Assembly: GCA_029248185.1 (NCBI GenBank)
Contig: JAQWJV010000040.1
Span: forward strand, 20,479 to 84,478
Origin: Flavobacteriaceae bacterium
Lineage (GTDB): Bacteria > Bacteroidota > Bacteroidia > Flavobacteriales > Flavobacteriaceae
Direction: 5' to 3'
Length of the DNA: 64,000 bases
Part shown: one piece after another, positions 1 to 64,000 of the stretch
How positions within the stretch are numbered: position 1 is the stretch's first letter
Layout of the letters: every line of letters begins with the position of its first letter
Made by a program: the position numbers and the translations under genes
The notes under the pieces: generated by a model
Seen by the model: only the letters and a program-made list of their open reading frames with translations
What the model was told of the DNA's origin: nothing
The model's database searches: none

Positions 1-2
1 AA

Positions 3-608
3 GCACTGTCCATATCGGTTTTGGAGAAATCCAATCGTTATGATTTCGAAAAGGTAAATTTTACTTATTTCAACGATACCCCCGTTTATGTACTCGAATT
101 CAAACCGAATAGAAATGAGGACTTTGCGGGTAAACTCTATGTTGATGCGGATGAAATGGCACTCATTCGAGTGGAATATAAAAACATACAAAACCTGCGT
201 GACCTGAGCTTACTGGGCTTCTCTTTTACACATTATTTTAAAGAAGCCACAATTCAGTTTAAAAAAATGAATACAGGAAAATACGCAGTAGAATATTTGG
301 AACTCACGGATCAATTTGAAACAGGAGTAAATCGCTCCTTTAGCATTATAGAAAAAAATAAAATTGTTAAAGGACGGAACAAACAAAATGAATTAAAAAT
401 GGAATTGAATCTCAGTACCAATCAATTTCAAAAATATCAAATCGTCGTTTTTGAAACCCAGCGTATTTCACAAGAAACCTTTGATGCTTTTACAGAAAAT
501 CCCAATGTTTTGCCCGTCAATCTCATCCAATATGACCCTGGATTTTGGGAGGGGTATACCATCATAGAACCCAATCAGGCAATTAAAAAATTTAAAGTAG
601 AGAAATAA
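3..608 (+). CDS. C-terminal part of a secreted/outer-membrane protein (carboxypeptidase-like regulatory domain / DUF5686-type), truncated by window start
   Basis: Reading frame is open to the window edge upstream of the listed TTG at 21; sequence style of flavobacterial surface proteins. Confidence 0.5.
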   Translation, partial: ALSISVLEKSNRYDFEKVNFTYFNDTPVYVLEFKPNRNEDFAGKLYVDADEMALIRVEYKNIQNLRDLSLLGFSFTHYFKEATIQFKKMNTGKYAVEYLELTDQFETGVNRSFSIIEKNKIVKGRNKQNELKMELNLSTNQFQKYQIVVFETQRISQETFDAFTENPNVLPVNLIQYDPGFWEGYTIIEPNQAIKKFKVEK

Positions 609-624
609 TTTTTTAATAAAACAC

Positions 625-645
625 TAGGATCCCATAAGGACCCTA
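625..645 (+). terminator. weak stem-loop TAGGATCC-CATAA-GGACCCTA
   Basis: 7 of 8 pairs; follows the stop at 608; only a poor T-tract. Confidence 0.3.
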
Positions 646-690
646 AAATTTTCAATATATTTCAGTTACATTAGCGTAAAACCCGAGGGA

Positions 691-3192
691 ATGAAAAACT
701 TTTTATTGCTACTATTCACTTGTTGCCTATTAACTCAATGTCAGTCAATCAATACTGAAAACACATCAGTTACTTTTACAATTGATTCCTTTGATGTGGC
801 CAAAAATCAAATGGAAGTTATTTTTTCCATCACAAATCCCACTGACAGCATATGGGAAGGAGGCAACTGGTCCCTGCATTGGAATTCAATTTTTGGAGAA
901 ACTATACCCGAAAGCCTCCCTGAAGGAATGGAATATACCTATGTGGATGGACAACAATATTTGATCTTAACTTTTGGAGAACAATACAGTCTAAAACCCA
1001 ATGAGAAATTAATTTTTTCAGCAAAACAAAAGGGAATTATCCCACGTTTAGCCATGGGGCCTATGGGTTTTTTTGTACATCTAGAGAAAACACAAACCAA
1101 CATCGATCTAACAAGTGAAATCGTTTGGGAAAATGCAAAAGGAATTGAGGAACTCAATATTCCTTCTGCTGCGGATCGTTATGCCACCTACGAAGCTTTA
1201 GAATTAGTGGATAAAGAAAAACTAGATTGGGTAATTCCCTCCCCTCAAAAACAAATTATAACTGGAAATTACCGCACTCCATCTGCTTTGAATTTTGATT
1301 TGAGCGGGTTTGAAATAGATGCAGATTTCATCAAAAAAAGACTTCAAGAAGGGCTTAGAGTTCAAGTGGATTCTGAAGCGAATTCTGATTCTAATATAAA
1401 AGTGATCAAAAACAATGCTTTAGAAAAGGAAGCGTATATACTTCGTATTACCGAAACCGAAATTCAAATGGAAGCCAGTCATGCTGCAGGACTGTTCTAT
1501 GCCTTTGAATCCTTGCATCAAATTCTCTTGATAGCACAAAACGAAGAAAAAGGATGGCCCTTACTTACGATTGAAGATGCACCCCGATTTCAAAATAGAG
1601 GATTTATGTCTGATGTGGCCCGAAACTTTTACCCCAAAGAAAAACTCTTCCAAGTGTTAGATTATATGGCCCTTTATAAATTGAATCGTTTTGATTTAAA
1701 ACTCAGTGATGATGACGGATGGCGTATAGAAATTCCTGGTCTCCCTGAACTCACTGAAGTTGGAGGAAAAAGAGGGTATACTCAAGATGAAAATGATCGC
1801 TTAATCCCCATGTATGGATCAGGATCTGGGGATCAAGACAGTAAGGGAAATGGATTTTTAAGTGGAGAGGATTTTGTTGAAATCATTCAATACGCCAAGC
1901 AGCGAAATATTGAAGTGATTCCGCAAATTAGTTTTCCCTCTCATGCACGAGCCGCAATAAAAGCCATGAAAGCGCGCTTTGAGAATTTTAAAGCGGCGGG
2001 AGACATGGAAGCTGCTACGGAATACATGCTTCATGATCCAGAAGATCAAAGTCAATACCGCTCCGCACAATTGTATACGGATAATGTAGTTTGCATTTGT
2101 GATCCCAGTGCTTACCGCTTTTATGAAAAAATAGTTTTTGAGATTAATGCACTTTATAAAAAGGCAGAGGTGCCCATGAAAGTATTCAATATTGGAGCCG
2201 ATGAATTACCATTCGGTCCTTGGAGAAAATCTCCAAAATGCGCAGCTTATATTGCAGATCACAAAGAGATTCCCTCCATTAATGAGCTATACAATTATAA
2301 TTTAAAATTGCTAAACTCAATCATCACCAAAGTGGGATCAAAAATGGTGGGCTGGGAAGATGCGCTTCTAGTTCACAGTGAAAATGAACAGTCCGAACTC
2401 AATATCAAAGAAGAACTCTTGGATTTAGACTTTATCCCCTATGTATGGAACAACAGCTGGGGAGGGGGACGTGAGGATATGATTTACAGACTAGCCAACA
2501 AAGGGTTTAAGACAATCATGAGTAATTCATCCGCCTTTTATTTCGATATGGTTGATGATTTTGACATGGAAAATAGTGGTATGAGTTGGTCGGGTTATGT
2601 TACTTATCAGGATAGTTGGGGCACAGAACCTTTAAATGTTTTTGCCAACAAGGTAAAACTAAAATCCCTTGGAATTGAGGAAGCTTCTTTAGCAACTAAA
2701 GAACTTCTGAAACCAGAAGCCTTAGAAAACTTTTTAGGAATTCAATCACAATTATGGACGGAAACAATCACCTCTGAAGAAATTTTTGACGCCTTATTCA
2801 TGCCGAATTTAATCGTTTTCTCGCAAAGAGCATGGGCTGCAAAAGAACCTTGGCTAGAATTAGATACAGCTGAAGATCAAAAGCCAGCCCTTGAAAAAGC
2901 ATGGAATTTATTTGTAAACAACTTGGGACAAAGACAGCTTCCAATCATCAACCAACTCTATAGCGGAATTGATTTTGACCTTCCTAAACCAGGAGGAATT
3001 GTAACCGATGGAGCATTACAGGTAAAACAACAGTTTCCTGGTCTATCTGTCCGTTATACTTTAAACGGAAGCGAACCCACTTCTAAAAGTTTACTCTATA
3101 CTGAAAAAATAAAATTACCCCCTCAATCAACAATTCGTTTACGAAGTTTTGACACTAGAGATAGAGGGGGGAAAAGTATTTTATTAAACTAA
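691..3192 (+). CDS. GH20 beta-N-acetylhexosaminidase, lipoprotein
   Basis: Lipoprotein signal (LLTQC), GH20 barrel motifs (FMSDVARNFYPKEKLFQVLDYMALYKLNRFDLKLSDDDGWRIEI), catalytic D-E pair in NIGADE, C-terminal CHB_HEX_C-like tail. Confidence 0.93.
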   Translation: MKNFLLLLFTCCLLTQCQSINTENTSVTFTIDSFDVAKNQMEVIFSITNPTDSIWEGGNWSLHWNSIFGETIPESLPEGMEYTYVDGQQYLILTFGEQYSLKPNEKLIFSAKQKGIIPRLAMGPMGFFVHLEKTQTNIDLTSEIVWENAKGIEELNIPSAADRYATYEALELVDKEKLDWVIPSPQKQIITGNYRTPSALNFDLSGFEIDADFIKKRLQEGLRVQVDSEANSDSNIKVIKNNALEKEAYILRITETEIQMEASHAAGLFYAFESLHQILLIAQNEEKGWPLLTIEDAPRFQNRGFMSDVARNFYPKEKLFQVLDYMALYKLNRFDLKLSDDDGWRIEIPGLPELTEVGGKRGYTQDENDRLIPMYGSGSGDQDSKGNGFLSGEDFVEIIQYAKQRNIEVIPQISFPSHARAAIKAMKARFENFKAAGDMEAATEYMLHDPEDQSQYRSAQLYTDNVVCICDPSAYRFYEKIVFEINALYKKAEVPMKVFNIGADELPFGPWRKSPKCAAYIADHKEIPSINELYNYNLKLLNSIITKVGSKMVGWEDALLVHSENEQSELNIKEELLDLDFIPYVWNNSWGGGREDMIYRLANKGFKTIMSNSSAFYFDMVDDFDMENSGMSWSGYVTYQDSWGTEPLNVFANKVKLKSLGIEEASLATKELLKPEALENFLGIQSQLWTETITSEEIFDALFMPNLIVFSQRAWAAKEPWLELDTAEDQKPALEKAWNLFVNNLGQRQLPIINQLYSGIDFDLPKPGGIVTDGALQVKQQFPGLSVRYTLNGSEPTSKSLLYTEKIKLPPQSTIRLRSFDTRDRGGKSILLN

Positions 3193-3205
3193 ATTATTTA
3201 AATCT

Positions 3206-4306
3206 ATGGAAACAAAAAATCAGCGCTTATTGTCTCTAGATATTTTAAGAGGCCTTACCATTATCCTAATGATTCTAGTTAATGATCCTGGATCTTGGAG
3301 TGAAGTTTATGCTCCTTTTCTACATGCGGAATGGAATGGGCTTACCCCTACAGACTATGTATTCCCAACATTTTTATTCATCGTAGGAGTCTCCATTGTA
3401 TTGTCCTTGGGAAAACAAGTAGATTCAGGAAAAACACGCTCACAAATTGCTAAGAAAGTAATTTGGAGAGCCTTTAAAATATATGCAGTCGGAATTTTCT
3501 TATGGCTCTGGCCCAGTTTTAACTTGGAAGGCATTCGCTGGGTGGGTGTCCTTCCTAGAATTGCAATGGTCTTTTTAGCTTGTGGCCTCATCTTTCTTTA
3601 TACTTCCAGAAAAACACAAGGATATTTAGGAATAGGAATTCTTTTGGGATACTGGATTTTAATGGCCTATGTTCCTGTTCCTGGCATAGGGGCTCCAGAT
3701 TTATCTTTACCCGAAAAGAATTGGGCTCATTACTTGGATTCCTTCCTGATTCCCGGGAGATTATGGAAATACACTTGGGATCCTGAAGGCTTTTTAAGCA
3801 CCTTACCTGCAATTGTAAGTGGTCTAATTGGAATGTGGACGGGATATATCCTTTTGAGGAAAGAAGAGCTTAGAACGCGGCTTAATCAACTTTTCTTCTT
3901 TGGCTTTATCTTACTCTTTTTAGGAGACGCAATGCAATGGGTATTTCCTTTCAATAAAAACTTGTGGAGCTCTTCCTTCACACTATTTATGGGCGGTATC
4001 GGCATGTTATCCTTAGCTGCTTTTAGTTATTATTTTGATGTAAAACAAAGTCGCTTTAAATTTCAATTTGCCCATGTCTTTGGCGTTAATTCCATTTTCG
4101 CCTATGCGATGTCCAGCATCCTTACTGTACTTTTTTATAGTTCCAAATGGTTTGGATTCGCTTTAAATGAAAAATTTATGGGATTTTGGGAGAATATCGG
4201 GCTTCCACTAAAGCTTGGGTCTTTAGTTTATGCAATCCTCTACGTGATTATCATTTGGCTCCCGACCTATTATTTGTTTAAAAAGAAAATTTACATAAAA
4301 TTATAA
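3206..4306 (+). CDS. NagX / heparan-alpha-glucosaminide N-acetyltransferase-like multipass membrane protein (DUF5009-type)
   Basis: N-terminus RLLSLDILRGLTIILMILVNDPGSW, many TM segments; 13 nt after the GH20 gene. Confidence 0.85.
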   Translation: METKNQRLLSLDILRGLTIILMILVNDPGSWSEVYAPFLHAEWNGLTPTDYVFPTFLFIVGVSIVLSLGKQVDSGKTRSQIAKKVIWRAFKIYAVGIFLWLWPSFNLEGIRWVGVLPRIAMVFLACGLIFLYTSRKTQGYLGIGILLGYWILMAYVPVPGIGAPDLSLPEKNWAHYLDSFLIPGRLWKYTWDPEGFLSTLPAIVSGLIGMWTGYILLRKEELRTRLNQLFFFGFILLFLGDAMQWVFPFNKNLWSSSFTLFMGGIGMLSLAAFSYYFDVKQSRFKFQFAHVFGVNSIFAYAMSSILTVLFYSSKWFGFALNEKFMGFWENIGLPLKLGSLVYAILYVIIIWLPTYYLFKKKIYIKL

Positions 4307-4313
4307 TCAAAAA

Positions 4314-4338
4314 GAATCGACCTCAAAGAGGCCGATTC
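4314..4338 (-). terminator. intrinsic terminator between convergent nagX-like and hsp20 genes
   Basis: GAATCG-a-CCTC-AAA-GAGG-c-CGATTC hairpin; T-run on the minus-strand side. Confidence 0.7.
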
Positions 4339-4365
4339 AAAACAAAAACAAATAATTGATTTAGA

Positions 4366-4791
4366 TTAATGCACAGTAATCAGCTTTTTGGGCTGAGGGA
4401 GTGCTTCTTTTCGTTTGGGCAACGAAATATGGAGCACGCCTTCTGCATAATTTGCCTCAATTTTTGCAAGTTCAACACTTTCGGGAAGCGTAAATGAACG
4501 CCTGAAGCTATCATAACTAAATTCTCGACGTGTAAATTTTCCTTTTTCAGAAGTTTTTTCTTCTTTCTGGTTAGCAGAGATAGAAAGAATTCCCTCCTCC
4601 ATTTCAATGGTGAAATGATCTTTTTGCATTCCCGGTGCGGCGAGTTCTATCTCAAACTGCTTTTCTTTTTCTATGATGTTTACAGCAGGTTGGGATATGG
4701 AAGATGAAAGTAGTTTGCTATTCCATTCTTGATTCATGAAATCATCTACCAACGATGGAAAAAAGGGTGTTTGTTTGCGTATTAAATTCAT
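4366..4791 (-). CDS. Hsp20/alpha-crystallin family small heat-shock protein
   Basis: FEIELAAPGMQKDHFTIEMEEGILSISA ... RREFSYDSFRRSFTLPESV typical of the ACD domain. Confidence 0.93.
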   Translation of the reverse strand: MNLIRKQTPFFPSLVDDFMNQEWNSKLLSSSISQPAVNIIEKEKQFEIELAAPGMQKDHFTIEMEEGILSISANQKEEKTSEKGKFTRREFSYDSFRRSFTLPESVELAKIEANYAEGVLHISLPKRKEALPQPKKLITVH

Positions 4792-4807
4792 AATATTTTG
4801 TTTTTAG

Positions 4808-4829
4808 GTTAACAATTTTATTTGTTAAC
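4808..4829 (-). promoter_or_regulatory. perfect inverted repeat GTTAACAA-N6-TTGTTAAC in the hsp20 leader
   Basis: Read directly; 8-bp arms, 6-nt loop, 17 nt upstream of the hsp20 ATG. Confidence 0.6.
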
Positions 4830-4861
4830 GCTAAAGCAAAATCAAGACCAAAAGCAAATTT

Positions 4862-4874
4862 TGACACTTTGGCA
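4862..4874 (-). promoter_or_regulatory. TGnCAnnnTGnCA element (TGCCAAAGTGTCA on minus strand) upstream of hsp20
   Basis: Same pattern occurs at 4894-4906 and upstream of htpG. Confidence 0.5.
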
Positions 4875-4893
4875 TTCTTTTTCAATAAAAAAC

Positions 4894-4906
4894 TGACATT
4901 TTGTCA
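4894..4906 (-). promoter_or_regulatory. TGnCAnnnTGnCA element (TGACAAAATGTCA on minus strand) upstream of hsp20
   Basis: Inverted repeat, 32 bp from the second copy. Confidence 0.5.
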
Positions 4907-4907
4907 A

Positions 4908-6101
4908 TTAGCTGATAGCCTCTTGTACTTTATCGGCAGCTTCCTGAAAAGCAGTAGCCGAAAGCACATTCAATCCAGAAGAATCGATTAGCTCTTTTGC
5001 AATATCCGCATTGGTTCCCTGTAAACGCACAATAATCGGCACTTGAATTGCATCTCCTAGGTTTTTGTAGGCATCTACTATCCCCTGAGCTACTCGATCG
5101 CAGCGAACAATTCCTCCAAAAATATTAATCAGAATTGCTTTCACCGCTGGGTCCTTTAAAATCAAACGGAAAGCGGTTTCTACACGTGCTGCATCGGCAG
5201 TTCCTCCAACATCAAGAAAGTTGGCAGGATCCCCTCCGGCTTGTTTGATTAAATCCATAGTTGCCATCGCAAGTCCAGCACCATTAACCATACACCCGAC
5301 ATTACCGTCTAAGTCAACATAATTTAATCCTACAGCCCGAGCTTCCACTTCAACTGGATTCTCTTCACTCAAATCACGAAGGGCTTCAAAATCAGGATGT
5401 CTGAAAAGACTATTGTCATCTAGGGTCACTTTTGCATCTACAGCAATAATTCGATCGTCTGATGTCTTTAACACAGGATTAATTTCAAAAAGAGAAGCAT
5501 CCGAACCTACATAAGCTCTGTATAAGGCACTCACGAATTTGGTCATGTCCTTAAAGGCAGCTCCAGAAAGCCCTAAATTGAAGGCGACCTTCCTTGCTTG
5601 AAACGGCATTAGTCCCAGAGCGGGGTCAATTTCTTCTGTAAAAATCAAATGGGGAGTCGCTTCAGCTACCGCCTCTATATCCATTCCCCCTTCAGTGGAA
5701 TACATGATCATGTTTTTTCCTGTCGCACGATTCAAAAGGATGGACATATAAAACTCGCTGGGCTCAGAAGCTCCCGGATAATAAACATCTTCTGCAACTA
5801 ATACTTGATTTACTTTTTTTCCTTCGGGTGGGGTTTGTGGGGTAATCAATTGCATTCCAATAATGGAGTCTGCGATTGTTTCAAGTTCTTGAAGGTTTTT
5901 GGCCAACTTCACTCCTCCTCCTTTTCCTCGCCCTCCGGCATGAATTTGGGCTTTTACAATGTGCCAATCGGTACCTGTAGTTTCTGTAAGTTGTTTTCCC
6001 GCTGCAACCGCTTCAGCAGCTGTTTTTGCAACAATTCCACGTTGTATCGTCACGCCAAATCCAGCTAAAACTTCTTTTCCTTGATATTCATGTAAATTCA
6101 T
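4908..6101 (-). CDS. sucC: succinyl-CoA synthetase beta subunit (ADP-forming)
   Basis: MNLHEYQGKEVLAGFGV; ATP-grasp; NIFGGIVRCDRVAQGIVDA. Confidence 0.97.
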   Translation of the reverse strand: MNLHEYQGKEVLAGFGVTIQRGIVAKTAAEAVAAGKQLTETTGTDWHIVKAQIHAGGRGKGGGVKLAKNLQELETIADSIIGMQLITPQTPPEGKKVNQVLVAEDVYYPGASEPSEFYMSILLNRATGKNMIMYSTEGGMDIEAVAEATPHLIFTEEIDPALGLMPFQARKVAFNLGLSGAAFKDMTKFVSALYRAYVGSDASLFEINPVLKTSDDRIIAVDAKVTLDDNSLFRHPDFEALRDLSEENPVEVEARAVGLNYVDLDGNVGCMVNGAGLAMATMDLIKQAGGDPANFLDVGGTADAARVETAFRLILKDPAVKAILINIFGGIVRCDRVAQGIVDAYKNLGDAIQVPIIVRLQGTNADIAKELIDSSGLNVLSATAFQEAADKVQEAIS

Positions 6102-6173
6102 AAGTCATTTCTAAAATCTGGTGCAAAAATAAAGAAACACAAGCGGAAAATGACCCCCCTAAGGAAAAACTTT

Positions 6174-6191
6174 TTGTTACAAATGTAACAA
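6174..6191. promoter_or_regulatory. palindrome TTGTTACA-AA-TGTAACAA between divergent sucC and lysA
   Basis: Perfect 8-bp arms with 2-nt spacer. Confidence 0.5.
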
Positions 6192-6225
6192 TCTGTTGCA
6201 ATTTTATATCGTTTGTTCGTTTTCT

Positions 6226-6255
6226 TTGTTAAAATCAATTTCCTTCCTACTTTCG
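6226..6255 (+). promoter_or_regulatory. Bacteroidota-type promoter of lysA (TTG-N19-TACTTTCG)
   Basis: -33 TTG 6226-6228, -7 TACTTTCG 6248-6255, ATG at 6275. Confidence 0.6.
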
Positions 6256-6274
6256 TGCTTTACAGAATTAAAAG

Positions 6275-7498
6275 ATGAAAGAAGCTACTTTACTTTCCAT
6301 TGCAAAACAAGAAGGCCATCCGGTTTATGTTTATGATGCCCATAAGATTGAACAACAATTCACAAGACTTCAAAACGCATTTAAGGGAGTAGAAAAACTC
6401 CGAATTAATTATGCCTGTAAAGCCCTATCCAACCTCTCTGTTTTGGGATTAATGAAAAAATTGGGTTCAGGCTTGGATACGGTATCCATTCAAGAAGTTC
6501 AGATGGGAATCAAAGCTGGCTTTAATCCTCAAGATATTATTTACACTCCCAACGGTGTTTCCCTAGAAGAAATCGAGCAAGCAGCTCAAATGGGGGTTCA
6601 GATTAATATCGACAGTCTTTCCATACTTGAACAGTTCGGAACCAAACACCCTACGATTCCTGTTTGTATTCGAATCAATCCCCATGTCATGGCAGGAGGA
6701 AATAGTAATATTTCTGTGGGACATATCGATTCAAAATTTGGAATTTCTATTCATCAAATTCCCCATGTGTTGCGTATTGTGGAAAATACAAAAATGCATA
6801 TAAACGGGGTTCATATGCACACAGGTAGTGATATATTAGACATTGAAGTGTTTTTATATGCTGCTGAGATTCTCTTTGATACAGCATTACAATTTAAAGA
6901 TCTAGAATTTCTAGACTTTGGCAGTGGATTTAAAGTACCCTATCGTGAAGGCGACATTGAAACCAATATTGAAGAACTCGGTGATAAACTCACCGAACGC
7001 TTTCGTCGATTTTGCAAGACTTATGGAAGTAAGCTAGAACTTGTCTTTGAACCAGGCAAATTTTTAGTGAGTCAAGCAGGGTACTTTTTAGTCCAAGTAA
7101 ATGCAGTAAAACAAACCACTTCTACTGTTTTTGCACAAATAGATTCTGGGTTTAATCACCTCATTCGTCCCATGTTATATGGTTCGCATCATGAAATAAA
7201 AAATATTTCTAAACCCAAAGGTAATGAACGTTTTTATACTGTCGTAGGATATATTTGCGAAACGGACACCTTTGGAAGCAATCGAAAGATTGCTGAAATT
7301 GCAGAAGGAGACTTTCTCGCCTTTCAAAACGCGGGAGCCTATTGTTTCTCCATGGCAAGTAATTATAATTCAAGATTCCGCCCTGCTGAAATTCTATGGT
7401 ATGATGGACAAGCCCATGTCATTCGAAAAAGAGAAACTTTTGAGGACTTAGTTAGCAACCAAGTACTTATTGACTTCAAAGAAAAAGTAGAAGTTTAG
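6275..7498 (+). CDS. lysA: diaminopimelate decarboxylase
   Basis: PLP-dependent type III fold: NYACKALSNLSVL, HMHTGSDI, EPGKFLVSQAGYFL. Confidence 0.93.
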   Translation: MKEATLLSIAKQEGHPVYVYDAHKIEQQFTRLQNAFKGVEKLRINYACKALSNLSVLGLMKKLGSGLDTVSIQEVQMGIKAGFNPQDIIYTPNGVSLEEIEQAAQMGVQINIDSLSILEQFGTKHPTIPVCIRINPHVMAGGNSNISVGHIDSKFGISIHQIPHVLRIVENTKMHINGVHMHTGSDILDIEVFLYAAEILFDTALQFKDLEFLDFGSGFKVPYREGDIETNIEELGDKLTERFRRFCKTYGSKLELVFEPGKFLVSQAGYFLVQVNAVKQTTSTVFAQIDSGFNHLIRPMLYGSHHEIKNISKPKGNERFYTVVGYICETDTFGSNRKIAEIAEGDFLAFQNAGAYCFSMASNYNSRFRPAEILWYDGQAHVIRKRETFEDLVSNQVLIDFKEKVEV

Positions 7499-7691
7499 TC
7501 AATCCCCAAGTCTGGCGGTAATTCTAAACCACCCTTTAGATAGAGTTTTCAATCTAATCCATTCTCATTTTTAGATCCCAAGCGACCGCTCCATTGATCT
7601 TTCATTGAAACAAACACTTTCTATACTATGAGTTCAAAGGATAGGAAATGAATCTCAAATGCCCTAACTTTAGAGAACAAAATAGCTTTCC

Positions 7692-9278
7692 ATGATACAA
7701 TCTTACAAAAAACCCCTTCAGCTTGAAGAACAGTATGATACCATAATTATCGGAACAGGCATGGGAAGCTTAACTACTGCAGCCTTTTTGGCTAAAGAAG
7801 GAAAAAAAGTATTGCTGCTAGAACGTCATTATACTGCGGGTGGTTTTACTCACGTGTTCAAAAGAAAAGGATACGAATGGGATGTTGGTATTCATTACAT
7901 TGGGGAAGTTCAAAAAGAAAACAGTCCCTTGCGAAAAATGTTTGATTATATCACCAACAAAAATCTCCATTGGGCAGACATGGGGGAGGTTTATGATCAA
8001 GTTATTATAGGAGATAAACGCTATGATTTTGTAAAAGGAGTCAATCCTTTTAAAGATAAGATGACCTCATACTTTCCAGAAGAGCGTTCGACTATTGATG
8101 CCTATGTCGATTTGGTATTTAAGGCCAATAAAGCGATGGGGAAGTTTTACATCAACAAAGCACTCCCCAAATTAGTGGGCAGTCTCCTCGGTAACATACT
8201 GCAAAAACCCTACAGAAAGTTTTCAGAAAAAACAACCTATGAAGTGCTTCGCACCCTAACGGATAATGAAGAACTTATTAAAGTACTCTGTGGACAATAC
8301 GGTGACTATGGATTACCTCCTAAACAAAGTAGTTTTGCTATGCATGCCTCTGTTGTAAAGCATTATTTTGGAGGTGGGAGTTTTCCAATCGGAGGATCTT
8401 CACAGATTATAAAAACGATTGATCCCGTCATTGAGGTAGCAAAAGGAACGATTTTGATCAATGCAGAAGTAGCAGAAATTATCCTGAAAAAACGACGTGC
8501 TATTGGAGTTAAAATGTGCGATGGGAAATCATTTTATGCCCCACTCATTATAAGTGGTGCTGGGATCATGAATACCTACAAAAAGATGATTCCCAAGACG
8601 CATAAAATCCATAAAGAATTTTCTAAGCAACTGACTAAAGTTAAACCCTCTGTAGCTCATGGCTGTCTATATATCGGTCTAAATGGAAGTCCAGAAGAAT
8701 TACAATTACCCAAAAAAAATCTTTGGATTTATCCCAAAGATTTAGATCACGACAGTTGCGTGAATCGCTTTTTAAAAGACCATGATCAAGCCTTTCCCGT
8801 GGTCTATGTTTCATTCCCTGCCGCAAAAGATCCCAGTTGGACTGAACGTTATCCCAACAAAAGCACCATTGATATCATCACCTTGTTGCCTTATGAAAGC
8901 TTTAAAAAATGGGATGAAACACGTTGGATGAAAAGAGGAGAAACCTATGAAGCTTACAAAGAAGGTTTTGCTCAACGCCTATTGAATCATCTCTTTGAAC
9001 ATTTACCTCAACTAAAAGATAAAGTTGATTGTTATGAATTGTCTACCCCGTTGACAACAAAACATTTTGTCAATTATGAACAGGGAGAACTTTATGGTTT
9101 GGAGCATACTCCAGAACGCTACAAACAAAAATTCCTGAACCCAAGAACACCCATTAAAGGCTTGTATTTAACCGGCCAAGACATTGTAACTGCTGGCATA
9201 GGAGGCGCATTGTTTTCAGGCTTCATTACCAGCACAGCTATAACAGGCAAAAATTTTTGGAAAAAAATATACGCTTAA
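7692..9278 (+). CDS. RetSat/phytoene desaturase-like FAD-dependent oxidoreductase
   Basis: Dinucleotide motif DTIIIGTGMGSLTTAAFLAKEGKKVLLLERHYTAGGFTHVFKRKGYEWDVGIHYIGE; C-terminal LYLTGQDIVTAGIGGAL. Confidence 0.87.
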   Translation: MIQSYKKPLQLEEQYDTIIIGTGMGSLTTAAFLAKEGKKVLLLERHYTAGGFTHVFKRKGYEWDVGIHYIGEVQKENSPLRKMFDYITNKNLHWADMGEVYDQVIIGDKRYDFVKGVNPFKDKMTSYFPEERSTIDAYVDLVFKANKAMGKFYINKALPKLVGSLLGNILQKPYRKFSEKTTYEVLRTLTDNEELIKVLCGQYGDYGLPPKQSSFAMHASVVKHYFGGGSFPIGGSSQIIKTIDPVIEVAKGTILINAEVAEIILKKRRAIGVKMCDGKSFYAPLIISGAGIMNTYKKMIPKTHKIHKEFSKQLTKVKPSVAHGCLYIGLNGSPEELQLPKKNLWIYPKDLDHDSCVNRFLKDHDQAFPVVYVSFPAAKDPSWTERYPNKSTIDIITLLPYESFKKWDETRWMKRGETYEAYKEGFAQRLLNHLFEHLPQLKDKVDCYELSTPLTTKHFVNYEQGELYGLEHTPERYKQKFLNPRTPIKGLYLTGQDIVTAGIGGALFSGFITSTAITGKNFWKKIYA

Positions 9279-9293
9279 TTGTGTGAAAAAAGC

Positions 9294-10241
9294 CTAATTA
9301 ATTTTAGAGAGCGTCGCTAAAGTTAAATGATACGTTTCAACAAATTCCTTAACAACCGCAGCTGCAGGGAGGATACTTTCAATTTGTGCAGCCACTTGAC
9401 CAATTTCCAATTCTCCCTCCACAAGATCGCCTTCAAACATGCCTTTTTTTGCGCGACCTCTCCCCAAAGCCTCTTGTAATTGCTCGGGTGAGGCACCTTC
9501 TTGATAGAGTGCTTTGATCTTTTGATAAAATGGATTTTTAAGTAAGCGTACGGGGGTTACTTCTTTTAATGTCAATTCAGTATCACCCTGTTGAGCCTTG
9601 ATCACAGCCTGTTTAAAATGAGGGTGAGAAGAAGCCTCATGCGTTGCCACAAATCGTGAACCCACTTGGACACCTTCAGCACCTAGAGCCATTACAGCCA
9701 GCATCGCTGCCCCTGAACCAATTCCCCCTGCAGCGATTAACGGAATGTTAATGGCTTTCTTTACCAAAGGAATCAGAGTTAGTGTCGTGGTCTCTTCTCT
9801 CCCATTATGGCCCCCCGCTTCAAAACCTTCCGCCACGATTGCGTCCACTCCACTCTCTTGGGCTTTTAAGGCAAACTTTACCGAGCTTACCACATGCACT
9901 ACAGTACAGCCGTGAGATTTTAAAAAAGCTGTCCAAAGCTTCGGATTACCCGCTGCGGTAAATACAATGGGCACTTTTTCTTCCACAATCACCTCCATCA
10001 ACTGATCTATATCTGGATATAACAAGGGAACATTTACCCCAAAGGGCTTTTGAGTGGCTTTTTTACATTTCTGAATATGCTTTCTCAAAACATCAGGATA
10101 CATCGACCCCGCCCCAATCAAACCCAAACCGCCTGCATTGGAAACAGCCGAGGCCAAACGCCACCCACTCGCCCAAACCATACCCGCTTGAATGATGGGA
10201 TACTCTATTTCAAAAAGTCGAATGACTCGATTTTTACTCAT
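9294..10241 (-). CDS. nitronate monooxygenase / FabK-like NAD(P)H-dependent flavin oxidoreductase
   Basis: EGFEAGGHNGREETTTLTLIPLV, IAAGGIGSGAAMLAVMALGAEGVQVGSRF. Confidence 0.88.
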   Translation of the reverse strand: MSKNRVIRLFEIEYPIIQAGMVWASGWRLASAVSNAGGLGLIGAGSMYPDVLRKHIQKCKKATQKPFGVNVPLLYPDIDQLMEVIVEEKVPIVFTAAGNPKLWTAFLKSHGCTVVHVVSSVKFALKAQESGVDAIVAEGFEAGGHNGREETTTLTLIPLVKKAINIPLIAAGGIGSGAAMLAVMALGAEGVQVGSRFVATHEASSHPHFKQAVIKAQQGDTELTLKEVTPVRLLKNPFYQKIKALYQEGASPEQLQEALGRGRAKKGMFEGDLVEGELEIGQVAAQIESILPAAAVVKEFVETYHLTLATLSKIN

Positions 10242-11155
10242 AAAAACCGATCTACTTTCACATAGGCATCTATCACCGCCTGCTCTCCCTCTTTTCCGGA
10301 CTTACTGTTTCCGTGCTCCATTCCTAAAATTCCATCAAAGCCTCTGCTGTGAATGTACTTGAAGACATTCGTATAATTAATTTCACCTGTAGTCGGTTCG
10401 TTTCTTCCAGGGTTGTCACCAATCTGAAAGTAGCCGATTTCATCCCAACATTGCTCAATATTTGGAATCAGGTTGCCTTCTTGAATCTGTTGATGGTAAA
10501 TATCAAATAAAATTTTACACGAGGGAGAATCTACCGCCTTACAAATTGCATAGGCCTGCGGACTCTCTGACAAAAACAAGCCCGGGTGATTTCTAAAGTT
10601 TAAAGGCTCTAATACCATGACAATTCCATGCGGTTCTAAAAGAGCAGCGGCTTGCTTAAGACTTTCAATTACATGAGCCGTTTGATAGGCCATATTTTGT
10701 CGTAAATCAACATGGCCGGGGACCACAGTCATCCACTTGGCGTGAACCCTTTTTGCTACAGGAATGGCTTTCTTTATATAGTCTAAAAACTCTTCTCTCA
10801 TACTCACATCACCGCTGGCTAAATTGGGTTTTTGCCAGTAAATTTTGTGGGCTACAAAAACACCCATTCGAATTCCCCGTCTTTCCATGGTCCGCGCCAT
10901 TTTCTCTTGAAGAGTAACGTCCCTTTCTCGCATTCCATTGTCTTCAAAAGCAGTAAAACCCTGATCTGCCATGAAATTTAATTGATCAATAGGATCTGAA
11001 CCCGCATGGTGTTTAAACATCCCCAAATGAGGGGCATAAGGCAAATTAAAAACGTGTTTTGAACTTACTGGTTTTGTCTTTGCAAAAGCTACAGCACCAC
11101 TAAAAAGTCCAAGACCTGTTGCTCCGGCAAGCTGTGTGAAATCTCTTCTATTCAT
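10238..11155 (-). CDS. Tat-signal TIM-barrel protein (hydroxypyruvate isomerase / xylose isomerase-like)
   Basis: Start trimmed to MNRRDFTQLAGATGLGLFSGAVAFA (Tat-like signal); LEPLNFRNHPG, ILFDIYHQQIQEGN. Confidence 0.85.
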   Translation of the reverse strand: MNRRDFTQLAGATGLGLFSGAVAFAKTKPVSSKHVFNLPYAPHLGMFKHHAGSDPIDQLNFMADQGFTAFEDNGMRERDVTLQEKMARTMERRGIRMGVFVAHKIYWQKPNLASGDVSMREEFLDYIKKAIPVAKRVHAKWMTVVPGHVDLRQNMAYQTAHVIESLKQAAALLEPHGIVMVLEPLNFRNHPGLFLSESPQAYAICKAVDSPSCKILFDIYHQQIQEGNLIPNIEQCWDEIGYFQIGDNPGRNEPTTGEINYTNVFKYIHSRGFDGILGMEHGNSKSGKEGEQAVIDAYVKVDRFL

Positions 11156-11156
11156 C

Positions 11157-12494
11157 TTAAATAAATTTTGTTTTTCCAGGTGTAGGAATAGGATACATTC
11201 CTTCAGCATCTGGTACTGTTGGTGGGGTACTATCCCATGTTAAGGATTCAGGCATCAAATGCAATTGCGAATTTAAAGCCTCTTCAAAAGTAATTTTTTT
11301 ACCGGTATAAGTAGCCATTCTTCCTAATATAGCAGACAAAGTACTTTTTGCCCCATTCTCAGCATCAGCAATCACTCCTCCATTTCGTATAGAAGCAAAT
11401 AACGTATCGTGCTCTACTTGATACGGATTGGCATCTTCCCCCCATTTTCTTGGGTATTTGTATTGAGTTGTTCCTTCCAAATCGGTAATTTCTCCTTTTC
11501 CAATTGCTAAACTTCCCTTCGTTCCCTGAAAAACTTCATCAACTCGACTCATGGTTCCTGGAATGTGACGACATTGACTTGATATTACCGCCCCACTTGG
11601 ATAGGTAAATTCAACAAAATGATGGTCGTAGATTTCTCCATGATCAATTCCGTTTCGTACTTGACGACCTCCCATGCCTTGTGCAGATTCTGGGTAATCT
11701 CCCACAAACCAGTTTGCTACGTCTATGTTGTGAATGTGTTGCTCTAAGATGTGGTCTCCACACAACCAGTTGAAATAATACCAATTTCGCATTTGATATT
11801 CCAATTCTGTTTGCCCTGGCTTACGTTTTTTCACCCAGACTCCTGCGTCATTCCAATAGACTTGGCCACTTCTAATTTTCCCAATCGCTCCTGCGTCAAT
11901 TTTTTGCTTTAAGTCAATATATTTTGACTGATAGTGCCTTTGTAAGCCTACCACTACATTTAACTTTTTAGTTTTAGCCACTTTTGCCATCTCTAATACT
12001 TTACGAATCCCAACCGGATCGGTAGCAACAGGCTTTTCCATGAACACATGTTTATTATTGTTTATAGCATATTCAAAATGATAAGGTCTAAATCCCGGAG
12101 GGGTGGTTAAAATTACCACATCTGCCATATCAATTGCTTTTTTGTATGCATCAAATCCTACAAAACGATTTTTTTCATGAACATTGATCACCTTCTCCCC
12201 GTCAAAATGTTCTGAAATTCCTTTGAGACTTCGTTCAATTCGATCGCCAAAAGCATCAGCCATGGCCACTAACTCTACATTCTCATCTGCGGTTAGAGCT
12301 TGCACTGCTGCTCCTGACCCTCTACCTCCACAGCCCACCAAAGCCAATTTTAACTTTTTTTCTGCATGAACATGAACCATCCCCTCTACGGTAATGGGTA
12401 CGGTTAATAAAGCACTGGTAGCTAAAGCTGTTTTTTGGACAAAGGCTCTTCGAGACTGTCCTTTTTCTTTTTGGTTTTTACTCTTGTAAGTCAT
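11157..12494 (-). CDS. Gfo/Idh/MocA family oxidoreductase with Tat-like signal
   Basis: SRRAFVQKTALATSALL signal; LALVGCGGRGSGAAVQAL; VFMEKPVATDPVG. Confidence 0.93.
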   Translation of the reverse strand: MTYKSKNQKEKGQSRRAFVQKTALATSALLTVPITVEGMVHVHAEKKLKLALVGCGGRGSGAAVQALTADENVELVAMADAFGDRIERSLKGISEHFDGEKVINVHEKNRFVGFDAYKKAIDMADVVILTTPPGFRPYHFEYAINNNKHVFMEKPVATDPVGIRKVLEMAKVAKTKKLNVVVGLQRHYQSKYIDLKQKIDAGAIGKIRSGQVYWNDAGVWVKKRKPGQTELEYQMRNWYYFNWLCGDHILEQHIHNIDVANWFVGDYPESAQGMGGRQVRNGIDHGEIYDHHFVEFTYPSGAVISSQCRHIPGTMSRVDEVFQGTKGSLAIGKGEITDLEGTTQYKYPRKWGEDANPYQVEHDTLFASIRNGGVIADAENGAKSTLSAILGRMATYTGKKITFEEALNSQLHLMPESLTWDSTPPTVPDAEGMYPIPTPGKTKFI

Positions 12495-12521
12495 AATTCT
12501 GATTTGTTATTGTTATTTGAT

Positions 12522-13505
12522 TTAATCGGTTTCGTAACTCCAATATTTTTTTTGATCCTCAATCGAAGGTACTTCTACAGGTCGAACGACCCGAAATCCA
12601 ACAAAAGGAGCATCTGTATGCCACCATTTGCTTTTGGGTATTTGGGGGTCTCTTTTTTTCCACTTTTTTGATGAAGGTCTTCGTGCCGCAGAACGCAGTC
12701 GCTCAGGATTATCCATCCAAGATCCCCCTCGTACTACTTTTGGATAAACTTTTTCACCTCTCTCTAAAGGAGAATCCACTCCTTTTTTTCGTTTGGAATA
12801 GGCCGTTGGAACATATTGATCTAGAGTCCATTCGGCTACATTTCCATGCATATCATAGAGTCCCCATGCATTGGGCTTTTTCGTACCTACTTTTTGATAT
12901 TTTTCATTGCTATTTTCTGCATACCACGCATAGTGGGTTAACTCCGACACTTCCTCTCCGAAGCAATAAGCAGCAGTACTCCCTGCTCTAGCTGCGTATT
13001 CCCATTCTGCCTCGGTAGGTAATCGATAAAACTTTCCTGTCATGGCGGATAACCATTCGCAAAATTTTACTGCAGCTAATTGTGTCATACAAATTGCCGG
13101 ATAACCATCGGTTCCCATCCCGAAACTCATTTCTACATAAGGAGTGGTCGCTCCAGAAACTGCATCAACATCTATAGCAACTTCACTAGTCTCATCTTTT
13201 TTAATTTGATATTGGTCAGACGCTCTACTCACAAAAAGGTTGTATAAATCCCATGTAATTTCAACCTGACTCATCCAGAAAGCATTTAATGTAACCCCAT
13301 GCTTTGGTCCTTCATCTCCAAAATGGCCCACCTCTGTTTTCTTACTTCCCATAACAAAGTCACCCCCTTTGACATAAATCATGGGGAGTTCAAATTCTAT
13401 TCCATAAATTTTCTCTTTATAGGAAGATTGCTGTGCCATCAAAAGATTCATTCCATGGAAGAGAATCAATAAAGAGGAATAAAAAAATGATCTTGAAGTT
13501 TCCAT
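12522..13505 (-). CDS. formylglycine-generating-enzyme-fold (SUMF1/FGE-sulfatase domain) secreted protein
   Basis: IYVKGGDFVMGS, RLPTEAEWEYAARAG, GLYDMHGNVAEW, VVRGGSW; start trimmed to METSRSFFYSS. Confidence 0.9.
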   Translation of the reverse strand: METSRSFFYSSLLILFHGMNLLMAQQSSYKEKIYGIEFELPMIYVKGGDFVMGSKKTEVGHFGDEGPKHGVTLNAFWMSQVEITWDLYNLFVSRASDQYQIKKDETSEVAIDVDAVSGATTPYVEMSFGMGTDGYPAICMTQLAAVKFCEWLSAMTGKFYRLPTEAEWEYAARAGSTAAYCFGEEVSELTHYAWYAENSNEKYQKVGTKKPNAWGLYDMHGNVAEWTLDQYVPTAYSKRKKGVDSPLERGEKVYPKVVRGGSWMDNPERLRSAARRPSSKKWKKRDPQIPKSKWWHTDAPFVGFRVVRPVEVPSIEDQKKYWSYETD

Positions 13506-13560
13506 ACTTACTAATGTAGTATTTTTAAATGTATTCGAAAAAAAGGTCGCACTTGACAAC

Positions 13561-13905
13561 CTAAAACCTTGAAAGAGAAAATTCAATAGTAAAACTTAGT
13601 ATGGCTACGTTGTAATTCAAATCCTTATGAAAAACGAATGTTAGGGAAGTAAAGTCCTCAAAAGTTTTGGAATGCAACATGGATTTAAGCAAAATTTGCA
13701 TGCAAACTCGATCCAGTACCTTTTGTCTTAAAGCGGGGGAAATACGATTTTCTACGGATATTCCAAAAAGATCACCATTGGCTTTATGCCATTCAAATTC
13801 ATGCTTTTCTGGAGCCCTCTGAACTTCATGCTGCCCAAATAGCGTGGAACTCCAAAGGATAACAAGACCGATAAAAATAAATTTTGTGGTTAAAGACTGG
13901 GACAT
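13561..13905 (-). CDS. small secreted hypothetical protein
   Basis: ORF with signal peptide MSQSLTTKFIFIGLVILWSSTLFGQ; no family recognised. Confidence 0.5.
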   Translation of the reverse strand: MSQSLTTKFIFIGLVILWSSTLFGQHEVQRAPEKHEFEWHKANGDLFGISVENRISPALRQKVLDRVCMQILLKSMLHSKTFEDFTSLTFVFHKDLNYNVAILSFTIEFSLSRF

Positions 13906-13979
13906 AAGCTTTCGAAATGATTATCTTTAAAACAATATAAAGATATAAAAACTGTGCTTCCTTATCCTAAACCCATACT

Positions 13980-16085
13980 ATGTTCAAATCACACCCTCTC
14001 CTACCCAACCAATGGTTTATTCTTATTGTAATGATTAGTATCTTTTTTTCCTGTGCACAAGAAAACACACTCACTCAAAATAATCTAGAACATGAAACTA
14101 GTCCCTATTTACTGCAGCATGCCAAAAACCCTGTTTTCTGGCAACGTTGGGATCGTGAGGTATATGATCGTCAGAATACGCAAAAAAAGTTACTGGTAGT
14201 CAGTATTGGCTATTCCAGTTGTCATTGGTGTCATGTGATGGAGAAAGAGACTTTTGAAGATCAGGAAGTTGCTGATTTTATGAATGAAAGCTTTATTAGT
14301 ATTAAGGTAGATCGTGAAGAAAATCCAGAAATTGACAACATTTACATAACCGCCACCCAAATGATGACAGGCAGCGGAGGTTGGCCTCTTAATGTAGTTT
14401 GTTTACCCGACGGTCGTCCCGTTTATGGAGGAACCTACCACACCAAGGCACAATGGCTAGAAGTTTTAGGGAAAATTCAAAAGCTGTACGAAAACGATAA
14501 AAACCAACTTGAAGAATTTGCCGATCGGGTAGAGAAAGGAATTCAAGAGGTGAATACTTTTGAAATTTATCCCGAGCCTAAGCTCATTTCTCCCTCCCTA
14601 TTAGTAAATGAAATGGACTATTGGATGCGAGCATGGGATTTGAAATGGGGAGGTGAAAAACGTAGCCAAAAATTCATAACCCCTGTAAAGTTCAACTACA
14701 TCCAACAATATCAAAAACTTACGGGTGATGAAAAAATCAAAGCATACTTTGAGAATAGCCTTCAGACTATTGCAAATAGTGGTGTTTTCGATCCGCTAGA
14801 GGGAGGTTTCTTCCGCTATACTGTAGATCCCCATTGGAATATTCCCCATTTTGAGAAAATGCTGTATGATAATGCGCAAATTTTAGGCTTGTATTCCAAC
14901 GCTTACAAACAAACAAAAAACAGCGTTTTTAAGGAACGTGTTTATCAAACCTTTTCCTTTTTAAAAGAACGTATGTCCAATCCAGACGGAGGCTATTATG
15001 CCGCAATCGATGCTGACAATAATGAAGGGGAAGGCCGTTATTATGTATTTACTAAAGAAAGCGTTCAAGCAGCAGCTGATGAGGATTTTGATTTGTTGGT
15101 GGCGTATTTTAATATTGACCTCAACGAACCCTTTGAGGAACATTTTTATAATTTAAAGCTTTCTTCCTTTGATACTGCCTTTTTGGAACAACACAAAATA
15201 GACAAAGAAACTTTAGAAGCAAAAAAAGAGACTTGGATCTCTAAACTCAAAGTAGAAATGCAACAGCGTGAATTTCCATTAATTGACACTAAAATAATTA
15301 CCTCATGGAACGCTTTGTTGATCGTAGGGTTAACTCAAGCTTATGAAGCCTTTGGCGACCCTCAGTTTATAAATGAAGCGGAAAGTATTTATTCCTTTCT
15401 AAAAGAAAACACCTACAAAAAGCGTCATTTTTTCCACACCTTTCAAGAAGGAAAACCAAAAATAGATGGGTTTTTAGAAGATTATGCTTTTATGACGCAA
15501 GCGGCTATTGCACTCTATAAAACCTCTGGAAATAAAATATTCTTGGAAGATGCGCTTGCTTTCAATGCCATCGTACTCAAAGAATTTAAGGATGATGCCT
15601 CGCCTTTTTTTACCTTTACGAAAGATCCCACACTTTTCACGAAAATTGTTGGGGTGGATGATAACGTTATTCCCTCTGCCAATGCTGTTATGGCTGAAAA
15701 CTTATGGATCCTTGGACAATGGACAGGGGAAGAATCCTATTCTAGGCAAGCGCAGGAAATGCTTCAAGGTGTACTCCCTTACTTTTCAGAGGGAAGAAGC
15801 AGTGATTATACTCAGTGGAGTCAACTCCTTGTCATGGAAGCCTATCCCTATTATGAAGTCGTTATTGTAGGTCCTGAAGCAAAAACTAAAACCATAGAAT
15901 TCCAAAAAGAATATTATCCCAATGTAGTCTTTCAAACCACAACCCTAGCTAGTGATTTACCTTTATTGAAAGATCGTTTTTTTGAAGGAGAAACTTATGT
16001 TTATGTTTGTCAAAACAGAGTCTGCTTGCGTCCAGTTGAAAGTGTGAAAGAAGCGATAGAACAAATGGAAAATTGGGAAAATTAA
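13980..16085 (+). CDS. thioredoxin-domain protein, DUF255/YyaL-SSP411 (spermatogenesis-associated protein 20-like) family
   Basis: [61 protein letters not shown]. Confidence 0.95.
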
Positions 16086-17266
16086 GAAATCACCCCAGAA
16101 CCTATCAATTCCTCATCTTGATACCACGCCACAAACTGCCCTGAAGTAATGGCCGATTGTGGGGCTTGAAAAGAAACGTATAGAGCCTCCTCAGTCTGAA
16201 AAAGCGTTGCTTGTTGTAAAGCTTGTCGGTATCGAATACGAGCCCATACCGTCTTGGTTTCTCCGGGCTCTAAGCTTAAATCTTCCCGAACCCAATGAAT
16301 ATCTTCTTGAGCCACTTTTAAGGCATAGCGAAACAATCCTGGGTGGGCTTTTCCTTGGCCCACATAGATTGTATTGTCTTCAACATTGGTGTCAATAACA
16401 AACAAAGGCTCCACATTCCCTCCTACTCCCAGTCCTTTTCGCTGACCAATGGTATAAAAATGAGCCCCATTATGTTCGCCAACTACAGCTCCATCTGAAG
16501 GTTGATAACGTACTTTTTTTGCCCGATTGACTAGATCGTTTTGTGGATTTTCAGATTCAGAATAAACCGAAAAATCAGTTGGAATTTCAATAATGGTTCC
16601 CGTTTTAGGTTTTAATTGCTGCTGTAAAAAATCAGGTAATTTTACTTTTCCAATAAAGCACAGTCCTTGGGAATCTTTTTTCTCAGCAGTTACCAAATCT
16701 TGCGCCAAAGCAATTTTTCTCACTTCTTCTTTTTGCAAATGTCCGATTGGAAATAAAACATGTGCTAATTGCTGTTGTGTCAGCTGGCATAAAAAATAGG
16801 ATTGATCCTTATTGTTGTCTGCTCCAGCTTTAAGCTGATGAATAAGGGTTCCCGTTGAGCTTGTAAAAGTACTTTTCTGACAATAATGACCTGTGGCTAT
16901 GTAAGTTGCACCTAAAGACAAAGCAATCTCTAAAAAGACATCAAATTTAATCTCACGGTTACAAAGCACATCGGGATTGGGTGTTCGACCCTTTGAGTAT
17001 TCATCAAACATATAATCTACTATCCGTTCCTTGTACTCTTTGCTCAAATCGACGGTTTGAAATGGAATTCCTAGCTTTTCTGCAACCAGCATGGCATCAT
17101 GACTATCTTCCAGCCAAGGACATTCATTGGAGAGGGTTACCGACTCGTCATGCCAGTTTTTCATGAACAAACCAATGACCTCATAGCCTGCTTCTTTCAA
17201 AAGATAAGCAGCCACACTGGAATCTACACCACCAGAAAGTCCCACAATAACACGTCCCTTACTCAT
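16082..17266 (-). CDS. mnmA: tRNA-specific 2-thiouridylase MnmA
   Basis: [56 protein letters not shown]. Confidence 0.96.
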
Positions 17267-17293
17267 AGGGCAAAGATAAGCAGTATTAAAGAA

Positions 17294-19117
17294 TTATTTA
17301 CGCCCTGCTTTTTTCTGTTTTTCAGCTTCTTCCATTGCTTTTTGAAGGCGCGCAGAAAAACCACCTGCTTTCTTGGGCTTCTTTTTATTTTCCTCAATTT
17401 TAGCATGGATTTTATTATCGTCAATAATAAAATTCTTGATCACCAACATCAAGATGATGGTCAATAAGTTGGAAACAAAATAGTATAAACTCAATCCACT
17501 TGCATAATTATTGAAGAAGAATAACATCATCAAAGGCATTAAATACATAATGATTTTCATGTTGGGCATCCCCGGTTGTTGAGGCATACTTTGTTGTCCC
17601 GTGGTCATTTGAGTGTAAAAGAAAATCGCAATAGAGGCTAAAATTGGGAACAAACTCACATGATCTCCATAGAAAGGAATACTAAATCCTAATTCTAAAA
17701 CAGAGTCATAGGAAGATAAGTCATCTGCCCACAAGAAACTTTTATCTCGTAACACAAAGGCTACAGGAAAAAAAGAAAATAACGCATAGAAAACAGGAAG
17801 TTGAATCAGGGCAGGAATACATCCTGACATCGGATTGGCTCCTGCACGAGAGTATAAACTCATGGTTTCTTGTTGTCGTTTTACGGCATCGTCTTTAAAC
17901 TTTGCATTGATCACTTCAATATCCGGACGCAAGAGTTTCATTTTAATCTGGGATACATACGATTTGTAGGTCACAGGAGACATGGCCAATCGAACGATTA
18001 AAGTCATGACAATAATGGCAATACCATAGGAAAGGAAAGACGACAAAAATTCAAAAAGAGGTAAGAAGATGAATTTATTAATCCATCCAAAGATCCCCCA
18101 CCCCATTGGAATAGAGGTTTCTAAATCCCCTTCTAGGTTTTGTAGCGTTTTATAATCCGTTGGTCCATAATAAAAGCTAAGATTCGTGTTTAAATTTCCT
18201 GATGAAAGCACAAGTGGATAGGCTGTTTCAAAGCTTTTTGTAAACTTTTCTTCCAAAGACTCATCACTTGCAAGGTTGACAGATGTCAAAGCTGCTGATG
18301 GGATGGGTGTATCGGGAATTAAAATGGCACTAAAGAAATGTTGACGATAGGAGATCCATCGAATTCCCTCGCGAGTTTCTTTATCCTCTCCATTCATGGA
18401 TAAATAATCAACACGGTCCTCTTCATATCCGAAGGTAAACTCAGTGTATCGATTTTCATAATCTATACTAATGGAGTTTCTGAAGGCATTGGTCTTCCAA
18501 TCCAATTGAGGTGGAGTTGCACTATTCAAAAGACGTTGCATTCCTTCTGTCTTGAGGGTAACGGTATGCAAGTAGCCCGTTTTTGGGAAATGATATTCAA
18601 ACGCTACATATTGACTTGCGGAAAGACTTGCCTTCATAACCAAGTGATAAGCATCTCCCAAATCGGCAAGTGTCGGTGAAAAATACATTTCCCTGGTATT
18701 CATAATACGTCCATCCAAAGTGGTCATCATAATGTTGAAGTCCGCATTAGATTGATCAATCAAACGAACGGGAGCATCTTCAAAATTTTCATATTCATCT
18801 AATTGAAAAAGGGCTATTTGACCTCCTTTAGACTGCACTTCAACACTAAAATTATCTGTTTGAATTTTCACATTCTCAATGGCTTTAGGAACAAATAAAG
18901 TCCCTAAATCTCCAAAAGCCTCCACTTTTTGTTGTTGCACAATGGAGTCTGAAACGGAAACAACTTCGGGAGTAGATGTTGCGGTTGTCCCTTGTTCTGT
19001 TGTCACTTGAGTTGGGGTGGCTTCTTCGGGTCCATTTCTATAGAGCATCCAGGTTAGAATGACTGCAATTAAAATAAATCCTATAAACTGATACGGGTCA
19101 AACTTTTTTTCTTCCAT
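17294..19117 (-). CDS. yidC: membrane protein insertase YidC
   Basis: N-terminal periplasmic domain plus YidC core (PVTYKSYVSQIKMKLLRPDIEVINAKFKDD, MSGCIPALIQLPVFYALFSFFP). Confidence 0.96.
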   Translation of the reverse strand: MEEKKFDPYQFIGFILIAVILTWMLYRNGPEEATPTQVTTEQGTTATSTPEVVSVSDSIVQQQKVEAFGDLGTLFVPKAIENVKIQTDNFSVEVQSKGGQIALFQLDEYENFEDAPVRLIDQSNADFNIMMTTLDGRIMNTREMYFSPTLADLGDAYHLVMKASLSASQYVAFEYHFPKTGYLHTVTLKTEGMQRLLNSATPPQLDWKTNAFRNSISIDYENRYTEFTFGYEEDRVDYLSMNGEDKETREGIRWISYRQHFFSAILIPDTPIPSAALTSVNLASDESLEEKFTKSFETAYPLVLSSGNLNTNLSFYYGPTDYKTLQNLEGDLETSIPMGWGIFGWINKFIFLPLFEFLSSFLSYGIAIIVMTLIVRLAMSPVTYKSYVSQIKMKLLRPDIEVINAKFKDDAVKRQQETMSLYSRAGANPMSGCIPALIQLPVFYALFSFFPVAFVLRDKSFLWADDLSSYDSVLELGFSIPFYGDHVSLFPILASIAIFFYTQMTTGQQSMPQQPGMPNMKIIMYLMPLMMLFFFNNYASGLSLYYFVSNLLTIILMLVIKNFIIDDNKIHAKIEENKKKPKKAGGFSARLQKAMEEAEKQKKAGRK

Positions 19118-19132
19118 AATTTATTTTCAAGT

Positions 19133-22574
<3,442 letters not shown>

Positions 22575-22593
22575 ATTTAATTACTTACAAAAA

Positions 22594-24123
22594 CTATTCC
22601 CATTCTATTGTAGCAGGTGGTTTCGAACTGATATCGTACACTACTCGATTGACTCCTTTCACACTGTTGATGATTTCATTGGAGATTTTTTGCAAAAACT
22701 TGTAGGGTAAATCCACCCAATCTGCAGTCATACCGTCTGTAGATTGAACCGCTCTCAAAGCAACACAACTCTCATAGGTACGCTCGTCTCCCATAACACC
22801 TACACTGCTTACAGGAAGAAAAATTGCTCCTGCCTGCCATACCTTTTCATATAAATTCCAAGCTTTAAGACCTTGTATAAAGATTGCATCCACTTCTTGA
22901 AGCATTCTTATTTTATCGCGGGTAAGGTCTCCTAAAATTCGAATGGCAAGACCCGGACCTGGAAAAGGGTGTCTTCCTAAAAGTTCGGCATCCATTCCCA
23001 TACTTTTTCCAACGCTGCGTACTTCATCCTTAAACAACATTCGAAGTGGCTCCACTAACTCTAATTTCATATAATCAGGAAGTCCACCCACATTATGGTG
23101 TGATTTGATTGTTGCAGAAGGCCCATTTACAGAAATAGATTCTATTACATCCGGATAAATCGTCCCTTGGGCAAGCCACTTGGCTCCCTCAATTTTTTGT
23201 GCTTCGGCATCAAAAACATCAATGAAGGTTTTACCAATTATTTTTCTTTTGGTCTCAGGATCAGAAACGCCTTCTAATGCATCTAAAAATTGATCTGTAG
23301 CGTCCACTCCTTTAACATTCAATCCCATTCCAGCATATTGTACCAAAACTTCATCAAATTCATTCTTTCTGAGCAAGCCGTTGTTTACAAAAATGCAATT
23401 TAAATGCGCTCCAATGGCTTTGTGTAATAACATTGCGGCCACTGAAGAATCAACTCCCCCAGACAAACCCAGTATGACCTTTTCCTCCCCTACTTTTTCT
23501 TTCAACTCTTTAATCGTGCTCTCCACAAAAGAATCAGGTGTCCAATCTTGTTTTACTCCTGAAATATGAACTAAAAAGTTTTCTAAAATCTGCTTTCCGT
23601 CATTGGAGTGATAGACCTCAGGGTGAAATTGAATGGCATAGGTTTCCTCATTCTTAATTTTAAAAGCAGCATTTTCAACATCTTCAGTACTTGCCAATAG
23701 CGCTGCTCCTTCGGGAAGGTTCAAAATCGTATCGGCATGACTCATCCAAACTTGACTGTTTTCAGTCACGTCCTTAAAGAATGGACTGACCGAATCAACC
23801 AGAGAAAGATGGGCTCTTCCGTATTCACGGGTGTTGGATGGACTTACTTTACCCCCAAAAAAATGAGCTAAATATTGAGCTCCATAGCATACGCCTAGCA
23901 GGGGGATTTTACCTTTAATTGCTGATAAATCAGGATGAGGCGCATCTTCACTGCGAACAGAAAAGGGTGAACCGGATAAAATCACCGCTTTAAAAGAGGA
24001 AATGGCTTTTGGAGGGTTGTTATAGGGATGGATTTCACAGTAAATAAAAAGCTCCCGAACACGGCGAGCAATTAACTGAGTATACTGTGAACCGAAGTCG
24101 AGAATGAGTACTTTTTCTTGCAT
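22594..24123 (-). CDS. guaA: GMP synthase (glutamine-hydrolysing)
   Basis: [48 protein letters not shown]. Confidence 0.98.
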
Positions 24124-24205
24124 GAGCAAAAATACAATTTAAGCCGAATTAAACAAGGCTCAGATCAAGAAGTCAGAAGTAAAATATCAACGCCTTTTCA
24201 ATGCT

Positions 24206-25810
24206 TTAATATTCAACTAAAATAAAGTTGGGATTCATGGGGTCTAGGGCATCAAAAAGTCTTGGAAGAAAGTCTGATCCCAATTCCAAATACAAGCTAA
24301 CGAAATTCAAGCTTCGCTCTTGTAAAGAATCATTTGGAAACAATTGCTCATGCAGCATAACCAACCTATTAACCTGATCGGAGAGCACGCGTTTTTGTGC
24401 TTTGAGTAAGCGCTTTTCAAGATGTTCTATCCCTCTTAATTGCTTGACTTCTTGAGCAGCTACTGCCCCTTTAAAGGATTTGTCTGTTTGCTCAACCAAT
24501 CCATGCAAATCTTCAAACTGCTTCTTTAATGCTGTTTTCAAAAAGTCAAGATCCAAGTCAATATTACTGATTTGCCTGATTTTCTTATTGATCAATGCAT
24601 TGCGTTTTAAAAACAACTCAGAGGCTTTTATCTCCAAGTTTTTCATTTTCTTTCCTTGCTTCTCAGAAAAAAGTAAAGCTGAATTTCGAACTAATAGAAT
24701 CGGAAAAGGGATATTCAAGTGTTCAAAATTACTTTTCAACTGAAACCAATAGGCCAACTCTCCTCCTCCCCCGATATAACATAAATTGGGTAATATGACT
24801 TCTTGATATACGGGACGTAAAATTACATTGGGTGAAAATCGTTCGGGATGCTTATCTAGAAGTGTGTAAAAAGCAGAGGAAGTAAATTTTTGCTCTGTAC
24901 CATTTAACAGAAAATCTTCTCCTTCCTTTTCAATTCGATAACGCCCGTGAGTAGTTAAATAAAAGAGATTAATTGCTCTGGGGTTTACCTGAGGTGTGTA
25001 ATTTTCATCATATCCTTGTTGAATTTTTCGAACTTGTGAACTTACTTTTTCAAAGGAAAATTGATTTGTCAGCTCCTCTTTTAAAACGGGCAAAAAAAGA
25101 TGCTTTAATTCGGCTTTATTGGGTTCAATAACGACCAATCCCTTATCTCCAAAAAGTTGATTGACTAGTCGAAAAGTCGCTTCGGATAAGCTTTTAGAAG
25201 AGCGATAACTGGTTTGAATCCACTCTTTAACGGTGTTAGCTTCGGGTTGTGAAACCAAATGCTGTTCAAAAACATGCAAAACTTCTTGAAGATCATCTAA
25301 AGGCAAATCCCCTACGGCTCCCGCAGCTTCGCGATGCCATTTGATACTTTTATCTTGAAATCGGAAGGCGCTAATTTCTTCAAAATCATGATCCTCACTT
25401 GCCATCCAATAAACGGGTACAAAATTAGAATTGGGGTATTTCTTTTTTAGCTGATCACATAAATTGATCGTACTGATTATCTTATAAATAAAATACAGAG
25501 GACCAGTCATCAAACACAATTGATGCCCCGTTGTAATCGTAAATGTATTGTCTTGTTCTAGCAGATCTAAATTTTCAGCTACCTCAGCCGATGGTTTCAG
25601 AATAGCATATTGCTCTCTCAAAGTTTGGACGAGAACATTTCTATTGGCAGCAGAAAAACTACTTTTCTTGAGTTCAATTTGCGAAGCGAAATTGTCTAAT
25701 TCAGGAAAAGCACCATAAAAAGGCTTCAAGGTTTCTTTTGCAGATAAATAATCGCAAATCAAGGTTGAAAAACGACCGGTTTCCTGAAAAGAGAGTTGCT
25801 GATTACCCAT
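24206..25810 (-). CDS. bshC: bacillithiol biosynthesis cysteine-adding enzyme BshC
   Basis: TTGHQLCLMTGPLYFIYKIISTINL, VPVYWMASEDHDFEEI, YIGGGGELAYWFQLK. Confidence 0.93.
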   Translation of the reverse strand: MGNQQLSFQETGRFSTLICDYLSAKETLKPFYGAFPELDNFASQIELKKSSFSAANRNVLVQTLREQYAILKPSAEVAENLDLLEQDNTFTITTGHQLCLMTGPLYFIYKIISTINLCDQLKKKYPNSNFVPVYWMASEDHDFEEISAFRFQDKSIKWHREAAGAVGDLPLDDLQEVLHVFEQHLVSQPEANTVKEWIQTSYRSSKSLSEATFRLVNQLFGDKGLVVIEPNKAELKHLFLPVLKEELTNQFSFEKVSSQVRKIQQGYDENYTPQVNPRAINLFYLTTHGRYRIEKEGEDFLLNGTEQKFTSSAFYTLLDKHPERFSPNVILRPVYQEVILPNLCYIGGGGELAYWFQLKSNFEHLNIPFPILLVRNSALLFSEKQGKKMKNLEIKASELFLKRNALINKKIRQISNIDLDLDFLKTALKKQFEDLHGLVEQTDKSFKGAVAAQEVKQLRGIEHLEKRLLKAQKRVLSDQVNRLVMLHEQLFPNDSLQERSLNFVSLYLELGSDFLPRLFDALDPMNPNFILVEY

Positions 25811-25903
25811 GAACAATTTTATGTAAAGATATTCGTTTTTTTGGGAAAAGAAATTCAGAGTTCCTGTAGAAAGTGTACATTTATTTTTTAAAACTAAAAT
25901 TCT

Positions 25904-28348
25904 ATGTTACGCCCACACTTCAGTCTATTTTTTCTTTTATTTATATGGATCACGAATGCCCAGGTAAAGACCCCAGACACTTTTCTGGGATATACACTAG
26001 GCACAAATTTCACCCGACACCATCAAGTCGTAGATTATTACCGACACCTTGAGGCTAACTCTACCAGTATCAAATTACAAGCTTATGGAAAAACTAACGA
26101 AGGTCGTTTACTGCAATTGGCTTTTATTTCCAGCCCAGAAAATCTTGAAAATCTTGAAAGTATTCGGAAAACACATCTGCAAAACAGTGGGATGGAACCC
26201 GGACCCAAAAATGATAACAAAGTGATCGTTTGGCTAAGTTATAATGTTCATGGAAATGAATCTTCCAGCACAGAAGCTTCTATGAAAACAGCACACGCAC
26301 TACTTACCCAATATCAAGACTGGCTCCAAGACACCCTTGTAATTTTAGACCCCTGTATTAATCCTGATGGAAGAGATCGCTATGTGAATTTTTATAATCA
26401 AACAAAAAGCTCACCTTATGATAGCAATGGCTTGACCCGTGAACATAGCGAATCCTGGCATAATGGACGAAGTAACCACTACATGTTTGACCTCAACAGA
26501 GACTGGGCATGGATCACCCAAGTCGAATCCCAACAAAGACTGAAACAATACAATCAATGGTTGCCACATATCCATGTTGACTTTCACGAACAAGGCATTA
26601 ATAATCCCTATTATTTTGCTCCTGCTGCCGAACCATTGCATGAAGTGATTACCGATTTTCAAAAAGAATTTCAAGATACTTTAGGTAAAAATCACGCCAA
26701 ATACTTTGACCAAGAAGGATGGTTTTATTTTACCAAACAAACATTTGACCTCCTTTACCCTAGTTATGGAGATACCTACCCAACCAATCTGGGCGCTATA
26801 GGAATGACCTATGAACAAGCTGGTGGGGGTTATGCTGGATTGGGAGTGAACAATAATGAAAATATTGAAGTAACTCTGACCGATCGTATTGCTCATCATT
26901 ACACCACCGGAATTTCAACGGTAGAAACAGCCACAAAAAACAAATCGGTCCTCAACAAAAATTACCAAGCGTTTTTTAAGAATCAAAATTTGAAATACAA
27001 AAACTTTGTGCTCGAAGGACATCCTGATAAGCTTAGTGCGCTGGCGCGATTTTTAGAACATCATGAAATTAAAAGCTACGGACTTGAAAAAAATAGTTCG
27101 GTTAAAGGGTATGATTACCAAAAACAGCGAGTTGGAAATACCTCTTTTTCTCAAAAAGCCTTGGTCGTCCCCACAAACCAACCCAAAGGAAAGATGGCAC
27201 AAATTCTTTTGGAACCCCAAACTAAACTCAATGATTCCCTTACCTACGACATCACTGCATGGTCACTACCCTATGCTTATGGATTAAAAGCCAATGCCAC
27301 CAGAGAAAACCTTGCAACGGTTCCATTTCCATCAGCTCTAGAGCCCAATACCCCCCTTTCTAAAAAAGTCTATGGTTATGCACTCCCCTATAAAAGTTTT
27401 GCTGATGCTCAATTTTTAGCCGCCCTTCTCAAAGCGGATTTAGGGGTACGATATAACAGCGTACCTATTACTAATAGTGGAAAATCTTGGGAGCGCGGAA
27501 GTCTTTTTGTTCTCAAAGGAGATAACCTAAAAAAAGATTCTTACCTAGAAAAGCTAGAAATGCTAGCCACACAATTTGGAAGAACACTCCATCCCATCAC
27601 CACAGGATATTCTTCCGCCGGTCCGGATTTAGGAGCAGCAGAAGTTCACTTGATCAAACCCCCTAAAGTTGCGATTTTGAGAACAGATCAAGCCTCAACT
27701 TTAAACTATGGTGAAATCTGGCATTACTTTGAACAACAATTAGAATACCCGCTAATGCAGGTAGATGAAAGCAGACTAGAATCAGCTTTAGAAACGATGG
27801 ATCTGCTCATTCTCCCCAATGGGGATTATGGAAAATGGTCTAGTAATGATTTAAATGAAAAAATCATGGAATGGATTCGTAAAGGTGGGAAAATAATTGC
27901 CATAGCGGGAGCACTCGATTATTTTGCTAATACCGAGGCGTTCAAACTAAAAAAGAAAGAAGGTCCAGAAACAGACACGACTCTTGTTCCCTACGAGGAG
28001 CTGGAACGTACTGAAATTAGTGAAATTACATCTGGGAGCGTTTTTCCCGTATCTTTAGATAAAACCAATCCTTTAAGCTTTGGATTAGACCGATACTATA
28101 CCCTAAAATTGAATGAAGATGCATTTTCCTTATTAGAAAATGGAAATAACTCCGCTTATCTTTCTGCTAACACTTCACCTGCTGCAGGATTTATAGGGTA
28201 TAAGGCGCTAGAAAACCAGAAAAAATCCTTACTCTTTGGTTCAGAAACCAAAGGACGTGGAAGCCTAATTTATTTGGTAGACAATGTCCTGTTCAGAGGA
28301 TTTTGGTATTCAGGCAAAATGGTATTCGCAAATGCTTTATTTTTTTAA
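25904..28348 (+). CDS. secreted M14-family zinc carboxypeptidase
   Basis: YNVHGNESSSTEAS zinc motif, DLNRDWAW, VDFHEQG; signal peptide. Confidence 0.9.
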   Translation: MLRPHFSLFFLLFIWITNAQVKTPDTFLGYTLGTNFTRHHQVVDYYRHLEANSTSIKLQAYGKTNEGRLLQLAFISSPENLENLESIRKTHLQNSGMEPGPKNDNKVIVWLSYNVHGNESSSTEASMKTAHALLTQYQDWLQDTLVILDPCINPDGRDRYVNFYNQTKSSPYDSNGLTREHSESWHNGRSNHYMFDLNRDWAWITQVESQQRLKQYNQWLPHIHVDFHEQGINNPYYFAPAAEPLHEVITDFQKEFQDTLGKNHAKYFDQEGWFYFTKQTFDLLYPSYGDTYPTNLGAIGMTYEQAGGGYAGLGVNNNENIEVTLTDRIAHHYTTGISTVETATKNKSVLNKNYQAFFKNQNLKYKNFVLEGHPDKLSALARFLEHHEIKSYGLEKNSSVKGYDYQKQRVGNTSFSQKALVVPTNQPKGKMAQILLEPQTKLNDSLTYDITAWSLPYAYGLKANATRENLATVPFPSALEPNTPLSKKVYGYALPYKSFADAQFLAALLKADLGVRYNSVPITNSGKSWERGSLFVLKGDNLKKDSYLEKLEMLATQFGRTLHPITTGYSSAGPDLGAAEVHLIKPPKVAILRTDQASTLNYGEIWHYFEQQLEYPLMQVDESRLESALETMDLLILPNGDYGKWSSNDLNEKIMEWIRKGGKIIAIAGALDYFANTEAFKLKKKEGPETDTTLVPYEELERTEISEITSGSVFPVSLDKTNPLSFGLDRYYTLKLNEDAFSLLENGNNSAYLSANTSPAAGFIGYKALENQKKSLLFGSETKGRGSLIYLVDNVLFRGFWYSGKMVFANALFF

Positions 28349-28384
28349 AATTGTCTGGATTTAAAGCGATTGTGAATTTATTAA

Positions 28385-29410
28385 TCACGATCTAATTAAC
28401 TTTTTATCTTGTTCTTCCAAAGGTAAAAAGTTGATGTCCAAATACCCACCACTGGCATTATCATCAGCGACAACTTGTGGTTTTCCTTTGATAATTTCAA
28501 TTGAGTTTTGATGAATATGTCCTGCAAAAATGCCCAATAAATTAGGTGCATTAAAAACCTGCTTGTGAAAACTTAGCGTCGTTTGCGTATGTCCACTTTC
28601 TGGCCATTTTGGTCGTTTTTCTAATTCATAATTACGATCCGTGGCGGCTCCCCAATTTGGATTTCCACAACCGAATGAAATCTGCTTTCCAGGGACATAC
28701 ATTGGAATATGAACCAATAAAACCATTGGCAGTCCCTTTTCAACTTGTTCCTTAAAAAAAGTCAACTGCTCCTCATTTATTTGATAGGTAGAATTATCAA
28801 TCGCTATAAATCGGATTCCTTTAATTTCATAAGCTGCCATTAAAGGATTGTTTCCTTGATACAAGGGCAGTAATCTATTTTCAATCCAGGTATCCCGCAA
28901 AGACTCCAACGTCCCCTCCATCCCTTCATAATGCCAATCGTGATTTCCAGCGATGTAAATATATGGAATAGCCGTCTCCTTCAATTTCGATAAAACCCAC
29001 TCGATTGCCGCTTCAGACGGAAAGTTGAAAATATCCCCAATCAGGGTAATCACATCGGCATGGACCGCTTTCGCGTAGGCTAATGCTTCTTCAAAGGCAA
29101 CTTCTGGATTTATTACTTTTTGTGTTTGAAAATGTATAGTTTGATTATAGGCCTTTGCCATTCTACTACTATACTTTTGATAAGGAATTCCTCTCTCATC
29201 ATCTTTAAATAAATGGGTATCGGCAATATGAATTACTTTTATTGATTCATTGATCGACTCGGCATAAAAAGATACTTTTTGTTGATCTATCGTGGCGCAT
29301 ACTTCAAGAGGCTTATTGATTTTTTTCTTAACTGTATTACCTAAACAACTCGCTGTCAATCCAAGTCCTGACAAGGCTGTTGTTCCTTTTAAAAATGATC
29401 GCCGTTTCAT
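28385..29410 (-). CDS. metallophosphoesterase, Tat/lipoprotein-like signal
   Basis: KRRSFLKGTTALSGLGLTASC; HIADTHL, LIGDIFN, YIAGNHDWH, FAGHIHQ. Confidence 0.9.
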   Translation of the reverse strand: MKRRSFLKGTTALSGLGLTASCLGNTVKKKINKPLEVCATIDQQKVSFYAESINESIKVIHIADTHLFKDDERGIPYQKYSSRMAKAYNQTIHFQTQKVINPEVAFEEALAYAKAVHADVITLIGDIFNFPSEAAIEWVLSKLKETAIPYIYIAGNHDWHYEGMEGTLESLRDTWIENRLLPLYQGNNPLMAAYEIKGIRFIAIDNSTYQINEEQLTFFKEQVEKGLPMVLLVHIPMYVPGKQISFGCGNPNWGAATDRNYELEKRPKWPESGHTQTTLSFHKQVFNAPNLLGIFAGHIHQNSIEIIKGKPQVVADDNASGGYLDINFLPLEEQDKKLIRS

Positions 29411-29670
29411 ATGGGGTTGTTTGTTTTATTAGAAATCTTTTAGTCCCTCACCAAAACTAAGAAAATTAATATTAGGGAAAAGATTGCGAGACTGACTGCA
29501 TCTATATTTTTTTAAGTTGTTGCATTTCTTACCATGTATAATACCATAAGAACTATGAACCTTTGAGTATTTTTTGACTCTATTTAAAAGAATAAATACT
29601 TTTCATTTCGCTTCAATTTCATGGCATACTATTTGAATAATAATATTTAGTGCACCTAAAATCTAAAAAA

Positions 29671-30978
29671 ATGCCTCGTCTTTTATTCCCCTTTGTTTTA
29701 CTCTTGCTGGTTACCTGCACAAAAAACATCTACATAAACCCTGAGACAACGGAAGAAGGAGGACGAAGAGCGACCAAGGTGGCCTATTATATTCCTCAAT
29801 ATGCTGCTCCAAATGAAGGTCCTTTAAAAGTAGAACGTATCGCTCCACAACCCATGGAAGAAACGGGTAAAATCCTCTACTATCAAAACTATATTTTCAT
29901 CAATAAGCCCCAAGAAGGAATACATCTCATTGACAACTCCGATCCCAGCAATCCAATCAATGAAGCCTTCATCACCCTTAAGGGAAATATTGACCTCAGT
30001 ATTATAGACGGTTATTTATATGCGGATCAGTTTTCTGCTTTGGTTGTTATAGATATTCGAGACCTCAATAACATTCAATTTATAGAATCTTACACTCTTT
30101 CAGAAATTTTCAATTACGATCGTTATTGGGCTTTTGAAGTCATTGATCAAGCGGATGCCTATGAGTATATTCGCTTTGAAAATATTGAGGACAATAAAGG
30201 AATAGTGGTTGGCTGGGAACTAGAAATAAGATGGGAAAACATTCCCAAAAACCGCTTTATCTTTTTGGATGGTTTTACACAAAACTACGAAAGTGCCGCT
30301 TTGGCTATAGAAGAAGTGCAAAGTGACACTTCAATTATAAGCCAAGCTGGATCACTTGCGCGTTTTTTACCCATTGGGGGATTCTTGTATGTATTAAATC
30401 AATGGGAACTTATTTTGTTTGAAATTGACACAAACTACCAACCCCTCCGTTATGGAAAAACACCGCTTAACAATAATGCCGAAACATTGTTTCAATTGAA
30501 TGACTTACTTTTCATAGGAACCACCACGGGAATGTTACTCTATGACGTTTCAAGACCAACAAATCCTGAATTCATCAATAGTGTGGATCATTTTAGAAGT
30601 TGCGATCCAGTAGTTGCTGACGAAAAGTATGCTTATGTCACCCTGAGGGGAGGAACAAATTGCTTTACCACTCGAAATGAACTTCAAATTATTGCTCTTG
30701 AAGATCCCGAAAATTTAGAGGTGATCTCTAGCCAGCTTTTATTTAATCCTCATGGATTGGCTATTTACCAAAATTATGTTTTGGTTTGTGATGGGACCGC
30801 TGGGATGAAAGTAGTAGATGTTTCCAACCGAGAAAAACCCGAAGTGGTCAATACCTACCCGATTCCTTTTGCTTATGATGTTATCATTGATTATCCCAGC
30901 GCTATAGTGGTGGGCGAGGGCAAGTTGTATCAATATGATATAAGTAAACTTCCCCAACTGGAGTTAATTAGCAATTAG
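29671..30978 (+). CDS. LVIVD-repeat/beta-propeller lipoprotein
   Basis: Lipobox LLLVTC; LVVIDIRDLNNIQFIESY, MKVVDVSNREKPEVVNTY. Confidence 0.8.
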   Translation: MPRLLFPFVLLLLVTCTKNIYINPETTEEGGRRATKVAYYIPQYAAPNEGPLKVERIAPQPMEETGKILYYQNYIFINKPQEGIHLIDNSDPSNPINEAFITLKGNIDLSIIDGYLYADQFSALVVIDIRDLNNIQFIESYTLSEIFNYDRYWAFEVIDQADAYEYIRFENIEDNKGIVVGWELEIRWENIPKNRFIFLDGFTQNYESAALAIEEVQSDTSIISQAGSLARFLPIGGFLYVLNQWELILFEIDTNYQPLRYGKTPLNNNAETLFQLNDLLFIGTTTGMLLYDVSRPTNPEFINSVDHFRSCDPVVADEKYAYVTLRGGTNCFTTRNELQIIALEDPENLEVISSQLLFNPHGLAIYQNYVLVCDGTAGMKVVDVSNREKPEVVNTYPIPFAYDVIIDYPSAIVVGEGKLYQYDISKLPQLELISN

Positions 30979-30996
30979 TCGGATAAAGAAATTAAC

Positions 30997-32586
30997 TCAC
31001 TTTTTTTTTAGGACTTCCCCAGATTTTATTGGCATAAATACGGTTTCATCTACAGCTATTTTACCATTTACTAGTACGTATTGAATTCCCTTAGAGTATT
31101 GATGGGGTTCTTCAAAGGTTGCCATGTCAATAATGGTTTTGGGATCAAAAATGGTAATGTCTGCTTTCATACCCTCTTCAATTCGCCCTCGATTTTCAAG
31201 ACCCATTATTTGGGCAGGAAAAGCAGTCATTTTATAAAGCGCTTCCTCCAAACTCAATACGCCTTCTTCCCTGACATATTTGCCCAACACTCGAGGAAAG
31301 GTTCCATACCATCTTGGATGTGGATGTCCTTCACCCAATTTCACCAAACGTCCGTCAGAGGCAATCATGGTTTGTGGGTGCTTCATGATATTGATTACAT
31401 CTCCCTCATCCATGGCATGAAAAACACAACTTGCTCCTCCCATAGTTTGTGCTTTAATTACCAATTCAGCTCCGTTTTCTAAAGATGGCGTTAACCCGTT
31501 AAGTTGACACCAATATTTAAGTGTTTTTCCTTCGAGTTCTGGCATCCAATCTACTTTAGCAAACTGAACACGATCTAAGTCATCTCCCCCTCTGTCATTG
31601 AGAATATTATAAATAATTCCCTTTTTAATACTATCTCTCAATTTCTTATTTTCAAGTCGCTGGATAAAAGCCTTGTTTCCACCGGCACGTGCCCAACTGG
31701 GTATCAGTACAGAAATACCGGTATAGCTTGCGTTATAGGGATACTGATCCATGACAACATTTAAACCTCTTTCACGGGCTTCGTCTACCATAGCAAGGGT
31801 TTGATTACTTTTTCCCCACATGGGTTTTCCAATCACCTTATGATGGGTTAAAACGACAGGAATCGCAGCCTTTTCTGCAATTTCAACCGCCTCAGCAACC
31901 GAAGCAAAAAGGGTCAAACCTTCATCGCGTAGATGGGAAGTATAAATCCCTCCTTGTTTTGCAGCTTCCTTAGACAGTGCAATAACCTCATCGACCTTAG
32001 AAAAATTTCCAGGAAGGTATTTTAAACCTGTTGAAATACCAAAGGCGCCTTCCGTCATCGCACCCTTAACCAGTTGCTTCATCTTTTGCAATTCATCGGC
32101 AGTAGGCGCTCGGTTATCTAAATTCATCACTTCAGAACGAATGCGGTTATGTCCTGCCAAAAAGCCTACATTCATTCCCACACCCAACTGAGCTAAACTA
32201 TCTAAATAGTGTCCAAAAGGCAAAGGACCTCTCCCGTCTGGTCCTCCCAAGCTAGTTGTTACTCCTTGTCGAACATGACTCTCACAATCGGAAAGTTTAA
32301 AAATAGGTTCTAAATGCACGTGTAAATCAATAAATCCAGGAGAAACAACAAGATCAGAGGCATCGATAAGGTGTTTTGTATTTGGATTTTGAATTTTACC
32401 CAGAGTTACGATTTGATCACCAATAATTCCGATATCCTGTTTTTGGATCTTTGAGGCTTGACTTCCGGAATATACGTTCCCATTTAGGATTACAACATCA
32501 TAAGAAATTCTTTGTTCGCAGCCTATGGAAAATAGTACTACACACAAAAGAAAATTTATTTTTTTTAAAGTACACATAGCCTTCAT
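30997..32586 (-). CDS. D-aminoacylase / N-acyl-D-amino-acid deacylase-like amidohydrolase, lipoprotein
   Basis: VVSPGFIDLHVHLEP, GHNRIRSEVMNLDNRAPT, MIASDGRL; lipobox SIGC. Confidence 0.88.
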   Translation of the reverse strand: MKAMCTLKKINFLLCVVLFSIGCEQRISYDVVILNGNVYSGSQASKIQKQDIGIIGDQIVTLGKIQNPNTKHLIDASDLVVSPGFIDLHVHLEPIFKLSDCESHVRQGVTTSLGGPDGRGPLPFGHYLDSLAQLGVGMNVGFLAGHNRIRSEVMNLDNRAPTADELQKMKQLVKGAMTEGAFGISTGLKYLPGNFSKVDEVIALSKEAAKQGGIYTSHLRDEGLTLFASVAEAVEIAEKAAIPVVLTHHKVIGKPMWGKSNQTLAMVDEARERGLNVVMDQYPYNASYTGISVLIPSWARAGGNKAFIQRLENKKLRDSIKKGIIYNILNDRGGDDLDRVQFAKVDWMPELEGKTLKYWCQLNGLTPSLENGAELVIKAQTMGGASCVFHAMDEGDVINIMKHPQTMIASDGRLVKLGEGHPHPRWYGTFPRVLGKYVREEGVLSLEEALYKMTAFPAQIMGLENRGRIEEGMKADITIFDPKTIIDMATFEEPHQYSKGIQYVLVNGKIAVDETVFMPIKSGEVLKKK

Positions 32587-32650
32587 TCTTTTTTTTTAAA
32601 GGTAAAAAGAAATCTTGTTTGGCAAAATTCTTTTTAATCTGAAAACGTGA

Positions 32651-33955
32651 TTAAGAAACCGGAACCCCCACTAAGTCATAATCAGTTGCTTCTGTAATCA
32701 AAAGGTCGACAAAGGCACCCTGTTTTAGATAATGTGACGTTGCATCGACGAGCACTTCATTGTCCACATCGGGAGAGTCCATGAAAGTTCTTCCTACGTA
32801 ATGCACGCCTTCTTTTCGATCTATTAAACAACGGTAGGTTTTTCCAACACAAGATTGATTGTGTTCCCATGAAATCTGAGATTGAATTTCCATAATCGCA
32901 TTGGAACGTTCTTGTTTGACCGCTTCGGGTATATTGTCCTCTAATTGATGAGCATGGGTATTCTCTTCATGGCTGTAAGTAAAACAACCCAAACGTTCAA
33001 AACGCATCTCTTTAACCCATGCCTTAAGAGTTTCAAAATCTTCTTCAGTCTCTCCGGGATAGCCTACGATTAATGAGGTGCGCAAAATAATTCCAGGCAC
33101 TTCCGCTCGGAATTTTTTCAGTAGTGTAGTCGTCTTTTCTTTGGTGGTTCCACGACGCATAGACTTCAAAATAGGATCAGCGATATGTTGTAAGGGAATG
33201 TCCAAATAATTACAAACTTTAGGTTGCTCACGCATAACCTGAAGTACATTTTCAGGAAAACCTGTAGGAAAAGCATAGTGCAATCGAATCCATTCGATTC
33301 CCTCAACGGCTACCAGTGCCAAAAGTAAATCGGCTAACTTTCGTTCTTTGTAAAGATCCAAACCATAGTAGGTCAAATCTTGTGCAATCAACATCAATTC
33401 TTTTACTCCATCACGAGCTAATTTCTGTGCTTGTGATACCACTTCTTCAATGGGAGTCGATCGATGCTTGCCCCGCATTAAAGGAATCGCACAAAAAGAA
33501 CACGGACGATCACAACCCTCAGACACTTTTAAATAAGCAAAGTGTTTGGGCGTAGTCAAAATACGTTCACCCACCAATTCGTGTTTGTAATCCGCCCCCA
33601 AAACTTTGAGTAATTGCGGTAAATCTGTGGTCCCAAAATATTCATCCACTTGCGGAATTTCTTTTTGCAAATCGGGCTTATAACGCTCACTTAAACATCC
33701 CGTTACATAGACCTTATCCACTTTTCCTGCCTCTTTATTTTCTATTTGTTCCAGTATGGTATTTACGGATTCTTCCTTAGCATTATCAATAAATCCACAG
33801 GTGTTAATGACTACAATATTCCCCTCCTTTTGATGCACCACCTCTTGGTCGTTAGCACGCAATTGCCCCATCAATACTTCAGAGTCATAGACGTTTTTGG
33901 AACATCCAAGGGTAATGACATTGATTTTATTTTTTTCAGTGGATTTTGTTCGCAT
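32651..33955 (-). CDS. rimO: ribosomal protein S12 methylthiotransferase RimO
   Basis: INVITLGCSKNVYDSEVLMGQL; radical SAM CDRPCSFCAIPLMRGKHRS. Confidence 0.97.
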   Translation of the reverse strand: MRTKSTEKNKINVITLGCSKNVYDSEVLMGQLRANDQEVVHQKEGNIVVINTCGFIDNAKEESVNTILEQIENKEAGKVDKVYVTGCLSERYKPDLQKEIPQVDEYFGTTDLPQLLKVLGADYKHELVGERILTTPKHFAYLKVSEGCDRPCSFCAIPLMRGKHRSTPIEEVVSQAQKLARDGVKELMLIAQDLTYYGLDLYKERKLADLLLALVAVEGIEWIRLHYAFPTGFPENVLQVMREQPKVCNYLDIPLQHIADPILKSMRRGTTKEKTTTLLKKFRAEVPGIILRTSLIVGYPGETEEDFETLKAWVKEMRFERLGCFTYSHEENTHAHQLEDNIPEAVKQERSNAIMEIQSQISWEHNQSCVGKTYRCLIDRKEGVHYVGRTFMDSPDVDNEVLVDATSHYLKQGAFVDLLITEATDYDLVGVPVS

Positions 33956-34026
33956 AATTTAATTTTCTCCTATTCGGTTTTTAACTGGCTTTAATCAAAT
34001 GTAAATCAAGAAAATCGATTGCATAT

Positions 34027-35016
34027 TTAGTTCTTCAGTGCAATCGTGTTTAAAAAATCTAAAGTTGCCTCAGTCACTTCATCATAATTGTCGGTTGTAA
34101 TATAAGACGTCAAAACATGATCGCCTGCTTCAGGAAACGCTTGTTTTCTTTTAAGTGCTTCAGGGGTTCCCAACTGATCAAACATTTTAAGCATGGCAGG
34201 TACAGAAACAATTTTATCCTGTAAACTGTCATTTTTATAATAATACGCTAAAAAAACAGGGGCTTTAACTTTTTTAAAAGTAGAAGATTGCATTTTGACG
34301 TCTAAAAACTTTTGCATTTGCGTTGTCGCTTCAAGTCGTGTTTTTGCCGTCCAATAAGTTAATTTTTCATCGCTTGGTTTCCACATATAATGATATTTCC
34401 CTCCTTTGACTATACGGGCAATTTGAAGCCCCCAAGGTTTGGACAAGAGCTTTGCTTTAGGGTCAAAAACTTCAATATTGGGTCCATATAACACCAAGGC
34501 CGCTATTGCAGGATCATCTCCTAAACTTAATGAGAGTGCTCCACCATGAGAAGTACCCAATACAATGATCTTTTCTCCCAATTGTTTTGCCACCGCTAGT
34601 GCCTCCAAGCCCGATTGCCAAAAATCTTCATTATTAAAATTCAACATGGGTTCTTCTTCCTCCAGACCATGACCAAATAGCCGAGGAATATATAGATTGG
34701 CCCCTAAAGCTTTCGCAATATTCCGATGTACGGGCTCTCCCTCTATACCTGAGGCAGTAAAACCATGAAGATAAACAACACTGTATTTGGTTTTCGATGG
34801 AATTGAGTCATTAAAAATAATTTTTGATTCATTTCCAGGACGTACATTTCCTAGTGCTTTTTCTCTAGTATTCACCCAATTATCTAAGCTTAAAAGATCG
34901 GTTGGAACTTCCGTTTGCAGCTCATTAAAGACAGGTTTCTCTACCCGTGGACCCACTAAATAAACTGCACCAAGAATTAAAAAAAAGATGGATAAGCCTC
35001 TAAGTATTTTCATCAT
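34027..35016 (-). CDS. alpha/beta hydrolase
   Basis: YLHGFTASG, VLGTSHGGALSL nucleophile elbow, GDHV. Confidence 0.85.
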   Translation of the reverse strand: MMKILRGLSIFFLILGAVYLVGPRVEKPVFNELQTEVPTDLLSLDNWVNTREKALGNVRPGNESKIIFNDSIPSKTKYSVVYLHGFTASGIEGEPVHRNIAKALGANLYIPRLFGHGLEEEEPMLNFNNEDFWQSGLEALAVAKQLGEKIIVLGTSHGGALSLSLGDDPAIAALVLYGPNIEVFDPKAKLLSKPWGLQIARIVKGGKYHYMWKPSDEKLTYWTAKTRLEATTQMQKFLDVKMQSSTFKKVKAPVFLAYYYKNDSLQDKIVSVPAMLKMFDQLGTPEALKRKQAFPEAGDHVLTSYITTDNYDEVTEATLDFLNTIALKN

Positions 35017-35032
35017 TTAACTTTACGAATGT

Positions 35033-35986
35033 TTAACTAAAAAGGGTTTTGATAAATTCTTTTCTATCAAATACCTGAAGATCTTCCATTCCCTCTCCCA
35101 CTCCTATGTATTTAACAGGAATTTGAAATTGATCTGAAATACCCAATAATACACCTCCCTTGGCAGTACCATCTAATTTAGTGATTGCAAGGCTGGTGAC
35201 TTCAGTAGCCGCAGTGAATTGCTTGGCTTGTTCAAAAGCATTTTGTCCAGTAGATCCATCCAAAACCAATAGTACCTCGTGGGGTGCATCGGGAATAACA
35301 TTAGACATGACACGCTTTACTTTTGCCAATTCGTTCATCAAATTGACTTTATTATGCAAACGTCCAGCAGTATCAATAAAAACAATGTCAGCCTCTTGTG
35401 CTTTTGCCGATTGAAGGGTGTCAAAAGCAACTGAAGCGGGATCACTGCCCATTTCTTGTCGTACCAATGGCACCTCAACTCGATCGGCCCAAACCTGCAA
35501 TTGATCTATAGCTCCGGCTCGAAAGGTGTCTGCTGCGCCAAGGATTACTTTATTTCCTTTACTTTTATATTGATACGCCAACTTTCCTACTGAGGTTGTT
35601 TTTCCAACTCCATTAACTCCAACGACCATAACCACATGAGGTTTAGAAGAAAAGTTTGTGTTAAAATCTTCATGTGAATCCTTCTCTACTTCAACCAATA
35701 ATTCCAAAATTTCTTCTTGCATCATACGGACAAGATCTTCTGTTTTCAGATATTTATCCCTTGCAATACGCGCTTCTAAAGCATCAATTATTTTGAGGGT
35801 TGTAGCCACTCCAACATCAGATTGAATCAAAATAGCCTCTAATTCATCTAAAACGTCCTCATCGATCTTCGTTTTCCCAACCACAGCCGTTCCCAATCGA
35901 GAAAGGAAGGATTTCTTGGTTGAAGCCAAACCGTCTTCGAGTTTTTTCTTGTCTTTACTTGAAAAAAAATTGCTAAGTTTTCCCAT
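35033..35986 (-). CDS. ftsY: signal recognition particle receptor FtsY
   Basis: VGVNGVGKTTSVGKLA, DTFRAGAIDQL, DTAGRLHNK, TKLDGTAKGG. Confidence 0.97.
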   Translation of the reverse strand: MGKLSNFFSSKDKKKLEDGLASTKKSFLSRLGTAVVGKTKIDEDVLDELEAILIQSDVGVATTLKIIDALEARIARDKYLKTEDLVRMMQEEILELLVEVEKDSHEDFNTNFSSKPHVVMVVGVNGVGKTTSVGKLAYQYKSKGNKVILGAADTFRAGAIDQLQVWADRVEVPLVRQEMGSDPASVAFDTLQSAKAQEADIVFIDTAGRLHNKVNLMNELAKVKRVMSNVIPDAPHEVLLVLDGSTGQNAFEQAKQFTAATEVTSLAITKLDGTAKGGVLLGISDQFQIPVKYIGVGEGMEDLQVFDRKEFIKTLFS

Positions 35987-36003
35987 AAACTTTAGTGTAT
36001 AAA

Positions 36004-36028
36004 AAAAGCTACCTTAAAAGTAGCTTTT
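36004..36028 (-). terminator. intrinsic terminator after the rpmB-rpmG-DUF4295 operon
   Basis: AAAAGCTAC-N7-GTAGCTTTT with T-tract on minus strand. Confidence 0.75.
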
Positions 36029-36050
36029 ATTTTGGGTTTAGTCAAAAGGA

Positions 36051-36203
36051 TTATTGTTTATCTAACCATTTTGAAGCTTGATCGGGAGCAATAATAGTTT
36101 CAACAAAACTGTATGAATTACTATCTCCTTTTTTTACCATTTTAATGGCTTTGGTTAATCTTTTTGAACCGGTTTGTAATGATGCTACGGATTTCTTTGC
36201 CAT
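36051..36203 (-). CDS. DUF4295 small protein (50 aa), ribosomal-protein-like (probable bL38)
   Basis: Not in ORF track (below length cut-off): MAKKSVASLQTGSKRLTKAIKMVKKGDSNSYSFVETIIAPDQASKWLDKQ, directly after rpmG. Confidence 0.88.
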   Translation of the reverse strand: MAKKSVASLQTGSKRLTKAIKMVKKGDSNSYSFVETIIAPDQASKWLDKQ

Positions 36204-36206
36204 GAC

Positions 36207-36389
36207 TTATTTTATTTCTTTATGAACCGTCATTTTTTTCAAAATCGGGTTAAATTTCTTAATTTCTAAACGCTCAGGTGAATTCTTCTTGTTCTTAGTT
36301 GTGATATAACGAGATGTTCCTGGCTGTCCAGATTCTTTGTGTTCTGTACATTCAAGTATAACTTGTACTCTATTTCCTCTTTTTGCCAT
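36207..36389 (-). CDS. rpmG: 50S ribosomal protein L33
   Basis: [48 protein letters not shown]. Confidence 0.97.
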
Positions 36390-36393
36390 TCTA

Positions 36394-36633
36394 TTAACCT
36401 TTATAATGTCCTTTCTCTCTGGCTTCTTTCAAGACAGCAGAAATTCCTTTTTTGTTGATTGTTTTTAAGGTCGCTGTAGATATTGTAAGGGTTACCCACT
36501 TATCCTCTTCAGGAATATAAAAACGTTTGTTGATGATGTTTGCATCAAAACGACGCTTGGTTCTGTTTAAAGCTTTAGAAACATTATTTCCAAACATTAC
36601 GCGTTTTCCGCTGATTTCACAAATTTTTGACAT
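36394..36633 (-). CDS. rpmB: 50S ribosomal protein L28
   Basis: [33 protein letters not shown]. Confidence 0.97.
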
Positions 36634-36658
36634 GACCGTCTTTTTTTTAACGTGGCTG

Positions 36659-36689
36659 CAAATTTACTGTTTTTTATACAGTAACAAAA
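36659..36689 (-). promoter_or_regulatory. Bacteroidota-type promoter of rpmB operon: TTTTG-N18-TAAATTTG with inverted repeat in the spacer
   Basis: -33 at 36689-36685, -7 TAAATTTG at 36666-36659; ATG at 36633; IR TTACTGT-N7-ACAGTAA at 36664-36684. Confidence 0.75.
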
Positions 36690-36717
36690 TTGTTTTTCTT
36701 AAAAATAATAAAGCTTT

Positions 36718-37959
36718 TTATCTAAGCTGCTTATAAATCATTTCCAAAGCCTTATTCACCGCTTTTTCTACAACGCGTTCCCGGTGAATTCCGAAGATAA
36801 ATTTTTCTGTAACTATTTCATTTTCAGTAGATATAGCAATATACACGGTTCCAATCTCTGCATCGGAATCGCCTTTTGTAGGACCTGCATTTCCTGTTGT
36901 AGCAACTCCCATTGTGGCATTAAATTTTTTTCGAACCTGCTCTGCCATTGATGCAGCAACGGGTTCACTCACCACCGAATGGGTATCGATAAGACTATGG
37001 GATACGCCTAGTACATCCACTTTACTTTGTGTATGGTAGGTTACTGCAGCCCCTTTAAAGTAAGCAGAGGAGCCCGCATTTTTTGTTAATCGAGAAGCAA
37101 TAAGTCCTCCGGTACAACTCTCGGCAATTGCTAGTGTTTTCCCTTGAGCAATAAAACGCTTTTGAAGTTGAATTTCAAGTGAGGTTTCTTCTTCAAAACC
37201 AACAAAAATATCCTTTATTAAAGGTAAAAGTTTGTCGATCTGATTATTCACTCTCTTTTCAAGCAGGGCTTCATCTTCCCCTTTGGAAGACAATCGCAAA
37301 CGTACTCTTCCCAAATTAGGAAGATAAGCCAGTTTAATACCTTGAGGAAGCTTATTTTCCCAATCGATCAATCGCTCAGCGATCATACTTTCCCCCAAAC
37401 CATAGGTTAAAACTGTTTTGTGCAGAATGAAGGGACGCGTATAATGCGCTTGTAGTGCAGGAATCACCTTATTAGTCATCAAAGATTTCATCTCAAAAGG
37501 AACACCGGGTAATGAAATAATTACTTGCTCTGCCCTTTCAAACCACATTCCAGAAGCTGTACCATGTGCATTTTTAAAAATACGTGCTTTGGAAGGAAGT
37601 AAGGCTTGTTTTCGATTTTCATTAGTAATCGGTGTCGTGATATATTTGGCAAAAATATCCTCGATATGAGCTAAAATTTCTTCATTTTCTGTTAGGGTAT
37701 CATTGAAATATTCACATAAAGTATGCTTCGTTAAATCATCTTTTGTAGGTCCCAAACCCCCAGTCAAAATAACCACTTGTGCTCTTGAAACCGTATCATC
37801 TAAGGTATCAGTAATTGCCTGCTTGTCATCTGAAATACTTGTGATTTGAGTAATTTCAATTCCTATTTTATTTAAGGCTTTAGCTAAAAATACAGCATTG
37901 GTATTGACAATTTGACCAATTAAAATTTCATCACCAATTGTGACTAGCTCAACTTTCAT
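36718..37959 (-). CDS. cinA: CinA (competence/damage-inducible; nicotinamide-nucleotide amidohydrolase family)
   Basis: VELVTIGDEILIGQIVNTNA, LTGGLGPTKDDLT, AESCTGGLIASRLT. Confidence 0.95.
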   Translation of the reverse strand: MKVELVTIGDEILIGQIVNTNAVFLAKALNKIGIEITQITSISDDKQAITDTLDDTVSRAQVVILTGGLGPTKDDLTKHTLCEYFNDTLTENEEILAHIEDIFAKYITTPITNENRKQALLPSKARIFKNAHGTASGMWFERAEQVIISLPGVPFEMKSLMTNKVIPALQAHYTRPFILHKTVLTYGLGESMIAERLIDWENKLPQGIKLAYLPNLGRVRLRLSSKGEDEALLEKRVNNQIDKLLPLIKDIFVGFEEETSLEIQLQKRFIAQGKTLAIAESCTGGLIASRLTKNAGSSAYFKGAAVTYHTQSKVDVLGVSHSLIDTHSVVSEPVAASMAEQVRKKFNATMGVATTGNAGPTKGDSDAEIGTVYIAISTENEIVTEKFIFGIHRERVVEKAVNKALEMIYKQLR

Positions 37960-37960
37960 C

Positions 37961-38572
37961 TCATTTAATTTTTACCGAAAATGCTTGTTGCCCTTCCAAA
38001 TAGCCCACCAAATGATCTCCCAAGGAAACAGCACCCACTCCAGAAGGTGTTCCTGTAAACAAGACATCCCCTATTTTCAATGTAAAATATTGGGAACAAT
38101 AAGCGATCAATTCATCTATTTTCCAAAGCATATTGGAAGTGTTTCCTAGCTGTACTTTCTCCCCATTCTTTTCCAACGAAAAAGAAATATCTTCTAAGGA
38201 CTCAAAAGTATTTTTGTTGTACCATTCGCCAATCAAAGTGGAACCATCAAAAGCCTTTGCTTTCTCCCAAGGCAAACCTTTTTCTTTTAATTCATTCTGA
38301 ACCGAACGGGCGGTAAAGTCAATTCCTAAACCAATTTGACTATAATATTTGTGTGCAAATTCAGGTTGAATATGCTTCCCTAACCTCTGAATTTTCACCA
38401 AAACTTCAACCTCATAATGAATATCATTGGAAAAATGGGGGATAAAAAAAGGTTGGTTTTTTTGAAGTATGGTGGTGTCAGGTTTTAAAAAAAGAACCGG
38501 ATGTTTGGGTTTCTCATTTTGTAATTCTTCAATATGCGCCGCATAATTTCTCCCTACACAAACAATCTTCAC
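37961..38572 (-). CDS. fumarylacetoacetate hydrolase family protein (GTG start)
   Basis: KIVCVGRNYAAHIEEL, HYEVEVLVKI, TGTPSGVGAV. Confidence 0.93.
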   Translation of the reverse strand: MKIVCVGRNYAAHIEELQNEKPKHPVLFLKPDTTILQKNQPFFIPHFSNDIHYEVEVLVKIQRLGKHIQPEFAHKYYSQIGLGIDFTARSVQNELKEKGLPWEKAKAFDGSTLIGEWYNKNTFESLEDISFSLEKNGEKVQLGNTSNMLWKIDELIAYCSQYFTLKIGDVLFTGTPSGVGAVSLGDHLVGYLEGQQAFSVKIK

Positions 38573-38576
38573 TTTT

Positions 38577-39350
38577 TTATGAATTAGTATTCATTTGACT
38601 TAACCGAATCTCGGTTAAAATCTTTTTAGTATATCTTGGAAAATCAGCATTCATGACCCACCCAAAATAACCGGGCTCATTGGCTAAAATATCTGTAACC
38701 TTTTTCCCTTTGTGTTTTCCAAAGCCAAAACAAGCATCCCCCGCTTTATTATAAACTACAAAGCCTGCAAAATCAACAGTCTTTCTTCTGGAACTAAATT
38801 CATTCAAAAAAGCGATGTTGGGTTCTAATTCTTGATAACGGTCTAATTGCGCCATTAAAACATCATGGGTTGCTTTGGTATCGGCATGGGCAGAGTGAGC
38901 ATCGGTAAGTTCTTCATTACAGTAAAAACGAAGAGCTGCTGTAAGTGTTCGCTGCTCCATCTTGTGAAAAATGGTCTGAACATCTACTGTTTTATTATTT
39001 TTAAAGTCAAAATCTACTTCGGCACGAAGTAACTCCTCCACAAGCAGCGGAATATCAAATCGATCCGAATTATAGCCTGCTAGATCACAACCTTGGATAA
39101 AACTATAAATTTCTTTAGAACGCTCTTTGAAAGTAGGTTCATTTGCCACCATTTCATCCGTAATCCCATGAACAGCAGCCGCTTCTGCCGGAATAGACTG
39201 TTCGGGATTGGTACGCCATTCTTTCTTTTCTTGGGTTCCGTCGGGATGCAATTTTAATACTGCGATTTCAACAATTCGATCTTTAGAAATGTCGGTACCT
39301 GTCGTCTCTAGATCAAAAAAACAAAGGGGCTTGGTGAGTTGAAGTTTCAT
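38577..39350 (-). CDS. 3'-5' exonuclease (DnaQ/DEDDh family)
   Basis: CFFDLETTGTDISKDRIVEIAVLKL, GYNSDRFDIPLL, HSAHADTKATHDVL. Confidence 0.93.
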   Translation of the reverse strand: MKLQLTKPLCFFDLETTGTDISKDRIVEIAVLKLHPDGTQEKKEWRTNPEQSIPAEAAAVHGITDEMVANEPTFKERSKEIYSFIQGCDLAGYNSDRFDIPLLVEELLRAEVDFDFKNNKTVDVQTIFHKMEQRTLTAALRFYCNEELTDAHSAHADTKATHDVLMAQLDRYQELEPNIAFLNEFSSRRKTVDFAGFVVYNKAGDACFGFGKHKGKKVTDILANEPGYFGWVMNADFPRYTKKILTEIRLSQMNTNS

Positions 39351-39365
39351 ATCGTTAATTTAAGA

Positions 39366-40706
39366 TTAATAGGGCAATGTTTCTTCCCAGTTTTCGAGAT
39401 ATTCGGCAACGCGCTTTACAAACATCCCTCCTGTAGCACCATTGATGATTCGATGATCATAACTGTGCGATAAAATTACTTTATGACGAATACCAATAAA
39501 GTCTCCCTCAGGAGTTTCTATTACTGCAGGCATTTTACGAATGGCTCCAATAGCTAATATTCCTACTTGGGGCTGATTGATAATTGGAGTACCCATAAGG
39601 GATCCAAAATTTCCAATGTTTGTAAACGTGTAGGTTCCTTCCTGAACTTCGTCGGGCTTTAAAGCATTTGTTCTGGCTCTGTTTGCCAAATTATTTACTG
39701 CTTTTGCTAAACCAATTAAATTAAAATGATCTGCATTTTTAATCACAGGAACAATTAAATTTCCATTGGGTAAAGCCGTTGCCATCCCTAAATTAATTGC
39801 TTGTTTTATAATAATTTTATCTCCTTGAATACTGCTATTCATCGCAGGGTAGTCCCGCAAAGCTTTGATAATTGCCGTCATAAAAAGGGGAGTAAACGTA
39901 AGCTTTTCATTTTCACGCTTTTGAAATGCATTTTTAGCATCTTCTCTCCAGTTCCAAAGATTGGTTACATCCACCTCAATGAAGGATTGTACATGGGCTG
40001 CGGTTTGTAAACTCGATTTCATATGATTAGAAATCAACTTTTCCATACGGCTCATTTCTACTATTTGATCATTACCCCCAAAACGAATTTCAGGAGCGAC
40101 GGGAGGGGCTTTTTTATTTTCAAGATTTGGACTCGCTGTAAAACTAGGAGCTGCTTGTCCCTTATTTTTTATGTACGCTAAAATATCATTCTTAGTGACG
40201 CGTTGTTCAATTCCCGATCCCACAATGGTATCAAGCTCAGCGATAGAAATTCCTTCTTCTTGGGCAATATTTCGTACTAAAGGAGAATAAAATTTTGTAC
40301 TCTCCTTCGCGCTCAGTTTAGTTGTATTCTGAACCGTTTCAATTTCTTCCGATAGTGTTTTAGCGGCAACCTCAGGAGTAAGAATTTGATCTTTTTCTGA
40401 GGGCTCATCAACTACTGGAGGAAGCTCAATTGTTACTGTTTCAGTGTCTTGCTCTGCTGTTTGCCCTTCAATTTCAATTACAGCTAAAACGGCTCCAACA
40501 GCGACAACTTCATTTTCCTGAACTTTTTTTTCGATTAAAACACCTTCAACCTCAGCAGTAACATCGGTATCCACCTTATCGGTAGCGATCTCTACAATGG
40601 CATCATCTAAAACCACACGATCACCAACTTCCATTAGCCATTTGGTCACAGTAGCTTCGGTAACGCTTTCACCCATCTTGGGTAATTTTAAAAGATATTG
40701 TCCCAT
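39366..40706 (-). CDS. 2-oxo acid dehydrogenase dihydrolipoamide acyltransferase (E2)
   Basis: Lipoyl domain EIATDKVDTDV; catalytic domain SHSYDHRIINGATGG. Confidence 0.94.
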   Translation of the reverse strand: MGQYLLKLPKMGESVTEATVTKWLMEVGDRVVLDDAIVEIATDKVDTDVTAEVEGVLIEKKVQENEVVAVGAVLAVIEIEGQTAEQDTETVTIELPPVVDEPSEKDQILTPEVAAKTLSEEIETVQNTTKLSAKESTKFYSPLVRNIAQEEGISIAELDTIVGSGIEQRVTKNDILAYIKNKGQAAPSFTASPNLENKKAPPVAPEIRFGGNDQIVEMSRMEKLISNHMKSSLQTAAHVQSFIEVDVTNLWNWREDAKNAFQKRENEKLTFTPLFMTAIIKALRDYPAMNSSIQGDKIIIKQAINLGMATALPNGNLIVPVIKNADHFNLIGLAKAVNNLANRARTNALKPDEVQEGTYTFTNIGNFGSLMGTPIINQPQVGILAIGAIRKMPAVIETPEGDFIGIRHKVILSHSYDHRIINGATGGMFVKRVAEYLENWEETLPY

Positions 40707-40788
40707 CTTATCATTTATTTTGCAAAAGTATCACTTTTTGACGTTGAAAAAAGAATTTCTAAGTCCTTCTATTGGCGTACCTACTCAT

Positions 40789-41415
40789 TTAACTTTTTGA
40801 GATGGAAGCTTCAAAGGGAATTCGAGCTAAAATACTGCGCCCCAAAGTGACCTCATCGGTATATTCTAATTCATCACCTACGGGTATTCCCCGTGCAATT
40901 GTTGATGTTTTCACTTCAAAAGGAGCCAATAATTTGAAAATATAAAAGTTTGTAGTATCCGCCTCAAGGGTTGCACTTAGAGCAAAAATAAGTTCACTAA
41001 CCTCTCCTTTTTTAACTTTATCTACAAGTGAATTAATCGTCAAATCTTGAGGTCCTATTCCATCCATTGGTGAAATAATCCCACCCAACACATGATACAA
41101 ACCATTGTATTGACCTGTATTTTCTATCGCCATCACGTCCCGAATGTCTTCAACCACACATAACAAATTTTTGTTTCTTTTTGGACTGGCACATATTTCA
41201 CAAGTCGGGGTGTCAGACAAATTGTGACAGCAGCTGCAAAAAATAACCCCTTCACGCAAAAACGTCAAGGCAGACGCCAAGGACTGAGTATGTTCAACAG
41301 GTTGTTTTAAAAGATGTAACGCCAAACGCAAGGCCGTGCGTTTCCCGATACCAGGAAGCTGAGCAATTTCTTGCACTGCGCTTTCAAGCAATTTTGAAGA
41401 AAAATCCATAAGCAA
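40789..41415 (-). CDS. recR: recombination protein RecR
   Basis: [17 protein letters not shown]; zinc finger [16 protein letters not shown]; Toprim. Confidence 0.96.
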
Positions 41416-41472
41416 ATTTACAAAATTATGGGTTGAAACTACTTTTGTACCTTTACAACTTAAACCCTAAAA

Positions 41473-42933
41473 ATGATTTCACCTCTTTTTATTCTGAGTC
41501 TTATCATTGGCTATTTTTTGGTACTTGTTGGAATAGCCTATTTTACAGGAAAGGAAGACTCCAATGAAAGTTTTTTTAAGGCAAATAGAAATTCTCCTTG
41601 GTATCTGGTTGCCTTTGGAATGGTAGGAGCTTCTTTATCTGGAGTTACTTTTATTTCGGTTCCTGGCTGGATTCAAGACTCCCAATTCTCCTACTTTCAA
41701 GTGGTATTGGGTTATTTGGTGGGGTATTTTGTTGTAGCATATGTATTATTGCCCGTGTATTACAGCAATAATGTTACTTCAATTTATGAATATTTAAATA
41801 CGCGTTTTGGTTCCAATAGTCATCGGGCTGGGGCATTTTTCTTCTTTATCTCCAGAGTACTGGGAGCTGCCTTCCGTTTATTTTTAGTTGCGATCGTGTT
41901 GCAACAATTTATTTTTGATGCTTGGAATATCCCTTTTGAAATAACAGTCATACTGTCCATTCTATTAATTTGGGTTTACACCCAACGCGGCGGGATTAAA
42001 ACCATCGTTTTTACAGATACCTTGCAAACTACTCTTATGATATTGGCGGTACTCTTATCCATTGCCTACATTAATCAAGCCCTAGATTGGTCTTTTTCAG
42101 ACTTTATCGCTTCAGCAGAATTTTCTCAATACAATTCTGTTTTTGTAACCGACTCCTTATTGAGTCGTAATCACTTTTTAAAGTCGTTTATTGGTGGGGC
42201 TTTTGTTACAATTTGTATGACCGGTCTGGATCAAGATATGATGCAAAAAAATCTAAGTTGCAGAACCCTTAAAGATGCACAAAAAAACATGGTTGTTTTC
42301 AGCTTTGTATTGGTTTTGGTGACGGGACTTTTTATGCTTTTAGGAGCACTCCTTTTTATTTATGCGGATACTCAAATTATTGGAGTGCCTTTATTGGATG
42401 GCAGTCCAAAAACAGATTTATTATTTCCTGAAATTGCTTTGAACGGTCGCTTGGGCATCGCTGTGGCAGTCACCTTTATTTTGGGGTTAATCGCAGCAGC
42501 CTATAGCAGTGCAGATAGTGCCTTGACTTCCTTGACAACTTCTTTCTGTATTGACTTTTTAAAATTAGAAAAATACCCTGAGAAAGAACAGAAAAGCCTT
42601 CGAAAGAAAACGCATATTGGGATGAGTATCTTATTAATTGTGGTTATTATACTTTTCAAATACATTCTTGATCGAAATGTTATAGACGGCTTATTAACAG
42701 TCGCAGGATATACCTATGGCCCTCTTTTAGGGCTCTTTGCCTTTGGAATATTTACACCCTATAAAATTTACGACCGTCATGTTTGGTGGGTTCTACTGGG
42801 AGCCCTTTCACTGATAAGTGTCTTGGGAAGTCTCGATGCATCCAGGCTGGGTGGGTATCAATTAGGATACGAATTACTCCCCCTCAACGGGCTTCTCACT
42901 TTTTTAGGACTTGTATTGATTCGTCGAAAGTAA
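41473..42933 (+). CDS. sodium:solute symporter (SSS family)
   Basis: [32 protein letters not shown]; multiple TMs. Confidence 0.93.
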
Positions 42934-43275
42934 AACCAAAGTACAAGCGTTTTCCCATGAGATTCCGTTTTTTTCGAGTTTCTGAGCGAAAGTAATGTTT
43001 TCGGTACCAGGATTAAATATAACTCTCTTCGGTTTTAGGTTCACAATAAAATCATAATAGGGCTCTTGCCTTGCCTCACCTAGGTATAAAGAAACTGTAT
43101 GTATATTTTCTTGCGGTTCAAATAAGGAAACTATGGGTAATGAAGCAATTTCTCCCTCTTTGATTCCCATGGGAACGACTTCGATATTCTTACTCTTTAG
43201 AAGGTGTACCGCTTTATAAGCATACCGCTCAGGATTGGGTGTTGCCCCCAAAACAAGGGTTTTGTAATTTACCAT
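42904..43275 (-). CDS. CoA-binding domain protein (CoA_binding_2)
   Basis: [33 protein letters not shown]. Confidence 0.85.
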
Positions 43276-44276
43276 TGTATCATCACGCTCCCCCAGGTAA
43301 AACCACTCCCAAAAGCGGCCAAAACCACCTTAGTACCGGGGACAATTTTTCCTTCTTCCCAGGCTTCGGTTAAAGCTATTGGAATGGAAGCTGCAGTTGT
43401 ATTTCCATACCGTTGAATGTTATTGTAGACTTGATCGTCACTCAAACCAAATTTCCTTTGTACAAATTGTGAAATTCTAAGATTTGCTTGGTGAGGAATT
43501 AACATGCCTATTTGATCTGCAGTCCAACCTGTTTTCTGCAAACCTTCATTGATGACTTCTGCAAAACGAACCACTGCATTTTTAAAGACAAATTGACCGT
43601 TCATATAAGGATAGTATGAAATATCATCGGGATCATTTGCTTCCATTATTTCGGGTACCCATCGTCCTGTATTAGGTCCAATCAAAGAGAGTTCTTCTGC
43701 ATATTTCCCTTCAGAATGTAAATGTGATGAAAGTATTCCCGTTTCATTATTTTCGGCACGAGTCATAACTACGGCACCTGCACCATCTCCAAAAATCACA
43801 GAAATATTTCTACCCCTAGTAGTCATGTCAAGACCTCCTGAGTGGTATTCCGATCCTATAACCAAAACATTTTTATACATTCCCGTTTTGATAAATTGGT
43901 CGGCGGTTGAAACGGCATAAACAAAACCCGAACATTGCATTCGGATATCCATTGCAGGGCAATCGGGAATTTCTAATGCATCTTGAACTAACACTCCCGA
44001 ACCGGGGAAATAATAATCAGGACTTAGCGTGGCAAACAAGATAAGGTCTATTTCTTGTGCTTTCAATTGAGCTCGCTCCAAAGCTACTTTGGCAGCCTTA
44101 ATTCCCATGGAAGCCGTCCCTTCTTTATCTCCTTTCAAAATATGTCTTCGCGCTTCTATCCCTGTTCTTTCAATGATCCACTCATTTGAGGTATCCATTG
44201 TTTTCTCAAGGTCAGCGTTGGTTACAACGTTATCAGGAAGGAATTTTCCTAAGCCAATTATTTTTGAATTGTACAT
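43269..44276 (-). CDS. 3-oxoacyl-ACP synthase III family (KAS III/FabH-like)
   Basis: Catalytic C in DIRMQCSGFVYA, LIPHQANLRI, YGNTTAASIPIAL. Confidence 0.92.
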   Translation of the reverse strand: MYNSKIIGLGKFLPDNVVTNADLEKTMDTSNEWIIERTGIEARRHILKGDKEGTASMGIKAAKVALERAQLKAQEIDLILFATLSPDYYFPGSGVLVQDALEIPDCPAMDIRMQCSGFVYAVSTADQFIKTGMYKNVLVIGSEYHSGGLDMTTRGRNISVIFGDGAGAVVMTRAENNETGILSSHLHSEGKYAEELSLIGPNTGRWVPEIMEANDPDDISYYPYMNGQFVFKNAVVRFAEVINEGLQKTGWTADQIGMLIPHQANLRISQFVQRKFGLSDDQVYNNIQRYGNTTAASIPIALTEAWEEGKIVPGTKVVLAAFGSGFTWGSVMIQW

Positions 44277-44348
44277 GTACTATTTAGTTTGTTTTTGAAA
44301 AATACTCATTTTTCTTGGCTTGGGCAACACGAAGTAGAGGGGAAATAC

Positions 44349-45659
44349 CTAGAGGTATTGTTTAAACGCTTCGGTGTGGATTTCAGCCTTCAAATCGTGA
44401 AGCAAATGATACAAGCCAAAAAAGGTTCTATTGATATAAATAAAGTGCTTTGAACCTCTATTTCCATTCATTTTTCTTAGCTGAGAGTCTCCAGCAAAAT
44501 CTCTTGACAGGGTACTAATGCTCTCCCAAAATTCTGAACTTGAAAAATCAAAACGTGTATCATGAAAGGGAAGTGTAAAAAGACGCATCATGCGTTGGAA
44601 TAATGCTGTGAAATAAATTACTTCTTCCTCTGTGTCCGAAGGAATAAGAATTTCTAATTCCCGAAGCAAGGCATCAAATTTAACTACATCTTCAATGTTT
44701 TCTTTTTTTGACAGTTCAAAATAGGGGTGATAAAAATCTTCAGGAATCGATTTCATACAACCAAAATCAATAGCAACAAGGTTGCGTTCATCGTCCACCA
44801 TGAAGTTTCCGGGATGAGGATCGGCTTGGACTTTTCTCAGACCATGGAGTTGAAACATATAAAAATCCCAAAGGGTCTGACCCAAACGATTTCTGACATC
44901 TTGACCTTCATTTTCCCTCGCAACAAATTCAGAAAGGTGCATCCCCTCCATCCAATCCATAGTAAGGGTTTTGGAAGTCGTCCATTCTGGATAATAGCCA
45001 GGAAACTTGAGATTTGGAATTTTTGCAGCTTGACTGGAAACGTATTCACTATTCTCTAATTCTTGCAAATAATCTGTCTCTTCCAGCAGCTTATCCTCCA
45101 CCTCTTTGAAATATTTTGCAGTATCTTTTCCTCTAAGGTTAAACATTTTTAAAGCAATGGGCTTTATCAATGCTAAATCAGAGCTGATACTATTTGCTAC
45201 TCCAGGATATTGAATTTTCACAGCAAGTTTTTTCCCCTCTTTTGTCGCACGGTGTACTTGTCCAATACTAGCGGCATTTTCAGATTGAGTAGCAAATGTA
45301 TCAAAGATCACTTCAGGATCAGCTCCTAAATATTTACGTATAGTTTTTTTTACCAAAGCAGCAGATAAGGGCGGAACAGAAAATTGTGCCAGCCCAAATT
45401 GCTCTACGTAGGCTTGAGGCAAAAGGTTCTTTTCCATACTCAGCATCTGTGCAACTTTAAGAGCACTTCCTTTCAACTCTTTCAGTCCATTGTAAATGTC
45501 TTTAGCGTTGTTTTCGTTGAGTTTAGTTTTGGCTTCCTCTCCTTTGATTATTTTCTCGCCGTAATAACGGATATAATTTCCACCTACTTTAATTCCTGTT
45601 GAAACCAATTTGGAGGCGCGTTCAATTTTGTTTGTTGGAATAGAATCTAGTGTCTTCAA
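44349..45659 (-). CDS. AarF/ABC1/UbiB-family kinase-like protein (TTG start)
   Basis: LKGSALKVAQMLSM, SIGQVHRATKEGKKLAVKIQYPG, QADPHPGNF, DFGCMK. Confidence 0.9.
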   Translation of the reverse strand: MKTLDSIPTNKIERASKLVSTGIKVGGNYIRYYGEKIIKGEEAKTKLNENNAKDIYNGLKELKGSALKVAQMLSMEKNLLPQAYVEQFGLAQFSVPPLSAALVKKTIRKYLGADPEVIFDTFATQSENAASIGQVHRATKEGKKLAVKIQYPGVANSISSDLALIKPIALKMFNLRGKDTAKYFKEVEDKLLEETDYLQELENSEYVSSQAAKIPNLKFPGYYPEWTTSKTLTMDWMEGMHLSEFVARENEGQDVRNRLGQTLWDFYMFQLHGLRKVQADPHPGNFMVDDERNLVAIDFGCMKSIPEDFYHPYFELSKKENIEDVVKFDALLRELEILIPSDTEEEVIYFTALFQRMMRLFTLPFHDTRFDFSSSEFWESISTLSRDFAGDSQLRKMNGNRGSKHFIYINRTFFGLYHLLHDLKAEIHTEAFKQYL

Positions 45660-46316
45660 TTATGCCATCTTAAAGGTCTCTTTCCAAAGAAATTTTCCAA
45701 AATCGATGATACTATCAAGAGGGGTGTTGTCAAATAACTCAAAAACTGTTTGTACGGATTTTTCAATCGCCATGTCTGTTTTCTCAAAACCAGGTGATTT
45801 GTCTTCTTTCCAAAACTTAAGGAGGAAGAGTAATTGCACCCATGCCCCTTCTGAAAAGAGAGATTCGGGATGTTTTGTAAACCGTGACTGCTTGTGTACA
45901 TTCCCCTCTTCAATGAGACCCGAAGCGAATTGTTTGAAGGCAATTCTTAAACCCTTTAAAGCCATCAGTTGTTGCATTTTGTTTTCAGAAGTTGAGAGAG
46001 TAAATAGGACATAACTTCTATTCAATAGCAATACCTCGAAGAAAGTATAGTAAAAAGAAAGGAGCTTTTCCTTTGGAGGTTGCGTATCATACCCTTTCTC
46101 CTTACTGATCAAAGAAAATGCATTGTCAAAAAATTGATCAAAAACAGCTTCTTTAACGTGGTCTAAAGAGGAAAAGTGCTGGTAAAAAACGGATTCTTCA
46201 ATTCCGCTTTTTTTGCAAAATTTAAATACTGACTTAGGCTCTGTTTCGTGTTCTAAGACATGGTCGCTATACGCTTCAAATATCTTTTCTTTCAAATCTA
46301 AATTGTTTTTTGACAT
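45660..46316 (-). CDS. TetR-family transcriptional regulator
   Basis: N-terminal HTH: KIFEAYSDHVLE...KFCKKSGIEESVFYQHFSSLDHVKEAVFDQFF. Confidence 0.82.
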   Translation of the reverse strand: MSKNNLDLKEKIFEAYSDHVLEHETEPKSVFKFCKKSGIEESVFYQHFSSLDHVKEAVFDQFFDNAFSLISKEKGYDTQPPKEKLLSFYYTFFEVLLLNRSYVLFTLSTSENKMQQLMALKGLRIAFKQFASGLIEEGNVHKQSRFTKHPESLFSEGAWVQLLFLLKFWKEDKSPGFEKTDMAIEKSVQTVFELFDNTPLDSIIDFGKFLWKETFKMA

Positions 46317-46332
46317 ACAAATTTTGTTCCCA

Positions 46333-46364
46333 CAAATATAGTGTGTTTATTTTTTTAATCAAAA
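46333..46364 (-). promoter_or_regulatory. Bacteroidota-type promoter of the TetR-AarF unit: TTTTG-N19-TATATTTG
   Basis: -33 at 46364-46360, -7 at 46340-46333; ATG at 46316. Confidence 0.7.
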
Positions 46365-46395
46365 GGTTAAACATAATAAGTTACTAAATTTAATG

Positions 46396-46408
46396 TGTCA
46401 TCTTGTCA
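46396..46408 (+). promoter_or_regulatory. TGnCAnnnTGnCA element (TGTCATCTTGTCA) overlapping the htpG -33
   Basis: Matches the two hsp20-upstream elements; TTG 46403-46405, 18-nt spacer, TATTTTTT from 46424. Confidence 0.5.
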
Positions 46409-46465
46409 CAATTTCAAATGTGGTATTTTTTTTGTCTATACGATACAAAACAAAATTTAAAACAC

Positions 46466-48349
46466 ATGAGTACAGGAAAAATTAATGTAGCCGTCGAGAA
46501 TATTTTCCCGCTAATCAAGAAATTTCTTTACAGCGACCACGAAATTTTTTTAAGAGAATTAATTTCCAATGCCACAGATGCAACAACGAAACTACATCAC
46601 CTAAGTAGCTTGGGTGAAATCAAGGGAGATCTTGGATCCACCCAGATCGAAATCAAGATTGATAAAAAAGGAAAAAAGCTTCGCATCATTGACCAAGGGA
46701 TTGGGATGACAGAAGAAGAGGTTCAAAAATACATCAATGAAGTTGCCTTTTCGGGGGCTGAAGAATTTCTGGAGCAATACAAAGACACCGCCAAAGACAG
46801 CGGAATTATCGGTCATTTTGGGTTGGGATTTTATTCTGCCTTTATGGTTTCAGAAAAAGTTGAAATCATCACAAAATCACACAAAGATAGCCCAGCCACC
46901 CACTGGACTTGTGATGGTTCTCCTGAATATACATTAGAAGCTTCAAAAAAAGAAAATAGGGGAACTGAAATCATTCTCCATATCGACAAAGACTCTAAAG
47001 AATTTTTAGAAGAGTCCCGTATCAAGGAACTTTTAACCAAATACAACAAGTTCATGCCGATTCCAATAAAATTTGGAACTCGAGAAGAAACCCTTCCTTT
47101 ACCAGAGGGAGCGGCAGAAGATGCAAAACCAGAAACCATCACGGTTGATAATATCATCAACAACCCAGACCCTGCATGGACCAAAAAGCCTGCAGATTTA
47201 AAAGATCAAAATTATAAGGATTTTTATCGGGAATTATACCCAATGCAATTTGAAGAGCCTTTATTCAACATTCACCTAAATGTAGATTATCCTTTTAACT
47301 TTACGGGTATTCTTTACTTTCCAAAATTGAATAACGACTTAAACATTCAAAAAGATCGCATTCAACTCTATCAAAATCAAGTGTTTGTTACGGATAACGT
47401 TGAGGGGATAGTTCCAGAGTTTTTAACCCTTTTAAGAGGTGTTATTGATTCCCCTGACATTCCTTTGAATGTTTCGCGAAGCTACCTCCAAGCCGACGGT
47501 GCTGTTAAAAAAATCAGTAACTACATCACAAGGAAGGTTGCAGACAAATTGAATAGTCTTTTCAAAAAAGATCGAAAAGGTTTTGAAGAAAAATGGAATG
47601 ACATCAAAGTGGTTATTGAATATGGAATGTTGAGTGAAGATAAGTTTTTTGACAAAGCAGAAAATTTTGCTCTTTACCCCACAACGGACGGGGAATATTT
47701 CACTTTTGAAGAATTAAAGGAAGCTGTAAAAGAGCATCAAACGGACAAAGAGGACAAACTTGTTCTTTTGTATGCTTCAGACGTAGAAGAACAACACAGT
47801 TATATCACACAAGCCAAAAACAAAGGATATAAAGTTCTGCTTTTAAACTCACCCATTATTGGTCATTTAATCCAAAAACTAGAGGGAAGTAAAGAGAATG
47901 TTTCTTTTGTTCGTGTGGATGGAGACACCATTGAAAATTTAATCAAAAAAGAGGAAGCCTCCGTTTCAAAACTCACTGAGGAAGAAAAGGAAACACTTAA
48001 ACCCATGATTGAAAATGTGGTAAAAGAAGGTGGCTATACCGTTCAAATGGAAGCCATGGACAGTCAAGCCTTACCCTTTGTGTTGACACAACCTGAATTC
48101 ATGAGACGGATGAAGGAAATGCAGCAAACAGGCGGAGGTGGAATGATGATGGGTGACATGCCCGACATGTATACCCTGACCGTCAATACGAACCATGAGT
48201 TAGTGGGTCAAATTCTTTCAACCAAAACAGCAAAGAAAAGGGAGCGCCTAATACAGCAAGCTGTTGATCTTGCGCGATTATCCAGAAATCTTTTGAAAGG
48301 GGAAGCCCTGACAGAGTTCATTCAACGCAGTGTTGAACTCATCAAATAA
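46466..48349 (+). CDS. htpG: molecular chaperone HtpG (Hsp90)
   Basis: MSTGKINVAVENIFPLIKKFLYSDHEIFLRELISNATDA, GHFGLGFYSAFMVSE. Confidence 0.97.
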   Translation: MSTGKINVAVENIFPLIKKFLYSDHEIFLRELISNATDATTKLHHLSSLGEIKGDLGSTQIEIKIDKKGKKLRIIDQGIGMTEEEVQKYINEVAFSGAEEFLEQYKDTAKDSGIIGHFGLGFYSAFMVSEKVEIITKSHKDSPATHWTCDGSPEYTLEASKKENRGTEIILHIDKDSKEFLEESRIKELLTKYNKFMPIPIKFGTREETLPLPEGAAEDAKPETITVDNIINNPDPAWTKKPADLKDQNYKDFYRELYPMQFEEPLFNIHLNVDYPFNFTGILYFPKLNNDLNIQKDRIQLYQNQVFVTDNVEGIVPEFLTLLRGVIDSPDIPLNVSRSYLQADGAVKKISNYITRKVADKLNSLFKKDRKGFEEKWNDIKVVIEYGMLSEDKFFDKAENFALYPTTDGEYFTFEELKEAVKEHQTDKEDKLVLLYASDVEEQHSYITQAKNKGYKVLLLNSPIIGHLIQKLEGSKENVSFVRVDGDTIENLIKKEEASVSKLTEEEKETLKPMIENVVKEGGYTVQMEAMDSQALPFVLTQPEFMRRMKEMQQTGGGGMMMGDMPDMYTLTVNTNHELVGQILSTKTAKKRERLIQQAVDLARLSRNLLKGEALTEFIQRSVELIK

Positions 48350-48352
48350 AAG

Positions 48353-48377
48353 AAAACCGCCTTCGGGCGGTTTTTTT
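48353..48377 (+). terminator. intrinsic terminator of htpG with UUCG tetraloop
   Basis: AAAACCGCC-TTCG-GGCGGTTTT-TTT. Confidence 0.9.
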
Positions 48378-48405
48378 AATTCCATATTCTTTTGTTTCTT
48401 GTCCT

Positions 48406-49014
48406 ATGATTGATTCACAATTGCTTTCCACTGAAGGTGAACCTTTACTTTTAAATGACGCTCAGATTCGTTACTACGAGTCCTTCTTTACTCCTAAAGA
48501 AGCCGCAACAATCTTTGATCAATTACTTGAAGAAACTCTTTGGCAACAGGATCCCATTACTGTTTTTGGAAAAACTTATCCCCAACCCCGCTTGACTGCT
48601 TTGTATGCCATTAACACCAAACCCTACTCCTATTCAGGTATTAGTATGAAACCCAAAATCATGACCCCTTTACTTCAAAAAATTAAGCATAAAATTGCCT
48701 CAATTTCTGAAGCTGAGTTTACTTCAGTCTTACTGAATTTGTATCGAGATGGAAAAGACAGTAACGGATGGCATGCTGACAATGAAAAAGAATTAGGCAA
48801 AAATCCAATTATTGCTTCGCTGAGTTTTGGGGAAAACCGATTTTTCCATTTAAAACACAGGCGCAATAAAGAAGACCGCTTGAAAGTATTATTAAAATCA
48901 GGAAGCTTATTGCTTATGGAAGGAAATACACAAGAGCATTGGCTACATCAAATTGCTAAAACAGCTCGACCCATTGGCCCTAGAATCAATTTAACCTTTC
49001 GAAAAATCATGTAA
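48406..49014 (+). CDS. AlkB-like 2-oxoglutarate/Fe(II) dioxygenase
   Basis: NGWHADNE HxD motif; RINLTFR C-terminal motif. Confidence 0.92.
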   Translation: MIDSQLLSTEGEPLLLNDAQIRYYESFFTPKEAATIFDQLLEETLWQQDPITVFGKTYPQPRLTALYAINTKPYSYSGISMKPKIMTPLLQKIKHKIASISEAEFTSVLLNLYRDGKDSNGWHADNEKELGKNPIIASLSFGENRFFHLKHRRNKEDRLKVLLKSGSLLLMEGNTQEHWLHQIAKTARPIGPRINLTFRKIM

Positions 49015-49114
49015 TCCTTACTTCAAATGGAGTCCATTTATCCTTTTTAAATGGAGAGGATTAAACCTTCTTTAAAATACGTTGTCATACTAAGATCGTT
49101 TATTTATATCCACC

Positions 49115-51343
49115 ATTAAAAATCTAACTATAATCAAGATATTTCATAGCAAGCTTTTCTTGCTTCTGATCGCAATTAGCTCTTGTCTGCTCGCACAGGA
49201 GAAAGAAAAAGAATTTCTTATCCCCTCTATTTCAAGTGAAATAAAAATAAATGGAATGGGAGAGGAACAGGCATGGGAAAAATCAAAATGGACATCTAAC
49301 TTTTGGAATTGGAGACCAACAGACAGCCTAAAAGCAAATAAACAAACGCAGTTTAAAATGCTTCGAGACGATCAAAACCTCTATATTTTGATTGAAGCTA
49401 TGACCGGGGGATCAAATTTTACTACCCCCAATCTTAAACGTGACTTTGAGTGGTATCAATCGGATTCTGTCACCTTACTTTTTGACACCTTTAGCGATGC
49501 GACCAATGCTTTTTCCTTTGCCACCAACCCTTTAGGACTGAAAGCAGACGGATTGATTTCAGGTGGGAATCAAAACTTCCGTACCGACCGAAACAATGCT
49601 TGGGATACTAAATGGACCGTCGAAACTACAATTGAAGAAGGAAAATATACCGTGGAAATTAAAATTCCTTTTAGTGCTTTCTTTTATGACAATACCCAAA
49701 CTTCTTGGCGTTTTAATCTTTATAGAAGAGATTTTGAAGGCAATGAAACGAGTGTTTGGGCACAAACTCCGCAGAATCAAGTCATAGGAAACCTTGGTTT
49801 TATGGGGAAAATGATTTTTGAAACACCTCTCAAAAAAGCGCGAAATCCCATCTCCATTATTCCTTTTGTGAGTACAGCTAAATTTAATGACTTTGAAAAC
49901 TTAAATCAAGACACAAACTTTTCAATCGGAGGAGATGCTAAAATTCCTATTGGAAACGCATTAAATCTTGACCTGACATTCAATCCTGACTTTTCACAAG
50001 TAGAAGTCGATGATCAAGTAGTTAATCTTACTCGATTTGCCATTTCACTTCCTGAGAAAAGACAATTTTTTACGCAAAACGATGATTTATTTAAAGACTT
50101 TGGAGCCCTTAATGATGTAAATCCTTTCTTTTCAAGACGTATCGGAGTTGCTGAGGATTTGGACGGAAATACGATAGAAAATAAGATAGTAGCGGGTGCT
50201 CGATTGAGTGGAAAATTAAACTCCAATCTAAGACTGGGATTTTTAAATGTATTAACAGATGCTGATATCGCCAATGAGATACCCTCAAATTTAAATACTG
50301 TTTTTACACTTCGACAAAAAGTATTTAACCGTTCCAATGTTAGTTTTTTCTTCATCGACCGAAGAACCACAGAAGAATTTGATTTTATTTCTGAAGAGGA
50401 GAAAAAAAATAGTGTAACTGGAATTGAATACAATTTAGTTTCTGCGGATAGTAAATGGAATGGACGTGCCTTTTTTCATAAATCTTTTACAGAAGGCTTA
50501 AATGATGACGATATTATCTCTGGAATTAAATTACAACGAAATACCCTACGACATCGCCTTGGCATGGAGGTAATTCATGGAGGAGAGGACTTTAGATCTG
50601 ATCTTGGTTTTTTTAGACGTACTGGATTTTTAAAACTGTCTCCCGAATACACTTTCAGAATTTATCCCAAAAATCCTAATGTGGTGAATTACGAAATCAG
50701 TGAACGAACTTTTTTTGTGTACAATCCTGAATTAAACTACTTATTAACCGACCGTTGGTTCATCACCTCCATACGAAAACGATATTTAAACAATACGAGC
50801 TTGAGTTTTTCAGCTCGAAATCGCTACGAATATTTGACTACTGGATTTGACCCTACCCGCAGTAGTGATGGGCTTGATCTGCCTTCTAACTCAAGTTATA
50901 ATTTCACTGAGGTAGAGATGAGTTATCGTTCCGATCCAAGGAAAAAATTCAACTTTGACTCCAAAATTGCTTACGGTTCTTTTTATAATGGAACTAAATT
51001 TTCAATTGAAAATGAATTCAAATGGCGAAAACAACCCATTTTTAATGCCAGTATGATTGTAAACTTTGATGCCATTGAGCTTCCCAAGCCATACAGTTCA
51101 AAAAATATTTGGCTGATTAGTCCCAAACTGGATTTTACTTTTACCAAAACTCTTTCTTGGACCACCTTTGTTCAATATAATTCTCAAGGAGAAAACCTTG
51201 GAGTAAACTCTAGAATGCAATGGCGTTTTGCACCGCTCTCCGATTTATTTATTGTTTATAATGATAATTACATCAGCACTGATAATTTTTCACCAAGATA
51301 TCGTAGTTTTAACCTCAAATTGACTTATTGGTTAAATCTGTAA
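49115..51343 (+). CDS. secreted DUF5916 / CBM9-like-domain protein
   Basis: ISSEIKINGMGEEQAWEKSKW; FSQVEVDDQVVNLTRFAISLPEKRQFFTQ. ORF track starts at TTG 49160; start extended to ATT 49115, giving a full signal peptide (I/M)KNLTIIKIFHSKLFLLLIAISSCLLAQ. Confidence 0.8.
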   Translation: MKNLTIIKIFHSKLFLLLIAISSCLLAQEKEKEFLIPSISSEIKINGMGEEQAWEKSKWTSNFWNWRPTDSLKANKQTQFKMLRDDQNLYILIEAMTGGSNFTTPNLKRDFEWYQSDSVTLLFDTFSDATNAFSFATNPLGLKADGLISGGNQNFRTDRNNAWDTKWTVETTIEEGKYTVEIKIPFSAFFYDNTQTSWRFNLYRRDFEGNETSVWAQTPQNQVIGNLGFMGKMIFETPLKKARNPISIIPFVSTAKFNDFENLNQDTNFSIGGDAKIPIGNALNLDLTFNPDFSQVEVDDQVVNLTRFAISLPEKRQFFTQNDDLFKDFGALNDVNPFFSRRIGVAEDLDGNTIENKIVAGARLSGKLNSNLRLGFLNVLTDADIANEIPSNLNTVFTLRQKVFNRSNVSFFFIDRRTTEEFDFISEEEKKNSVTGIEYNLVSADSKWNGRAFFHKSFTEGLNDDDIISGIKLQRNTLRHRLGMEVIHGGEDFRSDLGFFRRTGFLKLSPEYTFRIYPKNPNVVNYEISERTFFVYNPELNYLLTDRWFITSIRKRYLNNTSLSFSARNRYEYLTTGFDPTRSSDGLDLPSNSSYNFTEVEMSYRSDPRKKFNFDSKIAYGSFYNGTKFSIENEFKWRKQPIFNASMIVNFDAIELPKPYSSKNIWLISPKLDFTFTKTLSWTTFVQYNSQGENLGVNSRMQWRFAPLSDLFIVYNDNYISTDNFSPRYRSFNLKLTYWLNL

Positions 51344-51345
51344 TT

Positions 51346-52077
51346 ATGACTCAAAAATACACCCGCTTTTTCTTACTCGCATCCCTTTTTCTTTTCACAC
51401 TCGGCTGTCAGCCAGAAAAAAAGAAAGCTACTGGAAACACCATGATTGTTAAAGGAAGCATTGAAGGGCTCAGAAAAGGTACTTTATATCTACAAAAAAT
51501 TGAAGATACCCTCTTGGTTAATGTCGATTCAACTCTTGTAAAGGGAACTCCTAATTTTGAATTTAAAACGCCCATAGAAACTCCTGAGGTTTTTTACCTC
51601 TATCTAGATAAAGAAGATGGGGACAGCCTAAATGACCGAATTTTATTTTTTGGAGAAAAGGGAACTATTGAAATCAATACCCTGCTAAAAACTTTTGAAA
51701 GTAGCGCAGAGATTAAAGGGTCTAAAAATCAAGAATTGTTGCAAGAGCATATTGCTTTCAAAAGAAAGTTTAACGATCAAAATCTAGAACTTATTCAAGG
51801 ATATTATCAAGCACAAAGTGATGGAGAAATGGAAAAAGCTGATTCTTTGGAACAAAAAATCAACAACTTAACCCGAAGACGATACTTATACACGATCAAT
51901 TTTGCTGCACAACACACAGATCAAAACATTGCTCCCTATCTAGCTTTGACAGAGGTCTATGATGCTAATTTGTCTCTGTTGGATTCAATTGCCATTAAAA
52001 TGACACCTGAAGTTAAAGACTCAAAATACGGAAAAGAGCTCACTAAGTTCTTGGAGCAGCGAAGGCTGGAAGAGTAA
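51346..52077 (+). CDS. DUF4369-domain lipoprotein
   Basis: Lipobox LFTLGC; VKGSIEGLRKGTLYLQKIEDTLLVNVDSTLV. Confidence 0.82.
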   Translation: MTQKYTRFFLLASLFLFTLGCQPEKKKATGNTMIVKGSIEGLRKGTLYLQKIEDTLLVNVDSTLVKGTPNFEFKTPIETPEVFYLYLDKEDGDSLNDRILFFGEKGTIEINTLLKTFESSAEIKGSKNQELLQEHIAFKRKFNDQNLELIQGYYQAQSDGEMEKADSLEQKINNLTRRRYLYTINFAAQHTDQNIAPYLALTEVYDANLSLLDSIAIKMTPEVKDSKYGKELTKFLEQRRLEE

Positions 52078-52084
52078 GAATGTA

Positions 52085-52351
52085 TTAAAGCTTTGCTGCT
52101 TTTTTAAGTAAAGCAGTGATTGCTTTCGCTTTTGCTTCTTGAATTTTCTTAAACTGTGCTTTTATTCCCTCTCCGGTTACGGCGTTTACTTGTTGAATTA
52201 AATCATCAAAAGCAAGGATAGCCTCATCGATGAGTTTTTCACTTTTAGATAAATCGGCATCAGGGTTTGAAAGTTCCCATAAATAGATGTCTTCAATCAA
52301 ATCACCAATGTCGTTATTGATGTCTTTTTTAAGTTGTTTTATACTCGGCAT
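52085..52351 (-). CDS. small hypothetical protein (88 aa)
   Basis: MPSIKQLKKDINNDIGDLIEDIYLWEL...; isolated complete ORF with good coding character. Confidence 0.7.
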   Translation of the reverse strand: MPSIKQLKKDINNDIGDLIEDIYLWELSNPDADLSKSEKLIDEAILAFDDLIQQVNAVTGEGIKAQFKKIQEAKAKAITALLKKAAKL

Positions 52352-52435
52352 TTTATAGTTTTAATTTTTCATTAATATAGAACTTTTTGACGAATGTCAA
52401 AAACAATTATTTACTATGTAGTCTTTTTTCAAAGC

Positions 52436-52843
52436 TTAGCCAGAAAAGCTCACGAAATTTCTAGGCGTTTCGTATAAGGTTACGGATAAACGGTGTGAGT
52501 TGTCCAAGTGCGGTTTCAATTTATTATAAATAACAACGGCAATATTCTCTGCACTTGGGATCAGATCAAAAAAATCAGCGACTTGTTCATTCAAGTTTTT
52601 ATGATCTAAAAGATCCTCAACCTCCACTTTGATTAAATCTTTTAACACCTTCATGTCCATCACATATCCTGTATCGGGATCAATCGAACCTGTAACATGA
52701 ACAATCAATTCATAATTATGTCCGTGATAATGTGGATTGGCACATTTGCCAAAAACAGCTTCATTTTGTTCGTCGGTCCAATCTTTTCTATACAAACGAT
52801 GAGCGGCGTTAAAATGGGCTTTTCTACTAACGGTAACTTGCAT
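52436..52843 (-). CDS. 6-pyruvoyl-tetrahydropterin synthase / 6-carboxytetrahydropterin synthase family
   Basis: KAHFNAAHRLYR, GKCANPHYHGHNYELIV, DHKNLN. Confidence 0.93.
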   Translation of the reverse strand: MQVTVSRKAHFNAAHRLYRKDWTDEQNEAVFGKCANPHYHGHNYELIVHVTGSIDPDTGYVMDMKVLKDLIKVEVEDLLDHKNLNEQVADFFDLIPSAENIAVVIYNKLKPHLDNSHRLSVTLYETPRNFVSFSG

Positions 52844-52845
52844 AC

Positions 52846-53364
52846 TTAAGCTTTAATATGTTTATAAAATCGGTCAAAAATAATCTTAAACCAAGCGGTA
52901 TAATTTTCGGGTACAGACTTAATTTCCATGGCTACTTGATCTAAATCCATCCATTTCCAATGGGCAACTTCATCTTTATTGATCCTTGGAACATCTTGGT
53001 AATACCCCAAGAGCACATGATCCAATTCATGTTCGGTAAGTCCATTGTCAAAAGGTGCTTTATAAATAAAACTAAAAAGTTCTTCTAGGGGTGTATTAAA
53101 ACCCATTTCTTCTGCCAGGCGTCTCGCTCCAGCTTCTAGATTAGACTCTCCTACCCGCTGATGACTGCAGCAAGTGTTAGTCCAAAGTCCAGGAGAATGG
53201 TATTTATGTAAAGCGCGTTGTTGCAACATTAATTGTCCCTCTTTATTCAGGATAAAAACAGAAAAGGCACGATGTAAAACCGCTTTTTCATGTGCTTCCA
53301 TCTTGGGCATAGTCCCCACTGGAGTATCGTTAACATCTACAAGGATGACTTCTTCTTCTTTCAT
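52846..53364 (-). CDS. idi: isopentenyl-diphosphate delta-isomerase
   Basis: HRAFSVFILNKEGQLMLQQRALHKYHSPGLWTNTCCSHQ; start chosen at MKEEEV. Confidence 0.94.
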   Translation of the reverse strand: MKEEEVILVDVNDTPVGTMPKMEAHEKAVLHRAFSVFILNKEGQLMLQQRALHKYHSPGLWTNTCCSHQRVGESNLEAGARRLAEEMGFNTPLEELFSFIYKAPFDNGLTEHELDHVLLGYYQDVPRINKDEVAHWKWMDLDQVAMEIKSVPENYTAWFKIIFDRFYKHIKA

Positions 53365-53458
53365 AGCGATCAAAATTACCCAATATTTTTACAAAAACCT
53401 ATTCGGAATCTCTTCGCTTCAGGCTTATTTTGTAATACTTTTGTGACAAATTGCACGC

Positions 53459-55042
53459 ATGGGATTTTTAGAAGAAATTAAAAGACGTCGGACCTTTGGA
53501 ATTATTTCCCATCCCGATGCTGGAAAAACGACCTTAACTGAAAAGTTGCTTCTCTTTGGAGGCGCGATTCAAGAAGCCGGAGCCGTCAAATCCAATAAAA
53601 TTAAAAAAGGAGCCACCAGTGACTTTATGGAAATTGAGCGGCAACGTGGAATTTCTGTTGCGACCTCCGTTTTAGCTTTTGTATATAAGAATAAGAAAAT
53701 AAATATCCTAGATACCCCAGGACACAAGGATTTTGCTGAGGACACTTTCCGAACCCTCACCGCAGTGGACAGTGTTATTGTGGTTATTGATGTGGCCAAA
53801 GGGGTGGAGGAACAAACAGAAAAACTGGTGGAAGTGTGTCGCATGCGAAAGATACCCATCATCGTTTTTATCAACAAATTAGATCGAGAAGGAAAAGATG
53901 CTTTTGACCTTTTAGATGAAGTAGAACAAAAATTAGGACTCACCGTCACCCCACTCTCCCTTCCTATTGGAATGGGGTATGACTTCAAAGGAATCTATAA
54001 TATTTGGGAAAAAAATATCCAATTATTTCAAGAGGAAAACAAACAAACCATCGGAAAAAAGAAGGCCTTTGCCTCCTTGGAAGACCCCGAATTAGAATCT
54101 GAAATTGGAACGCTACGACTAAACAATTTAAAAGAAGAATTGGAATTAATTGAGGGCGTTTATCCCCCATTTGACCAGCAAGAATATCTTGAAGGAAACC
54201 TACAACCCGTCTTATTCGGCTCTGCTCTAAATAACTTTGGAGTACAGGAATTGCTCAATTGTTTTATCGAGATAGCGCCCAAGCCACTAGCAAAAGAATC
54301 GGATATGCGTTTGGTTGAACCTGAGGACAAAAAATTTGCTGGTTTTGTCTTTAAAATTCACGCCAATATGGATCCCAACCACCGAGACCGATTGGCGTTT
54401 ATCAAGATCGTATCGGGAACCTTTGAACGAAACAAACCCTACCATCATGTGCGTTTGAATAAAAAATTAAAGTTCTCCTCCCCCAATGCCTTTTTTGCAG
54501 AGAAAAAACAAATAGTAGACATTTCCTATCCCGGAGATATAGTAGGTTTACACGACACTGGAAATTTTAAAATTGGCGATACCTTAACGGCCGGAGACAC
54601 TCTGCAGTTTAAAGGCATTCCCAGCTTCTCTCCAGAACATTTCCGCTTCATCAACAACAATGACCCTTTGAAGGCTAAACAACTTGCCAAGGGGATTGAC
54701 CAGCTGATGGACGAAGGAGTGGCGCAATTGTTTATCCTTAATTTAAATGGCAGAAAGGTTATTGGAACTGTGGGTGCCCTTCAGTTTGAAGTCATCCAAT
54801 ATCGCTTACTCCATGAATATGGAGCTCAGTGTAGCTTTGAAAACCTGAACGTACACAAAGCCTGTTGGGTTGAAGCCCAAACAGAAAGCGATGACTTTAA
54901 AGAGTTTCAACGCATCAAGCAAAAGTTTTTGGCCAAAGATAAAAATGGAAAATTAGTCTTCCTTGCTGACTCTGCTTTCTCCCTCCAAATGACTCAGGAT
55001 AAATACCGAGACCTTATCTTTCATTATACATCGGAATTTTAA
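53459..55042 (+). CDS. prfC: peptide chain release factor 3
   Basis: RRTFGIISHPDAGKTTLTEKLLLFGGAIQEAGAVK; translational GTPase. Confidence 0.97.
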   Translation: MGFLEEIKRRRTFGIISHPDAGKTTLTEKLLLFGGAIQEAGAVKSNKIKKGATSDFMEIERQRGISVATSVLAFVYKNKKINILDTPGHKDFAEDTFRTLTAVDSVIVVIDVAKGVEEQTEKLVEVCRMRKIPIIVFINKLDREGKDAFDLLDEVEQKLGLTVTPLSLPIGMGYDFKGIYNIWEKNIQLFQEENKQTIGKKKAFASLEDPELESEIGTLRLNNLKEELELIEGVYPPFDQQEYLEGNLQPVLFGSALNNFGVQELLNCFIEIAPKPLAKESDMRLVEPEDKKFAGFVFKIHANMDPNHRDRLAFIKIVSGTFERNKPYHHVRLNKKLKFSSPNAFFAEKKQIVDISYPGDIVGLHDTGNFKIGDTLTAGDTLQFKGIPSFSPEHFRFINNNDPLKAKQLAKGIDQLMDEGVAQLFILNLNGRKVIGTVGALQFEVIQYRLLHEYGAQCSFENLNVHKACWVEAQTESDDFKEFQRIKQKFLAKDKNGKLVFLADSAFSLQMTQDKYRDLIFHYTSEF

Positions 55043-55054
55043 TCTAAAAATTTT

Positions 55055-55062
55055 TATCTTTG
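55055..55062 (+). promoter_or_regulatory. TATCTTTG -7 element upstream of the 55095 ORF
   Basis: Exact TAnnTTTG match; no clear -33. Confidence 0.4.
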
Positions 55063-55094
55063 AGTAAGACTGCTCCAAATTTGTCTTCTCTTAC

Positions 55095-55337
55095 ATGAAA
55101 AACCTACGGCTCAAGCCCGACATCCACAAACAACAAGCGATTGTTAAAGTTACTTTTGCATACGATCGAGAGCTGATTGATTTGATCAAAAAACAAAAGG
55201 GAGCCCTGTGGAGTCAATGCGTTGAAAAACAGGTATTTAAAAGAAATAAAAACGACACCACAACAAGGTGTAAAAATGCATTAAAACGCAGTTTAGCCAA
55301 ACCGTTGTACTTTGTTTCAAAGGACCAGGATAAATAA
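55095..55337 (+). pseudogene. probable remnant of a tyrosine recombinase N-terminal domain (frameshifted), or small ORF/ncRNA
   Basis: KPDIHKQQAIVKVTFAYDRELIDLIKKQKGALWSQ resembles flavobacterial integrase N-termini; after WSQ the expected continuation (LKNRYLKE) is in another frame. Confidence 0.45.
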
Positions 55338-55340
55338 CAA

Positions 55341-55372
55341 AAAAAACCGCAATTTACATTGCGGTTTTTTTT
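55341..55372 (+). terminator. strong intrinsic (bidirectional) terminator
   Basis: AAAAAACCGCAAT-TTAC-ATTGCGGTTTTTTTT. Confidence 0.9.
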
Positions 55373-55374
55373 GT

Positions 55375-55689
55375 TTATGCCTCTCCAGTAGGCCCAAAGT
55401 TAAGGGGAATTGGAGGAGGTTCATTTGTCGTAATTGTTCCGTTTGCGGCCTCATAACGTTTGATATTATCACCCAAGGCTTTGTGAAAGCGTTTGATGTG
55501 ATCAGGTGTTAAGATGACACGAGACTTGACTCTCGCTTTGGGCGCACCCGGCATTACGGTGATAAAATCGACTATAAACTCAGCTGCTGAATGATTGATA
55601 ATGGCTAAATTAGAATAGACACCATCTGCAATACTTTCATCAATTGAGATATTCAACTGTTGGTCTTTGGGGGCGTTTTTATCACTCAT
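55375..55689 (-). CDS. DUF3467 protein downstream of rpoC
   Basis: QLNISIDESIADGVYSNLAIINHSAAEFIVDFITVMPGAPKARVKSRVILTPDHIKRFHKALGDNIKRYE; 2-nt gap from rpoC. Confidence 0.93.
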   Translation of the reverse strand: MSDKNAPKDQQLNISIDESIADGVYSNLAIINHSAAEFIVDFITVMPGAPKARVKSRVILTPDHIKRFHKALGDNIKRYEAANGTITTNEPPPIPLNFGPTGEA

Positions 55690-55691
55690 AA

Positions 55692-58600
55692 TTAGAAACT
55701 AATTTCTTCTTCCTTATCAATTAAAAGACTCTTGTATTCGTCTTTTGATCCCACAAGAACATCGTTATAAGCTCTAAGTCCAGTACCCGCAGGAATTTTA
55801 TGTCCTACAATTACATTTTCTTTTAAGCCTTCTAAGAAATCGACTTTACCACTAACCGCTGCTTCATTCAATACTTTGGTCGTTTCTTGGAACGAAGCCG
55901 CAGAAATAAAGGATTTGGTTTGTAGTGACGCTCTTGTAATACCTTGTAACTCGGGAGTTGCAGTTGCAGGTTCAGCATCACGCGCCATCACCAACTGTTT
56001 GTCTTCTCGAGTTAACAATGAATTCTCATCTCTTAACTGACGTACAGAAATAATCTGCCCTTGTTTTAAGTTTTCAGAGTCTCCCACTTCTTCAACAATT
56101 TTCATTCCGAATAAGTCATCATTCTCTTGAATAAAGTCATAACGGAACACCAATTGATTTTCTAAGAAAATAGAATCTCCTGGATCTTGAATTCTCACTT
56201 TACGCATCATTTGACGAACTACTACTTCAAAGTGCTTGTCGTTGATCTTCACTCCTTGTAAACGGTAAACTTCTTGAATTTCATTCACTAAGTACTGTTG
56301 TACCGCAGAAGGTCCTTTAATGGACAAGATATCGGCTGGAGTCGTAGAACCATCAGACAATGACATTCCCGCTTTCACGAAGTCATTTTCTTGTACCAAA
56401 ATTTGATTGGACAGTTTCACCAAATATTTCTTGATGTCTCCAAACTTAGATTCTACAATGATTTCACGGTTACCTCTTTTGATTTTTCCAAAAGAAACAA
56501 CACCATCGATTTCAGAAACAACCGCTGGATTTGAAGGATTACGAGCTTCGAATAATTCCGTAACTCGTGGTAAACCTCCAGTAATATCACCTGATTTAGC
56601 AGATTTTCTTGGGATTTTAACCAATACTTTTCCTTCTTCTATTTGATCTCCTTCATTTACAATTAGGTGTGCGCCTACAGGTAAGTTGTATGAACGCAAG
56701 ACATTTCCTTTCTTGTCGGCAATCGACAAGGTTGGAATCACCTTTTTGTTTCTCGATTCAGAAATTACTTTTTCTTGGAATCCAGTTTGTTCGTCTATTT
56801 CAACTTGATAGGTTACCCCTTGTTCGATATTTTCAAAAATGATTTTACCCGTAAATTCAGATACAATTACCCCATTAAATGGATCCCATTTACAGACTAC
56901 TGTACCCTCTTTAATTTTCGAGCCGTTTTTGATGTGCAATGAAGATCCGTAAGGAATATTATTGGTACTCAAAACACTCTTAGTGTTGGCATCAATGATT
57001 TTAATTTCAGAGGTTCTGGAAATTACGATTTCAGCTGTATTTCCATCACTATCTTTTCCTTGAACTGTTTTCAAGTCTTCTATCTCAGCTATACCATCAA
57101 ATTTTGCAAGGAGTTTATTCTCTTCAGAAATGTTTCCTGCAACCCCTCCAACGTGGAAGGTTCTTAAGGTTAACTGAGTTCCTGGCTCTCCAATAGATTG
57201 CGCAGCAATAACTCCAACAGCTTCCCCACGTTGCACCATATTACCTGTTGCAAGGTTTCGTCCATAACATTTTACACAAATCCCTTTTTTAGCAGCACAA
57301 GTTAACGGAGAACGCACTTCTACTGATTCAATAGGACTGTTCTCTACAAGTGTTACATGAGGATCTAATATTTCTTGACCGGATTCAACAATGATGTCGT
57401 TGGTTCTTGGATCAACAATATTATGAAGCGCAACACGTCCCAAAATTCGTTCTCCAAGGGTTTCAACAACCTCTTCATTCTTTTTAAGTGGTTTTACTTC
57501 AACTCCGCGCAAGGTTCCACAGTCTTCAATGTTTACAATTACATCTTGAGAGACATCGTGTAAACGACGTGTTAAGTATCCCGCATCTGCCGTTTTAAGG
57601 GCTGTATCCGCAAGACCTTTTCGTGCTCCGTGCGTAGAAATAAAGTATTCTAAAATAGAAAGTCCTTCTTTAAAGTTCGATAGAATTGGATTTTCAATAA
57701 TTTCACCCCCTCCAACATTTGATTTTTTCGGTTTGGCCATCAAACCACGCATACCCGTCAACTGTCGGATTTGTTCTTTAGATCCACGTGCTCCTGAATC
57801 TAACATCATGAACACCGAATTAAATCCTTGTTGATCTTCACTGATTCGCGTCATCGCCAATTCAGTCAATTGCGCATTGGTAGAAGTCCAAATATCAATC
57901 ACCTGATTGTAACGTTCGTTATTGGTGATTAATCCCATATTATAATTTCCGATAATGCCGTCAACTTGTTTGTTGGCATCGTCAATCATACTCAACTTTT
58001 CTGGTGGAATAATAATATCTCCTAAGCTAAAGGACAGTCCCCCTTTGAAGGCAAAACCGTATCCCATCCCTTTGATTTTATCTAAAAAGTCAGCGGTTTC
58101 TGGAACACTTGTTACCTTAAGGATATCTCCAATAATTTCGCGCAGGTTTTTCTTTGTCAATACAACGTTGAAGAACCCAGCTTGTTCGGGAACAACCTCG
58201 TTAAATAAGACACGTCCAACCGTAGTATCAATGATTTGGTAAACGAGTTCCCTCTCTTCATTAAAGTCTTTTGCTCTGATTTTAATCATTGCATTCAGCT
58301 CAACACGCTTTTCATTGTAAGCAATGTGCACTTCTTCAGTCGAATAGAAAATCAATCCTTCGCCTTTAACTTTATGCTTGGAAGTAGATTTTCTTGCTTT
58401 GGTCATATAATACAGACCCAAAACCATGTCTTGAGAAGGCACTGTAATCGGTGATCCGTTTGCTGGGTTCAAAATACTGTGAGAAGCCAACATCAAAAGC
58501 TGACATTCCAAAATTGCTTCCGGTCCAAGAGGCAAGTGAACCGCCATCTGATCCCCATCAAAGTCGGCGTTGAATGCCGTACAGACTAAAGGATGCAGTT

Positions 58601-59993
58601 GAATTGCTTTTCCTTCGATTAATTTAGGCTGGAAAGCCTGAATTCCTAATCGGTGTAAGGTAGGAGCACGATTCAGCAATACGGGATGTCCTTTAAGAAC
58701 ATTCTCTAAAATATCCCAAACCACGGGTTCTTTGCGATCGATAATCTTTTTTGCAGATTTTACCGTTTTCACAATTCCCCTTTCAATAATCTTACGAATG
58801 ATGAAGGGTTTGTATAATTCGGCTGCCATATCTTTTGGCAATCCACATTCAAATAATTTTAATTCAGGTCCAACAACAATTACAGAACGTGCAGAATAAT
58901 CCACACGTTTCCCTAATAAGTTTTGACGAAAACGCCCTTGCTTTCCTTTTAGGGAATCCGATAGCGATTTCAAGGGTCTGTTCGAGTCGGTTTTTACCGC
59001 AGAAGACTTGCGCGTGTTGTCAAATAAAGAATCTACGGATTCTTGCAACATACGTTTCTCATTTCTAAGAATTACTTCAGGTGCTTTGATCTCGACCAAA
59101 CGCTTCAAACGGTTGTTTCTGATAATCACACGACGGTATAAGTCATTTAAATCAGAGGTTGCAAAACGACCTCCATCTAAAGGAACAAGGGGACGTAATT
59201 CAGGTGGAATTACAGGAATCACTTTCATGATCATCCATTGAGGAAGATTTTCACCCCGCTCATTGGCATCACGGAAAGCCTCTACCACTTGTAATCTTTT
59301 TAACGCTTCTGTTTTACGTTGCTTAGAGGTTTCGTTATTTGCTTTGTGACGTAATTCATAAGACAAGGCTTCTAGATCAATACGAGAAAGCAATTCGATC
59401 AAACATTCAGCACCCATTTTGGCGATGAATTTATCGGGATCACTATCCTCTTTGTATTGATTTTCCGCTGGAATTTGTTCCATTACATTGAGGTACTCTT
59501 CCTCTGTAAGGAAATCCATTGGCTGTAGTGGCTCACCTTCTTCATTTTTAGCAATACCCGGCTGAATAACAACATAGCGCTCGTAGTATATGATCATATC
59601 CAATTTCTTGGAAGGCAATCCTAAAAGGTATCCTATTTTGTTAGGAAGTGAACGGAAATACCAGATATGGGCCACAGGAACCACAAGATTAATATGACCT
59701 ACTCGATCACGTCTTACTTTCTTTTCGGTAACTTCTACTCCACATCGATCACAAACTATTCCTTTGTAACGAATACGCTTGTATTTTCCACAGGCACACT
59801 CATAATCCTTTACAGGACCAAAAATACGCTCGCAAAATAATCCATCACGTTCGGGTTTGTGGGTTCTATAATTAATTGTTTCTGGCTTTAGAACTTCCCC
59901 ACGAGAGTTTCCAAGAATTACTTCTGGAGAAGCTAAACCGATTGCAATTTTATTGAATTTTTTTTGGGTAATGATTTCGTTATTTCTAGCCAT
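55692..59993 (-). CDS. rpoC: DNA-directed RNA polymerase beta' subunit
   Basis: [15 protein letters not shown] catalytic motif; zinc-binding [22 protein letters not shown]. Confidence 0.99.
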
Positions 59994-60017
59994 TGCTAAA
60001 TGTCGTCTTAAATTAAA

Positions 60018-63000
60018 TTATTCTTCCAATCGAATGTCGAGTCCAAGTCCTTTCAGTTCGTGCATTAACACGTTAAAGGATTCTGGCAAACCAGGTTCAG
60101 GCAAGGTGTCGCCTTTCACAATGGCCTCATAGGTTTTTGCTCTCCCTATGACATCATCGGATTTAACTGTCAAAATTTCTTGCAGTGTACTAGAAGCTCC
60201 GTAAGCCTCTAATGCCCATACCTCCATTTCTCCAAAACGTTGTCCTCCAAATTGCGCTTTTCCTCCAAGAGGCTGTTGCGTAATCAAAGAGTACGGTCCA
60301 ATAGAACGTGAGTGCATTTTGTCATCAACCATATGTCCTAATTTTAACATATAGATTACCCCTACTGTAGCAGGTTGATCAAAACGTTCTCCGGTTCCAC
60401 CGTCATATAAATAAGAATGTCCATATAAAGGAACATTACCTTTTTCTGTCAAGGCATTGATTTCCTCGATGGTCGCCCCATCAAAAATAGGTGTAGCATA
60501 TTTCTCTCCTAAATTCTGACCTGCCCAACCTAAAACGGTTTCATAAATCTGACCAATATTCATTCGAGAAGGTACTCCTAATGGATTCAATACAATATCT
60601 ACTGGAGTTCCATCTTCCAAGAAAGGCATTTCTTCTTCACGTACAATACGTGCAACAATCCCTTTATTTCCGTGACGTCCTGCCATCTTATCCCCTACTT
60701 TAAGCTTACGCTTTTTGGCGATGTAAATTTTAGCAAGTTTCTTAATACCTGCAGGCAGTTCGTCTCCAACACTGATCGTAAATTTCTCACGACGTAAGGC
60801 CCCTTGAAGGTCATTTTCTTTGATTTTATAATTGTGAATCAGATCCGCAATTAAATCATTGATTTCTGCAGTAGTTGTCCATGATCCCTTAGTAAGGTGT
60901 GTGTAATCTTCCACCCCAGTAAGTAATTTTAGAGTATATTTTTTGCCTTTTGGTAAAACTTCCTCTCCTAAATCATTTTGAACTCCTTGACAAGTTTTCC
61001 CATTTACAATGGTAAATAGTTTTTCAACTAGAACCGTTTTCAAAGCATCAAACTTGAGATCATAAGCATCTTCCAATGCATCCAACTCTTGTTTGTCTTG
61101 ATTACGTTTACGTTTATCCTTTACAGAACGTGTGAATAATTTTTTATCAATAACTACTCCGCGAAGTGAAGGGGGTGCTTTTAATGAAGCATCCTTTACA
61201 TCTCCCGCTTTGTCTCCAAAGATGGCACGTAATAATTTCTCTTCGGGGGTCGGATCCGATTCTCCTTTGGGTGTGATTTTTCCAATCAAAATATCCCCAG
61301 GATTCACTTCTGCTCCGATTCGGATCATTCCGTTTTCATCTAAATCTTTGGTTGCCTCTTCACTTACGTTAGGAATGTCATTGGTTAATTCCTCTGTTCC
61401 TAATTTAGTGTCTCTAACGTCTAATGAATATTCATCAATATGAATTGATGTAAAGATATCCTGACGTACCACTTTTTCAGAGATCACGATAGCATCCTCA
61501 AAGTTGTACCCTTTCCAAGGCATAAAAGCTACCTTCAAGTTTCTACCCAAAGCTAATTCTCCTGCTTCGGTTGCATATCCTTGGCATAAAACTTGTCCCT
61601 TGGTCACTCGATCTCCTTTTTGGACAATCGGTTTCAAGTTAATACAAGTTCCCTGATTCGTTTTTCTAAACTTAATTAAGTTGTACGATTTTGTATCTCC
61701 ATCAAAACTGATTAAATCGTCTTGCTCTGAAAAATCGTATTTGATCGTTATTTTGTTGGCATCAACATACTCAACCACACCATCGTTCTCGGCATTAATT
61801 AAGACACGAGAATCCGAAGCTACTTGCTTTTCGAGTCCTGTTCCAACAATTGGAGATTCAGGGCGCAACAAAGGAACGGCCTGACGCATCATGTTGGATC
61901 CCATCAATGCACGGTTCGCATCATCATGCTCCAAGAAAGGAATCAAAGAAGCAGAAATAGATGCAATTTGGTTGGGTGCAACATCCGTATAATTTACTTG
62001 ATCTGGAGTTACAACTGGAAAATCGGCTTGGTCTCGAGCAATAACTTTTTCGTCAAGAATTTTTCCTGCTTTATCAAAGTTTACGTTTGCTTGAGTAATC
62101 AATTGATTTTCTTCCTCTTCAGCACTCAAGTATATAGTTTCTTTAAGATTGATCACCCCATTTTCAACCTTTCGGTAAGGAGTTTCAATGAACCCTAGGT
62201 TATTTACTTTAGCAAATACTCCTAAGGAAGAAATCAATCCAATATTGGGTCCCTCTGGGGTTTCAATGGGACATAGTCTTCCGTAGTGTGTATAGTGTAC
62301 ATCACGCACCTCAAATCCTGCTCGCTCTCTTGACAGTCCACCTGGCCCAAGGGCAGAAAGACGACGCTTGTGCGTAATTTCAGCTAATGGGTTGGTTTGA
62401 TCCATAAACTGAGAAAGCTGATTGGTTCCGAAGAAAGAGTTGATTACAGAGGAAAGTGTTTTTGCATTAATCAAGTCAATGGGAGTGAACACCTCGTTGT
62501 CTCGAACATTCATTCGCTCACGAATGGTTCGAGCCATTCTGGCTAAACCTACTCCAAATTGAGAAGATAATTGCTCTCCTACCGTTCGTACACGTCGGTT
62601 AGATAAGTGATCAATATCATCAATCTCTGCTTTCGAATTAATCAACTCGATCAAATATTTGATGATGGTAATGATGTCTAACTTGGTTAAAACTTGCTTA
62701 TCCATTTCAACGTCTAAGCCCAGTTTTTTATTCATTCTATAACGACCTACTTCACCCAGGTTGTAGCGTTGATCAGAGAAAAATAATTTATCAATGATCC
62801 CACGTGCCGTATCTTCATCTGGCGGTTCTGCGTTACGTAATTGTCTGTAAATATGTTCTACTGCTTCTTTTTCCGAGTTAGTAGGATCTTTTTGAAGTGT
62901 ATTGTAAATGATCGCATAATCAGACATATGTGCGTCAACCTTGTGTAATAATATGGTTTTAACACTGGCTTCTAGAATTTCTTCTATATGTTCTTTTTCA

Positions 63001-63827
63001 AGGACGGTATCACGGTCGATGATGATTTCATTTCGCTCGATAGAGATGACCTCTCCTGTATCTTCATCAACGAAATCTTCATGCCATGTTTTTAGAACAC
63101 GTGCCGCTAATTTTCGTCCGAGTACTTTTTTGATTCCGGTTTTAGAAACTTTAATCTCTTCAGCGAGGTCAAAAATTTCTAAGATATCTCGATCATGTTC
63201 AAAACCGATGGCTCTGAAAAGGGTTGTAACAGGTAATTTTTTCTTACGATCAATGTAGGCATACATTACGCTGTTGATGTCGGTAGCAAATTCAATCCAA
63301 GAACCTTTGAATGGAATAACACGAGCCGAATATAATTTAGTTCCATTAGCATGGAAGGACTGACCAAAGAAGACCCCTGGAGAACGGTGCAATTGAGAAA
63401 CTACAATTCGTTCTGCACCATTGATTACAAAAGTACCACTGGGAGTCATGTAAGGGATGGTACCTAAAAACACATCTTGAACGATGGTTTCAAAATCCTC
63501 ATGTTCGGGATCGGTACAATATAATTTTAAACGTGCCTTTAAAGGAACAGAATAGGTGAGTCCACGCTCGATACATTCTTGAATAGAATAACGAGGGGGA
63601 TCAACAAAATAGTCAAGAAATTCTAAAACAAATTGATTTCTTGTATCTGTAATGGGAAAATTTTCTTTAAACGTATTGAAGAGACCTTCTTCATTACGTT
63701 CGTCAGATTTGGTCTCTAGTTGGAAAAAGTCTTGGAATGATTTAATCTGAATATCCAAGAAATCCGGGTACATTGGAGTATGTTTTGCTCCTGCGAAATT
63801 TGTTCTTTGGCTCTGTTTACTAGGCAT
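60018..63827 (-). CDS. rpoB: DNA-directed RNA polymerase beta subunit
   Basis: [33 protein letters not shown] (rifampicin region); [13 protein letters not shown]. Confidence 0.99.
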
Positions 63828-63871
63828 CTAACTGTTTTTTAATGGTCATATTACATTAGGGGGGCACTATA

Positions 63872-63914
63872 AAAGGGTATAGGCCTTTGGAAAAATCCAA
63901 AGACCTATGCCTTT
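63872..63914 (-). promoter_or_regulatory. long imperfect hairpin in the rplL-rpoB intergenic region
   Basis: AAAGGGTATAGGCCTTTGG-AAAAAT-CCAAAGACCTATGCCTTT; about 18 bp with few mismatches/bulge; no strong T-tract. Confidence 0.6.
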
Positions 63915-63931
63915 AATGGTATGAGTTGAAA

Positions 63932-64000
63932 CTACTTAAGCTCAACCTCAGCACCAGCTTCTTCTAGAGATTTTACAAGCGCTTCCGCTTCATCTTTAGC
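63932..64000 (-). CDS. rplL: 50S ribosomal protein L7/L12, C-terminal 22 aa (runs off window)
   Basis: Minus-strand AKDEAEALVKSLEEAGAEVELK-stop, immediately upstream of rpoB. Confidence 0.93.
   Translation of the reverse strand, partial: AKDEAEALVKSLEEAGAEVELK

Follow-up and report, generated by a model that had tools for sequence, protein, structure and literature searches.

The TGNCA-N3-TGNCA elements upstream of hsp20 and htpG very probably serve, judged from sequence, as enhancers, or upstream activating sequences, in a proteostasis regulon controlled by sigma-54 and worked by an enhancer-binding protein (bEBP) that is encoded in the groESL gene cluster. Downstream of the element, after 11–13 nt, comes a -24/-12 promoter of the sigma-54 type, TGGYA-N6-TTG. 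In the 64,000-nucleotide stretch of Flavobacteriaceae DNA that was analysed, here called the window, the features concerned are:

4894..4906, minus strand: TGACAAAATGTCA, the distal enhancer-like element at hsp20, followed after 43 nt by the TGG of the -24 element
4862..4874, minus strand: TGCCAAAGTGTCA, the proximal enhancer-like element at hsp20, followed after 11 nt by the TGG
4836..4850, minus strand: sigma-54-type -24/-12 promoter of hsp20, TGGTCTTGATTTTGC, its TGGNNN...TTTTG(C/T) form kept genus-wide
4366..4791, minus strand: hsp20, small heat-shock protein (PF00011, E 9e-23)
46396..46408, plus strand: TGTCATCTTGTCA, the enhancer-like element at htpG, followed after 12 nt by the TGG
46421..46435, plus strand: sigma-54-type -24/-12 promoter of htpG, TGGTATTTTTTTTGT, scoring at or above the threshold
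46466..48349, plus strand: htpG, Hsp90 chaperone (PF00183, E 3e-48)

The sequence confirms the positions and strands that had been given for the three elements, TGACAAAATGTCA and TGCCAAAGTGTCA on the minus strand and TGTCATCTTGTCA on the plus strand, as well as the 32 bp between the tandem copies at hsp20. The pattern, TGNCANNNTGNCA, is identical to its own reverse complement and each site has therefore been counted once. There are four sites in the window, against 1.08 expected from dinucleotide shuffles, with four being reached in 3 of 100 shuffles; the fourth match, at 48769-48781, falls within coding sequence. Motif number was therefore rejected as evidence, since a dinucleotide shuffle of the window accounts for most of the count. 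Number alone is weak evidence here, and the significance of the elements comes from their position and conservation. At htpG, the element is exact in all 19 genus members with a readable promoter, 12–13 nt from the TGG, and it is exact at this distance in most of the order sample as well. Of 21 genus members, 20 have an exact proximal copy at hsp20, at 11 nt, and 16, in which the 32 bp tandem is kept, have the distal copy at 43–44 nt with no more than one mismatch. Divergent from htpG is a TetR_C_23 protein (45663-46316, minus strand), followed by an ABC1/UbiB-type kinase, an arrangement seen in 13 of 30 loci.

The original prediction had read both promoters as sigma-A promoters, with -33 and -7 boxes. 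Sigma-54 promoters have a different geometry, a -24 GG and a -12 G(C) at fixed spacing (TGGCAC-N5-TTGC). An alignment of the htpG promoters of relatives pairs the element with a conserved TGGYA-N6-TTG, 12–13 nt downstream, in which the distance from TGG to TTG is constant across the order and the intervening bases vary. The -24/-12 score is at or above the threshold in all 29 htpG promoters, including those with an exact element, and the -24/-12 is likewise present in 30/30 dnaK, 27/27 grpE, and 61/61 groES promoters (147/147 with htpG), where shuffles would give about 1–2 per promoter set. In the final position A or T often replaces C, and the -12 elements of groES are often imperfect. With -24 and -12 elements at fixed spacing, the chaperone promoters appear to be of the sigma-54 class. 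The sigma factor gene itself, rpoN, was found in 59 of 60 relatives.

It is extremely unlikely that these are ordinary sigma-A promoters (-33 TTG, -7 TAnnTTTG) overlapped by a regulator site. The second half-site is often TTGTCA, as that explanation would have it, and at one promoter, that of miaB-bEBP, the element really does overlie a sigma-A promoter. Yet of the promoters with an exact element, just 1/25 htpG, 1/20 dnaK, 6/21 grpE, and 5/39 groES have a TAnnTTTG no more than 40 nt away, and the fixed order-wide spacing of TGG and TTG also speaks against it. By the TAnnTTTG measure none of the chaperone promoter sets examined is of sigma-A type and only miaB-bEBP is. The sequence taken for a -7-like box at hsp20, TGATTTTG, is the 3' part of the -24/-12 element TGGTCTTGATTTTGC and not a sigma-A box, and the supposed -7 of htpG is the 3' part of TGGTATTTTTTTTGT.

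The genome to which the window belongs (G000; 1.9 Mb, 89% complete) was examined by genome searches and in targeted stretches. Genome-wide there are 21 element sites, against 8 for a reversed control. About half of the 21 are intragenic and these are taken as chance occurrences. The promoter-type sites include those of hsp20 (two), htpG, groES, grpE-dnaJ, and dnaK. With the seed genes excluded, three of the five further chaperone units are among the seven site-bearing units (p about 2e-6, assuming 1000 transcription units). In a search for the composite of element and -24/-12 allowing up to 3 mismatches, only htpG, dnaK, and clpB were found at 1 mismatch or fewer. The arrangement of element and -24/-12 is present in this genome at htpG, hsp20 (two copies), dnaK, grpE-dnaJ, and clpB, and at longer spacing at groESL; the exact element of grpE is 11 nt from TGGCAGAACTTTTG, and that of groES is 33 nt from TGGCATGGTTTCTG, two turns further up. 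The genome-wide scan thus finds enrichment at dnaK, grpE, groES, clpB, hsp20, and htpG, which strongly supports the original proposal of a common regulator site on unlinked chaperone genes.

A further gene, lon (L004), has a very good -24/-12, TGGCATAACTATTGC, 119 nt before its start codon and is probably a member of the regulon. It has two elements downstream of this promoter, one imperfect and one exact, the latter inside codons 9-13, and this position would count against their being enhancers. Two near-identical TGACAC-N2-TGTCA-TTTTTTT boxes form the TGACACNNTGTCA sites before 3-hydroxyacyl-CoA dehydrogenase and etfB (L008, L018). They have no -24/-12 and are likely to be operators of a fatty-acid oxidation regulator with the same consensus. 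The dnaK gene of this genome (G000:C29:30392-32179, L118) has an in-frame TAA near codon 21 that is not present in relatives with full-length hits and is probably an assembly error.

Among relatives, the exact element is present in 25/29 htpG, 20/30 dnaK, 21/27 grpE, and 39/61 groES promoters, where shuffles give an expectation of about 0, and allowing one mismatch these counts become 29/29, 30/30, 25/27, and 59/61. It is absent in exact form before secG (0/71) and lptE (0/76), which are genes of the same cluster as groES. The one-mismatch elements, found at many groES copies and at outgroup dnaK copies, do count against an enhancer function. When 248 genomes of the order were scanned blind, the exact composite matched in 118, at more than 150 places among the matches listed, and a reversed-control composite had no matches in any of the 248. 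All 30 of the blind-scan loci inspected are chaperone promoters: grpE (26), htpG (2), dnaK (1), and groES (1).

The distances between element and TGG cluster at 11-13, 22, 32-35, 42-44, 53, and 62-65 nt, with few elsewhere. Beyond the Flavobacteriales, the groES promoters of the Bacteroidales loci L187, L194, and L202 also have the element, at 53, 33, and 33 nt from the TGG. The period of the longer spacings is about 10.5 bp, one helical turn; at this period the Rayleigh R is 0.88 for all 130 sites, and when each gene-distance pair is counted once (n = 27) p is about 1e-6, these p-values being indicative only as the sites share common ancestry. Such phasing would fit a protein whose contact with the polymerase has to be made from a single side of the helix. 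Against an enhancer function, the closest elements are centred near -44, and it is unusual for an enhancer-binding protein to act from so near.

Sigma-54 requires an enhancer-binding ATPase. The original prediction that the regulator is not identifiable in the window holds for the window itself, but a candidate is identifiable elsewhere in the genome, as a bEBP:

G000:C12:44634-45911: bEBP gene, in the cluster miaB-bEBP-lptE-TPR-secG-groES-groEL

The genome has just two strong PF00158 proteins, of which only this one has an HTH and can therefore bind DNA through a known DNA-binding domain. It consists of an AAA+ domain (PF00158, E 9e-65) and a C-terminal Fis-type HTH (HTH_8, E 3e-11), with no receiver. 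The loop is GAFTGA or GSFTGA in all 61 orthologues, and the HTH core, LGISERTLYRKIK, is nearly invariant among them. With its PF00158 core, GAFTGA loop, and Fis-type HTH, the protein would be an activator of the NtrC/PspF type. It scores 265 bits against TIGR02974 (PspF), below the cut-off of 444, and is not assigned as a PspF orthologue; its scores against the remaining NCBIfam equivalogs are under cut-off as well. In the predicted structure (mean pLDDT 68) no sensor domain was found, and a helix at about 281-309 stands in an otherwise disordered, low-confidence linker. This helical stretch, between the lid and the HTH, is conserved. Across 80 loci fetched from the Bacteroidota, secG is in the bEBP cluster in 71 and groES in 61. 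In Capnocytophaga the bEBP is away from groESL, which counts against it as the regulator. The element is most likely the docking site of this conserved sigma-54 activator encoded beside groESL; that the bEBP would be its binder is an inference drawn from their co-occurrence, the gene cluster, and the phasing.

At miaB-bEBP, 54 of 61 loci show an exact element, and the promoter is of the sigma-A type. TAnnTTTG is 16-20 nt downstream of the element in 47 loci, which means that the element overlies the -33 region, and a number of Bacteroidales loci have a bEBP promoter whose -7 box merges into a TTTTGTCA half-site. Binding of the bEBP there would be expected to block sigma-A, so that negative autoregulation is probable; the sequence suggests that the bEBP probably represses its own promoter.

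A natural comparison is available in the insect-symbiont family that includes G039. The retention of RpoN in reduced flavobacterial insect symbionts was called "unusual" in a 2014 genome paper and tentatively tied to nitrogen use or control (PMC3971599). Of 68 genomes in this family, 55 have rpoN and the same 55 have the bEBP, the match being split in G109 and G125. The 13 genomes without rpoN, which belong to three genera and are 0.2-0.3 Mb, have no bEBP except for one degraded remnant in G111 (Fisher p 2e-12, without correction for shared ancestry). The miaB-bEBP-secG-groES-groEL cluster is intact in the 345-kb genome of G039. In rpoN-bearing symbionts, 9 of 11 groES promoters have a -24/-12 and 8 have the element (6 exact), at 23, 33, and 42-44 nt, while all 11 groES promoters from rpoN-less symbionts have neither. 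This loss of element and promoter alongside rpoN is what would be expected of a sigma-54 promoter. The groES promoter of G126, an rpoN-bearing symbiont, is without both, which counts against the elements being enhancers.

These symbionts also bear on which protein uses the element. It is unlikely that the element is the operator of some other DNA-binding protein that represses or co-activates the sigma-54 chaperone promoters, for which the TetR-like protein encoded divergently from htpG would be an example. Palindromic TGNCA half-sites would suit many HTH dimers, the TetR_C_23 gene does adjoin htpG in the window, and similar TGACAC-N2-TGTCA boxes lie before fatty-acid oxidation genes in this genome. 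However, endosymbionts of 0.3-0.6 Mb keep the element together with rpoN and the bEBP, and groES loses it without them, a co-distribution that is shared by no other factor among those examined. The TetR neighbour was rejected as a general regulator, being beside htpG in just 13 of 30 loci, and the element persists in most of the others. It is very unlikely, and less likely again than an operator, that the chaperone promoters are driven by a second activator (receiver and AAA+, no HTH), with the element serving another purpose. The sole other strong PF00158 protein in the genome is of this type and is encoded, in this genus, near grpE-dnaJ, but it is without a DNA-binding domain and so could not alone account for the element. 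Furthermore, endosymbionts give a single match to the bEBP model yet keep the element and the -24/-12; a second-type activator would be detected in this comparison, matching the HTH-bearing bEBP at E 1e-63.

With the groESL-cluster bEBP as the activator, sigma-54 RNA polymerase would form a closed complex on TGGYA-N6-TTG before htpG, hsp20, dnaK, grpE-dnaJ, clpB, groESL, and probably lon. A dimer of the bEBP HTH would bind TGNCA-N3-TGNCA next to the holoenzyme, where the gap to the -24 TGG is 11-13 nt, or at sites a whole number of helical turns more distant upstream, and the bEBP would use ATP to open the closed complex. At its own sigma-A promoter, the same element on the -33 region would probably serve for repression. 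The signal may be heat or misfolded protein, the "heat shock" label following from the identity of the genes. Control of the bEBP by chaperones, for example through titration by GroEL or DnaK, is the preferred guess because the bEBP is co-encoded with groESL and has the conserved helix at 281-309. It is somewhat probable that the chaperone response is run throughout the Bacteroidota by sigma-54 and one dedicated, sensorless bEBP encoded alongside groESL, which would work from enhancers adjoining the polymerase or placed entire helical turns off, repress itself, and read chaperone load directly, and that this is the sole reason for which the symbionts keep rpoN.

PspF, the enterobacterial phage-shock activator, is likewise an AAA+ protein without a receiver, with a Fis-type HTH and a stress regulon, and its gene has a sigma-70 promoter overlapped by PspF's own binding site. 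The bEBP is similar in its receiver-less AAA+ and Fis-type HTH architecture and in the element overlying its own promoter, but differs in its proposed chaperone regulon, in the length of the linker ahead of its HTH, which contains a conserved helix, and in sharing an operon with miaB and groESL. Sigma-32 (RpoH) and HrcA/CIRCE control the same target genes in heat shock, though through another promoter class and another operator, in place of the sigma-54-type promoters and putative enhancer found here.

Sigma-54 promoters at flavobacterial chaperone genes were known. In Flavobacterium psychrophilum, according to the passages searched, sigma-54 starts (SM4) were mapped by 5'-end sequencing at groESL, lon, dnaK, grpE-dnaJ, htpG, and clpB, the same genes and the same -24/-12 class as here (PMC9723704). 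Neither an upstream element nor a named activator appears in those passages, in which three PF00158 proteins are given as possible activators, and hsp20 is not among the SM4 genes in the part of the table covered (PMC9723704). Blood agar and osmotic stress, not heat, are the conditions reported to raise the regulon (PMC9723704), which counts against reading it as a heat response. Sigma-54 control of GroEL, GroES, IbpA, GrpE, DnaJ, and DnaK has also been predicted for the Bacteroidota, highest in Flavobacteriia, in a study whose covered parts deal with sigma-site prediction only and hold no enhancer motif or cognate activator (PMC12316311). What appears to be new is the enhancer motif with its phasing, together with the activator that would serve it and the link to the symbionts. 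No description of the enhancer, phasing, or cognate bEBP was found in the open-access literature, subscription journals being outside the coverage, and no DNA-binding regulator of the Bacteroidota chaperone response is named in the open-access papers found.

In guts and oceans alike, the Bacteroidota rank as a dominant phylum. The result supplies a named gene, a putative binding site, and a spacing rule, each of which can be tested in a laboratory strain. Should the bEBP regulon prove true, it would explain why tiny insect symbionts keep a puzzling rpoN, and the joint retention or loss of rpoN and bEBP would answer this puzzle directly.

The receiver-bearing, HTH-less sigma-54 activator (L117:1765-2928, minus strand) adjoins an MscS-like channel as well as grpE-dnaJ. 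In the window there is also a good -24/-12 sequence, TGGCATACTATTTGA, at 29622-29636 on the plus strand, 35 nt before an LVIVD-repeat protein (29671-30978) and without the chaperone enhancer; this promoter may belong to the targets of a second sigma-54 activator.
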